Assembly (NCBI RefSeq): GCF_000375585.1
Contig: NZ_AQWP01000008.1
Location: 62,001-126,000, forward strand
Source: Sinorhizobium meliloti 4H41
GTDB taxonomy: Bacteria; Pseudomonadota; Alphaproteobacteria; Rhizobiales; Rhizobiaceae
DNA: 64,000 nt
Direction: 5' to 3'
Notes under the pieces: generated by a model
What the model saw: the letters and a program-made list of their open reading frames with translations, nothing else
What the model was told of the DNA's origin: nothing
Database searches by the model: none
Shown: positions 1 through 64,000 of the stretch, piece after piece
Position numbering within the stretch: position 1 is the first letter of the stretch
Layout of the letters: the number at the start of each line of letters is the position of its first letter
Translations under genes and position numbers: made by a program

Positions 1-1
1 C

Positions 2-421
2 CCGCGCGTCGGTGCCCTCGACGTCGTCGCCGAACCAGCGATCGCCAACGGCATGCCGGCGGAGGAGGCCAAGGCGGTCGCCAAAACCCTGCTGAAACGG
101 CTGCGCATCCCTGAGCGTCTCTGGTCCCTGGCGCCAGCCACCTTCTCCGGCGGCGAGCAGCAGCGCGTCAACATCGCCCGTGGCTTCATGGTCGACTATC
201 CGGTCCTGCTGCTCGACGAACCGACCGCCTCGCTCGACGCCGTTAATCGCGCGACCGTCGTTGGTCTGATCAACGAGGCGAAGGCTCGCGGCGCTGCCAT
301 CGTCGGCATCTTTCACGACGAGGAAGTGCGCGAATCCGCTGCTGACAGATTGTTCGGGATCGGCAGTCAGTCGGCCGCCATGGCACTACCGGCTGTTGCC
401 CTGACGGAGGCGTGCGCCTGA
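2..421 (+). CDS. phnL: Phosphonate C-P lyase ABC-type subunit PhnL (3' part)
   Basis: The open frame runs in from the left edge, so the N-terminus with the Walker A motif is missing. The visible part has the ABC signature ([14 protein letters not shown], near 150-185) and the Walker B/D-loop ([11 protein letters not shown], near 207-240), followed by the usual H-loop histidine (GIFHDE). PhnL is an ATPase-like subunit of the carbon-phosphorus lyase pathway for phosphonate use. The identification rests on the PhnL-like motif spacing plus the downstream DUF1045 and phnN genes. The stop codon overlaps the next start (TGATG), so translation is probably coupled. Confidence 0.88.
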
Positions 422-1137
422 TGCCGGAACCATCCACTCCTCGCTATGCCATCTACTACACACCGGCTCGGGAACATCCGTTGACCGGGGCGGCGAGTGC
501 ATGGCTTGGCCATGATCCGTTCGGCAGAACTGATGTAACCGGCGCCGCTCGATCGGAAGCAGACGCCCTTCTAACTTCTGAGCCGCGCCGATATGGTTTT
601 CACGCAACGCTCAAGGCGCCGTTCCGGTTGAGAGAAGGCGCATCGGTCGATGAGTTGGAATGGGCGCTCAGCAGCTTCGCTTCGTCGCGGCCACCTTGCC
701 CGATCGGATCATTGAAGATCGATCTTCTCGGCGGCTTCTTTGCGCTCGCTCCCGCCACTCCCATCCCGGCCTTGCGCGGTTTTGCTGCGCAGATTGTCGA
801 AGAGTTCGACCGGTTCCGGGCCCCGATGAATTCACCGGAACTGCAGCGGCGGCTGCAACGTCCGCTCGATGAAGTCGAGACCTCCCATCTCGTCCAATGG
901 GGCTACCCCTATGTCCTCGATCGATTTTCCTTTCATATGACGCTGACCGACCGAGTTCCGGAAGAGGGCCGCGCGCGAACGAGGGCGCGCTTGGAAAAGG
1001 TCTTCCAGCCGCACCTGTCCGAGGATTTCCGCATCGACACCCTGTCCCTGTTCGTTCAGGAGGACGGCGGGGGCAATTTCGTCGTTCGTTCGCAGTTCGC
1101 CTTGAAAGGCGAAGCGTTGCTTCAGACGGCGATCTGA
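421..1137 (+). CDS. DUF1045 phosphonate-metabolism protein
   Basis: A protein of about 238 residues that starts at the ATG overlapping the phnL stop; an in-frame GTG at 412 is a less likely start. It contains two short H-x-T/S-like motifs of the 2H phosphoesterase type (FHATLKAPFRL near residue 60 and FHMTLTDRV near residue 170). DUF1045 proteins regularly sit in phn operons and are thought to act as cyclic phosphodiesterases or accessory factors. The position between phnL and phnN supports the family call. The exact reaction is inferred. Confidence 0.85.
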   Translation: MPEPSTPRYAIYYTPAREHPLTGAASAWLGHDPFGRTDVTGAARSEADALLTSEPRRYGFHATLKAPFRLREGASVDELEWALSSFASSRPPCPIGSLKIDLLGGFFALAPATPIPALRGFAAQIVEEFDRFRAPMNSPELQRRLQRPLDEVETSHLVQWGYPYVLDRFSFHMTLTDRVPEEGRARTRARLEKVFQPHLSEDFRIDTLSLFVQEDGGGNFVVRSQFALKGEALLQTAI

Positions 1138-1142
1138 GGCCA

Positions 1143-1712
1143 ATGATGTCGCCCCGCGGAGCACTTGCCATTGTTGTGGGGCCAAGCGGTGCGGGCAAAG
1201 ACACGTTGATCGAATACGTGCGAAGCCGGCTCAAAGATGATCCTCGCGTTCGCTTCGTACGCCGGCTCATCAGTCGGCCAGTCGCGGTCGGGGAGGACCA
1301 TGAGGCGGTTGACTATGACGAGTTCCAGCGGCGGCTTCTCGCAGGCGCCTACGGGCTTCATTGGCAGGCGCATGGCCTCTGCTATGGCATTCCCTCGGAA
1401 ATCGATAAGTGGCTAGAGCAGGGCGATATCGTTGTGGCCAATGGCTCTCGCGCCGTCCTTTCGAAAGCCCGGCGGCAATACCCGCAACTGCTTGTCATCA
1501 ACGTCACCGCGCCAATAGACGTCTTGGCAAGGCGTCTGGTCGAACGGGGACGCGAAAATCTAGAAAGCATCAGGGGGCGTTTAATCCGAAGTGATGAATA
1601 TCTGGTCGATGGTGCTGACGTGGTGCATATCGACAACTCGGGTTCGGTGGAGGCGGCTGGGGAACGCCTTCTTGCCGCGTTTGTTGCACAGGTTGGGCGG
1701 GCGAAGCAATGA
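1143..1712 (+). CDS. phnN: Ribose 1,5-bisphosphate phosphokinase PhnN
   Basis: About 189 residues, guanylate-kinase-like. A P-loop GPSGAGKDT lies near residues 13-21. PhnN converts ribose 1,5-bisphosphate to PRPP, the last step that returns the sugar from C-P lyase catabolism. The start is the ATG at 1143, six bases after the DUF1045 stop; a second in-frame ATG follows at once. The frame is open further upstream, but that part overlaps the previous gene. Length and the phnL-DUF1045-phnN order match rhizobial phosphonate operons. Confidence 0.9.
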   Translation: MMSPRGALAIVVGPSGAGKDTLIEYVRSRLKDDPRVRFVRRLISRPVAVGEDHEAVDYDEFQRRLLAGAYGLHWQAHGLCYGIPSEIDKWLEQGDIVVANGSRAVLSKARRQYPQLLVINVTAPIDVLARRLVERGRENLESIRGRLIRSDEYLVDGADVVHIDNSGSVEAAGERLLAAFVAQVGRAKQ

Positions 1713-1899
1713 GGCGGTGCATCGAAGTCCCGAGGCGATCTGGGAGGAAATTCCCCAATGATCGACGCGCGGCACTTATCCCGACTCGTTGGATACGGGC
1801 CAAAGCTATGTGAGCAATTCGCTTTATCTACTGGCACTACACTGTCGGGTGGACCGCAGTCCGTGCCCAACTTCGCTACTGGGAGCAGACCTATGCAGC

Positions 1900-2030
1900 A
1901 TGGCCTGCGTGGCCATGGTTCACGCGAAGAGCTTGAGATCTCGCCTTTGGCCGTCTCCTCGGAGGTTCCAAAGAGCCGAACAAGGTCTCGGGTACGGACC
2001 TCACCTTTCCGTCTCAATCATCCGAAAAAT
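1900..2030 (-). pseudogene. Remnant of a DeoR-type regulator (HTH part)
   Basis: On the minus strand from 2017 the frame reads RRKGEVRTRDLVRLFGTSEET, very like the winged HTH of DeoR-family sugar regulators. One frame over, the text continues RRDLKLF, also typical of the family, and then stops. The match is therefore split by a frameshift and cut after about 40 codons. Nothing else in 1713-2069 looks coding. It is probably debris of a transcription factor once next to the phn operon. Recognised by motif only, without a database search. Confidence 0.55.
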
Positions 2031-2069
2031 TCATCAGCTCTCTGACATCTGACGTTTGAAGGTCCATTC

Positions 2070-2735
2070 CTATCGGTCCTGTCGTGTCGCCGAATTCGGA
2101 ACCCCCAGATGAAGGCCCTTACGGTCCATTCGCGACCGGAGCCTTTCCCTAACGATGTGCCAATCGTCGCCCAGGCAGCTGGCGACAGCCAAGTCGCAAA
2201 TCTCGCCCGTGCTCAATCGGAATCGACTTCTGAGAACTCCTTCCTGCACGAAGCCAATCCGATCGAGAAACCCAAGCATCTTCACATTCTCGGTATGAAC
2301 AAAATATTCGCATCGATTGACCCTCAGATCTTCATAGAGATGTTTCAGCAGCAAAAAAGTCGCTTCCGCGTTTACGTTGGTGCCCCAGGCATGCGGCGAC
2401 AGCCAGGTGCTGCCAACCGTCACACGCCCTTCGTAGACATCTATATCCTTGAATCCGGATGCCCCGACAATTTTGCCGGCGCCAGCAGTCCTAACCGCAT
2501 AGACCCGCCGTTGCCTGTCCACCGTTTCTGCGATCATCCTGACGAACCAATCCCGAAATCCTAAAGCGGTTGCGCCATTCGTCCCGAGAAATTGCCAGAT
2601 TCTCTCATCGGCCGCGGCGCTGCGGAGCTCTTCCTCGTGGCCCTCATTCAGCGGCTCCAGGACGATGTTGTCACTCCGGATTGGTCTCGGAGCGCTTAGG
2701 AAGGGATCAGTCATTTCAAAGACCGCTGCTTTCAT
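2070..2735 (-). CDS. GNAT-family (RimJ/RimL-like) N-acetyltransferase
   Basis: 221 residues. The central block (WLSPHAWGTNVNAEA... near 110-125) corresponds to the acetyl-CoA-binding region of RimJ/RimL-like enzymes, and NVKMLGFLDRIGFVQEGVLR near 150-170 is the usual end of the fold. A strong ribosome site (GAGGAGG, 8 bases before ATG) fixes the start. It is the last gene of the minus-strand group led by the sigma-54 promoter at 6727, 162 bases after the asparagine synthase-like gene. The substrate is unknown. It may acetylate the amine made or carried by the operon product; that is inference. Confidence 0.85.
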   Translation of the reverse strand: MKAAVFEMTDPFLSAPRPIRSDNIVLEPLNEGHEEELRSAAADERIWQFLGTNGATALGFRDWFVRMIAETVDRQRRVYAVRTAGAGKIVGASGFKDIDVYEGRVTVGSTWLSPHAWGTNVNAEATFLLLKHLYEDLRVNRCEYFVHTENVKMLGFLDRIGFVQEGVLRSRFRLSTGEICDLAVASCLGDDWHIVRERLRSRMDRKGLHLGVPNSATRQDR

Positions 2736-2897
2736 TGCCTATCCTCCTCATCAGATTGGCCGGCGCGGACAGCGAAATGCGATTGGCGACCGAACGGGAA
2801 AGTCAGGCCGAACGGGCCTGCGAGAATCAGAATGGCGGCGAACGGCAACCCTTCGAGGGTTTGCAAGCCCTCTTTCCGACGGCACCGCGCAAAACCG

Positions 2898-4778
2898 TTA
2901 GTGCTGTCGCAGGAAGATTTCGAGATTGCTGATGAGCCAAAATTGCCTCCCAAATGCATCGGTCGCGCGAGCAGCCTTCGCGTCGTACCAGCGTCTAAGC
3001 GCCCCGACATCGATGAAGTCGGCGATAGCAGGGGTGCTCTTAAATAACAGGTCTCGAAAAGGACGCGATCCCTCGCCGGCTGCCCAGTTACCCAACGGCA
3101 ACGGAAAACCGAGCTTTTTGCGTGTGATGACGGACGACGGCAGCACTTGGGTGTAGGCGTCCCGCAACGGCACTTTTGAGACGTCCAAACGCTCGCTAAA
3201 CGAGCTGACCGGCGTTGTGAAAGCCTTTACCGCGGCCCACCTGCTGCGCCAGCGCAGACGCTCTGCGGGCCGCATCGATAGCGCCCGCTCGACGATCCGA
3301 TGATCGGTGAAGGGAACACGAGCCTCGACACCCGCTGCCATCGTCGTGTTGTCGACCATCTCCAGCAGGGCGGTCAAATGATGTTCAACGAAGAAGCGGG
3401 CTATGCGAGCGGCTGGACTGTCACCTGCCGAAAAGTATGTCTCTTTCATCCACCCGATCAGCGTCTCGTCATCGTTGATTGCATGGCTCCACGCCTTCTT
3501 GGCCAGCGATAGTTTTTCGTCAATCGGGAAATACGCGTACTGATTTAAGAACAGCTCGAATTCCGAGCACCGTTCGTTCGGCAGGCCGATATGTTGCCGT
3601 AATCTGCGGCCGAACCGGGCGGGAATCCACGCAAGCCCGCTGTCGCGCATCAAATCGAAGGGCAGTCGATAGATCCGACTGTATCCGGCAAAGAGTTCGT
3701 CAGCGCCTTCACCAGTTAGCACGACTTTGTAGTCCGCCCCGACACGTTGCGCGAGGAGGTGCATAGCCGTTTCATTGTGCATGCCAAGCGGATGACAACG
3801 GAGTGCAATAAGTCTCGTTACGGTATCAATGTCAGTCGTCGACTTCAGGGGAACGAGGCGGTGAGGTGCACCTATCGCTGCCGCGACTTCAGCGGCAAAC
3901 GGACTTTCGTCATAGCCCTCTCCTTCGACGACCCCCGTGAAACAAGTGGGTTTCACCGATGAGCGATTGGTGATCTCGTAAGCAACGATGCTGGAATCCA
4001 AGCCTCCAGACAGGAGCGCCGCCACCGGTGTGTCTGCGACGAGGTGTTCCTCAACAGCGGCGCCGATCATATGGCGAATACGGGCGTTTTCCACCTTGCC
4101 CGGTTTTGGCGACCACCATCGCTCGTGCAGCCGCTCGCCTCCCTGCAAGCGCATCCAAGTGCCGGGAGGCATCTTCTTGATGTTGCTAAACAGCGAACGC
4201 TCGCCAAAGACGGCGCGGAACGAAAGGAAGCTCGACACCCCGATCGGATCAATGGACGCATTGACACCGGGCCAACGAAGAATTGCTGAGGGCTGCGAAG
4301 CGAAAGCAAGGCCGGTCGGCGTATCAGCGTAGTAGAGAGGCTTTATTCCTAGACGATCGCGAACCAAGAATGTGGCTTGAGAGCGCGGATCATGGAGCGC
4401 AAAGGCGAACATCCCTCGAAACATGTGTAGGCAGTCGGGCCCCCACCTGGCGAAGGCCTTGCAGATCACCTCCGTATCGGACGCGGTGCGAAATATCGCT
4501 CCTTCCTTCTCTAGCCCGACGCGAAGTTCCCGGAAGTTGTAGATTTCGCCATTGTAGGTGACGACAATCCCGGTGTCCGCTTCAACGAACGGCTGATTGG
4601 AACGAGGGTCGAGATCGATAATCGAAAGCCGGCGATGGGCAAACCCAAAATTCCGGCCAATGTAGCAACCGGCGGCATCTGGTCCGCGATGGGCAATCTC
4701 TTCCGCGCAGCGCTCCAAAACGTCTCTCGAGAGGGAGGTATCACACGCATGGGCTATGAAACCAAAAATGCCGCACAA
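2898..4778 (-). CDS. asnB: Glutamine-hydrolysing asparagine synthase-like amidotransferase
   Basis: 626 residues with the full class II layout. The catalytic Cys follows the start directly (MCGIFGF), the glutaminase domain spans about 1-210, and the synthetase domain carries the PP-loop LLSGGLDSS near residue 257. Both halves look intact, so glutamine-dependent amidation of a carboxylate is expected. The start codon is TTG at 4778, five bases after AAGGAGG and required to place Cys at position 2. Paralogs of AsnB often serve natural-product or surface-polymer pathways. In this operon a specialised amidation is more likely than housekeeping asparagine synthesis (inferred). Confidence 0.9.
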   Translation of the reverse strand: MCGIFGFIAHACDTSLSRDVLERCAEEIAHRGPDAAGCYIGRNFGFAHRRLSIIDLDPRSNQPFVEADTGIVVTYNGEIYNFRELRVGLEKEGAIFRTASDTEVICKAFARWGPDCLHMFRGMFAFALHDPRSQATFLVRDRLGIKPLYYADTPTGLAFASQPSAILRWPGVNASIDPIGVSSFLSFRAVFGERSLFSNIKKMPPGTWMRLQGGERLHERWWSPKPGKVENARIRHMIGAAVEEHLVADTPVAALLSGGLDSSIVAYEITNRSSVKPTCFTGVVEGEGYDESPFAAEVAAAIGAPHRLVPLKSTTDIDTVTRLIALRCHPLGMHNETAMHLLAQRVGADYKVVLTGEGADELFAGYSRIYRLPFDLMRDSGLAWIPARFGRRLRQHIGLPNERCSEFELFLNQYAYFPIDEKLSLAKKAWSHAINDDETLIGWMKETYFSAGDSPAARIARFFVEHHLTALLEMVDNTTMAAGVEARVPFTDHRIVERALSMRPAERLRWRSRWAAVKAFTTPVSSFSERLDVSKVPLRDAYTQVLPSSVITRKKLGFPLPLGNWAAGEGSRPFRDLLFKSTPAIADFIDVGALRRWYDAKAARATDAFGRQFWLISNLEIFLRQH

Positions 4779-4829
4779 TGTAGCCTCCTTCCCGCAGTCC
4801 GAGCCTTTTTTCTAGGGGCGCCAGCATGG

Positions 4830-5765
4830 TTATCGCACGACGTCTGACAGGCTTTCCGTAGCCTTGGCCGCAATCATCTGTATGCAGCCGTCTCCAAACC
4901 AAAACCTGGCGAGCGGGTGGTCGTAGTGCAGATACATGGGAGCCAGAAACCGGCGAAGATTTTTGAAGCCTTTCGTGTATCTTGAGACCCGACGTACCGC
5001 CTCGAAACCGTTCTCGCGATACCAGTCACGCATTTGTTGTTCGGTAAAGGCGAACTCGTGATACGTCGGCGCCTGGAACCGATCGCGCAATGTGACGAAA
5101 AGATCGTCGTCGAAAAGGCTGCGCAGGAAGTTTTCCTCGCCATTCACCGAGGGGCGCTCATGTCCGCTCCTGATGGCGAAAATCCAGTCGAGAGCCTCTT
5201 GCGCCGTCCTACCGTCGAGATTGTCAACCGTTTGCCGGAACTGGGCATCCGAAGCGTACAGTTCGCGCAAATGATTGATGCAACGATATAGAACACCATT
5301 TCCGGTCCCCATGATCGTGAGGAAGAAGTGACCGCCGGCGCGCGTCACCCGCGCCAGTTCATCGAACCCTTGTCGCGGATCAGCCGTGTGAGGTAGAACA
5401 CCGGCGCAGTGCACAAAGTCAAAGCTGTTGTCATCAAATGGCAGATTGAGAACACTTCCACCGACAAGCGATGATCGAGCACCGAATTTCGATAATCGAC
5501 GCGCGGCGCAATCCATCCATTCCTCACCGAGCTCGAGCGAAATGACTTTTGCGGCGCCTTTTTCCAGAAACGCGTAGGATGCATTCGCGTTGGAGCCGCA
5601 GCCGGCATCGAGGATGTTCAGTCCACGAAAACCGCCTGGATCAAATCCGAAATACTCCTCATCGATCAACGACACTAACCGGCTAAAGATATGCTCATCC
5701 TCTTCCTGCTGTCGCTGATAGCGATCAAAGACTGCACGTGTTTCGACCTCGAATGCCGTATCCAT
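4830..5765 (-). CDS. Class I SAM-dependent methyltransferase
   Basis: 311 residues. Motif I is LNILDAGCGSNAN near residue 50, with an acidic end of strand 2 (VISLELG), FDFVHCAGVLPH (motif II/post-II) and a long C-terminal part that could bind the acceptor. A ribosome site AGGAGG sits 7 bases before the ATG. It lies between the CDP-alcohol phosphatidyltransferase and the asparagine synthase-like gene with short gaps, so co-transcription is likely. The substrate is unknown. Sequence does not show UbiE, PmtA or other named signatures clearly enough to specify. Confidence 0.85.
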   Translation of the reverse strand: MDTAFEVETRAVFDRYQRQQEEDEHIFSRLVSLIDEEYFGFDPGGFRGLNILDAGCGSNANASYAFLEKGAAKVISLELGEEWMDCAARRLSKFGARSSLVGGSVLNLPFDDNSFDFVHCAGVLPHTADPRQGFDELARVTRAGGHFFLTIMGTGNGVLYRCINHLRELYASDAQFRQTVDNLDGRTAQEALDWIFAIRSGHERPSVNGEENFLRSLFDDDLFVTLRDRFQAPTYHEFAFTEQQMRDWYRENGFEAVRRVSRYTKGFKNLRRFLAPMYLHYDHPLARFWFGDGCIQMIAAKATESLSDVVR

Positions 5766-5782
5766 TGCTTCTCCTCCTGACG

Positions 5783-6394
5783 TTACCTTCCCAGCCCGCC
5801 AGCAAGCAGTCCGATGGATCCCACTGCCGCGAGCGTCAGGTTTGTGAGCCGCAGTTTGTTGCCCGTGCCGGGAAACCTGAAGGTTGAGAGATGAAGGACC
5901 GAAAGCATAAACGCCGCCCCGATCAAGACAGTCCCAAGGCTTTGGATCGGGAAATAGCGGTTCGCAGCAAAGAGAAACGCCAAGACGAATAGATCGTTGT
6001 TGAGAGGCAGTCCTCTACCGAATCCATCGGCATCGAGCCCAATTGTTAAAAAATAGCTCAGCCGCAGCGCTCCGGATAGAACCAGACACACAGCAGCTAG
6101 AAACGCGGGAACTGAAAACGCGTTAAATGACAAAATCAAAATCGCAGGGAAAACCGCAGCGTAAATCAGATCAGCGAGTCCATCGAAGGCGCGCCCGAAT
6201 TGCGCCATCACGGCCGTGCGATTCGGCGAGCTTTTTGCAATCATGCCATCGGCGTCATCCGCTAAGAGCGCCCATAGTGCGAAACAAATGCCGGCATCGA
6301 AACGTTCGACAAGCACCAAGTAAATCGCGCTCATTGCAAATATCAGTCCAAGGGCGGTCACAGCATTTGCAGCATCGAAGAGATAGCGGATCAT
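5783..6394 (-). CDS. CDP-alcohol phosphatidyltransferase family membrane protein
   Basis: 203 residues with several hydrophobic helices. The family motif D-x2-D-G-x2-A...G-x3-D-x3-D is present (DDADGMIAK...GRAFDGLADLI, near residues 46-78). Such enzymes swap CMP of a CDP-activated lipid for an alcohol, as in phosphatidylserine, -glycerol or -inositol synthesis. One motif position is changed (usual Arg after Ala is Lys). The layout of six or so helices fits PssA/PgsA-like proteins, but the alcohol acceptor cannot be read from sequence. It has its own good ribosome site (AAGGA) and is second in the sigma-54 operon. Confidence 0.85.
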   Translation of the reverse strand: MIRYLFDAANAVTALGLIFAMSAIYLVLVERFDAGICFALWALLADDADGMIAKSSPNRTAVMAQFGRAFDGLADLIYAAVFPAILILSFNAFSVPAFLAAVCLVLSGALRLSYFLTIGLDADGFGRGLPLNNDLFVLAFLFAANRYFPIQSLGTVLIGAAFMLSVLHLSTFRFPGTGNKLRLTNLTLAAVGSIGLLAGGLGR

Positions 6395-6400
6395 TTTTCC

Positions 6401-6682
6401 TTACCTCGCCGCCGACAGCAGAGCTCCGGCTGCGTACTCTTTCGAGTCTCTTGAGCGGGAGGCCAAGCCGAATGAATTGCTCTGCGACGTAGAGGGCTTC
6501 TTGACTGCCGTTCTCGTGCCATTTGAGTTCTTCCCGGCGAGCTGCGGCGAGCGGCAGCCCGACGGTAGATGCGCGAGTCGTTTCTCAGTGTGGGCTCTGC
6601 TTATCGTTCGAAGCGTTGCGCCATCAAATCGCATGAGATCCATCACGTTGGCGTTCACTGAAAATGCCGTCAGCTTGCCCAT
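6401..6682 (-). CDS. Small protein of unknown function heading the sigma-54 operon
   Basis: 93 residues from the ATG at 6682, chosen because the strong GGAGGG site ends seven bases before it; the in-frame ATG at 6688 is too close to that site. The N-terminal 20 residues (GKLTAFSVNANVMDLMRFDG) are neutral to hydrophobic. The rest is basic and rich in Ser, Asn, Lys and Arg, without a clear signal peptide or helix. I do not recognise a family. The stop lies six bases before the CDP-alcohol phosphatidyltransferase start, and the promoter at 6727-6741 is 45 bases upstream, so it is almost surely the first gene of this operon. Confidence 0.6.
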   Translation of the reverse strand: MGKLTAFSVNANVMDLMRFDGATLRTISRAHTEKRLAHLPSGCRSPQLAGKNSNGTRTAVKKPSTSQSNSFGLASRSRDSKEYAAGALLSAAR

Positions 6683-6726
6683 TGTCATCCCTCCTTCAAC
6701 TCAAATGAATACATCAGGGACCATGT

Positions 6727-6741
6727 GCAAGTAGTGTGCCG
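6727..6741 (-). promoter_or_regulatory. Sigma-54 (-24/-12) promoter of the small-protein operon
   Basis: On the minus strand the bases read GGCACACTACTTGC, with the GG and GC pairs ten bases apart as sigma-54 requires. It lies 45 bases before the small-protein start. The TGT-N10-ACA site at 6835-6850 is about 95 bases upstream, a usual distance for NifA. Confidence 0.75.
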
Positions 6742-6755
6742 GATATATTGGGAAT

Positions 6756-6770
6756 GTATACGGCCTATAC
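6756..6770. repeat. Short inverted repeat GTATA-N5-TATAC
   Basis: GTATACGGCCTATAC is a perfect 5-base inverted repeat just upstream of the minus-strand -24 element. It could be a regulator-binding site, but no matching regulator is suggested by the neighbours. Confidence 0.35.
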
Positions 6771-6834
6771 TTGCTTCAGCAGTTCTCAAAAGAGTGTCTG
6801 CAAGCGTCAACTTTGGTCGGGACTCCTACATTGT

Positions 6835-6850
6835 TGTCCGCCTTCGGACA
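6835..6850. promoter_or_regulatory. NifA-type upstream activator site (TGT-N10-ACA), shared
   Basis: TGTCCGCCTTCGGACA matches the NifA site exactly. It sits between two divergent -24/-12 promoters, about 94 bases from the minus-strand one (6727-6741) and 123 bases from the plus-strand one (6973-6987), so one NifA site could serve both operons. The remaining intergenic DNA from 6689 to 7069 shows no gene. Confidence 0.75.
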
Positions 6851-6972
6851 CAAGAAAGTCACACCTACGGGACCCTCGCTGCCGACAGCAGTTATCGGGT
6901 GTGCTTGGGAAGGGCCCTCCCGCGCAAGGCAAGGCTGCTCCGCGCTAAAGAGCGCGATCCCGCCATCTAGGA

Positions 6973-6987
6973 TGGCATGGCACTTGC
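6973..6987 (+). promoter_or_regulatory. Sigma-54 promoter of the peroxiredoxin-rpoN2 operon
   Basis: TGGCATGGCACTTGC has the GG and GC pairs with ten bases between. It lies about 85 bases before the peroxiredoxin start. In Rhizobium etli the comparable prxS-rpoN2 pair is known to be sigma-54/NifA dependent. Confidence 0.85.
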
Positions 6988-7069
6988 ACGACCAGTATGT
7001 GGGCTAAGCGGATTAGCGTGAGCCTTACCTAAGCAGCAATGCGTCAGGTCTTCTTGTAGAGGAGCAATA

Positions 7070-7612
7070 TTGATGACCATCAGAAAGAAGGTCCCCTTCG
7101 TCACCTTTCGTACGCGTGTTCGCGATGAGTCTATCGCGGGGCCAAACCCATACCGGTGGGAGACCAAGACATCCGACGACTACTTCAAGGGCAAGCGGGT
7201 CATCCTGTTCTCGCTGCCGGGCGCGTTCACCCCAACCTGCTCCACCTACCAGCTGCCCGACTTCGAGGACCTCTACACCGAGTTCCGGAAGGAGCGCATC
7301 GACGAGATCTACTGTCTCTCCGTCAATGATGCATTCGTCATGAACGCCTGGAGCAGGGCCCAGGGGCTGAAGAACGTGAAGCTTATTCCCGACGGCTCGG
7401 GCGAATTCACCCGCAAGATGGGCATGCTGGTCGCCAAGGAGAATCTCGGATTCGGGATGCGCTCCTGGCGCTACGCAGCAATAATCAATAATGGCGTGGT
7501 GGAGCAGTGGTTCGAGGAGGAAGGCCTATCCGACAACTGCGATGCCGACCCCTATGGCGTCACGTCTCCACAAAATATTCTTGAAAGGCTAAAGGCCCCG
7601 GCCGCCGCATGA
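7070..7612 (+). CDS. prxS: Peroxiredoxin (Prx5/AhpE-like, symbiotic)
   Basis: 180 residues. The peroxidatic cysteine is in FSLPGAFTPTCSTYQ near residue 56, the hallmark of the Prx5 group (thiol-dependent reduction of hydrogen peroxide and organic peroxides). The start is the ATG at 7070 after GAGGAGCAATATTG. It directly precedes rpoN2 behind a sigma-54 promoter, as in R. etli, where PrxS helps protect bacteroids from peroxide. The protein should be cytoplasmic, with no signal peptide. Confidence 0.92.
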   Translation: MMTIRKKVPFVTFRTRVRDESIAGPNPYRWETKTSDDYFKGKRVILFSLPGAFTPTCSTYQLPDFEDLYTEFRKERIDEIYCLSVNDAFVMNAWSRAQGLKNVKLIPDGSGEFTRKMGMLVAKENLGFGMRSWRYAAIINNGVVEQWFEEEGLSDNCDADPYGVTSPQNILERLKAPAAA

Positions 7613-7689
7613 CCTAGAGGAGCAGCCACCGTTTCACAGCCACCATCACGCACGGCCCGGTGCGTCGCTCGACAGGAGTTTCGCTCTTC

Positions 7690-9144
7690 ATGGAGTCCTT
7701 TGTAGGCCTTCTTCAACGTCAGCAGCAATCGCTCGTGATGACGCCCCAACTCATCGCGTCGATACGCTTGCTGCAACTGGCGCATTGCGAACTGCATCAG
7801 TTCGTCGAGCAGGAAATAGAAAAGAACCCATTCCTGGAATTGGCGTCGAACGATAGCGCGACCTCTGCCGATCCATCGTCGTTCCCAGGGAAAGATCCAA
7901 GCATCTGCGCGCGCGCAAACAACGCAGATGGGCCGAGGTCCGAGAACTCGGAATTGCTCGGGCAATGGAAGTCGATCCGCGACACACCCAACAGCGCCTC
8001 CGGGGAAAGGCCTGACCCGGCGGAGTATGCCGCCTCAGCGGAAACATTGCAGGACCATGTCGCTCGTCAGGTCGCCCTTACTGCATTCACGCCACAGGAG
8101 CGGCTGATCGCTGGCGAGCTTGCCAGACATCTGGAAGACACTGGGTATATTCATGCAGACCTTTTGGAGCTTGCCCGGAGGCTGAGTGTCCAAGAGGCTG
8201 ATGTAGAACGGGTTCTCGGAACCTTGCAGCTCCTTGATCCACCGGGAATATTCGCTCGAACTCTCAGCGAATGCCTTGAGATACAGTTGCGCCAACGAGA
8301 TCGCTTCGACCCGGCCATGGCAGCGTTGATCGCCAATCTTGAGATGCTGGCACAACGCGACTTTCAGGCTTTGACGCGGCTTTGCGGGGTTGACGAAGAC
8401 GACCTCCTCGACATGTTGCATGAAGTCCGCATGCTCGATCCCAAGCCTGGAAACCGATACCAATCCGGAGGTCCGGACTATATCATACCCGACGTGTGGG
8501 TTCTGCCCTCGCCAGGAGGCGGATGGCAAATCGAGCTTAATCCCGACACTCTGCCAAAAGTGCTGATCAACCAAACCTATTTTGCCGAAGTCTCTCGCCT
8601 GACCGCAAACAATTCAGCAGATCAGGCATTCCTCAACGAATGCTTAGAAAACGCGAGCTGGCTGGCTCGCAGCCTCGATCAGCGCGCCAAAACGATCCTC
8701 AAGGTAGCAACTGAAATCGTCCGCCAGCAGGATGTGTTTCTGGAACATGGCATCGCCCATCTTCGGCCGCTCAACCTTAAGACCGTCGCTGAGGCGATCG
8801 ACATGCACGAGTCGACTGTAAGTCGGGTGACATCGAACAAGTACATGCTCACTCCGCGCGGCGTCTTCGAGCTAAAGTATTTTTTCACAGTCGCGATCGC
8901 CTCCACTCAAGGCGGGGATGCGCATTCCGCTGAAGCTGTCCGCCATCGCATCAAGGCGATCATCGCCCAAGAACCGGCCGATGAAGTGCTTTCCGACGAT
9001 GAAATCGTCGCCCGACTAAAGGAAACAGGCATCAGCATTGCGCGCCGCACCGTCACAAAGTATCGGGAGGCAATGAACATACCCTCCTCCGTGCAACGCC
9101 GCCGCGAAAATCGTGTACGGCTTCAATGGCGATCAAAGGCCTGA
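7690..9144 (+). CDS. rpoN2: RNA polymerase sigma-54 factor RpoN2
   Basis: 484 residues from the ATG at 7690, which gives the usual sigma-54 N-terminus (glutamine-rich activator-interacting region with LVMTPQLIASIRLLQ). A core-binding middle part and an HTH region (ESTVSRVTSNKYM near 375-390) follow. The RpoN box is ARRTVTKYREAMNIP near residues 455-470. An in-frame GTG at 7660 is possible but lacks family similarity. Rhizobia often carry a second, symbiotic rpoN next to prxS. It would direct transcription from the -24/-12 promoters in this window. The gene is convergent with nifQ. Confidence 0.95.
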   Translation: MESFVGLLQRQQQSLVMTPQLIASIRLLQLAHCELHQFVEQEIEKNPFLELASNDSATSADPSSFPGKDPSICARANNADGPRSENSELLGQWKSIRDTPNSASGERPDPAEYAASAETLQDHVARQVALTAFTPQERLIAGELARHLEDTGYIHADLLELARRLSVQEADVERVLGTLQLLDPPGIFARTLSECLEIQLRQRDRFDPAMAALIANLEMLAQRDFQALTRLCGVDEDDLLDMLHEVRMLDPKPGNRYQSGGPDYIIPDVWVLPSPGGGWQIELNPDTLPKVLINQTYFAEVSRLTANNSADQAFLNECLENASWLARSLDQRAKTILKVATEIVRQQDVFLEHGIAHLRPLNLKTVAEAIDMHESTVSRVTSNKYMLTPRGVFELKYFFTVAIASTQGGDAHSAEAVRHRIKAIIAQEPADEVLSDDEIVARLKETGISIARRTVTKYREAMNIPSSVQRRRENRVRLQWRSKA

Positions 9145-9196
9145 CGCATTTATTTCCGCTGACCAGAGATCCCGAGCGCGACTCCGGGGAGGCTGC

Positions 9197-10051
9197 TTAG
9201 CCTTCCTCCGGTCCGAAGCAGCTCTTGAACTCGTTGCACTCCCGGCAACTCGGCGCGGTACAGAGTGAAAAGCCTTCAGCCTCGCAGAGCTTGTGGTAGA
9301 GATACTTCTTCCATTTCATGTTGTTTGTGTTGCCCTGCGCCAGTGTAGGGAAATGCGTTGCGAGCAAACGGCTGAGCTCGGAGCGGTCGACGAGGCCGAG
9401 CTCCTGCCACAGATGGCCATCGCGCAACGCACGCCGAGCGACAATCTTGGCGAAGCAGGCGCTCGTGGGGTCGCCCGGGCGGGCATGCGTCAGCAACAGG
9501 CGACGCAGAAGTTCTTCTTCCATACCCGGCCCGGGATCGCTCACCTCTTCCAAGGAGAAGCCGTGGATGAGGCTTGTGGGGAAACTGCGGGTCAGGATGT
9601 CCAGCAACTCTCCACCTGAGAGGCCGGTTGCCTCGGTCGCCGTCGCCTCACCGGCCTCGATCTCCTCGAGCGCTCGCGAAAGAACACAGGCAAGCACATG
9701 TTCGTCGAAATCCATCTCGAGGTCCATACGCGGCCATCCGCCACCGTCGGGCGATTGTGAGTGTTGCTGCCGACTGGACCGGTAGGATATTCGCACTCCA
9801 CGGGTGACGCCCATCCCCGAAAAAATGCGCATCTGACGCGGATCTGACATGCCGCTTGTCCTTCCGTTCCCATCGATGGACGTCATATCGGTCGGCACTC
9901 GCCGGCCTTGTGACAAGGGATCTTCAAAAGTCATGCCAGCTGCGGAGCACAGCTGTCGAAGCTGATTTTCTGGGCTTCGTTCAATAACTTCAATGAGACT
10001 ACAGCAGGAAGTGATTGAGCTACTTGTCTCGCAATCGACAAAACCCGACAT
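9197..10051 (-). CDS. nifQ: Molybdenum-cofactor supply protein NifQ
   Basis: 284 residues with the defining C-terminal cysteine cluster C-x4-C-x2-C-x5-C (CTAPSCRECNEFKSC). NifQ is thought to hold a Mo-Fe-S cluster that gives molybdenum to FeMo-cofactor assembly on NifEN. The start at 10051 was chosen for its ribosome site (AAGGAG, 5 bases away); the frame is open further upstream to 10168. I could not find a convincing -24/-12 element for it. It is divergent from the proteasome-like gene, and its first codons overlap a NifA-type site at 10025-10040. Confidence 0.9.
   Translation of the reverse strand: MSGFVDCETSSSITSCCSLIEVIERSPENQLRQLCSAAGMTFEDPLSQGRRVPTDMTSIDGNGRTSGMSDPRQMRIFSGMGVTRGVRISYRSSRQQHSQSPDGGGWPRMDLEMDFDEHVLACVLSRALEEIEAGEATATEATGLSGGELLDILTRSFPTSLIHGFSLEEVSDPGPGMEEELLRRLLLTHARPGDPTSACFAKIVARRALRDGHLWQELGLVDRSELSRLLATHFPTLAQGNTNNMKWKKYLYHKLCEAEGFSLCTAPSCRECNEFKSCFGPEEG
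10025..10040. promoter_or_regulatory. NifA-type upstream activator site inside the 5' end of nifQ
   Basis: TGTCTCGCAATCGACA fits TGT-N10-ACA exactly and lies 162 bases before the -24 element of the proteasome-like gene. It overlaps codons 4-9 of nifQ. Confidence 0.6.
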
Positions 10052-10201
10052 CGCCGCTCCTTTTGCACTGTGTACAGCTGTCATCGCCTCTAGGCGCGAG
10101 CACCTCCAGCGCTGCCAGTGTGGCGATCGTCCCATACCGAATGACGGTCGAAGAAAACCGTCGAACAATCTGCCACCGATTGCGCAAGCCTGGGCGCTGC
10201 T

Positions 10202-10216
10202 TGGTACAATCCTTGC
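10202..10216 (+). promoter_or_regulatory. Sigma-54 promoter of the proteasome-like gene
   Basis: TGGTACAATCCTTGC keeps GG and GC with ten bases between; only one base of the -24 core (C to T) differs from consensus. The gene start is about 100 bases downstream. Confidence 0.7.
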
Positions 10217-10316
10217 ACATGATCCCCGAGGCAGGCGCTAGGGCTCGGTCGAGCTGCTTGCCGCAACAGTTCTACAGTAGCCCGGGCACAGACCACATGA
10301 GGAGGAGCAGCAGCAG

Positions 10317-10862
10317 ATGACATGCATTGTCGGTCTTATTGATAATGGGTCAGTTCACATCGGCGGCGACAGCGCTGGTTCGGACGGCCGATCGCTTACT
10401 ATCCGGGCCGATCGCAAGGTCTTCCGCAAGCAAGACTTCATCTTCGGATTTACGAGCTCCTTTAGGTTGGGCCAGCTGTTGGCACACTCCTTCGATCCGC
10501 CGGAAAGGCATGCCAAAACAGATGTCTACGCGTTTATGGTAACCGAGTTTGTGAACGCGCTTCGCCGATGCCTTCAAGATGGCGGCTTCGCACAGAAGCG
10601 CAACGAAGCTGAGAGCGGTGGCACCTTCCTCGTCGGCTATCAGGGACGGCTCTTCAAAATCTGCACGGACTATCAGGTCGGCGAGGCAGCCGATGGCTAC
10701 GACGCCTGTGGATGCGGCGAACAAATCGCACTGGGCGCGCTTTTCGCATCGGCCCACTCTCCGCCTCAGGAAAGGTTGGCGATAGCGCTCAACGCGGCCG
10801 AGCGCTTTTCTACCGGCGTACGCGGCCCGTTTCACTTCGAGACGCTCGAAGCCGTTGAGTGA
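10317..10862 (+). CDS. Proteasome-like Ntn-hydrolase (HslV/beta-subunit fold)
   Basis: 181 residues beginning MTCIVGL. In proteasome-type hydrolases, removal of Met exposes Thr as the nucleophile, and the following short strand plus IGGDSAGSDG and a lysine near 33 (ADRKVF) match the fold. The C-terminal region contains an unusual Cys pair (DACGCGEQIALGAL) where HslV has GSGG. No HslU-type ATPase lies nearby. The gene has its own sigma-54 promoter and a NifA-type site, so it is probably expressed during nitrogen fixation. Its substrate and whether it forms a ring are unknown. Confidence 0.75.
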   Translation: MTCIVGLIDNGSVHIGGDSAGSDGRSLTIRADRKVFRKQDFIFGFTSSFRLGQLLAHSFDPPERHAKTDVYAFMVTEFVNALRRCLQDGGFAQKRNEAESGGTFLVGYQGRLFKICTDYQVGEAADGYDACGCGEQIALGALFASAHSPPQERLAIALNAAERFSTGVRGPFHFETLEAVE

Positions 10863-11347
10863 AGAGGTCCATCCTCACGCCCGCCGTGCGGCACACCGGG
10901 TCTCTGCTAGCCTTCTAGCAGTGCCTGTCGCACCTGACGGGCCTTCGCCCCCATCTCTGCAGCCAGACCGCCGGGGGCGCAAGCCCCGACGGCAAGGCGT
11001 TCTTCCGCCCTAACCCTCAACCAGGTGAGGAAATTGCGTTCGCTCCAAGGCCGGAAACAGGTCATACAGTGCGAACACAGGTGCACGCAGCGCAGCTTTT
11101 CAGCCGATCTCGCCGGATTACGCTCATGATCTTGCGCAGGGTGTTGCGACGTCAGCCGGTAGCAACTTCAGGCGCGAGAAAGTGCATCTCGTGACGTCCG
11201 GCACAATCTGCGGCAACCCGTCGAGGATGACTTGACGGCGCGGCGCAGGGTGCGCCGAGGCACAGTCCAGCAGTTCAGGCAAACCCCAAAACCGTACTTT
11301 GTTGCAAAGTCTTGGCCGGCGACCGGTTTGTGTCCCATGTGCGACGA
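10863..11347. other. Intergenic region without a recognisable gene
   Basis: About 485 bases. I see a GC-rich hairpin with a GCAA loop near 10970-10993, not followed by a T run, and no convincing reading frame. The regulatory sites for iscN follow it. Confidence 0.5.
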
Positions 11348-11363
11348 TGTCGGACATCGGACA
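11348..11363. promoter_or_regulatory. NifA-type activator site upstream of iscN
   Basis: TGTCGGACATCGGACA fits TGT-N10-ACA exactly. It ends 43 bases before the -24 element at 11406. A weaker half-match lies just upstream. Confidence 0.7.
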
Positions 11364-11405
11364 CAAATGTCAGAGGCGTTACGTTGTTTGCAAACGGTTT
11401 TTCGT

Positions 11406-11420
11406 TGGCACGGCAGATGC
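11406..11420 (+). promoter_or_regulatory. Sigma-54 promoter of iscN-nifUSVW
   Basis: TGGCACGGCAGATGC has a perfect -24 element (TGGCACG) and a -12 element with ATGC for TTGC. GG and GC are ten bases apart. The iscN start is 43 bases downstream. Confidence 0.8.
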
Positions 11421-11462
11421 GTGATTGCCCGCCGAACGCATCCGTCGAAGGGAACCCAACGC

Positions 11463-11783
11463 ATGATCACGCTCACCGAGAATGCCGTCGCCGTCATGAA
11501 AGCTGCTCTTTCGCGAGCCGCCGAGCCGGCGGAAGGTTTTCGCATTATGATCCAGGCGGGCGGATGCGCAGGCTTCAAATACCTGATGGGGCTGGAAAGC
11601 TCGCCGCGCGAGGACGACGCCGTGATTGAGGCCGACGGAGTAAAGGTGTTCGTAGACGTCGCATCGCAATTGCAAGTCGCTGGCATGACCGTCGACTTCG
11701 TCACGGGGGGCGAATCCTCCGGATTTGTTTTCGACAATCCAAACGCGCAGGAGACCTGCGCCTGCGGAAAGTCCTTTGGCTGA
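11463..11783 (+). CDS. iscN: HesB/IscA-type Fe-S assembly protein of the nif cluster
   Basis: 106 residues with the three conserved cysteines of A-type carriers (one in AGGCAGF, two in the C-terminal CACG). It passes iron or Fe-S clusters to target proteins. In rhizobia the copy next to nifS is called iscN and is needed for full fixation in R. etli. The start is the ATG at 11463; the longer open frame upstream crosses the promoter and is not coding. Next is a broken nifU, so this protein may be the main cluster carrier of the nif set (inferred). Confidence 0.9.
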   Translation: MITLTENAVAVMKAALSRAAEPAEGFRIMIQAGGCAGFKYLMGLESSPREDDAVIEADGVKVFVDVASQLQVAGMTVDFVTGGESSGFVFDNPNAQETCACGKSFG

Positions 11784-11806
11784 TCACCAGACAAGTGAGA
11801 AGAGCC

Positions 11807-12570
11807 ATGGGAAACAATCGCAAACTGGTCGAAGGATATTTCTTCAACGCAGTGAAGGCCGGCGTTCTTGAGTTCACTAAGGTCGGCGCCATCTCCTGCG
11901 GCGATAGGCTTGACCTGATGATGACAAGAGTCGATCCCGGTGCGGAAGCGATCACTGCCGCGAAATCCCAATTGTTGCGCTGCAGCTCTGCGATCGCCGT
12001 CCTGTCGGAATTTGCCGACCGCATCGTCGGGACGATTGCCGACGAAGCGTGCCGCCTGACCCATCGGGAGACGGCAGGGTTTATTGACAGGATGCTGCAA
12101 GAGAGGATGCACCGTCCCGCAATGCGAATTGATGCGAAGGCCAAAATACTCGGTATGGGCCGCATCTGGCCTCGCGAGCGAGGCGCCCCAGTGTGCAAAA
12201 GCTTCAGTGTTGATGAAGGGGTGATCATCAGGACATCCGCCCCAACTGTCTCACCACCAGCCGGCAAGTCACTCACGACACGAAGTCTCGTGGCAGCGGA
12301 GTCACGTCTCCCAAAGCATTGGAGGAAATGCTTGTCGGGGGCCGTGCAGCAATGTTCACCGAAGCCCTCACTGCGTGAGAGAAGACGTGTGCGCAAAACA
12401 AAGACGCCCGTCGATGCAAATCCAACATATCGCATCACTGTCAAGGGCATGCGTTCACCTGAGACTTGCCGGGACCGCGACACTCGTAATGTCAGCGGTG
12501 TTCAGACTCCCTCAGCTCACCGCGAGCCTCAGTCGCGTGTCTGGTCGCCTCAGTCACCATTAATCGCACG
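11807..12570 (+). pseudogene. nifU: Degenerate nifU (Fe-S scaffold)
   Basis: From the ATG at 11807 the frame follows NifU closely: SCGD and LRCSSA hold two of the three scaffold cysteines, but the third motif reads MHRP instead of MHC. The [2Fe-2S] domain is still visible (CKSFSVDEGVIIRT), with its second cysteine changed. The rest of that domain (VTHDTKSRG, then ALEEML) continues in another frame from about 12268. A Nfu-like tail can be followed to about 12560, also without its CxxC. The long open frame to 12637 is therefore not a working NifU. It lies between iscN and nifS, where nifU belongs. Confidence 0.75.
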
Positions 12571-12633
12571 CGCAACCAATGGGGTCGAGCACACAAATGT
12601 TCACGTTGCTCCCCGCTGGCCGAGAATGCGTCC

Positions 12634-13824
12634 ATGAGATCCATCTATCTCGACAACAACGCAACGACACGTGTCGATCCTGAAGTGGTTGAAGAAATGC
12701 TGCCATTCTTCACGGATCAATTTGGAAATCCTTCTTCAACGCACGCGTTTGGCTCCTCCGCCGGCGTGGCTGTGAGAAAAGCGCGCCGGCAGTTGCAAGC
12801 GCTGATCGGCGCAGAGTTCGATTCCGAGATCGTGTTCACCTCAGGCGGGACGGAAAGCGACAATGCAGCTATCCTTTCGGCGCTTGAGGTGATGCCTGAG
12901 CGCAAGGAGATCGTGACTTCCGCTGTCGAGCATCCGGCCGTGCTCACGCTCTGCGCGGATCTTGAGAAGACACGCCGCGTCAAGGTACATAGGATCCCAG
13001 TTGATCGCCTTGGCAGGCTTGACCTCGACGCGTACAAGGCTGCGCTCAGCCCGCGCGTGGCAATCGTCTCGATCATGTGGGCGAATAACGAAACGGGTAC
13101 GATCTTTCCCGCAATCGAACTCGCAAATCTAGCAAAGGGGGTCGGCGCCCTTTTTCATACCGACGCAGTCCAGGCCGTCGGCAAGGTTCCAATCGACCTC
13201 AAGTCAACTGCAATCGACATGCTTTCGCTCTCAGGCCATAAACTGCACGGTCCGAAAGGGAGCGGCGCACTTTACATAAGGCGTGGCGTACCCTTCCGCT
13301 CGCTGATCAAGGGAGGGCACCAGGAAAGGGGCAGGCGTGCGGGTACAGAGAATACGCCTGGCATAGTCGGGTTAGGCAAAGCAGCCGAACTCGCCTTGAA
13401 ATTCATGGACGATGAGAGCACACGGGTAAAATCGCTGCGAGATCGCTTGGAGAAAGGTGTTCTCCAGCGTGTTCCATACGCCGTCGTCACCGGCGACCCG
13501 CTGGAGCGCTTGCCGAATACTGCGAGCATCTCCTTCCACCAGGTCGAAGCCGATGGCATGCTGTTTCTCCTCAGTCGCTACGGGATTTCCTGTTCCTCCG
13601 GCTCCGCTTGCAGCTCCGGCTCGCCGGAACCGAACCATGTCTTGAAGGCAATGAACTACCCTGATAGCGCGGCACAGGGGACAATCCGCTTCTCCTTCTC
13701 ACGCCACAACAACGAGGAGGATGTGGACCGGGTGCTCGAGGTGATCCCCGGGATAGTCGAGAAGTTGCGCGACATGCCCCGGCATGGATCGACTCCGGAA
13801 AACCGACGATCCGATCTTCGCTGA
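12634..13824 (+). CDS. nifS: Cysteine desulfurase NifS
   Basis: 396 residues, full length. PLP is bound by Lys in SLSGHKLHGPKG near residue 200, and the catalytic Cys is in the loop SCSSGSACSSGS near residue 320. It removes sulfur from cysteine for building nitrogenase Fe-S clusters. The N-terminus IYLDNNATTRVDPEV is typical. Its usual partner NifU is broken here, so the sulfur acceptor may be IscN or a chromosomal scaffold. It is followed by nifV after 22 bases. Confidence 0.95.
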   Translation: MRSIYLDNNATTRVDPEVVEEMLPFFTDQFGNPSSTHAFGSSAGVAVRKARRQLQALIGAEFDSEIVFTSGGTESDNAAILSALEVMPERKEIVTSAVEHPAVLTLCADLEKTRRVKVHRIPVDRLGRLDLDAYKAALSPRVAIVSIMWANNETGTIFPAIELANLAKGVGALFHTDAVQAVGKVPIDLKSTAIDMLSLSGHKLHGPKGSGALYIRRGVPFRSLIKGGHQERGRRAGTENTPGIVGLGKAAELALKFMDDESTRVKSLRDRLEKGVLQRVPYAVVTGDPLERLPNTASISFHQVEADGMLFLLSRYGISCSSGSACSSGSPEPNHVLKAMNYPDSAAQGTIRFSFSRHNNEEDVDRVLEVIPGIVEKLRDMPRHGSTPENRRSDLR

Positions 13825-13846
13825 GGGAAAGAGGCGGCCACGGTTC

Positions 13847-14998
13847 ATGAAACGGCAGATCTTTCTCAACGATACGACCATGCGCGACGGTGAGCGGGCG
13901 CCTGGCGTCGCCTTCACCACGGCAGAAAAGTTGGGACTGGCCGAGTCGCTCGCTGCAGCCGGCGTCTGGGAGATCGAGATCGGCAGCCCAAGCATCAGCC
14001 CCGACGAGATCGAAACGATTCGCGCGGTGGTCGCATTGGGTCTCCCCGTCCGGCTCGTGGCCTGGTGCCGGATGACGTCAGAGGATCTCGACGCAGCAAT
14101 TGAATGCGGGGTGCCCGCCGTCAATCTGTCCCTGCCCGCATCGGACATCCAACTGAGCGGCAAGCACGGCCTTGATCGGGCAGGAGCGCTTGAAATCGTC
14201 GAGAGGATGGTCGGGCGCGCAGCCGACCGAGGCCTCTTCGTGGCAGTGGAATGCGAGGATGCATCGCGCGCCGATCGAGCTCATCTCGCCCATGTAATCG
14301 AAACGGCTGGGCGCGCGGGCGCAAGCCGCGTCAGGCTGACCGACACGGTCGGAGTTCTCGGCCCCTTTTCGACGTTCGATCTTGTCTCCGAGTTGGCGTC
14401 ACAGTTCCTGATGGATCTGGAATTTCATGGCCGCAACGACTTCGGCCTTGCTGCCGCCAACACACTGGCGGCGATCCGCGCGGGGGCGCGTCATGCCTGC
14501 GTCACCGTCGGCGGTGTGGGCGAGCGCGCAGGCAATGCCGCGCTCGAAGAGGTCGCTGCTGCACTGGCTGTGCTCGACGGCGAAAATACCGGCATTGCTC
14601 TCAAAGCGTTACCCGAGCTCGCCGCCCACGTGGCGCGCGTCATCGGTCGTCGGATACCAGCGATCAAGCCGGTGGTCGGCTCAGATATCTTCACTCATGA
14701 AACCGGCCTGGATGTTGCAGAGCTGTTCAAGGAGCCCTGCCCTTACCAGGGGCTCGATCCGGCTCTCGTTGGCCGCCGCCACCAGATTGTCATCGGCAAG
14801 CATTCCGACGCCACTGCCATTGCACATGTGCTGAAAGGAAAAGGGCGCGAACTTGACCCGGACCTGACAGCCGCGATCCTCTCCCGCGTCCGCTCCCAGG
14901 CGTCGAAGACCAAATCGACCATCACTGAAACCCAACTTTTCAAGCTTTACGACGAACTGTGTCGGGCAGCGTCAGAGCGATACCTTGGAAGCGAGTGA
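13847..14998 (+). CDS. nifV: Homocitrate synthase NifV
   Basis: 383 residues. The DRE-TIM metallolyase motif TMRDGERAPG lies near residue 10, HGRNDFGLAAANT (metal ligands) near 195, and GERAGNAALEEVA near 225. It joins acetyl-CoA to 2-oxoglutarate to give homocitrate, the organic ligand of FeMo-cofactor. The start is the ATG at 13847; the open frame upstream overlaps nifS. Many rhizobia lack nifV and take homocitrate from the plant, so its presence suggests some independence of host supply. Confidence 0.93.
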   Translation: MKRQIFLNDTTMRDGERAPGVAFTTAEKLGLAESLAAAGVWEIEIGSPSISPDEIETIRAVVALGLPVRLVAWCRMTSEDLDAAIECGVPAVNLSLPASDIQLSGKHGLDRAGALEIVERMVGRAADRGLFVAVECEDASRADRAHLAHVIETAGRAGASRVRLTDTVGVLGPFSTFDLVSELASQFLMDLEFHGRNDFGLAAANTLAAIRAGARHACVTVGGVGERAGNAALEEVAAALAVLDGENTGIALKALPELAAHVARVIGRRIPAIKPVVGSDIFTHETGLDVAELFKEPCPYQGLDPALVGRRHQIVIGKHSDATAIAHVLKGKGRELDPDLTAAILSRVRSQASKTKSTITETQLFKLYDELCRAASERYLGSE

Positions 14999-15250
14999 GC
15001 CGGGCGATGTCATTTCACTCCACCAGTTTCGTCGATATGGCAGCCGGTGCGTGGTGAAAAAGGCGTTCCGTGGTCTCCAATGAGCATGAGCCGCAGAGTT
15101 CCACCCAGTCGCGCTCCCGGCGCGCTTACCGGTTCCAGCGCCGCCCGTATGTTTCGTGTGGCAAACCTCGCCGATCGTTCGCTGGCGCTCGGACTTACGT
15201 CAGCCCAGCAGCACTCGAAACCACCTTTTTGTCGACCCCGGGAGAATGCA

Positions 15251-15634
15251 ATGTGCAAGTGCGCTAATAGGACTGACCATATTGATACCAATGACATCCT
15301 CGCGCGGCTGAAGGGCCTGTCGGCTGCAGAGGAGTTCTTTGCGGTGCTTGGCGTCTCATATGACCCGAAAGTGCTCGACGTCTCGCGACTCCACATCATG
15401 AAGCGTATGGGCCAATACCTCGCCGAAGAGGACTTCTCCGGCCTGCCCGATCAGGTGATTGCGGCCCGGGCCCACGCCATGCTCGAACGGGCCTACGAGG
15501 ATTTCGCGACTTCATCCCCCCTTAAGCACCGGGTCTTCAAGGTGCTCAAGGATCATGATCCGGACAATCCCACCACACCGGTCCGCGCCTTTGTCCCGTT
15601 AGACTTAGTCCTGAAACCGTTTGGGAGGGAATGA
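15251..15634 (+). CDS. nifW: Nitrogenase-stabilising protein NifW
   Basis: 127 residues. The core (LKGLSAAEEFFAVLGVSYDPKVLDVSRLHIMKRMGQYL, residues about 15-52) is typical of NifW, a protein that helps keep the MoFe protein intact in oxygen. The start at 15251 follows GGGAG by six bases; upstream codons in the same frame are probably not translated. It lies 250 bases after nifV, and I found no clear separate sigma-54 promoter in the gap. Confidence 0.9.
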   Translation: MCKCANRTDHIDTNDILARLKGLSAAEEFFAVLGVSYDPKVLDVSRLHIMKRMGQYLAEEDFSGLPDQVIAARAHAMLERAYEDFATSSPLKHRVFKVLKDHDPDNPTTPVRAFVPLDLVLKPFGRE

Positions 15635-15659
15635 GCCCGTCGCAGTTGCGACAAGATGC

Positions 15660-15716
15660 TGTCCAGAATCCGACAAATCAGTCACGGCGCAAACACCTCT
15701 TGTCCGGAAATCTACA
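15660..15716. promoter_or_regulatory. Two NifA-type activator sites upstream of fixA
   Basis: TGTCCAGAATCCGACA (15660-15675) and TGTCCGGAAATCTACA (15701-15716) both fit TGT-N10-ACA. They lie 76 and 35 bases before the -24 element. Confidence 0.8.
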
Positions 15717-15750
15717 TTCCTTTCAAACGTATAGGAGAGTGCGGAGCGTC

Positions 15751-15765
15751 TGGCACAAATGATGC
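15751..15765 (+). promoter_or_regulatory. Sigma-54 promoter of fixABCX
   Basis: TGGCACAAATGATGC has GG and GC ten bases apart. The fixA start is 58 bases downstream. Confidence 0.8.
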
Positions 15766-15822
15766 TATCAAGCAGATGAGTTCCATGCGCGCCATACAAA
15801 TTGGAGGGAGTAAGACACCGCT

Positions 15823-16674
15823 ATGCACATCGTAATCTGTATCAAGCAGGTGCCGGACTCCGCACAGATACGAGTCCATCCGGTGACGAACACGATCATG
15901 CGTCAGGGGGTGCCAACCATCATCAACCCCTATGACCTGTTCGCCCTGGAAGAAGCCCTCAGATTGCGCGACTGCCATGGCGGCGAGGTCACTGTGCTTA
16001 CCATGGGGCCGCCCATGGCAGAGGACGCATTGCGCAAGGCGCTCACTTACGGCGCCGACCGCGCCGTCCTTTTGACCGACCGGCATTTTGCCGGCTCCGA
16101 CACCCTGGCGACCTCATTCGCTCTTTCTCAGGCCATTGCTAAGATCGGAGAGACCTTCGGTATGCCTGACATCGTCTTCACGGGCAAGCAGACGATCGAC
16201 GGCGACACCGCCCAGGTCGGGCCCGGCATCGCCAAGCGCCTCGACCTTTTGCAGCTCACTTACGTCGCGAAGATCGTCTCGATCGATCTCGATGCGGGCG
16301 CGATCACAGTGGAGCGCCGCTCGGAAGGAGGCACGCAGACGCTGATGAGCAAGCTCCCGTGCCTCATCACCATGCTGGAAGGCACCAACGAGATCCGCCG
16401 CGGCTCGCTCGACGACGCGCTCCGCGCCGCGCGCAGCCAGATCGTGAAGTGGAACGCGGCCGACGCCGGCATTGAGGACCTCACCAAATGCGGCCTGCGC
16501 GGTTCTCCAACCGTCGTCAAGCGCGTTTTTGCCCCTACTGCGCGGGACGAAAAGGCAGAGCAGATCGATACCACCGAAAAGACGCCCCGCGATCTTGCTG
16601 AAGAGTTGATCGCCGGGATCTTCTCGCGCCAGCCGGCGCTGGAAGACGAACTCGCCTTCGACGGCGACGATTGA
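15823..16674 (+). CDS. fixA: Electron-transfer flavoprotein beta-type subunit FixA
   Basis: 283 residues, ETF-beta-like, with the N-terminus [18 protein letters not shown] and the AMP/FAD-region signature [23 protein letters not shown] near residues 120-145. FixABCX couples NADH oxidation to reduction of quinone and ferredoxin or flavodoxin by electron bifurcation, supplying nitrogenase. The ribosome site GGAGGG precedes the ATG. First gene of the fixABCX operon behind a sigma-54 promoter and two NifA-type sites. Confidence 0.95.
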
Positions 16675-16691
16675 AGGCAGGAGAGCCGATT

Positions 16692-17798
16692 TTGGACACG
16701 AAACGAGACACCCCTCCTCCAGCCGCTGGCCGGGCCGGCATGAAGAAGGAGCTCCCCGACCATTTCAAGGATTATCGGCACGTTTGGGTCTTCATCGAGC
16801 TGGAACGCGGCCAGGTTCATCCGGTCTCCTTCGAGCTGCTCGGCGAAGGCCGCAAGCTCGCTGACAAGCTGGGCGTCGAGCTCGCCGGCGTCGTTCTAGG
16901 ACCGCCGGGGGAGGCTACCTGGCATGCCGTCGCCGAGGCCTTCGCATATGGCGCCGACCTTGCCTACATCGTCGAGGCACCTCTGCTCGCCGACTACCGC
17001 AACGAGCCTTTCACCAAAGCAATGACGGATCTTGTCGAGACCTATAAACCGGAGGTGCTGCTTTTAGGTGCGACGACGCTCGGCCGCGATCTTGCGGGCT
17101 CCGTGGCGACGACCCTGTTGACAGGGCTAACCGCCGACTGCACCGAACTCGATGTGGACACCGACGGCTCGCTTGCCGCGACACGGCCGACTTTCGGCGG
17201 CTCCCTGCTCTGCACGATCTACACGCTCAACTGCCGCCCGCAGATGGCCACAGTGCGGCCAAGGGTCATGGCCATGCCGGAGCGAATGAACAAGCCGGTC
17301 GGTCGTGTCATTCAACACGAAGTGCCGATGGCCGAGGAAGAGATCGTCACCAAGGCACTCGGCTTCCTGTCCGACGGCCAGTCGTTGAACGCCAACCTCG
17401 CCTATGCCGACGTCGTGGTTGCCGGGGGCCTTGGTCTCGGTGCGGCGGAGAACCTGAAGCTCGTGAAAAATCTCGCACGGGTGATTGGGGCCGAATATGG
17501 CTGTTCGCGCCCGCTGGTCCAGAAGGGCTGGATGCCGGCTGATCGGCAGATCGGCCAGACGGGCAAGACTATCCGGCCGAAGCTCTACATAGCGGCCGGA
17601 ATATCGGGCGCCATCCAGCACCGGGTTGGCGTCGGGGGAGCTGATCTCATTGTAGCGATCAATACCGACCCGAACGCGCCGATCTTCGATTTCGCTCACC
17701 TCGGCGTCGTAACCGATGCGATCCGCTTCCTGCCGTCGTTGACGGAAGTCTTCACCCATCGGCTGTCGCCGCACAGTCGCGACAAGCTTGCGAACTGA
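16692..17798 (+). CDS. fixB: Electron-transfer flavoprotein alpha-type subunit FixB
   Basis: About 368 residues, ETF-alpha-like. The C-terminal FAD-binding part includes [37 protein letters not shown] and [15 protein letters not shown] (residues about 240-340). Partner of FixA. The start is uncertain: a TTG at 16692, eight bases after AGGAG, gives the usual rhizobial N-terminal length. The ATG at 16740 would shorten it by 16 residues, and a TTG at 16671 overlaps the fixA stop. Confidence 0.93.
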
Positions 17799-17810
17799 GG
17801 AATACGGGCC

Positions 17811-19118
17811 ATGAGCGAGGAAAAGTTCGACGCCATAGTTATCGGGGCCGGTATGGCCGGCAACGCGGCCGCTTACACCATGGCGAGCCGCGGCCTCAAG
17901 GTGCTGCAGCTTGAGCGCGGCGAATACCCGGGTTCCAAGAATGTCCAGGGCGCCATCATGTACTCGAACATGCTGGAGAAAATCATCCCGGACTTTCGGG
18001 ATGATGCGCCATTGGAGCGGCATCTGATCGAGCAGCGGTTCTGGATGATGGACGACACATCCCACATCGGGATGCAGTACCGGTCGGATGACTTCAACGA
18101 GACAAGACACAACCGCTATACGGTCATTCGCGCCCAGTTCGACAAGTGGTTTTCGCGCAAGGTGCGCGAGGCGGGAGCGACGGTTCTTTGCGAGACGACG
18201 GTGACGGAACTCGCCCGCGACAGCGACGGAAAGGTGATCGGCGTTCTTACCGACCGCACGGGCGACATGATCCTTGCGGACGTGGTCGTTCTCGCAGAAG
18301 GGGTCAATGGGCTTCTCGGCACGCGGGCTGGCCTGCGTGAAACACCAAAGCCTCAAAACGTGGCGCTCGCTGTAAAGGAGATGCATTTCTTGCCCGAAGA
18401 GGTGATCGACCAGCGGTTTGGCCTGAAGGCAAACGAAGGCTGCGTGATCGAGGCAGCCGGCACCATTTCCCGCAGCATGGCCGGGCTCGCCTTCCTCTAT
18501 ACCAACAAAGAGTCGATCTCGATCGGCATCGGCTGCCTTGTATCTGACTTTGCCGCGACAATGGAGAGTCCTTATGCGCTGCTCGAAAGCTTCAAGAAAC
18601 ATTCGTCCATCCAGCCGCTGATCGCGGGGTCAGAGGTCAAGGAATATGCCGCTCACCTCATTCCCGAGGGTGGGTACAAGGCCATCCCGCAGCTCTTCGG
18701 CAGCGGCTGGGTGGTCGTAGGCGACGCAGCTCAGCTCAACAATGCGGTGCACCGCGAGGGATCCAACCTCGCCATGACGTCGGGGCGCCTCGCCGGTGAG
18801 GCTATCTTCCTGGTCAAGAAAGGCGGGCGGCCAATGACGAAGGAAAACCTCGCCCTCTACAAGTCAATGCTGGACAAGTCCTTCGTCATCAAAGACATGA
18901 GGAAATACAAGGATATGCCTGCCCTTCTTCACACGAATTCCCGGAACTTCTTCACGACTTACCCGCAGTTGCTGTCGCAGGCAGCACAGACTTTCATGCG
19001 TGTCGACAGCACCCCGAAGCTCGACAAGGAACGGGCAACCACGGCCGCCTTCATCAAGGCTCGTTCGCGGTGGGGGCTCGTCAGTGACGCGGTCCGCTTG
19101 GCACTCGCCTGGCGCTGA
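17811..19118 (+). CDS. fixC: FAD-dependent quinone oxidoreductase FixC
   Basis: 435 residues. The dinucleotide-binding motif [19 protein letters not shown] lies at residues 11-29, and [11 protein letters not shown] (second FAD contact) near residue 300. It is related to ETF-quinone oxidoreductase and takes electrons from FixAB toward the quinone pool, with FixX as the iron-sulfur partner. It follows fixB by 12 bases, and fixX follows by 11. Confidence 0.95.
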
Positions 19119-19129
19119 AGGAGGATGAG

Positions 19130-19429
19130 ATGACGATTGCAGTCACCAACTTACGCGTAGAGGACAAGCTCTACCAGAACCGCTATGTTGTCGACTCAGG
19201 ACGCCCGCACATCAAAGTGCGACCGCACCAGTGGCCGAGCGCGAATCTCTTCGCCCTGACGAGCATCTGCCCGGCCAAATGCTATGAGTTGAATGACAAC
19301 GGCCAAGTGGAGATCACCGCCGACGGCTGCATGGAATGCGGCACATGCAGGGTCCTGTGCGAGGCTAGTGGTGAGATCGAGTGGAATTACCCGCGAGGCG
19401 GCTACGGCGTCCTCTTCAAGTTTGGATGA
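19130..19429 (+). CDS. fixX: Ferredoxin-like protein FixX
   Basis: 99 residues. The cysteines CPAKCY and [13 protein letters not shown] (residues about 45-80) bind a [4Fe-4S] cluster as in the ferredoxin-like tail of ETF-quinone oxidoreductase. A strong GGAGG ribosome site lies upstream of the ATG. Last gene of fixABCX; nifA follows after 149 bases. Confidence 0.94.
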
Positions 19430-19578
19430 CGAGGCTCGCGCGCGCGTATCGGAACCAGCATTCGCTTGTTTAGGTTGTCGAAAAACTTGCACAGGAGGAC
19501 CTTGGAGTCCTATGCTTCCAGAGTTCAGAGGAAAAAGGTCGCTTGGGAGGAGCACCTGACAACCAGTGAGGAGGTTCA

Positions 19579-21321
19579 ATGGCTCACATGCTGTACGATG
19601 CGTTCCCCGAAGGAAGGCGGTCTGGATCAGCCAAAAAAACCAAGGGGAATATCTTCGTCAGCGGCATTTACCAGATATCGAAAGTCCTGAACGCGCCCAC
19701 CCGGCTGGAGATCACGCTTACCAATGTCGTGAACATCCTCTCCTCGATGCAAGGAATGCGTCACGGAGCAATCGTCATCCTGGAAGATGGGACCGAGCCA
19801 GAAATTATCGCGACTGCGGGCAGTACACCCTCACCTCAATCCGGCGGCGGCCGAGTTATATCGCAGGCCGCAATAGACGAAATCGTTGCTACCGGGGCGC
19901 CGGTCGTCATAGAGGATGCCAGCACGTCGGAGCTCTTTCAGGGTGATCTGACGTCTTCGAGCGGCGGCACCATACCAGGTGCCTTTATCGGCGTTCCAGT
20001 AAAGGCCGAGCGCAAAATTCTAGGAACACTATCGATCGTTCGCGTCAGTGACGACGCCACTGACCTCACCTATGACGAGGACGTAGGCTTTCTCACAATG
20101 GTTGCCAACCTTGTCGGCCAGAGCATCTCGCTCCATCGCGCCTTTGGCCTGGATCGTCAGCGGTTCACGCAGGAGCAACGCAGAGGCGAGAGATCTGCCG
20201 ATGGTAAGAGAAACGACGTCGGCGGGCGTCTGCCTGCCAAAATCGACTGGATCGTCGGGGAAAGTGCCGCTGTGAAGGAGGTGCTCGCAACCGTCTCGGC
20301 CGTGGCCCCCACCAATACCACGGTACTCCTGCGGGGCGAAAGCGGCACCGGCAAGGAAGCCTTTGCACAGGCCATCCATGAGCTTTCACCTCGAAGGACG
20401 AAATCTTTCATAAAATTGAACTGCGCCGCACTGCCTGAAACTGTTCTGGAGTCGGAGCTCTTTGGCCACGAGAAGGGTGCCTTCACCGGGGCTATCTCGC
20501 AGCGCGCGGGCCGTTTCGAACTGGCAAACGGCGGAACACTGTTGCTTGACGAGATCGGCGAGATCTCCCCTGTATTTCAGGCCAAGCTGTTGCGCGTCTT
20601 GCAGGAAGGTGAACTGGAGCGGGTTGGCGGCACCAGAACGCTAAAGGTCGACGTTCGGCTCATATGCGCCACCAACAAGAATCTCGAAATGGCTGTTGCC
20701 AATGGCGAGTTCAGGGCTGATCTTTATTACCGCATCAATGTAGTGCCAATTGTATTGCCGCCGCTCAGGGATCGACCCGGCGACATTTCTCGCCTTGCGA
20801 AAGTTTTCCTCAAGCGATTCAACAAGGAGAACGGCCGCGAACTCACATTCGCGCCGTCGGCGCTTGACCTGGTCTCGCAATGCCGCTTCCCCGGGAACGT
20901 CCGTGAACTTGAAAACTGCGTGCGACGGACGGCAACTCTCGCGCAGTCCGGGACCATCGGTCCGTTGGATTTCGCCTGCAAGAACAGCCAGTGCCTCTCT
21001 GCGCTTCTGTGGAAGGGAGCTAACGGTGGTTCTATCGGCGATAATGCCATCGATGAGCTCAGAGACAGCACAATGTCGGCTGGAGCCCCGTTCGCGGCCA
21101 GGCGGGCCGGCGCCTCAGGCGAGGTCTCCTCCAAAGCCTGTGATCCAAACGATCCTGCCTGCCTCGCAAGCGCTTCGCGTCTGACCGAGCGGGAACGGCT
21201 GATCGACGCAATGGAGAAATCCGGGTGGGTTCAGGCCAAAGCGGCCCGCCTCCTCGGCCTTACGCCACGTCAGGTTGGTTATGCTCTCCGCCGGCATCAA
21301 ATCGAGGTCAAGAAGTTCTAA
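19579..21321 (+). CDS. nifA: Nitrogen-fixation transcription activator NifA
   Basis: 580 residues in three parts: an N-terminal GAF domain (about 40-190); an AAA+ sigma-54-activating domain with Walker A GESGTGKE near 253, the sigma-54 contact loop ESELFGHEKGAFTGA near 293 and Walker B LLLDEIGE near 323; and a Fis-type HTH at the end (KAARLLGLTPRQVGYALRRHQI). Between AAA+ and HTH sits a pair of cysteines (CKNSQC) typical of oxygen-sensitive rhizobial NifA. The start follows GAGGAGG. It should bind the TGT-N10-ACA sites in this window and work with RpoN. Transcription probably reads through from fixX. Confidence 0.96.
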   Translation: MAHMLYDAFPEGRRSGSAKKTKGNIFVSGIYQISKVLNAPTRLEITLTNVVNILSSMQGMRHGAIVILEDGTEPEIIATAGSTPSPQSGGGRVISQAAIDEIVATGAPVVIEDASTSELFQGDLTSSSGGTIPGAFIGVPVKAERKILGTLSIVRVSDDATDLTYDEDVGFLTMVANLVGQSISLHRAFGLDRQRFTQEQRRGERSADGKRNDVGGRLPAKIDWIVGESAAVKEVLATVSAVAPTNTTVLLRGESGTGKEAFAQAIHELSPRRTKSFIKLNCAALPETVLESELFGHEKGAFTGAISQRAGRFELANGGTLLLDEIGEISPVFQAKLLRVLQEGELERVGGTRTLKVDVRLICATNKNLEMAVANGEFRADLYYRINVVPIVLPPLRDRPGDISRLAKVFLKRFNKENGRELTFAPSALDLVSQCRFPGNVRELENCVRRTATLAQSGTIGPLDFACKNSQCLSALLWKGANGGSIGDNAIDELRDSTMSAGAPFAARRAGASGEVSSKACDPNDPACLASASRLTERERLIDAMEKSGWVQAKAARLLGLTPRQVGYALRRHQIEVKKF

Positions 21322-21405
21322 GCCCTGGTGCCGTCGAACGGCCAGACCTTACCTCCTCCCGCCGCGCACTTGAGGCGTGCCGCCGTTTTACCGGTGTCTG
21401 TCTAT

Positions 21406-21421
21406 TGTCGAATGCCTGACA
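21406..21421. promoter_or_regulatory. NifA-type activator site upstream of nifB
   Basis: TGTCGAATGCCTGACA fits TGT-N10-ACA exactly. It ends 73 bases before the -24 element. Confidence 0.8.
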
Positions 21422-21494
21422 AATCTATGTCGGGTCGCAAATGGGGGGAACCGGACAAAATAGCTAACCCGTTGAAAAAAGCAGCGCTTTTTAT

Positions 21495-21509
21495 TGGCAT
21501 GGCCCTTGC
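21495..21509 (+). promoter_or_regulatory. Sigma-54 promoter of nifB-fdxN-nifZ-nifT
   Basis: TGGCATGGCCCTTGC has GG and GC ten bases apart and a consensus TTGC. The nifB start is 39 bases downstream. Confidence 0.85.
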
Positions 21510-21547
21510 TTTTTGAACCGCGACGTTAAGCAGCAACGGAGCCTTCA

Positions 21548-23029
21548 ATGTCCCCACCAATGATTTCGCTCAAGAGCCTGACCAGCACGACAACCATGAA
21601 CCAACTGCTGGCCACAGCGAAGTCCAGTGCTTGCGCCGCCTCATCGTGCGGTACGTCCGCGAAGCCGCACGACGTCGAGCCGGCTGTCTGGGAGAAGATC
21701 AAGGACCATCCCTGCTATTCAGAAGAAGCGCACCACTATTTCGCGCGCATGCACGTCGCGGTCGCACCAGCCTGCAACATCCAGTGCAACTACTGCAATC
21801 GTAAATATGACTGCGCCAACGAAAGCCGGCCAGGGGTCGTCTCGGAAAAGCTGACGCCTGACCAGGCGGTGCGCAAGGTCGTTGCGGTCGCCAATGAAGT
21901 CCCGCAGCTTTCCGTGCTCGGCATCGCCGGACCAGGCGATGCTTGTTATGACTGGAAGAAGACAAAGGCTACATTTGAACGCGTGGCCAGAGAGATCCCC
22001 GATATCAAGCTGTGTCTTTCAACCAACGGTCTAGCGCTGCCGGACCATGTCGGCGAGCTTGCTGACATGAATGTTGATCACGTGACGATCACCATCAACA
22101 TGGTCGATCCGAGAGTCGGCGCGAAGATATACCCATGGATTTTTCATGACCACCGCCGCTTTACCGGGCTAGAAGCCGCCAAAATCCTACATGAGCGGCA
22201 GATGCTGGGTCTGGAAATGCTGACGGCGCGGGGCATCCTCACCAAGGTCAATTCGGTTATGATCCCCGGCGTCAACGACGAGCACCTCATCGAGGTGAAC
22301 AGATGGGTCAAGGATCGCGGCGCGTTCATGCACAACGTGATGCCGTTGATTTCCGACCCGGCGCATGGCACGCATTATGGCCTGACCGGGCAGCGCGGCC
22401 CGCGGGCGGCCGAACTGAAGGCCCTTCAAGATCGTCTTGATGGGGGTGCGAAGCTGATGCGCCATTGTCGGCAGTGCCGGGCCGATGCAGTCGGCCTGCT
22501 CGGGGAGGATCGCGGCCAGGAATTTACCGTCGATCAGATCCCGGATGAGGTCAGCTACGACGCCAGCAAGCGCGAGGCCTATCGGGAGGTGGTGGCTCGC
22601 GAGCGAGGCGATCACGTGGCTGCCAAGAAGCAGGCGATCGGAGTGATCAAAGCGGCGGGCTCGAACGGACCGCTTCTTTTCGCAGTGGCAACGAAGGGCG
22701 GCGGCCGAATCAATGAACACTTCGGACATGCAAAGGAATTCCAGGTCTATGAAGCGTCGGCGAGTGGTATCAACTTCGTCGGGCATCGCAAGGTAGAGCA
22801 GTATTGCCGCGGCGGCTTTGGTGAGGAGCATGCGCTCGAAACCCTCATCGCCGCGCTCGAAGGCATAGATATCGTCCTGTGCGCCAAAATCGGAGATTGC
22901 CCCAAAGATCAGCTCAGGGAAGCCGGAATCCGAGCAATTGACGATTATGGCTATGACTACATCGAGACGGCCATCAGCGCGCTTTATGCCGAAGAGTTTG
23001 GGGCCGAACCACTTACGGCCACTGCTTGA
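21548..23029 (+). CDS. nifB: Radical SAM FeMo-cofactor synthesis protein NifB
   Basis: 493 residues. The radical SAM cluster motif C-x3-C-x2-C (CNIQCNYC) lies near residue 77, with [14 protein letters not shown] following. Residues about 375-480 form a NifX/NafY-like domain ([19 protein letters not shown]). It makes the 8Fe-9S-carbide precursor (NifB-co) of FeMo-cofactor. It heads an operon with fdxN, nifZ and nifT, behind a sigma-54 promoter and a NifA-type site. Confidence 0.96.
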
Positions 23030-23060
23030 GCCCGGATTCCAACCGAACGAGGAGCTGAAA

Positions 23061-23261
23061 ATGGCCTTCAAAATCATCGCATCCCAATGCACCCAGTGCG
23101 GCGCCTGCGAGTTCGAATGTCCCTCCGGCGCGATCAAGTTCAAGGGCGAGGCCTACGTGATCGATCCGAACAAGTGCACCGAGTGCAAGGGAGCTTTCGA
23201 GCTGCAGCAATGTGCCTTCGTCTGTCCAGTGCCAAAGACCTGCGTTCCCGCTCCGGCATAG
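23061..23261 (+). CDS. fdxN: Ferredoxin FdxN (2[4Fe-4S])
   Basis: 66 residues with a [12 protein letters not shown] cluster and a second set CTECKG...CAFVCP, typical of a bacterial 2[4Fe-4S] ferredoxin. FdxN downstream of nifB is thought to supply electrons to NifB or nitrogenase. The ATG at 23061 has GGAGCTGAAA before it; the longer open frame upstream overlaps nifB and is not coding. Confidence 0.93.
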
Positions 23262-23332
23262 TCGGGATATCCCCCCGGCGCTCGTTGCACCCGTTTATCG
23301 ATATCATGCAGTCCAAAAACCGAAAGAACGCA

Positions 23333-23635
23333 ATGGACCTGTCACGCGAACAGGAGGTCGAGATCCGCAAGCCCCCGCTCTTCATGCCCGGTGAGCGGGT
23401 CCGTGCTACACGCCACGTAAAGAACGACGGTACCTATCCGGGCAAAACCATTGGCGAAAACCTGGTGCGGAAAGGCGACGAAGGCTATGTGCGCGACATC
23501 GGTACCTTTCTGCAGCAGTTCTACATCTATGCCGTCGAATGGATCGATCGCGGCACCGTTGTCGGCATGCGGGCGCGTGAACTGACGAGCACTGAGAAAG
23601 CCGCCACTGTCGTCAGCGAAGGAACAGCAAGATGA
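23333..23635 (+). CDS. nifZ: Nitrogenase maturation protein NifZ
   Basis: 100 residues. FMPGERVRATRHVKNDGTYPG and GDEGYVRDIGTFLQQFYIYAVEW are typical of NifZ, which helps P-cluster formation in the MoFe protein. The start was taken at 23333; an ATG nine codons upstream at 23306 is possible, and neither has a strong ribosome site. The stop overlaps the nifT start (ATGA). Confidence 0.9.
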   Translation: MDLSREQEVEIRKPPLFMPGERVRATRHVKNDGTYPGKTIGENLVRKGDEGYVRDIGTFLQQFYIYAVEWIDRGTVVGMRARELTSTEKAATVVSEGTAR

Positions 23636-23844
23636 AGGTAATGATCCGCAGAACCAGCGCCGGCTTGTCGGCCTATGTTCCTAAGAAGGATCTCGAGGAG
23701 CCGATCATCAAGGTCGAGAATGAAGACCTGTGGGGAGGGGCTGTAACGCTCAAGAACGGCTGGCGGCTCGCCCTCCCTGACCTGCCGCGCGATACGCGCC
23801 TGCCGATCACCGTCGAGGCCAGGAGGATTTTCGACGACGACTGA
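23632..23844 (+). CDS. nifT: NifT/FixU protein
   Basis: 70 residues, full length for the family, with the typical start MKVMIRR and the motif NEDLWGGAVTLKNGWRLALPDLP. The function is poorly known; it commonly sits next to nifZ or nifB in rhizobia (fixU). A ribosome site GAAGGA precedes the ATG that overlaps the nifZ stop, so the two are probably translated together. Confidence 0.92.
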   Translation: MKVMIRRTSAGLSAYVPKKDLEEPIIKVENEDLWGGAVTLKNGWRLALPDLPRDTRLPITVEARRIFDDD

Positions 23845-23884
23845 TGCTGCAGATAGGTCAGGATAGGCGGCAAGAGGAAGCAGC

Positions 23885-24763
23885 ATGAATACCATCGTGA
23901 CCACCCCCGACCGTCTCCCTTTTTTGCGCAACAGCGACGCGGAAAAGCGGCTTGATCTGCTGAAGGAAGCACTCGCCGCCGATGCGATCGTTCCCTATCT
24001 CGGTCCGGGTCTACTACGGCTGAGCTCTGCGGGGCCGACTGTACCGCATGAGCCGGAAGCCGTCGCGGCGGCACTCAACACGCGGGCGCCAGCCCCTTCC
24101 AGAATACGCACCAATATGTGGTCGGTCGCCCAATTCATTGAACAGCGCCGGCATCGCCGGACGCTTCAAACCTGGATGGCCAATATATTCGCATCGCCGG
24201 TGGCGCCGACCATTCTGCATGCCTGGCTCGCAACGCTGCCCCTCTCCCTCATAATCGATAGCTGGTATGACGCAACGATGCGGGCGGCCCTTGCTGAGAC
24301 TGATCGAACGGATGTGGTTGAGATACAAGGCGTCACCAGAGCAACCGGATACGGCGACACCTGGACGAAAACCTACGATTTGTCCGGGAGGGAAATCGGA
24401 ATGGCATCGGCGGCAAAGACGGTTCTCTACACGCCTCACGGCAGCGTCAGGCCGGCGGCAAATTTTCTCGTCTCAGATTCCGACTATGTCGAAGTCCTGA
24501 CCGAGATAGATATTCAGACGCCGATCCCTGAAGCGGTGAAGGAGCGGCGCACCAACAGGGGCTTCTTCTTCATCGGCTGCCGCTTCAACGACCAGATGCT
24601 GCGCACTTACGCCCGACAGATCATGAAGCGCTCCAACGGCCCACGTTTTGCGGTGCTCGATGCGGCAGCGCTGACCAACAACGAACGCCGTTTCCTTGCA
24701 GCAAGCGCGATCACGCTCATCGACGTGCCGACTGGCAAAGCTGCGGCTCGGCTTGTCGGATGA
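23885..24763 (+). CDS. SIR2-like domain protein at the end of the nifB operon
   Basis: 292 residues. The N-terminal part (LKEALAADAIVPYLGPGLLRL, near 25-45) looks like the nucleotide-binding start of SIR2-like proteins, and HAWLATLPLSLIIDSWYDATMRAAL (near 115-140) and FFFIGCRFNDQMLR (near 220-235) fit the SIR2_2 type. The catalytic state is unclear, as no classical sirtuin His/Cys set is obvious. It follows nifT by 40 bases with its own GAGGAAG site, so it is probably part of the nifB-fdxN-nifZ-nifT operon. Role unknown. Confidence 0.65.
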   Translation: MNTIVTTPDRLPFLRNSDAEKRLDLLKEALAADAIVPYLGPGLLRLSSAGPTVPHEPEAVAAALNTRAPAPSRIRTNMWSVAQFIEQRRHRRTLQTWMANIFASPVAPTILHAWLATLPLSLIIDSWYDATMRAALAETDRTDVVEIQGVTRATGYGDTWTKTYDLSGREIGMASAAKTVLYTPHGSVRPAANFLVSDSDYVEVLTEIDIQTPIPEAVKERRTNRGFFFIGCRFNDQMLRTYARQIMKRSNGPRFAVLDAAALTNNERRFLAASAITLIDVPTGKAAARLVG

Positions 24764-24909
24764 GGAAAGTGCAGCCAAGGAGTGCTGCGGAGACGAAGCA
24801 TCCGGCAGGCGTTCGTCGCGCAGTCGATACTTGAGCGACGTCGCAGGCGCATTTGCCGTGAAGGTCGATAATCTCCGCTATTGAGACTGAAAGTGGAGAG
24901 GGTAGCGTG

Positions 24910-25854
24910 CTAGGGTAGTCTGAGACGTCTCATTACCTCACGTGGGGAGGCCATGCGGGATGCCTCCTGAAATAACACGTCTCGCATCCAGAGGCTCGCC
25001 TGATCGCTATTGTGAAGGGCAGGCCATTGGACGGCCTGGTTGAATGCGGGCATTGGTAGCGGAAGTTCTACGATCTGCAGGGGAATAGTTTTTGCGAGCT
25101 GCTTGACAAGGCGTAAGGGCATCGTCGCTATGCGCTGGGTCCCTGAAAGCATGAACGGAACCATGCTAAAGCCCTGCACGACAACCTCGATCTGTCTCTT
25201 AAGCCCGTGCTCAAGCAAATACCATTCCTCAATGGAAGGCGTTCGGGCATTCCCGAACTTCACCACAACGTGCCCCATCGACATGTATCTCTCGAATGTA
25301 AGTCGCTCTGATAGTTGCTTGTTCGAGCGACACCCCACGCACACGAGAGTTTCCTCGAACAGTGTTGCCTTAGGATGCGCGCCCGACATGAACAATTCCG
25401 GAAAGATGAGAAAATCGGCCTCACCGCGCCGCAGGCAATCATCGTAGTTGTCGGCGAGAGGCAGCAACTCGAAGCAGACGCCGGGCGCCTCCCGGGCGAC
25501 ACGCTTCACGACCTTTTCAAAAAAGACCAGCGCGGCGTAATCGGAAAGAATGACCCTGAAGCAGCGATCCGATTGGGCTGGGCAAAACGGGTCCCAGGAA
25601 ATGATGGAGATTTGGATGTTAAGCAGGGCCTCGCGCACTGCGGGCGCGAGCCGTTCGGCACGCGGGGTCGGAACGAGTTCGCGGCCAACCATGGTAAAAA
25701 GGTCGTCATTGAAATAGGTGCGCAACCTGCCGACGGCCGCGCTCATGGCCGGCTGACTCAGGTTGATGGTGCGTGCTGCCGCCGTGAGATTACGCTCCGC
25801 CATCAGGGCGTCGAGTGCGACGAGGAGATTTAGATCAAGGCCCTTGAAGCGCAT
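24910..25854 (-). CDS. nodD: LysR-type nodulation regulator NodD (copy 1)
   Basis: 314 residues. The N-terminus [44 protein letters not shown] is the standard NodD HTH, followed by a flavonoid-responsive LysR domain. NodD binds nod boxes and activates nod genes with plant flavonoids. No nod box directly precedes this copy. It is about 75 % alike by eye to the copy at 42825, and the C-terminal tail is longer. Confidence 0.94.
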
Positions 25855-26102
25855 GTCTCATCTACCCGTCGCGAGGTGTCGAGAAGGGTGACGAGGCTTG
25901 GCAGGCAAAAGCTTACCTTCTTCCCAGCGTATCTGCTTCCGACATGGAATTCGTTTTAAGCAAAAGTAATGAAGGGCCATGAGCACGATCGAGCTGACTG
26001 CATAAAAGAATGGCAGGTGACGTTAAAGCCGGCTGCAGAGCGGCTTTGAATCGTGATTGCCGCCACCCACTCGACGGACGCCGGGCAAAGCCGCCGATCT
26101 CA
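25855..26102. other. Intergenic region upstream of nodD
   Basis: About 250 bases between nodD and the small nod-box-linked genes. I see no gene or nod box in it. Confidence 0.4.
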
Positions 26103-26375
26103 TCAACCTGCACCAACTGAGGGGGCATGCTGACCTAGCGAAGTCGGGATCCGCGCGAGCACACATTGGCCTGTCGCATGCGCGATTTTGTGCTTCCGGT
26201 TCCAAGGGGAAAGCAGGGTGAGATGCGGTAGACCACAGTGCTTTAGCCTCCGACGACGCCCCAAAGTCTGGGACTGGGCAGAGGGGAAGATCAACGACAC
26301 AACAAGCCTTGTGCCAGCAGCGCCGACAAAGAGCCCGAGCGTTACAGCGAAAGCCAGAAGAGCATTGTCATTCAT
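26103..26375 (-). CDS. Small putative membrane protein, nod-box associated
   Basis: 90 residues. The first 30 residues form one strong hydrophobic helix (LLAFAVTLGLFVGAAGTRLVVSLIF); the rest is basic and without a recognised domain. The start overlaps the stop of the preceding minus-strand gene by four bases, so they would be coupled. The pair lies behind a nod box pointing the same way. I do not recognise the family, and the second half might be noncoding; moderate to low confidence. Confidence 0.4.
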   Translation of the reverse strand: MNDNALLAFAVTLGLFVGAAGTRLVVSLIFPSAQSQTLGRRRRLKHCGLPHLTLLSPWNRKHKIAHATGQCVLARIPTSLGQHAPSVGAG

Positions 26376-26683
26376 TTCTGTCGCGCCTCGCTTGATGCTC
26401 TATGTTGAAATTGAACCAGAAGTGCACTTTCGACACCTTGTCGTTCGGGATACCGAAGAGCCAGGGGTTCGAGCGACACGGCCTGCGCTTGCAGGACATC
26501 AGGGGAAAGTTCCAGGGCCTCAGCATGACGGTATGCAACGACGGAGCCCGAAAACGATTTTTGAGAAGAAACCAGGGAAGACTCCGCCGCCCTTGGCAGA
26601 GGCAAAAGCACAACCGGCGTGCAGACGTCGTCGGAATTGAGGACATTCTCGTCGTGCGCAATGACAACGCTGAGCATCGGCAT
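26372..26683 (-). CDS. Hypothetical protein behind a nod box
   Basis: 103 residues, no recognised family, no clear helix or signal peptide. A fair ribosome site (CAGGGG, four bases before the ATG) and a nod box about 190 bases upstream on the same strand support expression. The stop overlaps the start of the small membrane protein that follows. If real, the two would form a NodD-controlled mini-operon. An alternative is that this is a remnant of a larger nod gene. Confidence 0.4.
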   Translation of the reverse strand: MPMLSVVIAHDENVLNSDDVCTPVVLLPLPRAAESSLVSSQKSFSGSVVAYRHAEALELSPDVLQAQAVSLEPLALRYPERQGVESALLVQFQHRASSEARQK

Positions 26684-26874
26684 CTTACCCCTGCGGCTTC
26701 TCTAAAATGGAGCCTGGTTCGCCTCCTCCTACCGGCCACGGCCGGCAGGACATGATTGAGGACGGAGCGGATTACAATCCGGGCCATCCAGTGTTGGAAT
26801 CATGCACGACTGGGAGGTCTGGTCGTGCAGGCGGGCCTCAGTGCCCAGGCCTACGTCAATGCAGCATTACGCGA

Positions 26875-26922
26875 GATCGGTAAAATCGATTGTATGGATG
26901 GACTCCATTCTCGTTATGGATG
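26875..26922 (-). promoter_or_regulatory. nod box (minus orientation) before the small-gene pair
   Basis: On the minus strand the core reads ACAATCGATTTTACCGATC, preceded by CATCCAT-type repeats with the ATC-N9-GAT spacing of NodD sites. It points leftward to the genes at 26683 and 26375. The rest of 26684-27038 shows no gene. Confidence 0.8.
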
Positions 26923-27038
26923 ATGAACGCAAGCAGCGACCGCCAGTGCTGAGAAGAACAAGGGGCACCGGAACACTGCCGACCACAAATTGTCCCCGAA
27001 GCGGAAACAGAGCGTACAATCGAAAGGGAAATTGCCGT

Positions 27039-27386
27039 TCATTGGATCGGAAGATTTTGCATCCGAACGGATGCATGTTCGTCCCAGTACGCAAAGGAGA
27101 TGCGGCTATCGCGCACAGCGAAGGCGCCACATCCTCGCCGGCCGGATGGATCGCGCCATTCGAGTACTGCGCTGGCACCGATTTCGTATATGAGCTCTGG
27201 AACGCAGGTCATTCCCGCGACCGCGAAATCCTGCTCAAACATTTTCTGGATTGCAGAACGACCTTCGACAGAACGCTGCTTTGCTGGAAGGTGCAGGGCA
27301 TCTTCACGATATAGCTCTGCAACGGCGACCGCATCACGCCTGTTGAAGCGTCTAATCCACTCTTCGACCATTTCACGCGGCTTCAT
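27039..27386 (-). CDS. SnoaL/NTF2-like protein
   Basis: 115 residues. MVEEWIRRFNRRDAVAVAELYREDALH is the usual first helix and strand of SnoaL-like polyketide-cyclase/NTF2 folds, and RSAIQKMFEQDF follows as expected. Such proteins act as isomerases, hydrolases or ligand binders. The start at 27386 has GAAGGA seven bases before; the open frame upstream to 27512 is probably not translated. It is in the same direction as nodHPQ, 213 bases after nodQ, so it may be cotranscribed. A similar gene is named in rhizobial y4w loci, but I cannot confirm orthology. Confidence 0.7.
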   Translation of the reverse strand: MKPREMVEEWIRRFNRRDAVAVAELYREDALHLPAKQRSVEGRSAIQKMFEQDFAVAGMTCVPELIYEIGASAVLEWRDPSGRRGCGAFAVRDSRISFAYWDEHASVRMQNLPIQ

Positions 27387-27599
27387 CGGGATGTTCCTTC
27401 GCCGGGTAGGATCATCGGAGCACGCCCGAAGTACGACTCCTTGACCGTAATAAGGAGCACTCAAGAACGCCTCGTCAGTGTTCAAGAACGTTGGACCCGC
27501 ACGCCCTTGCAAGACACCTTGGCGGGGGCCTCGTAGTTACATCAGAGAATGCCGCTCCCGTATCGAGCGCAATTCGTTCCAAGACTTCGCAAAGAGGTG

Positions 27600-29492
27600 T
27601 CATTTCTCCTCCATCCATTGGTCGAGAAATTCCTCGATCTTGAGCGCCAGGCCAATCGGCTCTTGACCGACGGTCTGAAGGTGCAGTTCCGGATTTTCCG
27701 GCGCTTCATAGGGTGAGGAGACGCCGGTGAAATTTGCGATCTTTCCGGCAAGAGCCTTTCGATAGAGCCCTTTTGGATCGCGGCGCGCGCACTCGTCGAT
27801 GGGCGTGTCGACGAAGATCTCGATGAACTCGCCCTCTTCCATCAATTCGCGCGCCATGCGCCGCTCGTCGCGGAACGGCGAGATGAAGGACACCAGCACG
27901 ATCAGCCCGGCATCGGCCATAAGCTTGGCCACCTCCGCTACACGGCGAATGTTCTCGACGCGATCTCCATCGGTAAAACCGAGATCGCGATTGAGCCCGT
28001 GGCGCACATTGTCGCCGTCGAGCAGGTAGGTGTGCTTGCCGCGGGCATGCAGGATGCTGTCGAGCGCGTTTGCGATCGTCGACTTGCCCGAGCCGGAAAG
28101 CCCGGTGAACCAGAGCACGGCAGGGCGCTGGTTCTTCATCGCGCTGCGCGCACCCTTGTTCACCTCGAGTGAATGCCAATGGACGTTGTCGGCGCGGCGG
28201 AGCGGGAAGTCGATCATGCCGGCACCGACGGTGGCGTTTGTCACACGGTCGACGAAAATGAAGTTACCGGTCGCCCTGTTGTCCTTATAAGCGTCGAAGG
28301 CGATGGGTGACTGCGTCGAGATGTTGCAGACGCCGATCTCGTTCATCTGCAGCGATTTCGCGGCTTCGCGGACGAGGCTGTTGATGTTCACCTGGTGCTT
28401 GAGGGTCGTCACCGTTGCGCTGACGTTGTCGGTTTCGGTTCTGAGAATGTAGCTCCGCCCCGGGAACATCGGACTTGCATCGAACCAGATCACATGCGCC
28501 TGGAACTGGTCGGCCACGTACGGCTGCGCGGCAGGGGGGACCAGCAAGTTGCCCCGCGAGACATCGACCTCGTCGGAAAGGACGAGTGTCACGGCCTCCC
28601 CCTCCCCCGCCGCCTCGCGGCTCCCGGCATAGGTCACGATCTCCTTGACTGTGGATCGCTGGCCGGATTTGGCGACGACCACCGGATCGCCGACGGAGAT
28701 ATGGCCCGACGCAACCTGGCCGGCATAGCCGCGGAAGTCCGCGTTCGGCCGCATCACCAGTTGGACCGGAAACCGGAACGGCCGCTCCTTTGCGGGTGGG
28801 TCGAGATCCACTGTTTCCAGGTATTGGAGGAGTGCCAGCCCCTTGTACCACGGCGTGTTTACAGAGGCCGAGATTACATTGTCGCCGAACCGCGCCGAGA
28901 TCGGGATCGGCTGGATGCTGGCAAAGCCGAGTTCCCTGGCAAAGGCCAGATAGTCGGTTGCGATCTCGTCGAAGACCTGCTGGCGGAAGTCGACGAGATC
29001 GATCTTGTTGACCGCCAGAACCACATGGCGAATGCCGAGCAGCGAGGCGATATAGGAATGACGCCGGGTCTGCTGCAGAATGCCCTGACGGCTGTCGATC
29101 AGGATGACGGCGAGATCGGCCGTCGAGGCGCCCGTCACCATGTTGCGGGTATATTCCTCGTGGCCGGGCGTGTCGGCGACGATGAATTTGCGTCTCGACG
29201 TGGCGAAATAGCGGTAGGCGACGTCGATGGTGATCCCCTGTTCGCGCTCTGCCTCAAGGCCGTCGAGAAGCAGCGCCAGGTCGATCTCATTGCCGTTCGC
29301 CGCGCCGACGCGTCCGAGATTGGCCAATTGATCCTCGAAGATCAGCTTCGCGTCGTAGAGCAGCCGGCCGATCAGCGTCGACTTGCCGTCGTCGACGGAG
29401 CCGCAGGTGATGAATCGAAGCATCGATTTGTTGTCGTGCTCGGCGAGATGCGCCGCCAGGTCGTGCGGCGGTATCGGGGACATATGCGACAT
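27600..29492 (-). CDS. nodQ: Sulfate adenylyltransferase subunit 1 / APS kinase NodQ
   Basis: 630 residues in two parts. An EF-Tu-like GTPase has [14 protein letters not shown] near residue 27, DTPGHEEY near 105 and NKIDLVDF near 160. A C-terminal APS kinase has P-loop [14 protein letters not shown] near 460. With NodP it makes PAPS, the sulfate donor for NodH. The start at 29492 overlaps the nodP stop (TGATG); the frame is open further upstream, but that part overlaps nodP. The fused layout is the one known for rhizobial NodQ. Confidence 0.94.
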
Positions 29493-30391
29493 CAGAAGTA
29501 CCCCTCCCGCTTCTTCTTTTCCATCGCCGCGACTTCGTCCGTGTCGATCAGGCGACTCTGCCGCTCCGACGTGCGCGCCGCCATGATCTCCCGCACTATG
29601 TGCGGAACCGTGGCAGCCTCGGAGTCGATCGCGCCGGTCAGTGGGTAACAACCGAGCGTACGGAAGCGGACCATCCGCTTCACGACCTCTTCGCCGGGTT
29701 CAAGCGGCATACGGCTGTCGTCGACCATGATCAGCATGCCGCCGCGGCTCACCACCGGCCGGCGCGCCGCAAAGTAGAGCGGCACGATCGGGATATTCTC
29801 CTGATGGATGTATTGCCAGATATCGAACTCGGTCCAATTGGAGAGCGGGAACACCCGCATCGTCTCACCGGCACCGACGCGGGTGTTGTAGGTCTTCCAC
29901 ATCTCCGGTCGCTGGCGCTTCGGGTCCCAGCCGTGCTGGGCGTTGCGGATCGAGAACATGCGTTCCTTGGCCCGCGACTTCTCCTCGTCCCGCCGCGCTC
30001 CCGCCAAAGCCGCGTCGAAGCCGTATTTCTCGAGGGCCTGCCGGAGCGCCATCGTCTTCATGACGTGGGTGTGCAGGTTGGACCCATGTGTAAACGGATT
30101 GATACCCTGCTCGACGCCGTCCTGGTTGACATGGACGAGAAGCTTGAAGCCGCGTTCCTGCGCCATCCGATCGCGAAACTCGATCATCTCCCGGAATTTC
30201 CACGTCGTGTCCACATGCAGGAAGGGAAAGGGCGGCTTTGCCGGAAAGAACGCCTTCATCGCCAGATGCAGGAGAACCGACGAGTCCTTTCCGATCGAGT
30301 AAAGGACAACCGGGTTCGAAAACGTCGCGACTACTTCTCGAAGGACATGAATGGCTTCGGCTTCAAGTCTCCGGAGATGGGAAAGAGACAT
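29492..30391 (-). CDS. nodP: Sulfate adenylyltransferase subunit 2 NodP
   Basis: 299 residues, CysD-like. The PP-loop is [13 protein letters not shown] near residue 32, and [15 protein letters not shown] near 190 and the C-terminal [10 protein letters not shown] are family features. It activates sulfate to APS with NodQ as the GTPase partner. It starts five bases after the nodH stop and overlaps nodQ by one base, giving a tight nodH-P-Q unit. Confidence 0.94.
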
Positions 30392-30396
30392 GTCAC

Positions 30397-31158
30397 TTAC
30401 CCCACCGGCACCAATGCGTCATCAAGCTCGAAGAATCTCGCGTATGGTCCGCCTGCGAAATGACGCCGCAACTCTTCGAAATTTTCTACGGTTTCGTCCA
30501 GCGGCCGCTGTTCCAGGCGCTGAAGGGTACCGCTGCCTGAAAGTTGCAACGCAGGAACGCCCAGAAATCGCCAGGCCGCTTCCAGGCATCCGGTGGGTTC
30601 ACGCAGAAGTCTCTCATACTCGATCTCAAGCAACCTGTCTGAAGCGACGGAGTGCGCGACGCGAGCATGAAACTCATCAGCGGCCTTGAAGTAGTCCTCG
30701 CAGGAGGCGATCGACAAGTTGACGCGCGGCGGCGGAGCCGTATCGTCGTCCGAACTGAATTTCAGCCATTGGCGGCTTTGCCTTGCCTGCACCAGCGAAC
30801 GCAGCGACTCCAAGGTGTTCCTGCGAGACAAAAGGATGACCTTGAGCCCTGGCCAGCGCGCCAGCTCGCTGAAAAAGCTCGGACGTTCCTGAAACTGCGG
30901 TTCGTTGATCTTGCATCCAACATGCGTGACCTTCTTGTCGCTCCGCATGGGAAATCGCAGATAGGCAAGTTCCAGAAGCTCGCGATCGCTGCTTAGCAGG
31001 CGATCCTTATCGGGCCAATTCGCGTCGTACGTGTTAAGCAGCTCACCGTTGCTCAACACGTTCGGATGCTCATTCAGCAACTCTTCAAGGTAGTGCGTTC
31101 CAGTTCTAGGCATTCCAAGGATCGCAAATGGCTCCGGCGCCGGTGCGGTGTTGGTCAT
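30397..31158 (-). CDS. nodH: Nod-factor sulfotransferase NodH
   Basis: 253 residues. The PAPS-binding loop [13 protein letters not shown] lies at residues 16-28, and [21 protein letters not shown] near 100-120 is the 3'-phosphate-binding part. NodH puts sulfate on the reducing-end sugar of Nod factors. It lies 164 bases after the aldo/keto reductase gene and directly before nodP-nodQ. Sulfated Nod factors are typical of S. meliloti and R. tropici type symbionts. Confidence 0.93.
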
Positions 31159-31322
31159 TGCACGTGTTCCCGACTCAAATAATGCGTGAAAGTTTGGGTG
31201 GCGCCAGCATAACGAACTCGCCCACCCGATCGGCGCGAGTCCAGTTTCACCCGCGTGACTTGCTCAAGGACGGCCACAGGAACCCAAATTGGCCTATGTT
31301 GCAGCAGGGAGGCCGCCGCGGC

Positions 31323-32375
31323 TCATGGTGCCGTCGTTCCATAGCGCTGATAGATCGATTGGATACCATCCAGGACTTCGCGTGACAGGTTGACTTCCAG
31401 GCTGGCGATGTTGTGCTGCAGTTGCTGCACAGAGGTGGCCCCTACCAGGGTGGTTGCCACAAATGGCCGGCTTCTGACGAACGACAACGCGCCGTGCACT
31501 GGATCGATGCCATGTTCACGGAAGAGCGTCGTATATGCGAGTGCCGCGTGCTGAGCCCTCTCGTTGCTGTAGCGGAAGAAGCGTCCGAACAAGTTCAGCC
31601 GCGAGCCCGCTGGCCGGTGACCTCCGAGGTATTTCCCGGTCAGCGTGCCCATCGCGAGCGGCGAATACGCGAGGAGCCCCACCTGTTCGCGCAGCGCCAT
31701 CTCGGCGAGACCATATTCGAAATCCAGGTTGAGCAGATTGTAAGGACTCTGAGTGCTTATCACGCGTGCTAGCCCTTGTGCTTCCGCGTGATGCAGGAAG
31801 CGCGCAAGACCCCAAGCTGTCTCGTTGCAGAGCCCGATGTGACGAACGCGACCGCTGTCGACGAGTGCGCTCAACGCTTCCAGCGTCTCCAGGATCGCAA
31901 CAGTATCGTCGTCCAGCTCGTACTGGTAGTCGAGCAGCTGGAAGACGTTGGTGCTCCGGTCTGGCCAATGCAGCTGGAAGAGATCGATATAATCCGTCTC
32001 AAGCCTTCGGAGACTGGCGTCCACGGCCTCGAACAGATTGGCGCGAGTGTAGCTGACCCGGCCGTCGCGCGCATAAGGCAAGTTCGCTTTTCCTGCCCGA
32101 GCAGGCCCGACGGCTTTTGTTGCGAGCACAATGTCCTGCCTGCGGCCGGTCTTTCGTATCCAGCTGCCGATGTATCGCTCTGTCAGGCCATGCGTCTCCA
32201 GGCGGGGCGGCACGGGGTACATCTCTGCGGTATCGACAAAGTTTATGCCGGCATCGAGGGCCGCGTCCATCTGCGCGTGCGCCTCCGCTTCGGTATTCTG
32301 CTCTCCCCAGCTCATTGTGCCCAGGCCAAGCACACTTATCTTCAGACCGCTGCGGCCAAGTTCGCGACACTGCAT
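31323..32375 (-). CDS. Aldo/keto reductase inside the nod operon
   Basis: 350 residues, Tas/YajO-like. The catalytic set is visible: Asp and Tyr in FVDTAEMY near 46-53, Lys in LATKAVG near 83 and His in LFQLHWPDR near 132. The NADPH-binding end (LVGATSVQQLQHNIASL) is near residue 315. It reduces carbonyls with NADPH; the substrate is unknown. It starts 33 bases after nodJ and precedes nodH in the same direction. The gap after it (164 bases) leaves room for a promoter. Confidence 0.88.
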   Translation of the reverse strand: MQCRELGRSGLKISVLGLGTMSWGEQNTEAEAHAQMDAALDAGINFVDTAEMYPVPPRLETHGLTERYIGSWIRKTGRRQDIVLATKAVGPARAGKANLPYARDGRVSYTRANLFEAVDASLRRLETDYIDLFQLHWPDRSTNVFQLLDYQYELDDDTVAILETLEALSALVDSGRVRHIGLCNETAWGLARFLHHAEAQGLARVISTQSPYNLLNLDFEYGLAEMALREQVGLLAYSPLAMGTLTGKYLGGHRPAGSRLNLFGRFFRYSNERAQHAALAYTTLFREHGIDPVHGALSFVRSRPFVATTLVGATSVQQLQHNIASLEVNLSREVLDGIQSIYQRYGTTAP

Positions 32376-32408
32376 CGCGTTCCTCCTTCTCGTGTAATCG
32401 TGGTGGCG

Positions 32409-33197
32409 TCAAGACATCAGGCGCCGACGAAACAGTGCCGCCGATAGAAAGAACGGCAGGATTGTGTAGAGGCAAAGCGCGCCCATATGCAGGCCCATGC
32501 TGCCCGCCGGGCGGCCAAGCATTGCCGGACGTATGAGGTCGATTGCATTCGCTAGTGGCAAGAACTGCGCTGCCTGCTGGAAGGTCTGGGGCAGCTGCGT
32601 GATTGGAAACACCGCGCCGCACAAGAAAAGCATCGGTGTGAGGACAAGCGTCTGGTAAAAAATGAAGTAGTCGTAGCTGGGCGCAAGGGACGTGACCACC
32701 ATCGCCAAGCTCGCGAAGGCAAATCCAGTGAGCACGATGACCGGTAGCGCATAAAGGACGGACGGCCACGTCGCATAGCCCAGCACGGTGGCGACAATCA
32801 TAATACCAGTACCGGCGAGAAACGCCTTGCTGGCTGCCCATGCCAACTCACCGAGAACGATGTCGCCGAGTGTCATTTGTGTGTAAAGGATCCCTTCCCA
32901 GGTTCGCTGGGAGTTCATTCGCGCGAAAGCCGCATAAATCGTCTCGAATGTCGCAGACGTCATCGCGCTTGTCGCCACCATGCCGCCTGCCAGGAACGCG
33001 ATGTAAGACGTGCCGTCGACGCGACCTACAACAAGTCCGAGGCCAAGGCCGAGGCCGAACAGGTAGATCATAGGATCAGCCAGGTTCCCGAGAATTGAAG
33101 CAAGTGCTACTTTCCTCCAGGCAAGATAGTTGCGTCGCCACACCGCGCTCCAGTTCCAAGCGTTGGCGGGCAGAGCCGCGGCAAAACCTTCACCCAT
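32409..33197 (-). CDS. nodJ: Nod-factor export ABC permease NodJ
   Basis: 262 residues with about six transmembrane segments of the ABC-2 type (for example [16 protein letters not shown] and [23 protein letters not shown]). With NodI it exports Nod factors. It starts three bases after the nodI stop and has the normal length for NodJ. Confidence 0.93.
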
Positions 33198-33200
33198 AGC

Positions 33201-34115
33201 TCACTTCTCCATCTCTCGCCCGGTCAGCCGCAAAAACACATCCTCTAGGTTCGGCGGACGCTGCAGAACACGCAATCCTGGGCGCTCGCGCAGCCGCACT
33301 CGCACCTTTTCCGGATCGGGGGCGTAGCAAAAGAGTGTCTCGCCGCTGATTTCGATGCGATCTGCATATGGTCTAATCAGAGAGTCCAGTTCATGCGGAT
33401 TGCCGCCATAGATCTCGATGACCTCGCACCCGATCAGTTCATCGATCAGCGCGTGCGGACGCCCTTCTGCGATGTTGCGACCTCTTTCGAGCACGCAAAG
33501 CCGATCGCATAACCGCTCAGCCTCTTCCATGAAGTGGGTGGTCAAGATAATCGTCTTGCCGCGCGCCAGCAGGAAACGCAGGCGCTCCCAGATCAGGTGT
33601 CGTGCGTGCGGATCGAGACCGGTGGTCGGCTCGTCCATGACAAGCAGCTGCGGGTCATTGATCAATGCACGTGCAAGCGTCAGGCGCCGCTTCATGCCGC
33701 CCGAAAGTTCGGAGACCCGCGCATCTATCTTGCTCTCCAGGCGTGCGAACTCAAGAAGCGACGGCATGACCGCTTTGATCTTGCGTGTGTTCATGCCGAA
33801 GTAGCGTCCGTAGACCAGCAGGTTCTCGCGTACAGTGAACTCAGGGTCGAGGTTGTCGAACTGGGGCACCACGCCGATGCCCCTTCGCGCCAAGCGAGCC
33901 CTTGCCGGTACCGGGACCCCGAGCACAGTAATCTTCCCCGCATCAGGCGATGTCATGCCGAGGATCATACGCGCAATCGTGCTTTTGCCTGCGCCGTTCG
34001 GTCCAAGCAACCCGAAGCATTCCCCGGGCGCAACGCTGAACGACAGCTTGTCGACCACAACCTTGTCGCCATATGTCTTGCTTACGCCGGAAAGGTCGAT
34101 TGATGTCATGGACAT
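33201..34115 (-). CDS. nodI: Nod-factor export ATPase NodI
   Basis: 304 residues. Walker [10 protein letters not shown] lies near residue 39, signature [15 protein letters not shown] near 140 and Walker [13 protein letters not shown] near 160. It drives Nod-factor export with NodJ. Two in-frame ATGs lie close together at the start; 34115 was kept. It follows nodU by four bases. Confidence 0.94.
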
Positions 34116-34119
34116 GCGT

Positions 34120-35843
34120 TCATCTTACCGTGAGGGCCGACTGGTTACTGTGAGGGCCGACTGGCGTTTCTTCGGTTACCTGCGTTTTCGTGTAGAGCAG
34201 GCCGTCGCACCATATGTTGTCAATGCGTCCCCATTCGCAGGCTGCAGCTGCATCCGGGAAAAAGCCTCGTCCATGGTAATTGGCACTCGTGTTGCAAAGC
34301 AGCGGAATGCCCGTGAGTTTTTCATATTCAACGAGTAGCTCGGCGACTTCATGAAGAGAGTGCCTCGACATGGTCTGCAATCGTGCCGATCCATCAAGAT
34401 GGACAACAGCCGGAATTTTGTCCTGCCATTCCAACCGAGTCTGATGATCGAACAGCATATAGGGATCCGGAGTTCCAGGGTTGAATATATCCGGCGCCCG
34501 GTCTTCCAGGCATATCGGCGCCACCGGCCGGAAGTGTTCGCGAAATTTCACGTCGTTCAGAAAATCCTTCATTTCCGGCGAGGTCGCGGCTGCCAGAATG
34601 CTTCGGCCTCCCAACGCCCGAGGCCCGAGCTCGGCGGCCCCGGAAAGGAAAACCACGGGCTTGTTGCTGGCGAGGATGGTGGCAAGTTCCGGCATGCCGC
34701 ACAGCTGGGCCTTCCATCCCGGCGGCACACGCCCAATCTGCAAGGCCGGGCCGCTATAGACCGACCATTCCAGGGACACGAAGCCTTGCTGCTCCACCAT
34801 TGCGCAGCAAGCGGCACCGATTGCCGAGCCGCTGTCATTCGGAAATGGCGGTACCCAGACGGCATCGAACAGCCGGTCTCCCGCAGTGCACTGTTCCATT
34901 TGATATTGAGACCGCAACCCCCGGCTATACACAGGTTCTGCGGCCCCGGAAACGAATGGCGCCGCACAGCATTTATCATTTCGCGGACAAGGAGACGCTC
35001 AAGGAAGAGATGAAACGACGCAAGCACGTCTTCAGGTGCCTTCGTCTCCAAACGCATCACGCTGGCTTCGAAGAAATCATGCACAGCTGCGAGCGAGGAC
35101 TCGGCGTCCGTGATGTTGGCGCGATAGCGACTGGCAAGCTCCGTATCGGCCGCAAAGTGCTCCTCGTAAAGCTCCTGAAACACCGCGACGATATCTTCAT
35201 CAACCGACCCAAGCGCGATATAGGCCATCAATTTGCCAGCAACCCCTAGGTCCCAACCTCCCCGGCTCGCCTTCTTATAGGGTCCGAAATAATGGCCCGC
35301 CGCAGCGTAGGCCTGGCCTATCACAGGGAACAAGCATTCGAGGAACCGTGCGCCTCGGCCGTCCACGTAATAGAGGCGCGGAAAGATGCAGCCGTCCCAA
35401 ACGAGGCAGAATGCAGGTTGCCCGGTGTTGGCAAAGGGGCTGGTGCAGTATGCGGAGGCCACGTGGCCCGTAACATGAGGATAGCTCTTGTAAGGAAAAG
35501 CCCGGTCGTCGAGAATGAGTCCAGAGCCGTCGAGGGATTCTAGAAGGCCATCGGCATGGCGTTCGACATAAGGCGCCCCTTTTAGAGTTAAGGGTGCCAC
35601 TCCACTGAGGACCTGGAATTGTGACTCGTCCTCACCATCCCAGCCGTCGATAACGAATTGATCAATATCGCGCGGATTGAGACCGTATTGCGCCAAAGCG
35701 GCGACGATTGCGTCGAGATTGTCGACGGTTTGATATCGCGGATTGTTGTCCCGCTTCTCCTGCTCAATGCAGAAGACGAGCCGTCCATCCTCGACAAGCG
35801 CGATCGCCCCGTCATGGGTCAGCTTGATACCACAGATGCGCAT
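34120..35843 (-). pseudogene. nodU: nodU (6-O-carbamoyltransferase), frameshifted
   Basis: The frame from 35843 gives a typical NodU N-terminal part (MRICGIKLTHDGAIALVEDG, GGCGLNIKWNSALRETG), but after ALRETG near 34876 the NodU text (LFDAVWVPPFPNDSGSAIG...) continues one frame over to the stop at 34120. Total length is one base short of a multiple of three, so a single missing base explains it. NodU adds a carbamoyl group to the non-reducing end of Nod factors. As read, the product would be truncated after about 323 NodU-like residues. A sequence error is possible. A 20-base tandem repeat lies at its 3' end. Confidence 0.85.
34126..34165. repeat. 20-base tandem repeat at the 3' end of nodU
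   Basis: TTACCGTGAGGGCCGACTGG is followed at once by TTACTGTGAGGGCCGACTGG; the copies differ at one base. Because 20 is not a multiple of three, the duplication must have changed the end of the NodU reading frame. Confidence 0.85.
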
Positions 35844-35878
35844 AGTGTCTCCATGTCTAACGTCGACGGTTCAGTTCG

Positions 35879-36496
35879 TCAGGAAGCAGAAACCGGATTC
35901 TGGAAACGGGCGAGCAAGCAGTCTTCGTTGACCGACTCACCCCGGCACTCGAGCCGCTCTACCTCGAGCAAAGTTTCGTTCAGCATGCCGACGACCGTCT
36001 CAGCACCAGCAACGTGGCCCCAGCGACGACAATTGGTGTCGCGCGCCGATCCGAAAACCAGATGTCCTCCTGGCGCCAGCATCCGCACCAAATTGCGGAC
36101 GGCCGCCCGCATCTCGGCTATTCCTCCAACGTAGTAGAGCACCTCCGCCACAACGATCAGATCGAACCGCTCATCAGGTGCAAACTGTTGAACATCAGAG
36201 ACTATCCAGCTGATGTGCGGCGGGTCCTTCATGCGTCGGCGCGCTCTTTCTATAGCTTGAGGCACAACATCGATCACGGTGAGGCGTTGACAGTGGGGTG
36301 CTAGCTGCACCGTGAAGGCGCCGGCAGCGCACCCCACTTCGAGCGCATTTGAGATAGATCCTTGGGCCAGCGACAGGCGGAGCATTTGAGTGTGACGCTC
36401 ACGCTCGAATGGATTGGCATCGAGTCCCCATGGATCGTCTGCGGCCAGTTCCCGATTCAGCAATTGATAATTATCGATCTGTGTCAACTCGTTCAC
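35879..36496 (-). CDS. nodS: Nod-factor N-methyltransferase NodS
   Basis: 205 residues. The SAM motif ALEVGCAAGAFTVQLAP lies near residue 55 and FDLIVVAEVLYYV near 110. NodS methylates the amino group left by NodB on the non-reducing end glucosamine. It lies between nodC (16-base gap) and nodU, the usual nodABCSU order. Length matches the family. Confidence 0.93.
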   Translation of the reverse strand: MNELTQIDNYQLLNRELAADDPWGLDANPFERERHTQMLRLSLAQGSISNALEVGCAAGAFTVQLAPHCQRLTVIDVVPQAIERARRRMKDPPHISWIVSDVQQFAPDERFDLIVVAEVLYYVGGIAEMRAAVRNLVRMLAPGGHLVFGSARDTNCRRWGHVAGAETVVGMLNETLLEVERLECRGESVNEDCLLARFQNPVSAS

Positions 36497-36512
36497 CTCG
36501 GGTATGTAGCTC

Positions 36513-37871
36513 TTACTCGTCGCTGCAAATGCATTCAGACGTCACTAGCCTCGAAGAGTCGCGCGCAAGGTTGAGCCTTCGAAGCGGTGTCATATGTCCC
36601 GAACATTCTGCAGTGCGAGATTCAGGAGTCGAACGTTGGATGGGGGCCTGTTCCGCCGCTTTTTTCGACGAGCTGCCAACAGAGCTGCGCGACAGCCAGT
36701 CGCTATTGCTCAGTGTGCACAACGCGTAGGCCTTCAAGGGCAGCAACAGAAAAATGTTGATGAATGTGTGCAGAGAAAAGCCCAGGAATCGAAGCTGGCG
36801 GGCCCTAAACGCCACAATGCTGCAGCGAATGATGGTCATCGCCACAATCATCAGGACTGTCCACCAAGGCGCGGTCCCTGTCAGTGCGAGCTGTGCGAGC
36901 GCCGTTAGTACCGATAGCGCCAGAAGCAACGGTCCGAGATTCTGTCCGACCACGTCCAGCGTCAGAAAGCGATTAAGACCGGGCAGCAGGCGCAGCCCAA
37001 GCAACGTATCCCGGAAGGTGCTCCGCGCCCAGCGCAGTTGTTGGCGCAGATACGGCCCTAGTTTATTCGGAACGACTGTAGCTGCGATGGCGCTTGGCAC
37101 GTACTCGGTTCGAAAGCCTGCCTTCAGCATGAGAATGGTGAGATGCCGGTCCTCACCGAAGTCGCTTGGCTTGCCCCGAAAAAATTGTGACTCGTACTGG
37201 TCCAGCAGCATAACGAGCGCAGAGCGGCGGTACATGGCACATGGGCCGCAGCAGCACATAACGGCACCGAAGCGAGCCTGTGCGGCACGCTCCTCGTTGC
37301 AAGCCAGCCAGTACTCCATATCGATCAAACGGGTCAGCCAACTGTCGCTTCGGTTGCTGGCCGTCAACTGCCCCATGGCCGCGCCGACGGCCGGATCCTG
37401 CATTTTGGGTACAAGCTTCGTGATGACATCGGACGCGAGTATCGTGTCAGAGTCGACGTTTAACACCAGATCTCCATGAGAGCGGCGTATCGCAGCGATC
37501 TGTGCCTTGCGCTTTCCGACATTCTGAGGAAGCAGAATGATATCGAACCTGGGGTCGCGCGCGAAGGTCTCGTGCACGGGTCGCAAAGCGTCGCGATTGC
37601 CGGAACCGTCATCCACCACATAGACGCGCATTTCCCCGGCGTATTCCTGATCTGCAACGGAAGCCAGGCACTCAGACAGCGTGCCCGGGTCTTCGTTGAA
37701 GCAGGGGACGATGACGTCCACGCTCGGCAGTTGGTCGAAGCCGACCGGGCGCTCAGACGCCGATGAATCGAATGCCGGCTGAGAGTAAACGGCCTGCATG
37801 CTTTTATAAGCAGTCGAGAGCAGCGCATAAAGCGAGATGGCGACGGTGCTGGTTGTATCAAGCAAGTTCAT
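36513..37871 (-). CDS. nodC: Chitooligosaccharide synthase NodC
   Basis: 452 residues, family 2 glycosyltransferase. The metal-binding NVDSDT near 138, GEDRHLTI near 240 and QQLRWARS near 277 (QxxRW) are all present, with membrane helices at the N-terminus and in the second half. It makes the chitin-oligomer backbone of Nod factors at the inner membrane. The C-terminal tail is somewhat long for the family. Confidence 0.95.
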   Translation of the reverse strand: MNLLDTTSTVAISLYALLSTAYKSMQAVYSQPAFDSSASERPVGFDQLPSVDVIVPCFNEDPGTLSECLASVADQEYAGEMRVYVVDDGSGNRDALRPVHETFARDPRFDIILLPQNVGKRKAQIAAIRRSHGDLVLNVDSDTILASDVITKLVPKMQDPAVGAAMGQLTASNRSDSWLTRLIDMEYWLACNEERAAQARFGAVMCCCGPCAMYRRSALVMLLDQYESQFFRGKPSDFGEDRHLTILMLKAGFRTEYVPSAIAATVVPNKLGPYLRQQLRWARSTFRDTLLGLRLLPGLNRFLTLDVVGQNLGPLLLALSVLTALAQLALTGTAPWWTVLMIVAMTIIRCSIVAFRARQLRFLGFSLHTFINIFLLLPLKAYALCTLSNSDWLSRSSVGSSSKKAAEQAPIQRSTPESRTAECSGHMTPLRRLNLARDSSRLVTSECICSDE

Positions 37872-37883
37872 GGGATCTCTTCT

Positions 37884-38543
37884 TCAGTGATCTTGAGGAA
37901 GCGAGCGGATTACAAAACCGCGGCCTTGCAAGGCTGGAATTAGGCTGGATAGCGCCAAGATGGTCTGCTCGCGCAGATTTCGCCCAGTGCCGGGCTGCAT
38001 TTCGTTGGGAGGACATCCGTCGTGCAAGAGCACAATTGCGCCCGGCCGGACAGAGGCGAGCACTGCATCAACAATGGCGTCGACGCCAGGGCAGGACCAG
38101 TCTCGAGGATCGACCGACCAATGGACCCCGGTCAGCCCAGCTTTCGCCGACGCCGTCAGCACTTTTTCGCTCCAGATGCCATACGGAGCACGGATGTGCC
38201 GCACCGAGGCGTTAGGGGACGCCGCCTTGATGGCTCTGTTCGCCTGCAGTATTTCACGCTCTACTTCGCCCGGTCCGCATGTGGACAGGTCCGGATGTGT
38301 CATCGTGTGGTTGGCGACTTCATGCCCTTCTGCGACCATTCGTTGGACGAGGCTCGGCTGGTCGGCCGCGAACTGGCCAATGACAAAGAATGTCGCCGGG
38401 ACCCGATGTTCCGCCAGCACATCGAGGATTGCCGGAGTGCAAAATGGATGGGGACCGTCGTCGAACGTCAAGTAAACGCTACGCTGAGCGGTATCGTCAC
38501 TGCCCGCGCTGTGCACTTCAGACAAGCAATCGGGGTACGTCAT
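37884..38543 (-). CDS. nodB: Chitooligosaccharide deacetylase NodB
   Basis: 219 residues, polysaccharide deacetylase fold. [16 protein letters not shown] near 28-43 holds the metal-binding Asp pair and NHTMTHPDL near 80 the His pair. It removes the acetyl group from the non-reducing end. Its start overlaps the nodA stop by four bases. Confidence 0.95.
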
Positions 38544-39130
38544 AGCTCTGGTCCGTTCCGATCGATGATCGCGCCGGTTGGCCAGTCGGAGATCGACCGT
38601 CCAACCGGCAGAACGATGACAAGTGGATCCTCGACGCGCGTGGGCGGCAGGTCGATACGCGCCTCTGGCAGGGTGAACCGCACCTGAACCCCGGACATGA
38701 CGGTCAACAGACCGTACCGGGCGAATCTCTCAATATGTTTGCGCAGCGCATGCCGAACTGTGCCGAAAGCGAAGGGAACGCCAAGCTCCTGCAGCACTGG
38801 AAGCATGACATGGATCGAGTGGGAGATGCCGAGCCCTTCAAGGTCCGGGCGTACCCCGTACAATCCTAGTTCAGCCACGAGTTGGTCGACTTCACCAACC
38901 TTGATAAAACGGCGCAGCAAGCCCATGTGGGCAGCAACCCCACGGGAATCATAGGCGATTGCCCGCAGCTCAGGCCTGGCTCCGGCCCAACTTCGACTAC
39001 CCTCGAAAGGCTTTGCATTGAACTCGCCGGTCGGTCCATAGGTGTTTCGAAAGAACTCGCAGAGCTCTACATGGTCGGAGAGTTGCAACTCATTTTCCCA
39101 GCATAGACGCCATTGCACCTCAGAGCGCAT
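38540..39130 (-). CDS. nodA: Nod-factor N-acyltransferase NodA
   Basis: 196 residues, full length. The sequence [45 protein letters not shown] is the standard NodA start. NodA transfers a fatty acid to the free amine made by NodB. It heads the nodABCSUIJ run and lies 260 bases downstream of a nod box. A second copy at 41981-42570 is broken. Confidence 0.96.
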
Positions 39131-39388
39131 GCAAAGACCTCCTCATTTTTGCTGCTGCTAGCGCCCGATCACACGATCGAAGCTGCGAGCGATGTTGAAC
39201 GTCAGAGGCGGTCGTCAGCGATCGCGATGACCTGTAACTGGAACGCTAGAACCATTCGTGGCGCCACGTTTCCAGAACTGCCTGGGCTGCCTAACCACTT
39301 CCGGTCCCTTCCTGCGCCACTCGCAAAATGCGCCGTCGATGGATCTTGATTTCCGTCAAGTGATGGGCTTCTAATGGAGCAGGCCAAT

Positions 39389-39437
39389 GAATTCGTAAAA
39401 TCGATTGTTTGGATGGCATGCATCGACGGCATGGATG
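39389..39437 (-). promoter_or_regulatory. nod box of the nodABCSUIJ operon
   Basis: On the minus strand it ends AAACAATCGATTTTACG with ATCCA-type repeats upstream, as in the 47-base nod box consensus. It points to nodA, 260 bases away. Confidence 0.9.
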
Positions 39438-39721
39438 GCTCAGCGGCCGTGAGCTAGTTCAGCCTGTGTCGTGCTGGACCCCTGACGGGCAAGCTGGCGG
39501 GCGCTCAGCATCAAAAGATCAGTCCCGCGCGGCCGTCGTGGTTATCCACCCGTCGAGAATGTCCTCAGATAAAAAACTGCGAGACAACATCTGCGCGCCT
39601 GAGCATGGGATTGGGCGGACAGCCGTCGGTTGAGACGGTCGTTGCTCCCTCTCAAGACGTCGCCCAGATGCACCCGCATCCTAGGGCCAGCAATTGCAAA
39701 GCGCCAAGCATGCCCGCAGTG

Positions 39722-39770
39722 CATTCAACATATGGATGCATGGCATCCATATAATCGATTTTACCAATGC
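39722..39770 (+). promoter_or_regulatory. nod box of nodFE
   Basis: The plus strand reads ATGGATG-CATGGC-ATCCATATAATCGATTTTACCAATG. The 3' half matches the consensus very well. It points to nodF, about 345 bases away. Confidence 0.88.
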
Positions 39771-40114
39771 TGCGGAAAACTGCATGGAGAAACGACGCGA
39801 GTTCTCGTGCAACACCACTTGAACCGTCGCGCCTAATGTTAACTGCTACACGACCTACGCGAGAACATGCGACCGCCACACGAATACAGCACCGTATTTC
39901 GATGAGGTACCGCTTTCACTTTGCACAGGCCGCCTCACGCGAAGTTCTTCGTGATTGTGTGGGTCTGCCCCGCCTTGGCGGCGGCCACTAAGCAAAATGA
40001 AGACTGACCATAGGGTACATTGAACAAGACAAAGTTCCAATGTGGAACGGCAGGCGCAGCTGGCCCGCTCAGCTTCGTTGCACAGGGAATTGAACGAGGA
40101 ATTTGGGTAAGCTA

Positions 40115-40366
40115 ATGGCTGATCAACTGACAACCGAGATCATCGAAAAGATAAAAGCTCATGCGTACACCGACAAACAAATTACTATCGACTCCGAGCT
40201 CCAGGATCTTGAAATCCACTCGCTCGAATTGACCGAGATCGTCTTTGATCTCGAGGTCGCCTACGGCATTGAGATCGAGATGAGCACTTCCGAGGCCTGG
40301 AGCAACCTGAAGAACGTCGGCGACCTCGTCGAGGCGACACGCGCTTTGATTACAGCTAAGAGTTAG
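40115..40366 (+). CDS. nodF: Acyl carrier protein NodF
   Basis: 83 residues. The phosphopantetheine-attachment serine is in EIHSLELTEIVFDLE near residue 36. NodF carries the special, often polyunsaturated, fatty acid built with NodE for NodA. The start is the ATG at 40115; an in-frame TTG at 40103 is an alternative. It is followed by nodE after six bases. Confidence 0.92.
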   Translation: MADQLTTEIIEKIKAHAYTDKQITIDSELQDLEIHSLELTEIVFDLEVAYGIEIEMSTSEAWSNLKNVGDLVEATRALITAKS

Positions 40367-40372
40367 CTTCGC

Positions 40373-41584
40373 ATGGCCCGGTCCCGTATCGCAATAACCG
40401 GCCTCGGCGGCATGTGCGGCTTGGGCGTCAACGTGCCATCCATCTGGGAAGCGATGCGCGCAGGCCGATCGGCGATCGGCGAGATCACCAGGATCCCCCT
40501 CCATAAGACGAAAATCCGCACCGGGGCAGAGGTCAAGCAGTTGCCCGAGGTCGAGTTCGATCGCAAGCGTCTTGCGACGATGGACCGCTACAGCCTGCTG
40601 GCTGTTCTCGCCGCCGGCGAGGCGCTTCGGCAATCGGGGCTCACCGTCGACAATGTCAACACCGATCGCATCGGCGCGGTCGTCGGCACAGCTATCTTCG
40701 GTGCTGAGACGCTCGAAGAGAACTATCGCGGGCTCTTCATCGACGGGAAATCACACACGAATGTCTTTGCTGTGCCTCGCTCCATGCCAGGCGCACCGGC
40801 CAGTCAGGTAAGCATGGTCCACGGGCTGCGTGGGCCGGTGTTCGGCGTAACGTCGGCCTGCTCGTCGTCAAACCACGCGTTCATATCTGCGATCGACCAG
40901 CTGAGGCTCGGCAGGGCTGACGTCATGTTGGCTGGCGGTACCGACGCGCCGTTCGCCTTTGGTGTGTTGAAGGCTTGGGAGGCGCTGCGCGCCGTCGCCC
41001 GCGAGACTTGCCGGCCGTTTTCTGCCGATCGAGACGGCCTGGTGCTCGGCGAAGGCGCGGGCATGGCGGTCCTCGAGACCTATGAGCACGCCGTCGCGCG
41101 CGGCGCTCCGATCCTTGCCGAGCTTGCGGGCACTGGAATGTCCGCAGACGCATCCGACATTGTCGCACCGACCGTCGAAGGCCCGATCGCCGCGATCAAG
41201 GCCTGCCTTGCCGATGCCGGGCTCCTGCCTGAGGACATTGACTATATCAACGCGCACGGCACAGGCACCAAATACAACGACCGGCTCGAGACCCAGGCAA
41301 TTCGCCGCGTCTTCGGCAGTCACGCCGATGTCCTTTCGGTTTCCTCGACCAAGTCGATGCATGCCCACTGCATGGGGGCATCCGGCGCTCTGGAGTTGAT
41401 TGCCTGTGTCATGGCGCTCCGCGACGGGCTAATCCCACCGACTGCGAACTACCGGGAGAAGGATCCGGAGTGCGACCTCGACGTGACACCCAGCACTTTG
41501 CGCGAGCGCAAGGTGCGGGCAGCGATCAGCAATTCTTTCGCCTTCGGCGGCACCAACGCCGTGCTGGCGATTACGGCGGCCTGA
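40373..41584 (+). CDS. nodE: Beta-ketoacyl synthase NodE
   Basis: 403 residues, KAS II-like. The catalytic Cys in [11 protein letters not shown] near 162, His in [11 protein letters not shown] near 301 and His in [15 protein letters not shown] near 331 form the full Cys-His-His set. NodE sets the structure of the host-specific acyl chain on NodF. The presence of nodFE with nodHPQ implies sulfated, specially acylated Nod factors. Confidence 0.94.
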
Positions 41585-41980
41585 CGGCTCCTGCGAAGGA
41601 GTCGCACTGAAATCAGAACAAATTCCGCAGCAAAAAGTCGGCGGCCGGACGGAGCCATCCAAACAAATGCAGTCCCAGGTCCGGGAGGAAGAAAGCGCAG
41701 CGGTTGTCGTGAAGGCAATGACGGCATGGGTCCGCGACAGACGCTGCGCACCTAAATTTCAAAAGCTTAAGCGTAGTTGCTGGAGCAGCCCCTGATGAGG
41801 CTGTGATCGGCAAGCCGATCAAGCATGGAACCGGAGTGTTGGCGTATAGAAGAAGGTCCAACGATGTTCATGCTTTTCTGCATCAGGTCTCGCCGAGTAG
41901 GGTACTCAGCCGTGAGCGTCCGCTGTAAGCATGTGGGTACCTCAGGGCACGCTCGCACACATCAAAAGCAATCGAGCTCC
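41585..41980. other. Intergenic region between nodE and the second nodA
   Basis: About 400 bases, no recognisable gene. Short frames here have no family likeness. Confidence 0.5.
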
Positions 41981-42570
41981 CTATAGCTCCGGCCCGTTAC
42001 GTTCGATCATTGTACCGGCGGGCCAATCGGAGATTGGCCGCCCCACTGGCAGAACGATGACAAGTGCATCTTCGATACGCGTTGGCGGCTTGTCGAGACG
42101 GGCTTCTGGCAGCGTGGACTGCACGCGAAGCCCCGACAAGACGGTCACTGGACTATGTCGGCCAAGTCTCTCGACATGCCGCTGCAGGCGTGCCTGACCG
42201 TGCCGAAAGCGAACGGAACATCAATCTCCTGCAATGTTGGAAGCATGACGCGAATTGAATGACTGATCCCGAGTCTTTCGAGATCCCGACGCACCCCGTA
42301 CAAGCCAAGTTCAGCCACCAGCAGGTCAACCGCGCCAACCTTGATGAAACGGCGCAACACGCCCAAATGGGCCGCTACACCGTCCGAGTCGTAGGCAATC
42401 GCGCGAAGCTCTGGCCTCGCTCCGGCCCAACTTCTGCTGCCTTCGAATGGTTTGGCGTTGAACTCGCCGGTCGGCCCATATGTCTTTTGGAAGAACTCAG
42501 CGAGTTCGATATGGTCGGCGAGTTGCAACTCGTTTTCCCAGCACAGCTTCCACCGCACCTCAGAGCCCAT
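41981..42570 (-). pseudogene. nodA: Second nodA, one-base frameshift
   Basis: The start ([34 protein letters not shown]) and the end (SDWPAGTMIERNGPEL) are both clear NodA, but the frame changes near 42187, after FGTVRHA. The total length is 590 bases, exactly one less than the intact nodA (591). It is behind its own nod box at 42768-42815. As read it is nonfunctional unless the missing base is an error. Confidence 0.9.
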
Positions 42571-42767
42571 GCACAGACCTCTCCTTCTTCGCTGATTATT
42601 GGGACAGTTTAGGCGATTGAAAGCGACGCTCGATTGGGGCGCGTCCGCCAGCCCCATTGAACTCCTACAATCCTTCCACTTTCGGTCACTTCCTGCACCG
42701 CTCGCAATTTGCCGACGATGCACTTGATTTCTTTCGATTGACAACGATCTAATGGAGTAAGCCGGTA

Positions 42768-42815
42768 AATACGTAAAATCGATAGTTTGGATGTCACGCA
42801 TCCACACCATGGATA
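42768..42815 (-). promoter_or_regulatory. nod box between the second nodA and nodD
   Basis: The minus strand reads ...CATCCAAACTATCGATTTTACG, a good nod box pointing to the second nodA. It ends 10 bases before the nodD start on the other strand, the classical divergent nodD-nodA arrangement. Confidence 0.85.
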
Positions 42816-42824
42816 ATTGAGCAA

Positions 42825-43751
42825 ATGCGTTTCAAGGGCCTTGATTTAAATCTCCTCGTCGCGCTCGACGCGTTGATGACCGAACGGAACCTCACGGCTG
42901 CCGCACGCAGCATCAATCTCAGTCAGCCGGCCATGAGCGCGGCGGTCGGGCGCCTGCGCACCTATTTCGACGATGAGCTCTTTACAATGATTGGCCGTGA
43001 GCTGATTCCCACACCACGTGCGGAACGGCTTGCCCCGGCGGTTCGCGAGACCCTGCTGCACGTCCAGGTCTCGATCATTTCCTCGGATCCGTTTGACCCG
43101 GCCCAGTCGGATCGTCGCTTCAGAATCATCCTTTCCGACTACGTCACAATCGTTTTTTTCGAGAAGATCGTGGAACGGGCTGCGCGCGAAGCGCCGGGCG
43201 TCAGCTTTGAATTTCTGCCTCTTGCGGACGACTATGAGGACCTTCTTCGGCGCGGCGACATCGATCTTCTGATCCTGCCGGAAATCTTCATGTCAAACGC
43301 TCATCCTCGAGCGAAACTGTTCGAGGAGGTACATGTTTGCGTCGGTTGTCGCGCGAACGAGCAACTGTCAGAGCCGCTTACATTCGAGAAATACATGTCG
43401 ATGGGGCATGTCGTGGTCAAGTTCGGCAATACGCGCAAGCCATCCCTCGAAGAATGGTATTTGCTCGAACACGGCATGAAGAGACGTGTCGACGTTGTGG
43501 TACAGGGGTTCAGCATGATAGCGCCCATGGTATCGGGTACCGAGCGTATAGGGACCATGCCTCTAAGACTGGCACAGCGTTTCGCAAAAACTATTCCGCT
43601 GCGGATCGTCGAGCTCCCGTTGCCGCTTCCCCCATTCACCGAGGCCGTCCAATGGCCTGCCCTTCACAATAGTGATCCTGCAAGCCTCTGGATGCGCGAT
43701 ATGCTGGTAGAGGAGGCATCCCGCATGGGTTTGCCGCAAGAGTCCAGGTGA
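42825..43751 (+). CDS. nodD: LysR-type nodulation regulator NodD (copy 2)
   Basis: 308 residues with the NodD start [44 protein letters not shown] and a complete effector domain. It is divergent from the second nodA across a nod box, the classical place for the main NodD. Two nodD copies that differ at many positions suggest different flavonoid responses. Confidence 0.95.
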
Positions 43752-43897
43752 CGTTTCGGCGGCCCGGATTCAAGCGTTCAAACCGCAGCGCGGGGTACCG
43801 CCATCGTAGAGTAGATTACAACCCAGGCGCCACGCGCTAAGCTGAGCCTCGCAGCCGAGACAAGCATGACCGAGTTTCGAGCTGGTGTATCACATCG

Positions 43898-44926
43898 TCA
43901 GGCAACTCGGTCCATAATTTCCGACCGAATGGTTGTCGCGGTGTAGAGCGAAGCCTCTAGTGGCAGGTTTCCAAATGCGAGTTGACATAGCAGATAGTTG
44001 GCGCCTGCCGCCTCCAGCTGATCAAGAAGGGCTTGCCGCACAGAAGCTGCCGTTCCTGCTACGCACAATTCACTTTCGATCGCTGCATCGAAGGTCAAAG
44101 GCAGGTTCGGTGGTGTCGGGATCCCATTGAGTTCGTAGAGAAACTTAAAGCTTTCGAGCCACCGGGTGTAAGCGGGCATCGCGAGCGAAACCGCTTCTCT
44201 TTCAGAGCGTCCAATTACAACCATGCGAAGCAGGCCTAGAAACGGTGCTTGATCGTCGACGTCAATGCTGCGCTCTCTATAGGCGCGGTAGGCGTCAGTG
44301 ACTTTGCGAACTGAAGCGGCAGGCCCTACGCACGCGATGTTCGTACCGTTCGCGGCCGCCCAGCTTGCGGACTCGGGTCGATTGGTGGCGATCCAGGTCG
44401 GCGGATGCGGACGCTGATATGGCCTCAGCGTCAACGGAACGCTGTTCAGCTCGAAATAGACGCCTTGATAGGACAGCGTACCCCCTCCCATTGCATTCAT
44501 AAGTATCGCGCTTGCTTCCGCGTAGCGTTCTGGTGCCGCGTCCGCACCGATCCCGAAGTAACCCAATTCGATCGGGAGAGAGCCGCGCCCTATGCCCAGC
44601 TCTAGCCTGCCACCGCTCAATTGATCCAGCATGCAAATCTCTTCAAACGCGCGTAGCGGATGACAAAGGCTAAGCAGCATTACCATTGGGCCAAGACGAA
44701 GCTGCCGGGTACGCTGTGCGACGCTCGATAGGAACAGATTTGGCGACGGACCTCTCCCATGAGGGGTAAAATGGTGCTCTGCGAGATGATACGCATAAAA
44801 ACCGAGGCGATCACACGTCTCCGCCAGCGTCAGGCGATTCGCGTATTGTCGGGCGATATCGCTGCCGTCCTCGTCCAGGTGATCGAAGATGCCGATGGCG
44901 AGGTTAGAAGAAGAGGCGCTTTTCAT
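43898..44926 (-). CDS. Luciferase-like flavin monooxygenase (y4wF-like)
   Basis: 342 residues, bacterial-luciferase-like fold: GFYAYHLAEHHFTPHGRGPSPNLFLSSVAQRT near 42-75 and SGGRLELGIGRGSLPIELGYFG near 103-125 are typical. It should use reduced FMN supplied by a separate reductase. Together with the HisC-like aminotransferase upstream it resembles y4wE-y4wF of NGR234, a flavonoid-induced locus needed for indole-3-acetic acid synthesis. Orthology is from memory of gene content, not from a search. The 302 bases between the two genes show no clear gene. Confidence 0.8.
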   Translation of the reverse strand: MKSASSSNLAIGIFDHLDEDGSDIARQYANRLTLAETCDRLGFYAYHLAEHHFTPHGRGPSPNLFLSSVAQRTRQLRLGPMVMLLSLCHPLRAFEEICMLDQLSGGRLELGIGRGSLPIELGYFGIGADAAPERYAEASAILMNAMGGGTLSYQGVYFELNSVPLTLRPYQRPHPPTWIATNRPESASWAAANGTNIACVGPAASVRKVTDAYRAYRERSIDVDDQAPFLGLLRMVVIGRSEREAVSLAMPAYTRWLESFKFLYELNGIPTPPNLPLTFDAAIESELCVAGTAASVRQALLDQLEAAGANYLLCQLAFGNLPLEASLYTATTIRSEIMDRVA

Positions 44927-45228
44927 TCAATTATCTCCAACTCTGGCGCGGAAATTTTGGCCGCCGGCCACAAGCGACCGCTGGCATTGATGTGTGTCTG
45001 GTCCGAGAATTGCCTTTGCTCCTCATTCGATATTGGTCCTCTCAGTGCGGCGTCGGACAGCGCGGCAGCGGTGACCGTCAATACGCACGGGCTTATCCCT
45101 GGAGCTTTGCTCAGTGGCTCCAGCGTAAGGCGATGCCCATTCTCGTCGCGGTTCTACGAAGCGAGGATGTGGGCTTGTCTGAATAAAGATCAGTGCGTGT
45201 AAGTGTGCCTCTGGGTAGCAGTCAGAAC
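44927..45228. other. Gap between the monooxygenase and aminotransferase genes
   Basis: About 300 bases. A short plus-strand frame (around 45000-45180) has no recognisable family; no promoter of a known type seen. Confidence 0.35.
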
Positions 45229-46335
45229 TCAGCGACCAGGGTCGTGCTGAAGCCGGCCAGAAATGTCTCTGACAGCTGTGAGAAAAGCATCCATTTGGGC
45301 TTTTGTACCGATGCTGACGCGAATGCAGTTTTCGAGACCATCTTCAGGAAATACGGCAACGAGTATCTTTCGCTTCTTCAGAGATGCTTGCCACCAAGTT
45401 CCGTCTTGCCCTTCAGGCACTTGGGCCAGCAGGAAATTGGCATTGGAAGGTGTCACGGAGAAACCAAGTTGCGACAGCGCCACGCACACTCTCTGTCTTT
45501 CCCGCTTGATATGTATGTGGTTCTCTTCATACGCTTCACGATGGGAAAGAATGCCGATGCCAACGGCATGGCCGATCACGTTCATGTTGAAGACATTCTG
45601 AAGATTACGCAGCCTTCCAACAAGCTCAGGATGACCCAAACCGAAACCAATCCGAATGCCGGCGGCGGCATAGCTTTTCGAAAATGTTCTCAAGATCAGA
45701 AGGTTCGAATAGCGATCGAGAAGGCGCAGCGCATTGTCCGGCGCAAAGTCGACATAGGCCTCATCCAGCACGATCAATCGGTCCGACTGGGCTACGAGGC
45801 TCTCGATTTCGGCCACCGGAAGAAACGTTCCGGTAGGGTTGTTCGGATTGGCTAATAGGATGAACTTGGCATCTTTGGCAGGGCCGGAAAGCAGTTGCTG
45901 TGTCGGCAGCAAATAAGCTTCGCTCAATGGTATTTCGAGAAATTGAGCACCCTGCAAAGTGGCGAGTTTGCGGTTGAACGAAAATCCTGGCGAAATCATC
46001 GCCACGGCGTCGCCCGGACTAAGGAAGGCCTTGTAGATAAGCCCTAGCAGTTCAGAGGATCCGTTGCCGGCGATGACCTGATCCCTACAGAGCCCGTACG
46101 CTTTGGCGGCTGCTTCCCTCAAGCTGATGTTATCACCTTGCGGATAGAGATATTGGCGTTCGAGCGCCGCAACGGCGCACTCCATCACGGGCGCCGGCAG
46201 CGCAAATGGATTCTCATTCGTGTCGAGTTTGACACAGGTTGCATCAGGCACCGGCCAACTGGACGGCAGCGCATTTAACTCACTCGCCTGCTGCGAAAGA
46301 GATGAAAGCACGCTCTGCAATTTCGCGTCAGGCAT
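45229..46335 (-). CDS. HisC-like aminotransferase (y4wE-like)
   Basis: 368 residues, class I/II PLP enzyme of the histidinol-phosphate aminotransferase group. The lysine that binds PLP is in TFSKSYAAAGIRIGFG near 217, and LANPNNPTGTFLP near 155 and DEAYVDFAP near 190 are standard. In NGR234 the comparable y4wE works in tryptophan-to-indoleacetate conversion; here the substrate is inferred. The N-terminus (DTNENPFALP) is full length. No nod box was seen upstream. Confidence 0.85.
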   Translation of the reverse strand: MPDAKLQSVLSSLSQQASELNALPSSWPVPDATCVKLDTNENPFALPAPVMECAVAALERQYLYPQGDNISLREAAAKAYGLCRDQVIAGNGSSELLGLIYKAFLSPGDAVAMISPGFSFNRKLATLQGAQFLEIPLSEAYLLPTQQLLSGPAKDAKFILLANPNNPTGTFLPVAEIESLVAQSDRLIVLDEAYVDFAPDNALRLLDRYSNLLILRTFSKSYAAAGIRIGFGLGHPELVGRLRNLQNVFNMNVIGHAVGIGILSHREAYEENHIHIKRERQRVCVALSQLGFSVTPSNANFLLAQVPEGQDGTWWQASLKKRKILVAVFPEDGLENCIRVSIGTKAQMDAFLTAVRDISGRLQHDPGR

Positions 46336-46532
46336 ATCTTTCTCCGTTTTCAGTCTCCACGTCCGGGGCCTCGCCGTTTGGTTGAGTGTTTAGCGCCAGT
46401 TTGGCGTTCCGCTTTGGAGCGCGGTCGGATCCTTTGCGGCAGATCGCCGCGCCGTAGAAGCACACCCACGAGACCAGACTGACGGAGGAGGGTCAATGAA
46501 TTTTCTGAGACAATGATAGGATTCCATCTTTA

Positions 46533-46553
46533 AATCTATCATGATGATAGATT
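46533..46553. promoter_or_regulatory. Perfect inverted repeat, candidate LacI-type operator
   Basis: AATCTATCA-TGA-TGATAGATT is a perfect 9-base inverted repeat. It overlaps the stop codon of the LacI-type gene and lies about 200 bases before the aminotransferase start. No T run follows, so an operator is more likely than a terminator. Confidence 0.5.
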
Positions 46554-47612
46554 GTCAAAGCTCGCGGTCTCGGTCGGATATGGAATATTTTCCGGCAAGT
46601 AGATCTCGAACGGCAGGTCGATGTGCCCTGAAGGAATTGCCGTTCCGGTTTCGATCACCCGCGCCATCAACGTCGTCAGCTCGCGGCACAGCCGCCGTAA
46701 CGGCGTGGCGATCGCCATCGTGATGACGCCATCTGCCAGCGCCGCCCGTGAGTCCGGTGTAATCTCATTGACGATCGCGACAAGATCCCGCCGCTCGCGC
46801 CGCTCGCGCAGCGCCGCAATGGCTCCCTCCATAGCGCCACCAGGCACATAAAATCCGATGAGCTCGGGTTCATGGTGAATGAGATCGAGAGTGGCTTCAT
46901 AGGTGAGCTGCCGTGTCTCAGGGCTCACCAACGTAGCGAGCACCTCGAAGTTCTGCGCGTTCTCACGGAAATACGAACGGAAGCCGATCTCCCGAAGCTC
47001 CTCCGCCAGGGAACGGTGACCTGCAACGAAGACCGCCACTTTGCCCGGCCGTTTTGCGGCCTTGGCTACCATCCAGGCAGCCGTCCGCCCAACCTGCCGG
47101 TTGTTAAGCCCGACATAGCCCGCGCGTGCGCCCGCAGCGAAATCGGAAAGCAGAGAGAAGACCGGGACGCCTTTTACCTTCAAATCTTCGACTGCTTCCG
47201 TGATCGTCGGGTGGTCCGGAGCGACCATGGCAATCGCATGGCAGCGTGCGCCCATATTTTTGAGCAGCACGGCCAGCTCGCCGGGTGCATTCGACGTTAC
47301 GAACTCGATGGACGGAATGCCGTGAAAAGATGATGCGGCATTCACTGCCGCCTCGACTTCGCATGCAAGGGCGGCAAAGAAGGGGTGTGCGGGCTTCTTG
47401 AGAATAAAACCTAGCCGGTAGTCAGGCAGATTGCGCTGCCTCCGCTGCTCCATGAGGCGAGCCGTAGGATAGCCGAGCGCGCGGGCCGCCTCGTAGACGC
47501 GCCGCGCGGTCTCTTCCCGTACCGGATGGCGGGCGTTCAAAACTCGGTCGACCGTCGCAACGCTTAATCCGGATTCGCGTGCGAGATCGCCAATTGTGGG
47601 ACGCTTTGTCAT
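46539..47612 (-). CDS. LacI-family transcription regulator
   Basis: 357 residues from the ATG at 47612. The HTH and hinge are clear (PTIGDLARESGLSVATVDRVLNARHPVREETARRVYEAARALGY, residues 4-50), followed by a periplasmic-binding-like sensor domain. The HTH reads VATVDRVLN, as in the subgroup with inositol/ribose-type sensors. The frame is open upstream to 47690, but similarity starts at 47612. It precedes the aminotransferase and monooxygenase in the same direction and may control them through the inverted repeat at 46533. Confidence 0.9.
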   Translation of the reverse strand: MTKRPTIGDLARESGLSVATVDRVLNARHPVREETARRVYEAARALGYPTARLMEQRRQRNLPDYRLGFILKKPAHPFFAALACEVEAAVNAASSFHGIPSIEFVTSNAPGELAVLLKNMGARCHAIAMVAPDHPTITEAVEDLKVKGVPVFSLLSDFAAGARAGYVGLNNRQVGRTAAWMVAKAAKRPGKVAVFVAGHRSLAEELREIGFRSYFRENAQNFEVLATLVSPETRQLTYEATLDLIHHEPELIGFYVPGGAMEGAIAALRERRERRDLVAIVNEITPDSRAALADGVITMAIATPLRRLCRELTTLMARVIETGTAIPSGHIDLPFEIYLPENIPYPTETASFDNLSS

Positions 47613-47777
47613 GGCTCTATCTGATAAATCGTCATCGGAAAGGATGCAAAGACATGATGTATTTTGATGTATATCTATCAACCCATCCACGGCCTCGATG
47701 CATTGGCATCGCGGCAGAAAAGCGGCCGAGGCAGGACGCGAGAAATGGAGTAAAATGTGGACGTGCGCGGCTTCAAC

Positions 47778-48284
47778 CTATAAGTGTGCATTACCGTTTC
47801 CCTGAACGCCGTGGCCGTGTCGCGCAACTCCCCTCAGCAAGGCCGGGGCGATCGCCTTGTGCAAGGGAATTGCGGCAGCGAAAACGAGTCCCCCGATCGC
47901 GCTCCGGCGGCGCACCAAGGTGGTCATTCCGATGACCTGGCCCTCGGCAGGGCCTTCACGAACATCCACCACAATACGGAAATGCAAGTGCCGCGCATCA
48001 TAGCCGACGACAGTTTCCCGATCGCCGCTGTGCATGATCGGAATGCTGCCGATCAGGTCGGATTGCGTGGGGTGCAGGGCCGCGTTCAGCCCAAGGGCAG
48101 CTGCCACGCAGTTGCGCCATTCCCAAAAACTTCGCACCCAGCCCGCAGCGTTCCGAAGTGCTCGGAGTGCCGCTTCGGCGGCAGTCATGCGCTCGGAGAA
48201 GAGGAGAAGCTCGTGACGATCGGCCCAGTCTGCTCCCGGAAGCCAAGGGTTCGGCAAACTGACGGGCACCCTTCGTGGTCTCAT
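47778..48284 (-). CDS. DUF2867 family protein
   Basis: 168 residues. The pattern RNCVAAALGL...IGSIPIMHSGDRETVVGYDARHLHFRIVVDV...VIGMTTLVRRRSAIGGLVFAAAIPLHKAIAPALL follows DUF2867 proteins through their length. The function is unknown, with no catalytic residues assigned. Start fixed by AAGGAAG before the ATG. It stands alone between the LacI-type gene and repC. Confidence 0.75.
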   Translation of the reverse strand: MRPRRVPVSLPNPWLPGADWADRHELLLFSERMTAAEAALRALRNAAGWVRSFWEWRNCVAAALGLNAALHPTQSDLIGSIPIMHSGDRETVVGYDARHLHFRIVVDVREGPAEGQVIGMTTLVRRRSAIGGLVFAAAIPLHKAIAPALLRGVARHGHGVQGNGNAHL

Positions 48285-48750
48285 GAGTGCTTCCTTTCGC
48301 CTTTGCTAGCGCATTGCCGGGGCGCTCGCCGCCACCCTGAATGGTCCATGATTGCTCCGGGAGCAGGTACCAGCTACGAGACCGCTTGTCGCAGCCGAGC
48401 GCCAATCGTCGCACGTGCATCCGACCAGAAAGCCGCAGCGGCTTTAGGACGACGACATCAAAGCCCAAGACCGGGCCGCATAAGCCATAGGGGCAGAACG
48501 CTTGAGCACGGCGATGGCGTCGGCAGACAGGCCGCGTGCTCAAATGCAAATCGGTTGGGAGTTCGCGAGCTCTGGGTCACGGCAGGCCCGCCAGTCACGC
48601 AGTCGTTTGCGCCACTGGTCCGCTCAGCGGCGCTGCACGATTGTTGCGCCAAAAAGATGATTCGGGTTATCGTCCGCGCAAAATGCGCCGAAGGTCATTT
48701 CGGTTGAGCAAAGTATTCCAAACTTGCAACGGAGAAAAACCGACCGGACC
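48285..48750. other. Region upstream of the replication gene without a gene
   Basis: About 465 bases. I found neither repA/repB-like sequence nor another convincing gene. It ends at the antisense-RNA terminator. Confidence 0.4.
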
Positions 48751-48812
48751 AGAAAAGAAAACCGCCCCGAAACAGATCCGGAAGCGGTTTGCTAAATAAT
48801 CAATTTTGCCAA
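48751..48812 (-). ncRNA. Antisense RNA (ctRNA-like) upstream of repC
   Basis: On the minus strand a promoter (TTGACG at 48845-48840, 17 bases, TACTGA at 48822-48817) would start RNA near 48810. About 20-25 bases later a stem (AAACCGC/GCGGTTT, 48790-48759) followed by TTCTTTTC would end it, giving roughly 60 bases. Repressor antisense RNAs with this design sit before repC in repABC plasmids and set copy number. Placement and size fit; expression is inferred. Confidence 0.65.
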
Positions 48813-48816
48813 ATCC

Positions 48817-48845
48817 TCAGTAGCAAACCTCACTTCCCCCGTCAA
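48817..48845 (-). promoter_or_regulatory. Sigma-70-type promoter of the antisense RNA
   Basis: TTGACG and TACTGA with a 17-base spacer on the minus strand. The -35 is one mismatch from consensus; the -10 is weaker. Confidence 0.6.
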
Positions 48846-48920
48846 CTTAAAAAACACCGTTTCGGTGAATGGGGTTTCTTTGTCTGGTCTCCAACACAGG
48901 AGACGAGAGTGCGAGAACCG

Positions 48921-50189
48921 ATGCCACCAAAGCGGTCGATCGGCCGTAGACAGACGCCCACACGTGCCGAATTCCGCCGGCTGGCACTATCGGCTGAAAT
49001 CGGGACCGTGACACGCGGACAGCTCGCCGTGCTTGCGCAAAATCTGCCCTGCACGGGGATAGTCAACGCGACCGAAGCGTATCTTTTGACCACACTGATC
49101 AACACGGCACCTGCGGAAGCGTTCGACAAAGGCGGCCGGCCAATCATCTTCAAGTCGAACCAGCAACTCGCTTTCGAAATCAATCGTTCGGCCGGACGCG
49201 TGAGCCGGCTGCTGTCGAGGCTTTTCGATGCCGGGCTGATCACCATGCAGGACAGCGGCAACTACAAACGATATCCCACCCGAGACGTCGAAGGCGTCAT
49301 TGTCGACGGTTGCGGGATCGACCTGCGAATACTCATCGTTCGTTACCGCGAGCTTGATGAACTCGTAAGGCAAGCCAGAGTCGAAAAGGCTGCCGCAAAT
49401 GCAGCGCTGCGGCGGTATCGCGGAGCTTTGCGTAATCTGCGACGTGCGCTTGCTTCGGCTTGCTGCCTTCCGCAGCGCACGCGGGCGCGGCTTGAGGTGC
49501 GTCTTGAAAAAGTCATCATTTTGGTCGGCATCGCGACGCGCGCATCAAGCGCCCTGTTGCTTCGCGCTACCGCGCTTCTTGAGTGGTTTGTCGAACGGGT
49601 TATGCAGCTCCCGCGCCGGCCTGAAGTTGCGTTTGCGCCGCAAGATTCGGCATGCAAATGTGTCGAAAGCGGCATGCACAGACAGAGTACAAGCCCTGAT
49701 TCACATGAAGAGAGTAACGATAACCAGTGTACGGCTACCGCTGGACCAATGACTTCAGCCAGGGCGGGCGCCGCCAGCGAAGGGGCTTCTGAAGCAAGCC
49801 CGAGGCGACGCGGGCGCGCAGTCAAACAACCACGTCATTCGCGGCAGGAGATGGTCGCACTGCAGGACATATTGCGAGCCATACCAGCACTGAGCACTTA
49901 CGGTTTGGCGCTGCCCCGCAGTTGGGCCGATCTCACCCGGATTGCTCCGCAAATGTGCCGACTTGCCGGTATTTCGGACGATGCGCGGCGCCGCGCCGTC
50001 GATCAGATGGGCGAGCACCGGGCCGCCGTTGCGATCGCGATTACCCTGCAGAAGCTCGATCGGCAGGAAGTCTCCTCGCCAGAGGGCTATCTGCGAGCAA
50101 TGACTGAGCGGGCGGGCTCCGGCGAACTACACCTTTCCCGTTCGATCTTTGGGCTCGCGGCCCGCTACACCATGGAGCCGCTGACTTAG
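48921..50189 (+). CDS. repC: RepC-type plasmid replication initiator
   Basis: 422 residues from the ATG at 48921. The N-terminal domain (RPIIFKSNQQLAFEINRSAGRVSRLLSRLFDAGLITMQDSGNYKRYPTRD) is the winged HTH of RepC proteins, and the end (SPEGYLRAMTERAGSGELHLSRSIFGLA) matches the RepC C-terminus. RepC starts replication of repABC plasmids, and the origin lies within repC. No repA or repB is seen in the 1.2 kb upstream, so this is a solitary repC. The frame is open upstream, but that part overlaps the antisense-RNA region. Rhizobial symbiotic plasmids sometimes carry an extra repC; whether this one works is unknown. Confidence 0.85.
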   Translation: MPPKRSIGRRQTPTRAEFRRLALSAEIGTVTRGQLAVLAQNLPCTGIVNATEAYLLTTLINTAPAEAFDKGGRPIIFKSNQQLAFEINRSAGRVSRLLSRLFDAGLITMQDSGNYKRYPTRDVEGVIVDGCGIDLRILIVRYRELDELVRQARVEKAAANAALRRYRGALRNLRRALASACCLPQRTRARLEVRLEKVIILVGIATRASSALLLRATALLEWFVERVMQLPRRPEVAFAPQDSACKCVESGMHRQSTSPDSHEESNDNQCTATAGPMTSARAGAASEGASEASPRRRGRAVKQPRHSRQEMVALQDILRAIPALSTYGLALPRSWADLTRIAPQMCRLAGISDDARRRAVDQMGEHRAAVAIAITLQKLDRQEVSSPEGYLRAMTERAGSGELHLSRSIFGLAARYTMEPLT

Positions 50190-50247
50190 GTTCGAAATAA
50201 CATCTTCAGGCACGGGACAGAAGAGCGTTCAAATGCGCTCTTTCGTT

Positions 50248-50263
50248 GTCGCATGCCCGACAA
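50248..50263. promoter_or_regulatory. NifA-type activator site downstream of repC
   Basis: TGTCGCATGCCCGACA fits TGT-N10-ACA exactly; it ends 60 bases before the -24 element at 50324. Confidence 0.7.
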
Positions 50264-50323
50264 TATCCGACAAACGTCACAACAGTCTTGAAGTATCACC
50301 CTACTTCTAAACGAATTTCTCCT

Positions 50324-50338
50324 TGGCACGGTAGGTGC
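50324..50338 (+). promoter_or_regulatory. Orphan sigma-54 promoter
   Basis: TGGCACGGTAGGTGC has a perfect -24 element with GG and GC ten bases apart, and a NifA-type site upstream. No convincing gene follows in the next 800 bases. Confidence 0.75.
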
Positions 50339-51168
50339 AAGGCTATTCCCAGCCGCATCACACGCCGGGAGAAGGGCTTTGTCGCAAACTGATAGGCAAC
50401 GACACGAGTGCTCCACGTTTTCACACGTCGGCGCCGTTAGCGCCCCGCTTGCACCATCGCCCTTCGTTCAACGCGAGGAAAGAAACACATTCACCAGCAA
50501 AGTCGCGCTTCCGTCTGGGGTCGTACGGCAAGGGAACTCGGTCGGACAGCGCATGCGACAGGCGTCCGGATCTCACGCCAGTGGAAAGCTGTTGCAGCGG
50601 CGCCGTCGCAAGATCTGGAGATCGTACGCCTCGTTGGACGCGGACGCAGCGTCGAAAGGGACCGACCCATGCCGATTGCCATGAAAAGGCCGGGGACGGA
50701 TCGCCTCGCCAAAAATGGCATTGAAGCCGTGGCAATGTGCGAACGGGCTACCGCATGCGCCATCGCCGGGCTTAGCCTGGTTCACGTCTGCGGGAGCAAC
50801 ATTGCAGCCTCCGCGACATCCCCTTCTCGAGCTTAGGCTCAACAATGCCCCTGTGGCTGAATAGGTCACTCAGTTTGCCGAGCAGGTGATTGGCCGTGGG
50901 CATCCGCCCCAATGGGCGTCGGGAATACCAATTCAGCAACGAACTCCGACAACCGTGCGCAACGATGGAGTTCCGACCAGAGCAGTCCAATCCCGCTTCT
51001 TTGGGATGGCGTCCTGGCACGGTTCCGGATCTTCCACGATCAACCCGCGAGGGGTCCGTGCGCCAAGCTGCGGCCGCTGCCGCTTCGCGTTGCGGTGATC
51101 GCGTCCGGAAGCCGTGCCTTTGAGGAGCCATCGAGCGGGATTGGCCCGCTCCTATTGGAGGCTCTCGA
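50339..51168 (+). other. Region downstream of the orphan sigma-54 promoter
   Basis: About 830 bases with no recognised protein. The best small frame is 50669-50836 (55 codons, AAAGGGA seven bases before the ATG), of unknown nature. The region could hold a regulatory RNA, or the promoter may be left over from a lost nif gene. Confidence 0.4.
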
Positions 51169-51339
51169 ATGTCGCACGATCTCTCACTCGCACAGTCCCA
51201 CGCCTTTCAGCTTTCCCGCGACCTGATGGCCCCGGTCACCCTCTTCACCGTCGACGGCCAATACGGCGTTCTCCCGTCGGACGAAATCGAGCCGGACGAT
51301 GATCTTGAAATCGTCCATGAATACACGCCCTGGCATTGA
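51169..51339 (+). CDS. Small acidic protein of the plasmid backbone
   Basis: 56 residues, MSHDLSLAQSHAFQLSRDL then a valine-rich strand and an acidic end (SDEIEPDDDLEIVHEY). A good ribosome site (GGAGG, 8 bases) precedes the ATG. I recall similar short proteins near repC/tra regions of rhizobial plasmids, but no function is known. It precedes the toprim gene. Confidence 0.6.
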   Translation: MSHDLSLAQSHAFQLSRDLMAPVTLFTVDGQYGVLPSDEIEPDDDLEIVHEYTPWH

Positions 51340-51529
51340 GCCTCCGGCATAGCTTGCGGCTTTGCCGCTTGCGAGCGGCAGGCCGCAAGGGAGGCTTCGC
51401 CGCGGCCGACCTTTGCATGATTCACCAAATTGCCGGCCGCGCCCTTGCGTCCTTTGCTCTTCGCGGCCGCTCAAGCGGCGTTATAGAGCTGAGGAAATGG
51501 AGGCGATCGCTCTCGCGATCGGAAGGAAA

Positions 51530-52516
51530 ATGGAGAGACGAGAAATAGAAACGCTCCGCGACAAGGTAAGCTGCGCCGCGGTGCTGGAACAAGCCGGTTT
51601 TGCCAACGATGCCAAGGAAAGCACCCGGCGGGCCCTGAAGTTTCGGCGCGGCGGCGAGATCATTATCGTCACGCATGAGGGCCGCGGATGGTTCGACCCT
51701 CTCAGCGATGCAAAAGGCGATGTCTTCGGGCTCGTCCAGCATCTCGATCGCGTCGCCTTCATGGAATGCCTTGAAAAGGTCGCTGGCCTCGTGGGGTTCG
51801 AAGTTTCGGGCCCCAAGTGGCTGCCTCGCATTGCTGACGACCAACCCGACCTTTCTATTGCCGATCGCTGGCGAGCGCGACGCCGCCCTTGGCCAGGCTC
51901 ATCGACGTGGCGCTACCTCCATGATGAGCGCTGCCTGCCCTTGGCTCTGCTTCGCGCAGCGATCAAGGGCAACCTCCTTCGCGAGGGCCCCCGCGGCAGC
52001 ATGTGGGCCGCACATACGAATGAGGCCAGTGAAGTCACCGGCTGGGAGGCGCGGGGTCCGCAATACCGGGGTTTCTCCTCCGGAGGAACGAAGGTCCTTT
52101 TCCGCTTTGGGTCCGGAACTGCACTGCGCCTGGCCGTCACAGAAGCTGCCATCGACGCCATGAGCCTCGCGGCAATCGAGGGACTGCGCGACGGTACGCT
52201 CTATCTCAGCACCGGCGGTGGCTGGTCGCCGAGCACGGCCGCGGCGCTCCGCGAACTGGTCAGGCGCCCCGACGTCCAGCTCGTCGCCGCCACTGACGCC
52301 AATCCCCAGGGCGAGTTTTTTGCCGAGCGGTTGCGGCTGCTCGCCGGTGATGCCGGCTGCGACTGGACGCGACTCCGGCCGTCGGAGGAGGACTGGAACG
52401 AAACGCTGAAACTTAAGGGAAATAAAAGAGAGGAAAAGGAGGGAGCAGGCAAAGGCGTGCCGCATGCGCGCCACCCGCGTCAAGGGAGGGTTCGTCCGGC
52501 TTCAGCCGGCCCTTGA
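51530..52516 (+). CDS. Toprim / DUF3991 domain protein
   Basis: 328 residues. The N-terminal half (VSCAAVLEQAGFANDAKESTRRALKFRRGGEIIIVTHEGRGWFDPLSDAKGDVFGLVQHLD) is the DUF3991 region common in plasmid proteins. The later part (LRLAVTEAAIDAMSLAAIE near 200 and LVAATDANPQGEFFAERL near 250) has the Glu and Asp-x-Asn pattern of a toprim fold. It may act in plasmid DNA processing or defence; unproven. The start at 51530 has a near-perfect site (GGAAGGAAA); an earlier in-frame ATG at 51497 is possible. Confidence 0.8.
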   Translation: MERREIETLRDKVSCAAVLEQAGFANDAKESTRRALKFRRGGEIIIVTHEGRGWFDPLSDAKGDVFGLVQHLDRVAFMECLEKVAGLVGFEVSGPKWLPRIADDQPDLSIADRWRARRRPWPGSSTWRYLHDERCLPLALLRAAIKGNLLREGPRGSMWAAHTNEASEVTGWEARGPQYRGFSSGGTKVLFRFGSGTALRLAVTEAAIDAMSLAAIEGLRDGTLYLSTGGGWSPSTAAALRELVRRPDVQLVAATDANPQGEFFAERLRLLAGDAGCDWTRLRPSEEDWNETLKLKGNKREEKEGAGKGVPHARHPRQGRVRPASAGP

Positions 52517-52774
52517 CCCGGCCGGTCGCAATGCCGGCGGCCCGAAAGGGGTCATGAAGGACTGAAGAGGATGGTGAAGTTGAGAAGGCTGTGCCGCGCT
52601 TCGGTCCGGAATCCGCGCGAGGCGTATCCTCGAAGCGAAACGGAAGTCGATCGCCAGCGGCGTCATAATGTCCGCCTCATCGCAGAACGTGACCAAGTTG
52701 TAAGACCCGTGCCTCTTGCTCCGAAGCCAAAATCCTGATGCCAAATAGGCACCGGCGCCTCAGACACCCTGAGC
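52517..52774. other. Short intergenic region
   Basis: About 260 bases; no gene or known site recognised. Confidence 0.3.
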
Positions 52775-53229
52775 CTAGAATATTCGACGATGCCGAGGGC
52801 CGACCTCCTCGAAGCCGTTCCGCAGATAGAAATCGAGAGTGCGCTTCCATTTTGGTTGCCCGGGCGCTCCAACCTCAAGTCGCTTCCATCCGCGAGCACG
52901 GCTTTCCCGCGAGGCCACCTCGAGCAGATGAGGGGCAATCCCTTTGGAGCGCATGTCCGGTCGAACATAAAGCTCCGAAATCTGTCCGAACTTGCCTCCT
53001 GCATAGATCGCCGTGCATTCGTTCAGCACCATGATGCCGACCGGCTCGTCATCTGCAATTGCGATCACAGCGAACACGCAGCGTCGGCAAGCACTGTCTC
53101 CGCGCTTTGTCTGACGACGTCGGGCGTGGGCGCTTTCCCGCCAGAGAGTTCATCGAGCAGTGCGTGAATGAAACTGGCGACCGTCTCGACGTCCGTTGCG
53201 TGCGCGCGGCGAGTAGATATGGGAGGCAT
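52775..53229 (-). pseudogene. GNAT acetyltransferase, frameshifted
   Basis: From the ATG at 53229 (AGGAG three bases before) the frame reads STRRAHATDVETVASFIHALLDELSGGKAPTP, a GNAT N-terminus, but stops near 53069. One frame over the protein continues VFAVIAIADDEPVGIMVLNECTAIYAGGKFGQISELYVRPDMRSKGIAPHLL and so on to 52775. The acetyl-CoA-binding motif (VRPDMRSKGIAPHLL) is intact, so one base change separates the two halves. Substrate unknown. Confidence 0.75.
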
Positions 53230-53350
53230 ATTCTCTCCTACTAGCGGTCAAAAATCCCGATTCATGCTACCAGCAGCGCAAGCCCGACACTCACTTTTAG
53301 AGGCAATGTCGGGGCTGATGAACGGCATTGTTCATCCAATTATTGCATAA

Positions 53351-54001
53351 AAACTGTTCACGACTTATGAGCGCAGGTGCGCGAATAAAACGATTCGCGA
53401 CAGCTGCCCGGATGCGTGGGAAACGATTTTCGATCGGGCGCTCGCACCAGGCGAATCTTACGAGAAGGATCGGCAGTCGTTCGCGCGGGAGCATGCCGGC
53501 GACTGGATTGTCACCGCTGCGCTGCGTTCGGACGATCAACCTGGTATGACCGAGGTTATCGCCACGATCGGCGGTAAGCGCGGCGAGCGTGCGCAAGAGC
53601 GCCGCTTTCTGGTGCCGAGCGACGAGTATGCGGTCGGCCGGTTCGGCTTCGTCATCGATGAGACGCGGCATGCCGCCTCTGAGGTCCCTCCAGTTTCGCC
53701 AGTTGGCGGTGGAGGCCGGCGTAACGTCGACTTCCGAGCAACAGGCCGTAGCTCGCCAGAACGGAAGTGGCGCGGCGGCAGACACAGCACCCGTTGGAAA
53801 GGCGGAGACAAGGCGGGAGCGCCGGTCGTTTCCTTAGGCGTCATGATCCCTCCCCAGCCGGATACCCCTTCGGTTTTGGGGCGGTCTGAACCGGCTGCCG
53901 GGTGCGCTTCAAGGCCGCTGTCGCGCCGCGGTGCGGCCGGACCCCGCCGTCCCTCGCGGAGCAGGCTCGCGTGCTCTTTCGAGGGCAGGTTGCCCCATTA
54001 G
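53351..54001 (+). pseudogene. Fragment of a plasmid-backbone protein of unknown family
   Basis: The frame is open from 53351, but the first ATG is at 53546, after about 65 codons that look protein-like (ETIFDRALAPGESYEKDRQSFAREHAGDWIVTAALRSDDQPG). The stretch FLVPSDEYAVGRFGFVIDETRHA resembles a recurrent plasmid protein, perhaps of DUF7007 type (from memory). After residue about 115 the reading is low-complexity (Arg/Gly rich). No ribosome site; probably a 5'-truncated relic. Confidence 0.45.
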
Positions 54002-54138
54002 CACGCAAACCGGCTCCGCTTGTCCAGGTAGGGCCGGACCCTGAAGCGCCCGCCTTCCGCCGGTTCGGGATGACCGCACCGAAGGGCAAGCCGGCATGGG
54101 GCCGGAGCCGTTTCGGACGACTTCGAAAGGAAACGACC

Positions 54139-54726
54139 ATGGCTCAGCCCACTACCTCCTCCCGCCAATCTGCGCGCGTCGTGGAACGGCGCAAGGGCGT
54201 CACCATCGAGATGGTCCGGCTGACTTGCCCCGACTCTACCCAGGCGCTGAAGATCGCCGAAAGTTTCGGCACCGCCGTCATCGACAGCGACGGCATCCGC
54301 GACCTGCACGAACGGCTCGTCATCGAGACCGCTGATGCGCTCGGCGACGGACTCGGTGACAAAGCCATGCAGATCCACCTGCAGCGCATCGTAGGCGCCT
54401 TCGTCGGCTCCGCTCACGGCGCCGGCCAGTTCTATAGCCGCGCGGTCACCGAGGCGCGCGATGCCACGGCCAAGGCCGCCAACGATGTCCGCGACGAGGA
54501 TCTCGACGGTCCCGTCGGGTATGACAGCGCGGCACAGCGCAAGCGCGAATTTGCGGCCGACATGGGCGTGCAGGCCCATTCGCTCAGAATGGCGGCCGAG
54601 GGCGCTGTAGCCGCCTATGCCCAGGTGATCGGCGAGGCCTGGAAGCATTTCGACCGGCCGGTCGAACAGCCGGGCCACTCGCTCAACCGCAAGGCCGCTG
54701 AGGCGCAGATCTCGGCCTTCGATTAG
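54139..54726 (+). CDS. Conserved plasmid protein of unknown function
   Basis: 195 residues from the ATG at 54139, which has GAAAGGAAA before it; the long open frame upstream is not coding. It is largely helical and alanine-rich (QRIVGAFVGSAHGAGQFYSRAVTEARDATAKAANDVRDEDLDG, near 75-120). I recall relatives near rhizobial tra regions, with no known function. It stands between the relic at 53351 and the ArdC-like gene. Confidence 0.7.
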   Translation: MAQPTTSSRQSARVVERRKGVTIEMVRLTCPDSTQALKIAESFGTAVIDSDGIRDLHERLVIETADALGDGLGDKAMQIHLQRIVGAFVGSAHGAGQFYSRAVTEARDATAKAANDVRDEDLDGPVGYDSAAQRKREFAADMGVQAHSLRMAAEGAVAAYAQVIGEAWKHFDRPVEQPGHSLNRKAAEAQISAFD

Positions 54727-55025
54727 GCCACCGGCGGGGCTCCGGCCCCGCTCTTCCTATCAACACGAGAACGGCTGCTTCCATGGCGGAGCCGGCCTTT
54801 TTCATGTCGCCGACGCGGCCAATAAGGAAAACGAAAACGGGTAGATGGCACCTGCCGCGGCCCGTGCCGTTCGTCGGGTGTGCAGAAGCCGCCTGCGGAC
54901 GCAACGGCTCCGCCATCCTCCACTTCGTTCCGGCCGTTCCGGTGCATCCGCCGGCTCAAGGGCTTCTGCCTTCATCCCTCCGCAACGGGCCGCGATGGGC
55001 GCGGACTCAAACGGAGGGTTAAAAC
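54727..55025. other. Leader region of the ArdC-like gene
   Basis: About 300 GC-rich bases, no gene recognised. It ends in GGAGGG before the ArdC-like GTG start. Confidence 0.4.
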
Positions 55026-55949
55026 GTGAAAAACACAGAGAACCAACGGGTCGATCTCTATACCCGCATCACCGACATGATCATCGAAGACTTGACGAAG
55101 GGCGTGCGGCCCTGGATGAAGCCATGGAATGCAGAAAATACGACCGGCCGCATAAACCGGCCATTGCGGTACAACGGGCAGCCGTATTCGGGCGTCAACG
55201 TGCTGCTTCTCTGGTCGGAGGGCATGGCGCGGGGATATACGTCATCCACGTGGATGACGTTCAAGCAGGCCCTCGAATTAGGCGCCGCCGTCCGCAAGGG
55301 CGAGACAGGCACGACCGTCGTCTTCGCCAACCGTTTTACGAGGTCCGAAATCGACGAAGATGGCGGCGAGGTCGAGCGGGAGATCCCTTTCCTTAAAGCC
55401 TACAGTGTCTTCAATGTCGAACAGATTGAAGGACTTCCTGAGCAGTATCATCATCGGCCGGCACCGGCCCCCGATCCGCTCGAACGTATCCAGCATGCCG
55501 ATCGCTTCTTCCGCAACACGGGTGCTGTGATCCGCCATGGTGGCAACCAGGCCTTCTTTGCGCCTACTGCCGATCTCATCCAGATGCCGCCGTTTGAGAG
55601 CTTCAAGGACGCGGCAAGCTACTATGCCACCTTGAGCCATGAGGTCACGCATTGGACGGCGCCGGCGCATCGACTCAGTCGCGACCTCAGCCGCTATGCC
55701 AAGGACAAATCCGAGCGTGCCCGCGAGGAACTCATTGCCGAACTCGGCAGTTGCTTCCTATGCGCGGATCTCGGCATCGCTCCCGAGCTCGAGCCCCGCC
55801 CCGATCACGCCTCGTATCTTGCCTCCTGGCTCAAGGTCCTAGCCGGCGACAGACGAGCGATCTTCCAGGCGGCGGCGCATGCGCAACGGGCAGCAAACTT
55901 CCTGCATGACCTGCAGCACGAAGCCGCCGAAGAGCGGCTCGCTACGTGA
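55026..55949 (+). CDS. ArdC-like antirestriction protein with zincin domain
   Basis: 307 residues. The N-terminal ArcN-type part (YTRITDMIIEDLTKGVRPWMKPWNAE...YSGVNVLLLW, residues 12-65) binds ssDNA in relatives, and the C-terminal metallopeptidase motif HEVTH (ATLSHEVTHW near 200) is intact. ArdC-like proteins protect incoming plasmid DNA from restriction during conjugation, which fits the neighbouring tra genes. Start is GTG at 55026, seven bases after GGAGGG. Confidence 0.88.
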   Translation: MKNTENQRVDLYTRITDMIIEDLTKGVRPWMKPWNAENTTGRINRPLRYNGQPYSGVNVLLLWSEGMARGYTSSTWMTFKQALELGAAVRKGETGTTVVFANRFTRSEIDEDGGEVEREIPFLKAYSVFNVEQIEGLPEQYHHRPAPAPDPLERIQHADRFFRNTGAVIRHGGNQAFFAPTADLIQMPPFESFKDAASYYATLSHEVTHWTAPAHRLSRDLSRYAKDKSERAREELIAELGSCFLCADLGIAPELEPRPDHASYLASWLKVLAGDRRAIFQAAAHAQRAANFLHDLQHEAAEERLAT

Positions 55950-56200
55950 GGTTTTTCAGCGTCGGTCGTGTCCCGCCCACGGCCGACAACTGGCTTGGTC
56001 GCGGAGAACTTGTCGAGATCAGCGAAAACCTCTCAGATCAAGGTTTCCGCTCAGTTGGCTGGAGCTTCCGGGACGGCTTGATTTCGACGATAAACGGCCT
56101 TGTCTGCTGCGCATACATCGTCCAGGCGACGAACGGCGAGGCATGCGATATCGCGAAAATGGGCCCAAACGGCCAGGCTCATCTGTTCTGGGACGTTTGA
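55946..56200 (+). CDS. Hypothetical protein coupled to the ArdC-like gene
   Basis: 84 residues starting at a GTG that overlaps the ArdC-like stop by four bases (GTGA). It contains a Trp/Gly-rich middle (FRSVGWSFRDGLISTINGLVCCAYIV), no recognised domain. Coupled translation is likely. It could also be a chance frame; medium confidence. Confidence 0.5.
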   Translation: MRFFSVGRVPPTADNWLGRGELVEISENLSDQGFRSVGWSFRDGLISTINGLVCCAYIVQATNGEACDIAKMGPNGQAHLFWDV

Positions 56201-56556
56201 TTTTGACATGTGGACCCGGCAACGGACCCACCGTCGCATAATCCCGTCAGGCAGTCGGAGAGCAGCGGCCGTCACCATATTCCTTCGACCGTTGCGCCAG
56301 GCCACGTCCTTCGCGGGCTCGATGAGGCATGTCTGATCGAAGACCGGCTTCGCCTCGATCGTGTTCCCGCAACGGCCTTCCCGAAACTTTCTTCCCCTGA
56401 GCGCGATGCGCTCATTCCTCGCGGAACAACAAAGCTTCGCCTGGCCGCCCTCCACCTTGTTCCGGCCCTCCGGGTGCGGACCGATCGTCCACGATCCTTA
56501 CGACAGCCATCGAGGCCGCGACGGGCGCGGCCCGAAACAGCGAAAGGAACAGGAAA
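56201..56556. other. Intergenic region before the DUF736 gene
   Basis: About 355 bases; no gene recognised. It ends with a fair ribosome site (GAAAGGAAC) for the next gene. Confidence 0.4.
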
Positions 56557-56868
56557 ATGGCAACCATCGGCATCTTCACCACCTCCGAAACAGGCTTCAA
56601 CGGCTCGATCCGCACGCTCGCCCTCAACGTCAAGGCCCGCATCGCCCGCATCGAGACCCCCTCCGACAAGGGCCCGCACTTCCGCATCTACGCGGGCAAC
56701 GTCGAGCTGGGTGCCGCCTGGCAAAAGCGCTCCGAGCAGACGGATCGCGATTACCTCTCGGTCAAGCTCGACGACCCGAGCTTCCCCGCCCCGATCTACG
56801 CAACGCTCACCGAGGTCGAGGGCGAGGACGGCTATCAGCTGATCTGGTCCCGCCCCAACCGGGACTGA
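56557..56868 (+). CDS. DUF736 family protein
   Basis: 103 residues, full length: [29 protein letters not shown] and [20 protein letters not shown] are the family signature. DUF736 proteins are small, widespread in plasmids of alpha-proteobacteria, and of unknown function. A ribosome site GAAAGGAAC precedes the ATG. Confidence 0.92.
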
Positions 56869-57191
56869 GACCTAGACCTGGCCCCGCCCGCAAGGCGGGG
56901 CCACCTGGTGCAAGGACAAGCCGGAAGCAGGCATCGAGCCTGCCGCCGGCTTTTTCGCTGCGATAAGGAAACGGAATTTGTCTGCTCAGATGAGGCTATC
57001 GTGCCGGGAGGAAATGCCGGTCTCAAGGACGAGCGGTGCTCCCAATTTTGCCTCCGCTCCGGTTTTCCTCCGCTCCAACAAAATCGGCTCCCCCACGCGC
57101 CGGCTCCGCCGGTCGCTTCCGCGTTCCTTGACCCGCGTCATCTCTTCCCGCCCTGCGGCCTCGTCTTTCGCGAACTCAAGGAGATGAGACG
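56869..57191. other. Intergenic region with a GC-rich hairpin
   Basis: About 320 bases. GGCCCCGCCC-(GCAA)-GGCGGGGCC at about 56880-56902 could form a stable hairpin that might end transcription of the DUF736 gene. No gene seen. Confidence 0.5.
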
Positions 57192-57356
57192 ATGACGATC
57201 GAACAGCACATCGAAGAATTGTGGGCCGAGCTCAACAGCGCCTGCGGTGCCGTCGAGCGCCGCCAGATTGAGGCCGAGATTGAGCTGGCCCAAGCTGACC
57301 TGGCCGTGATGCTTGCCGAACAGGACGGTGCGATCGAGGCCGGGCCGCCCTTCTGA
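57192..57356 (+). CDS. Small helical protein of the plasmid backbone
   Basis: 54 residues, almost all helical and acidic (IEQHIEELWAELNSACGAVERRQIEAEIELAQADLAVMLAEQD), a likely coiled coil. A strong AAGGAG site lies eight bases before the ATG. Similar short proteins occur by DUF736 genes in rhizobial plasmids; the function is unknown. Confidence 0.65.
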   Translation: MTIEQHIEELWAELNSACGAVERRQIEAEIELAQADLAVMLAEQDGAIEAGPPF

Positions 57357-57509
57357 GGCGGCACTTTTTTGTCCTGCAATGTGAGCCGGTCCGCTCCCCG
57401 GCTGTCAGGGATTTTCCTCGACCCGGTCCTCCGGCTGCACGCCTGCGTAAAGGACGGCGCGGCCCAGCGGCGCCGATGAGGCATCATTGCCCGCTTCGGC
57501 GAGCCTCTC

Positions 57510-57767
57510 TCATGTTGGCGCGGAGGAGCGCGGCCGATAGCCGCGTTTTCGCTTCTGTCGCAGCAGATCGAGAAACAGTTCGACGGCTTCCTCTTCCCGC
57601 CCGAAATGATGGATCATTGTCTGACCCTTTGCGCCAATGCGGCCCCACGTCCTGAGCAGGCAAACATCCCCGAACAGGTTCGGCTCGATCGACATGGCGT
57701 AGTAGCGCGCCATGTTCTTTGCCGCATCCGTGCGTTCGACATAGAGGTGATAGGGTTGCGAGATCAT
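57510..57767 (-). CDS. WGR domain protein
   Basis: 85 residues from the ATG at 57767; the frame is open a little further to 57803 but that start (TTG) is unsupported. YHLYVERTDAAKNMARYYAMSIEPNLFGDVCLLRTWGRIGAKGQTMIHHFG covers a complete WGR domain. Such domains bind nucleic acids, but in stand-alone form the role is unknown. Minus strand, after a short gap from the nuclease relic. Confidence 0.8.
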   Translation of the reverse strand: MISQPYHLYVERTDAAKNMARYYAMSIEPNLFGDVCLLRTWGRIGAKGQTMIHHFGREEEAVELFLDLLRQKRKRGYRPRSSAPT

Positions 57768-57965
57768 GAGATCAGAATCGCCGATCCCGGGAATCACGTC
57801 CAACGACAGTTATGAATCGTTCGGCAAGGATCGATTCACATCAGTGATGATAAGCGAAGCCTTCCGCAGGGATTTGAGCGAGACGCCTGCGGCGCACGGC
57901 CCTATTCGCTCACCAAACCCGCGAGCGCGGTTTTGGCCATCCGAGTGACGATTGCTCGCGGGGTC

Positions 57966-58548
57966 TTAGCCGCACCACCCGTGTCTTGCGCCGTCCCAGC
58001 GCCTCGCGAGGCCTTCAATGATGAGACTGTCTCCTAGTGAGCGCCCTCCTCGCGTGACGGTACGAAGTTTGCGGCCATATTTGTCCTCGTCGCGCCAACC
58101 GGCCGATAGCGAGAATTTTCCGGCATTGAGCAGCGCCAGCAGGCGTGCTTTCGCCGCCTCGCCTTTTTATCCGTTCCGCCTCGCAGCGCGGAGGGCTGAG
58201 CTCCGGCGTGTCGATATCTGCGATACGGATCTTCTCCCCCTTGAACCAGAACATGTCGCCATCGACGACGCAGTTCATTTGCGTGCTATCGCCGCAGAAT
58301 GAAACCGCGGCTGCCGACGTATCCGGCGGAGGTATGTTGCTCAGAGCGAGGACACCCGAGAGATCGCCGGCGCCGCCGAAGGCAAGCCGTCCTCCCGCAG
58401 CAATGATGATGGCTAGGATGACCGCTGTCAGCGATGTGTTCGGGCCGTTCTTTCCCGATCGAGGCCATTTTCCCTGTGGGCGATTTCGATCTTTCCTGCT
58501 GCCGGACTTTCGCGCGCTTCTGAATGGAACCACATTCGATTTCGCCAC
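57966..58548 (-). pseudogene. Thermonuclease (SNase-like), frameshifted in an A5 run
   Basis: From 58548: a basic N-terminus, one hydrophobic helix (SLTAVILAIIIAAGG) and then the nuclease core VVDGDMFWFKGEKIRIADIDTPELSPPRCEAERIK. In the A5 run near 58167 the frame is lost; one base fewer restores GEAAKARLLALLNAGKFSLS...WRDEDKYGRKLRTVTRGG...GWCG to the stop at 57966. The catalytic Asp-Thr-x-Glu (DTPE) and both Arg positions remain. Either a real slippage mutation or a sequence error. Normal SNase-like plasmid proteins have this length (about 193 residues). Confidence 0.75.
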
Positions 58549-58780
58549 TTGCCCGATCCTTTGCAGTTTGGCTCAACCTATCTTGGACTCGGTTTCATCT
58601 GTCTTCACGGACATGCCGAGCTTCGGGTGGTGTGCGAGGGGCGGGGCGCAGTCGGTCCCGCCTCCCTTCGGGCCACTTTGTTGAGGCTCCTGCGGCTGCG
58701 CTGTTCCCGCTCCTCGCACGACGAGAATTCCCGAAATCCCGCCCTTGAGGCGGCCGCTATGCTGATTTCTCCGATGCTCT
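58549..58780. other. Gap between traG and the nuclease relic
   Basis: About 230 bases without a recognised gene. Confidence 0.3.
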
Positions 58781-60757
58781 TCATCTCTCCGGATCGACCT
58801 TGCTCGTTGCACTGCGCGTCGGCCGATCAGGCAAGCTCGCTGCGTGTTTTTCGGCTTCGGAAAACCGGTTCTTGCCCACGCACCCCTTCATATCGTCGCG
58901 CCGGAACCAGATCGCGCGTCCGCAGCGCAACGGTGCATTTCCGGCGGTGAAAACGATCTGTTCGTCGGCACGCATGCGCAGCACCTCATGCGGCTGGATC
59001 AGCGGTCGAGCTGCAAGTTGCTTCGATCGTGTGCGCGATGACCCTTTCGACTGGAAACTGCGGCTGACCTGGTCGATCTCCACCGTCGTCGTGCCGCAAC
59101 GGCGGGAAATGTATTCCGCAGTCTCCGGATCGTTGATCGCGGCGAAGGAAATCCAGCTGGCGCTCTCGAACCACTTGCTGGCGGCTTCACGGCCGCCATA
59201 GGTCTCGCGCATCTGGCCGATCGACTGGTAGATCATGGTTAGCATTATCCCATACTTACGGCCGGCGTCCCGGGCGGTCTCAAGGATCCGCATGTAACCA
59301 AGGCGCGCCACCTCATCGAGGACGAAGAGCGCCCTCCCCTGCATCGCGCCATTGCGGTTGTAGATCGCGTTCAGAAACGAGCCGATGATGACGCGCGCCA
59401 GGCCCGAATGCGTCTCTAGTGTCTTGAGATCGACGTTGATGAAGACGTCCGTCTTTCCTCCGGCAAGATCGCTCGTCGTGAAGGTCGTTCCCGAAACCAG
59501 GGCGGCGTAGTTCGGGTAGGACAGCCAGTGCGTTTCCTTCACTGCATTGGCGTAGACCCCCGAAAAGGTCTCCGGCGTCATGTTGACGAAGGCAGCGACA
59601 TTTTCCTTCACGAAATCCGAGTCCGAATTTTCGTAGATCGACTGCAGGCGTTGGCGCAACTTGGGTTCCGGCTCGGAGAGATTCTTTCGCACCTGCCGGA
59701 GCGTCTGGTCGATTTCCTTCGTGTGTCCGGAGAGACAAATGTCGGCCATGAGCGCTGTCAGCAGTTGCAGAGCCGCGCCGCGAAAGAAGTCGTCGCGGAC
59801 GCCACGCGCGCCACCGCTGTCGCTCATGATCCACGAAGCAACGGAGGCGATATCCTCCTCTTTCGTTCCGCCGAAGCGGCCGATCCAGTCGAGCGCGTTG
59901 AAACCGATCTCGGATTGTTTCGGATCGAGGACGAAGACGTCGCGGTTGGCGCTGCCACGGTGGTTCGAAACCATCGGCGCCACCTCGTTTGACGGATCGA
60001 GGACGACGAGCGCTCCACCCCATTTGAGCGCCGTCGGGATCGTGACTGACGTCGTCTTGAAACCGCCGGAACCGGCGAAGACGATGCCGTGCGACGAGCC
60101 GAACGAGCCGTCGAAGCAAAGCAGGGGCGACGTGCCGCCCGATCCCCACGTCTCGGCGCTGTCGGCGCGAAACGATTGTCCAGCGACGCTGTCCCTGTCG
60201 ACACGATAGCGCTCGCCAATGACGATGCCGCCGCTCTCGGGAAACAGCGTTCCGGCTCGCGACAGCTTCATCCAGTCGGCCTCACCGTGCAGAGCCCGCT
60301 TGCCGTAGATGCGTTTCGGCTCGGCTCTGGCCAAGGCGACGTTGCCGCCAATCGCTACCCGCAGGCCGAACAGCGCCGACATCAGCGCGATGGTGGCTCC
60401 GATCGCAGTCGCGGGATCGAGATAGTTGACTATGGACTTGCCAACCGGGACCTGTTCGGCGAATGCGGAGAGCCTCATTGCCTCGCGTATGGCTGCGATG
60501 AGGAGCGTCCCTGTCGCACCAGCGACGACGCCCCAACCGGTCGCCCTGATCCTCATCGAGCTCGCGCTCGCGAACAGAAAGGAGATACCGACGAGCGACA
60601 CTACGAAATGGGGCAAAGCGATGCCGGCGCGGCCGAGCATTTGCCGTGCCGCATCCGTCTTGCCGAACGCGGAAAGCCATTGTTCGATCCCGGTCATGCC
60701 GATGCCCGCGAGGATCATCAAGGCACAGGGTGCAAGGAAAAGCAGGATCCTAGTCAT
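58781..60757 (-). CDS. traG: Conjugation coupling protein TraG (VirD4-like)
   Basis: 658 residues from the ATG at 60757, overlapping the traD stop. N-terminal membrane helices are followed by Walker A ([11 protein letters not shown], near 225), Walker B ([12 protein letters not shown], near 455) and the C-terminal motor end ([20 protein letters not shown]). It links the relaxosome to the transfer channel. The lysine of Walker A is preceded by Phe, as in rhizobial TraG. It is the last gene of traC-traD-traG. Confidence 0.94.
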
Positions 60758-60965
60758 CGGTCTCCCCGAAGGCCTCTGCACCGATTGCCGTTAGCCGGGA
60801 GCGCTCCTGCTCGTCTCCCTTCAGCCGCCGGCTCGCATCGATAAGGAGCCCAAGCAGCAGCGCCCGCTTCTCGTAGCGCAGCCCCGCCTTGACGATCAGT
60901 CCGCCGAGTTCGATCTTTTCGCGCGTGTCCTTCTTGCGGGCGTCGGATGTCGTGGCTCTTCGCAT
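60750..60965 (-). CDS. traD: Conjugation accessory protein TraD
   Basis: 71 residues; [36 protein letters not shown] is typical of the small rhizobial/Ti-plasmid TraD. It acts with TraA and TraC at oriT. The start at 60965 lies four bases after the traC stop; the longer open frame overlaps traC. Confidence 0.88.
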
Positions 60966-60969
60966 CCGC

Positions 60970-61266
60970 TCAAGCCTCGCCAGCCCCGCCCTGAGCCGCG
61001 CCAGACGCGTTCTGCGTGACGGGCATGCTGCTCTCTTCGGCGCCGGCAGCCCTCTTCCCTCCGGTCGAACGGGCCTCGCCTCCGCGAAAGCGTTTCGCCA
61101 CATCCTCGAACGCCGCCTGCAGTTCACCTTCCTCGATCTCGATCTCGCCGAACCCGGCCTTGAGCGCGATCCGGCCGATGCGCTCGGCCTCGCGGGTCTC
61201 GGCTAGCTTGAGCTGCTCCTGGAGCTTGGCGATTTCGTCGCGAATTCTAAAAGCTGGTTTTTTCAT
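60970..61266 (-). CDS. traC: Relaxosome protein TraC
   Basis: 98 residues. [49 protein letters not shown] matches TraC of Ti and rhizobial plasmids. The frame is open far upstream, but the ATG at 61266 has GGAGACAG before it and similarity begins there. It is divergent from traA across the oriT candidate. Confidence 0.9.
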
Positions 61267-61410
61267 TTCGACTGTCTCCTTGGGCGTGAAAGCCTGTCTT
61301 TCGGACCCAATCTTCCGGAAGTGAGTGCGGAACGCACTACTGTGAATCATACAATCGCCAAGGGCGATGCTTTCGCGAATGATCCCGGCCGCTCGGTGAG
61401 AGCGGCATCC

Positions 61411-61442
61411 AAGGGCGCAATTATACGTCGCTGGCGCGACGT
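61411..61442. other. oriT candidate between traC and traA
   Basis: The stretch AAGGGCGCAATTATACGTCG is followed by an inverted repeat ACGTCGC-TGGC-GCGACGT (61425-61442). The position between traCDG and the divergent traA, and the GGGCGCAATTATACGTCGCTG core, resemble the nick regions of Ti-type and rhizobial plasmids. The nick itself cannot be placed from sequence alone. Confidence 0.75.
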
Positions 61443-61515
61443 TCTTCTTGAGGCCGGCGGGGCCAATCTCGCTGTCGAACACGTTGATCCGCTCGTAATC
61501 GGGAAAAATTCCGCC

Positions 61516-64000
61516 GTGGCCGTCCCTCATTTCTCCGTCAGCATCGTCGCTCGCGGCTCCGGCCGCAGCGCCGTGCTGTCGGCGGCTTATCGGCACTGCG
61601 CCAAAATGGCCTTCGAGCGGGAAGCCCGGACGATCGACTACACCCGCAAGCAGGGGCTCTTGCACGAAGAATTCGTCGTCCCGGCCGATGCGCCGGACTG
61701 GCTGCGGGCGATGATCGCCGATCAGTCGGTGTCTGGCGCGTCCGAGGCCTTCTGGAACAAAGTCGAGGGGTTCGAGAAACGCGCCGATGCGCAACTCGCC
61801 AAGGATATCACGATCGCGCTCCCAATCGAACTTTCGACGGAGCAGAACATCGTGCTGATACGGGATTTCATCGACCGCCACATCACCTCGAAAGGCATGG
61901 TTGCCGACTGGGTCTATCACGATGCACCCGGTAATCCGCATGTGCACCTGATGACGACGCTGCGACCGCTTACCGACGATGGATTCGGCGCCAAGAAGAT
62001 TGCCGTCCTCGGGCCCGACGGCAGCCCGATCCGCAACGATTCCGGCAAGATCGTCTACGACCTTTGGGGCGGCAGCGCCCCCGACTTCAATGCCTTCCGC
62101 GATGGCTGGTTCGCCTGCCAGAACAAGCATCTGTCACTCGCCGGCCTTGATATACGGGTCGACGGCCGGTCCTTCGAGAAGCAGGGAATCGAGCTCACGC
62201 CGACCATTCATCTCGGCGTCGGGGCCAAGGCGATCGAGCGGAAGTCAGCGGAAGCCGACCGACACATATCGCTGGAACGGCTGGAGTTGCAGGAAGAACG
62301 TCGAGCCGAAAACGCCCGCCGCATCCAGCGCCGTCCGGAGGTCGTTCTCGACCTGATCACCCGGGAGAAAAGCGTCTTCGACGAGCGCGATGTCGCCAAG
62401 ATCCTGCACCGCTATTTCGCCGATGCCGGCCGGTTCCATAGTCTGATGGCAAGAATCCTGCAGAGCCCGGAAACGCTCCGCCTCGAGCGCGAACGCATTG
62501 ATTTTGCGAGCGGGCTTCGTGCACCGGCGAAATACACCACGAGGGAGCTGATCCGGCTCGAAGCGGAGATGGCCGACCGGGCAAACTGGCTCTCTCTACA
62601 ATCGTCCCACGGTGTTCGAGACGCCGTGCTGGAGGCGATTTTTGCGCGTCACACTCGTCTGTCGGAAGAGCAGAAGGCCGCTATCGCTCACGTTGTTGCG
62701 GGAGAAAGGGTCGCCGCTGTGATCGGCCGTGCCGGCGCCGGCAAGACGACGATGATGAAGGCGGCCCGCGAGGCCTGGGAGGCCGCCGGCTACCGCGTTG
62801 TAGGCGGCGCGCTTGCCGGCAAAGCCGCCGAGGGCCTGGAAAAGGAAGCTGGCATTCTGTCCCGCACGCTGTCGTCGTGGGAGCTTCGCTGGAGCGAGGG
62901 CCGTGATCTGATCGACGACAAGACCGTCTTCGTGCTTGATGAGGCCGGAATGGTCTCGTCCAGACAGATGGCGCTGTTCGTCGAAACGGCAACCAAGGCC
63001 GGCGCCAAGCTCGTGCTCATCGGCGATCCGCAACAGCTCCAACCGATTGAGGCCGGAGCCGCGTTCCGCGCCATTGCCGATCGTATCGGTTATGCCGAGC
63101 TCGGAACCATCTACCGCCAACGCGAGCAGTGGATGCGCGACGCCTCGCTTGAATTGGCACGCGGGAATGTCGGCAAAGCGGTCGAGGCCTATCGCGCACA
63201 TGGACACGTCAGTGGCTCGGAGCTCAAGACCGAGGCAATGCAGGCGCTGATCACCGATTGGAACCGCGACTACGATCCAACCAGAACTTCGCTGATCCTC
63301 GCTCATCTTCGTCGCGACGTTCGCATGCTCAACGAAATGGCGCGCGCAATGCTCGTCGAGCGCGGCATCGTCGATAAGGGATTTGCCTTCAGGACCGAGG
63401 ACGGAAGCCGCCAGTTCGCCACCGGTGACCAGATTGTCTTCCTGAAGAACGAGGGCGCGCTTGGGGTCAAGAACGGCATGCTGGCGAAGGTAGTCGACGC
63501 AGCGCCCGGCCGCATCGTTGCTGAAGTCGCAGAAGCCGAACACCGGCGGCAGGTTACGGTCGAGAGCCGCTTCTACAATAGCGTCGATCTCGGCTATGCC
63601 ACCACGATTCACAAGAGCCAGGGTGCCACCGTCGATCGGGTCAAGGTGCTGGCGTCCTTGTCGCTCGACCGCCATCTCGCTTACGTCGCCCTGACACGTC
63701 ATCGCGAGGATCTTGCCATATATTACGGCCGCCGGTCTTTCGCCAAGGCCGGCGGCCTGATTCCGATCCTGTCGCGGAAAAACGCCAAGGAAACCACGCT
63801 CGATTATGCGAACGGCCGCTTGTACCGCCAGGCACTCCACTTTGCCAGGGCTCGGGGTTTCCACCTCGTCAGTGTCGCCCGAACGCTCGTCCGCGATCGG
63901 CTCGAATGGACAGTCCGCCAGAAATCGAGATTCGCCGACCTCGGCGCACGTCTCTCAGCGATCGCCGGCAAGCTCGGTTTGTCTGCTGCCGCAGTCGGGA
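61516..64000 (+). CDS. traA: Conjugal transfer relaxase/helicase TraA (5' part)
   Basis: 828 codons are visible; the gene continues beyond the right edge. The start is GTG at 61516, just before the conserved N-terminus (VPHFSVSIVARGSGRSAVLSAAYRH). The MobA/MobL-type relaxase domain covers about 1-230, with the His pair of NPHVHLMTTLRPLTDDG near 140. A helicase domain has Walker A IGRAGAGKTTMMKAA near residue 400 and VFVLDEAGMVSS near 475. TraA nicks and unwinds DNA at oriT and is carried into the recipient. Confidence 0.94.
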   Translation, partial: MAVPHFSVSIVARGSGRSAVLSAAYRHCAKMAFEREARTIDYTRKQGLLHEEFVVPADAPDWLRAMIADQSVSGASEAFWNKVEGFEKRADAQLAKDITIALPIELSTEQNIVLIRDFIDRHITSKGMVADWVYHDAPGNPHVHLMTTLRPLTDDGFGAKKIAVLGPDGSPIRNDSGKIVYDLWGGSAPDFNAFRDGWFACQNKHLSLAGLDIRVDGRSFEKQGIELTPTIHLGVGAKAIERKSAEADRHISLERLELQEERRAENARRIQRRPEVVLDLITREKSVFDERDVAKILHRYFADAGRFHSLMARILQSPETLRLERERIDFASGLRAPAKYTTRELIRLEAEMADRANWLSLQSSHGVRDAVLEAIFARHTRLSEEQKAAIAHVVAGERVAAVIGRAGAGKTTMMKAAREAWEAAGYRVVGGALAGKAAEGLEKEAGILSRTLSSWELRWSEGRDLIDDKTVFVLDEAGMVSSRQMALFVETATKAGAKLVLIGDPQQLQPIEAGAAFRAIADRIGYAELGTIYRQREQWMRDASLELARGNVGKAVEAYRAHGHVSGSELKTEAMQALITDWNRDYDPTRTSLILAHLRRDVRMLNEMARAMLVERGIVDKGFAFRTEDGSRQFATGDQIVFLKNEGALGVKNGMLAKVVDAAPGRIVAEVAEAEHRRQVTVESRFYNSVDLGYATTIHKSQGATVDRVKVLASLSLDRHLAYVALTRHREDLAIYYGRRSFAKAGGLIPILSRKNAKETTLDYANGRLYRQALHFARARGFHLVSVARTLVRDRLEWTVRQKSRFADLGARLSAIAGKLGLSAAAVG

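Follow-up and report, generated by a model that had tools for sequence, protein, structure and literature searches.

A NifA/sigma-54-type operon in Sinorhizobium meliloti 4H41 is half of a probable phosphonate island and part of a candidate rhizopine system

What might be made by an operon of tailoring enzymes that shares a NifA-type site with rpoN2? The question is raised by a minus-strand operon of Sinorhizobium meliloti 4H41, located in the 64,000-nucleotide stretch analysed here (hereafter the window; RefSeq assembly GCF_000375585.1, contig NZ_AQWP01000008.1, positions 62,001 to 126,000). A first-pass annotation had described co-directional tailoring genes, which the minus-strand open reading frames and family matches confirmed for PT, MT, AsnB and GNAT as defined below. 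It had also proposed a -24/-12 promoter and a TGT-N10-ACA site shared with prx-rpoN2, and both were found. The features are as follows.

2070 to 2735, minus strand: GNAT acetyltransferase (Acetyltransf_3 match)
2898 to 4778, minus strand: AsnB-type class II glutamine amidotransferase (TTG start; TIGR01536)
4830 to 5765, minus strand: SAM-dependent methyltransferase, MT (Methyltransf_11)
5783 to 6394, minus strand: CDP-alcohol phosphotransferase family membrane protein, PT (motif DxxDGxxA..Gx3Dx3D)
6401 to 6682, minus strand: remnant of a 110-aa protein, disrupted by a frameshift (aligned with the R. gallicum and GR64 versions)
6726 to 6741, minus strand: -24/-12 (sigma-54) promoter of the operon, CGGCACACTACTTGCA (score 15.4/16.9; 109 bp from the UAS)
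6835 to 6850, no strand assigned: NifA-type UAS, TGT-N10-ACA, TGTCCGCCTTCGGACA, common to two divergent promoters
6973 to 6988, plus strand: -24/-12 promoter of prx-rpoN2, TGGCATGGCACTTGCA (score 15.9/16.9; 138 bp from the UAS)
7070 to 7612, plus strand: prx, a peroxiredoxin gene read divergently from the operon (Redoxin match)
7660 to 9144, plus strand: rpoN2 (sigma-54), an open reading frame whose annotated sigma-54 homologues in loci L009 and L016 show 81% and 85% identity

Promoters were given a simple score with a maximum of 16.9. In 98 kb, eight promoters accounted for 9 pairs of UAS and -24/-12 box spaced 60-200 bp apart, where 40 dinucleotide shuffles gave an expectation of 0.05. Sigma-70 patterns (4 vs 2.4 expected) and terminator patterns (6 vs 6.3 expected) showed no excess between 1700 and 7200. 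The operon genes follow one another at intervals of 6, 17, 51 and 162 bp from the remnant through PT, MT and AsnB to GNAT.

The leading gene had been taken for a 93-aa protein of unestablished family. Compared with the intact 110-aa version of R. gallicum, for which no match was found among the NCBIfam models, it shows a gap of 39 nt and has also lost 7 nt, a deletion that leaves its two halves in different frames. AsnB scores 375 bits with TIGR01536 (asparagine synthase, glutamine-hydrolysing), above the curated cut-off of 267.1, and fails TIGR03104 (N-acetylglutaminylglutamine amidotransferase; 341 bits vs a curated cut-off of 570.1). It contains Cys2, SGGLDS and YNGEIYN, and is 90% identical to the R. 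gallicum protein and 49-59% identical to the remaining seven aligned homologues. MT shares 70-95% identity with each of the seven homologues to which it was aligned, which come from Rhizobium, Sinorhizobium and Mesorhizobium. Six of eight aligned PT homologues are 70-77% identical to the window's protein, that of R. gallicum 92% and that of AK83 35%. CDP-alcohol phosphotransferases carry the motif DxxDGxxAR..Gx3Dx3D, which was recognized in 8/8 PTs checked; in seven of them the R is replaced by K or N. Models for pssA and archaetidylserine synthase match PT below cut-off; the window's PT is not matched by Pfam PF01066 at E 0.001, and the AK83 homologue is.

The operon forms the second half of an island extending past the window edge. 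Of the C-P lyase genes of this island, the last reach into the window, on the plus strand:

1 to 421, plus strand: 3' part of phnL (C-P lyase operon; start upstream of the window)
421 to 1137, plus strand: DUF1045 phosphonate operon protein (TIGR03223, 273 bits vs cut-off 248.95)
1143 to 1712, plus strand: phnN, ribose 1,5-bisphosphokinase (TIGR02322, 232.2 bits vs cut-off 156)

Upstream on the same contig, which also holds nifH, we found genes for a PEP mutase, an aspartate-type aminotransferase, a cytidylyltransferase, an ABC importer, a phosphodiesterase, PhnF and C-P lyase; the mutase, aminotransferase and cytidylyltransferase, and the link to importer and C-P lyase, had escaped the first-pass annotation because they are located outside the window. 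The order of the block is synthesis genes, importer, phosphodiesterase, PhnF (180.9 bits vs cut-off 156.8), phnGHIJKML-DUF1045-N and operon. These upstream genes indicate that the product is probably a phosphonate and not an ordinary phospholipid. The mutase scores 337.9 bits against a curated cut-off of 319.55. PEP mutases are marked by the motif EDKxxxxxNS, which is present in the genome's own enzyme (EDKRFPKMNS) and in four others of the seven checked, and missing from two Mesorhizobium sequences; that of M. loti CJ3sym reads EDTxxxxxNS, and the mutase of four sister loci is likewise without DK. An aspartate-aminotransferase-type (AAT-family) gene lies directly 3' of the mutase. The cytidylyltransferase matches LicC, the model NF041135 and, over residues 6-246, structure 6pd1, which we take to be PntC. 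The phosphodiesterase next to the importer is of the PF01663 type.

How widely is this arrangement shared? We compared 17 loci, the window and 16 others found through AsnB or MT similarity. PT is directly followed by MT in 16/17, and the other 16 records or genomes holding the set all contain a PEP mutase above cut-off, 15 of them with nifH. All nine plasmid records with MT have the mutase too. No phosphonopyruvate decarboxylase above cut-off was found in any of the 17 records or genomes, eight of which are plasmid records only. As a set the operon is conserved on other symbiotic plasmids. GNAT was matched in only two of the 17 stretches fetched, those of the window and of R. gallicum, and therefore lies outside the conserved core. 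The importer adjoins the cluster in 16/17 loci, with a binding protein matched by the window genome's own; in S. numidicum no related binding protein was found within the stretch fetched. C-P lyase adjoins the cluster in five loci, and a co-located one was not found in the other 12. MT is rare, occurring in 2/297 genomes of the family, own included. The core is also carried by plasmids without a shown nodule link, namely those of S. meliloti AK83, whose record lacks nifH, S. meliloti M270 and A. tumefaciens pAt2, where it is accompanied by other tailoring genes.

The promoter signature varies among these loci. S. fredii GR64 (L010) keeps both the UAS at the same place and the operon-side -24/-12 box, and the operon-side promoter of R. 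gallicum lacks the -24 GG. A UAS and -24/-12 pair precedes a cluster gene in 6/17 loci only; besides the window's operon, pairs stand ahead of the mutase in three Mesorhizobium loci, of PT in S. mexicanum and of a PLP gene in the S. numidicum cluster. The related cluster on M. japonicum pMLa has them ahead of both aepX and asnB. The last UAS base is altered in four Mesorhizobium/Aminobacter loci, and in the genome of the window the island's first half, from aepX onward, shows a palindrome resembling a UAS and no -24/-12 box.

Use in nodules, which the first-pass annotation had read from the promoter, gains support from work by others on a relative, Mesorhizobium loti R7A. Its homologues pepM, aatA and asnB, within msi323-msi327, are expressed in nodules in a NifA2-dependent manner and are dispensable (PMC3538637). 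Nodule fusions gave 827 units in the wild type vs 7.7 in the nifA2 mutant for pepM, 2456 vs 16.2 for aatA and 862 vs 22.0 for asnB, and less than 20 units in broth; the mutants were fully effective (PMC3538637), which is in line with the expectation for an opine. Sullivan et al. judged it "highly unlikely" that NifA activates pepM and asnB directly (PMC3538637). Our literature searches found no paper tying these three genes to phosphonates.

The binding protein of the importer points to the kind of substrate taken up. Its best match, at 304.5 bits, is AccA, which binds agrocinopine opines and is also its closest solved relative (36% identity), with the next protein at 128.6 bits; a second binding-protein type, 30% identical, likewise matches AccA best (263.3 vs 86.5). 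AccA contacts phosphate through N54, Y375, Y376 and S419 (PMC4526662, available part). All four residues are kept in 7/7 full-length cluster binding proteins tested and in 1/11 other paralogues of the window's genome, itself 35% identical to AccA. The pyranose contacts Y145, M372, E434 and E510 are not kept, being L/F, H/V, T/I and Y/P in the cluster proteins.

Gene families, linkage, promoter signature and binding-protein signature can be read directly from the sequence, and phosphonate biosynthesis by the island is well supported. We infer the opine role, as well as each reaction, the product, its export and its catabolism. As a whole, operon and island would form a NifA/sigma-54-controlled, opine-like phosphonate rhizopine system on the symbiotic plasmid, a reading to which we assign a probability of roughly 0.55. 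PEP mutase would form phosphonopyruvate, which the aminotransferase would convert to phosphonoalanine, and the LicC/PntC-like cytidylyltransferase would yield a CMP-phosphonate. From this, PT would transfer the phosphonate to some alcohol or sugar, and MT and the AsnB-type amidotransferase, in the window strain perhaps also GNAT, would complete the product, perhaps an ester of phosphonoalanine. Nodule bacteria would be the producers. Free-living kin outside would take the compound up by way of the AccA-like ABC transporter; their phosphodiesterase would split the ester, and C-P lyase, controlled by PhnF, would break the C-P bond. The whole would be a rhizopine loop with a phosphonate as currency, comparable to the opines on which crown gall bacteria feed.

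Bioactivity is common among phosphonates, and the product could instead be an antimetabolite or signal, produced in nodules or in competition, with importer, phosphodiesterase and C-P lyase serving scavenging or self-protection and no loop feeding kin. The other tailoring genes around the pAt2 core and the transport of the antibiotic agrocin 84 by AccA (PMC4526662, available part) speak for this; however, no dedicated exporter or resistance gene was noticed among the annotations, and consumption accounts better for a producer that has an importer and the complete C-P lyase genes. We regard this alternative as unlikely. The published absence of an overt symbiotic phenotype in M. loti mutants (PMC3538637) is neutral for this alternative. 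Somewhat more doubtful still is a bacteroid phosphonolipid or surface phosphonate, in which PT would put CMP-phosphonate onto diacylglycerol, near the modified phospholipid of the first-pass annotation. PT belongs to the CDP-alcohol phosphotransferase family; its best matches, below cut-off, are models of archaetidylserine and phosphatidylserine synthases, and it weakly matches PI-phosphate synthase structures (E 0.063). PMC6697681, in its available part, cites a prediction that most phosphonate clusters lead to surface glycans and lipids. Yet the importer stands beside the cluster in 16/17 loci, both binding-protein types tested match AccA, a binder of soluble phosphodiesters, and such diesters are also made by cytidylyltransferase-PT pairs (NF041135, matched by the cytidylyltransferase). 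The mutase, aminotransferase and cytidylyltransferase, together with the linked AccA-like importer and C-P lyase, make a modified phospholipid the weaker reading. An internal nitrogen and phosphorus store or salvage route of the bacteroid, with no exchange between cells, would fit the sharing of one genome block by synthesis and breakdown genes, but it would leave the dedicated AccA-like importer without a purpose and is very improbable. Finally, the operon might consist of no more than duplicated housekeeping genes (asparagine synthase, methyltransferase, lipid enzyme) that respond to NifA, are unrelated and happen to be neighbours. AsnB does exceed the general asparagine synthase cut-off, but this reading is already disfavoured and hardly credible in light of PT-MT adjacency in 16/17 loci and a PEP mutase in 17/17 holders, own included.

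To our knowledge, the rhizopine idea, that nodule bacteria feed free-living kin, has so far been based on one compound class. If the phosphonate rhizopine reading is true, it would add a second, phosphorus-bearing class with a conserved make-and-eat island beside nif, so that kin selection could be put to the test in several model strains; it would also explain why M. loti genes are strongly NifA2-dependent yet dispensable, and name a new source of soil phosphonate. More broadly, and at somewhat less than even odds, rhizobia may possess a phosphonate opine, a nodule-made phosphonoalanine ester that exports carbon, nitrogen and phosphorus and is usable only by kin with AccA-like importer, phosphodiesterase and C-P lyase. 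The core that plasmids of rhizobia and Agrobacterium share (PEP mutase, aminotransferase, cytidylyltransferase and PT), combined with varying tailoring genes, would then encode a whole family of compounds serving as private food or as signals, and a single opine lineage would have agrocinopine uptake at one end and rhizopines at the other.

Among known systems, PntC-type nucleotidyl activation likewise places a cytidylyltransferase beside the mutase (PMC6697681, available part), whereas no decarboxylase was found here; the available main text of that source does not contain "CDP-alcohol", "rhizob", "methyltransferase" or "asparagine synth". The phosphonoalamide genes pnaABCD resemble the island by enzyme type, combining PEP mutase and an aspartate-type aminotransferase without a decarboxylase (PMC11867202, available part), but here cytidylyl activation and alcohol phosphotransfer would come next, not ATP-grasp peptide ligation. 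For R7A msi323-msi327, the likeness lies in the homologous cluster of M. loti CJ3sym and in the published NifA2-dependent nodule expression of the R7A genes. The publication treats the latter as metabolic genes that have no NifA promoter; the CJ3sym sequence has a UAS and -24/-12 pair before the mutase. Agrocinopine uptake by AccA-AccF of Ti plasmids is approached by the 36% identical binding protein with all four phosphate contacts and by an ester hydrolase gene adjoining the importer. It differs in the pyranose-contacting residues, in that the hydrolase here is a PF01663-type phosphodiesterase, and in that synthesis would be bacterial and not by the transformed plant. The rhizopine genes mos/moc of S. 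meliloti L5-30 combine NifA-controlled nodule synthesis of 3-O-methyl-scyllo-inosamine with linked catabolism genes on the Sym plasmid (PMC6668481, available part). The chemistry here would be that of a phosphonate (PEP mutase, cytidylyltransferase, C-P lyase) and not of an inosamine, but here too synthesis and catabolism genes are closely linked on the symbiotic plasmid, and the set is likewise accessory and strain-specific.

We found all four enzyme genes that the first-pass annotation had placed in line on the minus strand, each in the family it had named: a CDP-alcohol phosphotransferase (PT), a SAM-dependent methyltransferase (MT), an AsnB-type amidotransferase and a GNAT protein. By pattern, the predicted NifA/RpoN-type control region is also real, a TGT-N10-ACA upstream site (UAS) being flanked by the -24/-12 boxes of the operon and of prx-rpoN2.

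2070-2735, minus strand, GNAT gene (ORF and family models)
2898-4778, minus strand, AsnB-type amidotransferase gene (ORF and family models)
4830-5765, minus strand, MT gene (ORF and family models)
5783-6394, minus strand, PT gene (ORF and family models)
6726-6741, minus strand, -24/-12 box CGGCACACTACTTGCA on the operon side (pattern)
6835-6850, UAS TGT-N10-ACA between the two divergent promoters (pattern)
6973-6988, plus strand, -24/-12 box TGGCATGGCACTTGCA before prx-rpoN2 (pattern)

The 93-aa protein proposed to head the operon did not hold up: the window copy carries a 39-nt gap and a frame-changing 7-nt deletion that puts its second half in another frame, compared with the intact 110-aa version of R. 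gallicum, and S. fredii GR64 shares both gaps. Models of ordinary NAGGN and exosortase-type amidotransferases matched the AsnB-type protein with scores far below their curated cut-offs, and this identity was rejected.

The contig that holds the window (prefix C8 for contig positions; window at C8:62001-126000) also carries a PEP mutase (aepX/pepM) above the curated cut-off at C8:43954-44871 and nifH at C8:10771-11595. The mutase is followed by an aspartate-type aminotransferase, a phosphocholine-type cytidylyltransferase, a second methyltransferase, a five-gene ABC importer, a PF01663 phosphodiesterase, PhnF, phnGHIJKML, DUF1045 and phnN, the C-P lyase part entering the window at 1-1712; after phnN comes the operon in opposite orientation, then prx-rpoN2. 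By this gene order, therefore, the phosphonate island spans 25 kb and the operon forms one of its ends.

We compared 17 loci: the present one, eight plasmid-record loci opened from the top matches of an AsnB search, and eight reached by scanning the genome collection once with MT. Conservation of the gene set elsewhere was borne out for PT directly followed by MT (16/17) and for AsnB coming next at once (15/17, counting S. numidicum with one gene between), and did not extend to GNAT, matched beyond the window only in R. gallicum among the stretches fetched. The block is complete in R. gallicum IE4872. AsnB of S. mexicanum accompanies another MT copy, which neighbours the PT-MT pair, and in S. 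meliloti AK83 the place of MT is taken by a formyltransferase. PT and MT are at least 70% identical to the window outside AK83, and AsnB only 49-59% outside R. gallicum. Each of the 16 other holders has one mutase over the cut-off, and 15 have nifH, the exception being the 70-kb AK83 plasmid record. Where mutase and nifH occur together (16 genomes or records, our own included), they lie at most 35 kb apart in 11, far apart in three and on separate contigs in two. The MT is rare in the family (2/297 genomes, own included); in the plasmid collection it occurs in nine records, all with the mutase. The mutase alone is broader, occurring in 84 plasmid records, of which Agrobacterium accounts for 14. 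A general tie between PEP mutase and nif was rejected: across 397 genomes of the order, the mutase exceeded its cut-off in 15 and nifH in 65, and only two had both.

A more distant AsnB (34%) lies within another phosphonate cluster of R. leguminosarum Tp73_4 (aepX, aepY, cytidylyltransferase). In A. tumefaciens pAt2 (stretch L056), the same mutase/aminotransferase/cytidylyltransferase/CDP-alcohol transferase core is accompanied by different tailoring genes, annotated as ornithine cyclodeaminase, alanine racemase and cysteine synthase; judged by these genes, its product is probably another phosphonate. In R. jaguaris only a fragment is left of the aminotransferase that stands between mutase and cytidylyltransferase (stretch L055:11161-13038), and the PT-MT-AsnB part lies ~170 kb off on the plasmid.

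The symbiotic plasmid of S. fredii GR64 is 99.6% identical over 20 kb. The island is an accessory trait: this plasmid has no PEP mutase and retains only the promoter, ~150 bases of PT and the small ORF in its damaged form. On the prx side that holds the island in the window, GR64 has a ThiF/Mov34/multiubiquitin gene group (stretch L010:3227-7857).

Phosphonopyruvate decarboxylase over the cut-off was found in none of the 17 records or genomes, eight of which are plasmid records only, and the AEP route was rejected on this count; genomes G683 and G684 gave two weak partial matches, neither of them on the contig of the cluster. The aminotransferase adjoining the mutase resembles aspartate aminotransferases, as does PnaA, which converts phosphonopyruvate to phosphonoalanine (PMC11867202). 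PT keeps the CDP-alcohol motif and shows a weak likeness to solved PI-phosphate synthases (E 0.063); its predicted structure (mean pLDDT 47) was too poor for a fold search. For the cytidylyltransferase, matches were LicC and 6pd1 (PntC), the latter covering nearly the full length of the protein. PntC-type nucleotidyl activation of phosphonates is the subject of PMC6697681. In the pathway we propose, phosphonoalanine would be formed first and converted to CMP-phosphonoalanine, which would yield an ester with some alcohol, and this ester would then be methylated and amidated. In other clusters there is also a CobD-like PLP enzyme (TIGR01140, 174.6 bits, under the cut-off of 290.55) that might act in decarboxylation; none was found on C8:28001-126000. 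In the mutase of M. loti CJ3sym the EDK motif is altered, and EDK is likewise missing from four sister loci.

An importer whose binding protein is matched by our own adjoins the cluster in 16 of the 17 loci. In a search of solved structures, AccA was closest to our own binding protein, encoded at C8:50696-52207 (304.5 bits against 128.6 for the next protein) and best for a second type, 30% identical and searched with the Mesorhizobium 131-3-5 copy (263.3 against 86.5). AccA binds agrocinopine, with ligand contacts as given in PMC4526662. The four phosphate contacts listed there are kept in all seven of the full-length cluster proteins examined (three of the first type, four of the second); an eighth is partial, with N54 alone visible. 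They recur in one of 11 other own-genome paralogues, itself 35% identical to AccA, the 11 being part of the paralogue list and including two that align at 14% or less and whose rows mean little. Because the phosphate contacts are kept and the listed pyranose-contacting residues differ, the importer probably binds a phospho- or phosphono-ester in which the sugar or alcohol is a different one. Between the two importer types, our own phosphodiesterase and that of R. jaguaris share 45% identity. A C-P lyase set is co-located in five of the 17 loci (own, R. gallicum, S. mexicanum, S. fredii 83666 and M. loti CJ3sym); PhnJ is entirely absent from the other five plasmid records and present somewhere in all eight genomes from the genome collection. 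On an accessory plasmid of S. meliloti M270, the same cassette stands next to a mutase. A second AccA-like ABC importer lies at G000:C23:1613-6244 of our own genome (stretch L052), its binding protein 35% identical to AccA with the four published phosphate contacts kept.

On C8:28001-126000, window included, we counted nine pairs of a UAS and a good -24/-12 box at eight promoters, with a spacing of 60-200 bp, against 0.05 pairs expected from dinucleotide shuffles. Besides the operon and prx-rpoN2 pairs, five pairs lie on the plus strand of the window, at 10202, 15751, 19099, 21495 and 50324. A cytochrome P450 gene at C8:36847-38447 (stretch L024:8847-10447) has two NifA-type sites and one -24/-12 box, and a P450/ferredoxin/NTF2/SDR/LLM set also adjoins the mutase in R. 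gallicum IE4872, S. mexicanum and S. terangae. For the aepX half in our own genome, NifA control found no support by pattern, and in R. gallicum the operon-side -24 bases are lost. Upstream of the mutase in M. loti CJ3sym, Mesorhizobium 131-3-5 and L-8-3, TGTCGGAAGCCCGACA stands 81-82 bp ahead of CGGCACGCGCCTTGCT; in four further Mesorhizobium/Aminobacter loci the -24/-12 box is retained and the final UAS base differs. S. mexicanum has its own pair ahead of PT and S. numidicum one ahead of a PLP gene in its cluster, and pairs precede a cluster gene in six of the 17 loci. Beyond these, a related accessory-plasmid cluster on M. japonicum pMLa (stretch L060), whose arrangement differs, has pairs placed independently of the window arrangement.

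L060, 8733/8753-8822 (wider span 8733-9004), pair before aepX
L060, 18309-18390 (wider span 18309-18872), pair before asnB

No pairs occurred in the stretches fetched for R. jaguaris aepX, S. meliloti M270, R. gallicum M101 and A. tumefaciens pAt2; in S. terangae a single pair, a weak one, lies 0.7 kb ahead of aepX, within a neighbouring gene. A shared aepX operator, TGTATN6ATACA, was rejected, its only exact copy among 12 upstream stretches being our own.

In the lacZ fusion data of Sullivan et al. (2013; PMC3538637) for M. loti R7A nodules, activity in the wild type and the nifA2 mutant was 827 and 7.7 units for pepM, 2456 and 16.2 for aatA, and 862 and 22.0 for asnB; broth values were <20 units, and mutants in these genes fixed nitrogen normally. 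There, direct activation by NifA was judged highly unlikely. Because the CJ3sym mutase has a UAS and -24/-12 pair, direct control is possible after all, provided that R7A equals CJ3sym at that promoter. Among the open-access papers searched, we found none linking M. loti pepM/aatA/asnB to phosphonates. Bacteroid lists include phnN and phnG and, as far as shown there, not the present cluster (PMC3973600).

A function confined to nodules was rejected as too strong, because the core is also carried by some plasmids with no demonstrated nodule link; a general role is therefore possible. We read the island as a putative opine-like loop. Rhizopines, in the account of PMC6668481, are synthesized in nodules under NifA, with synthesis and catabolism genes linked on the Sym plasmid. 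The island has such an anatomy and, in addition, a binding protein of an opine family; because of these features and its accessory status, the island would by the rhizopine parallel form an opine-like loop.
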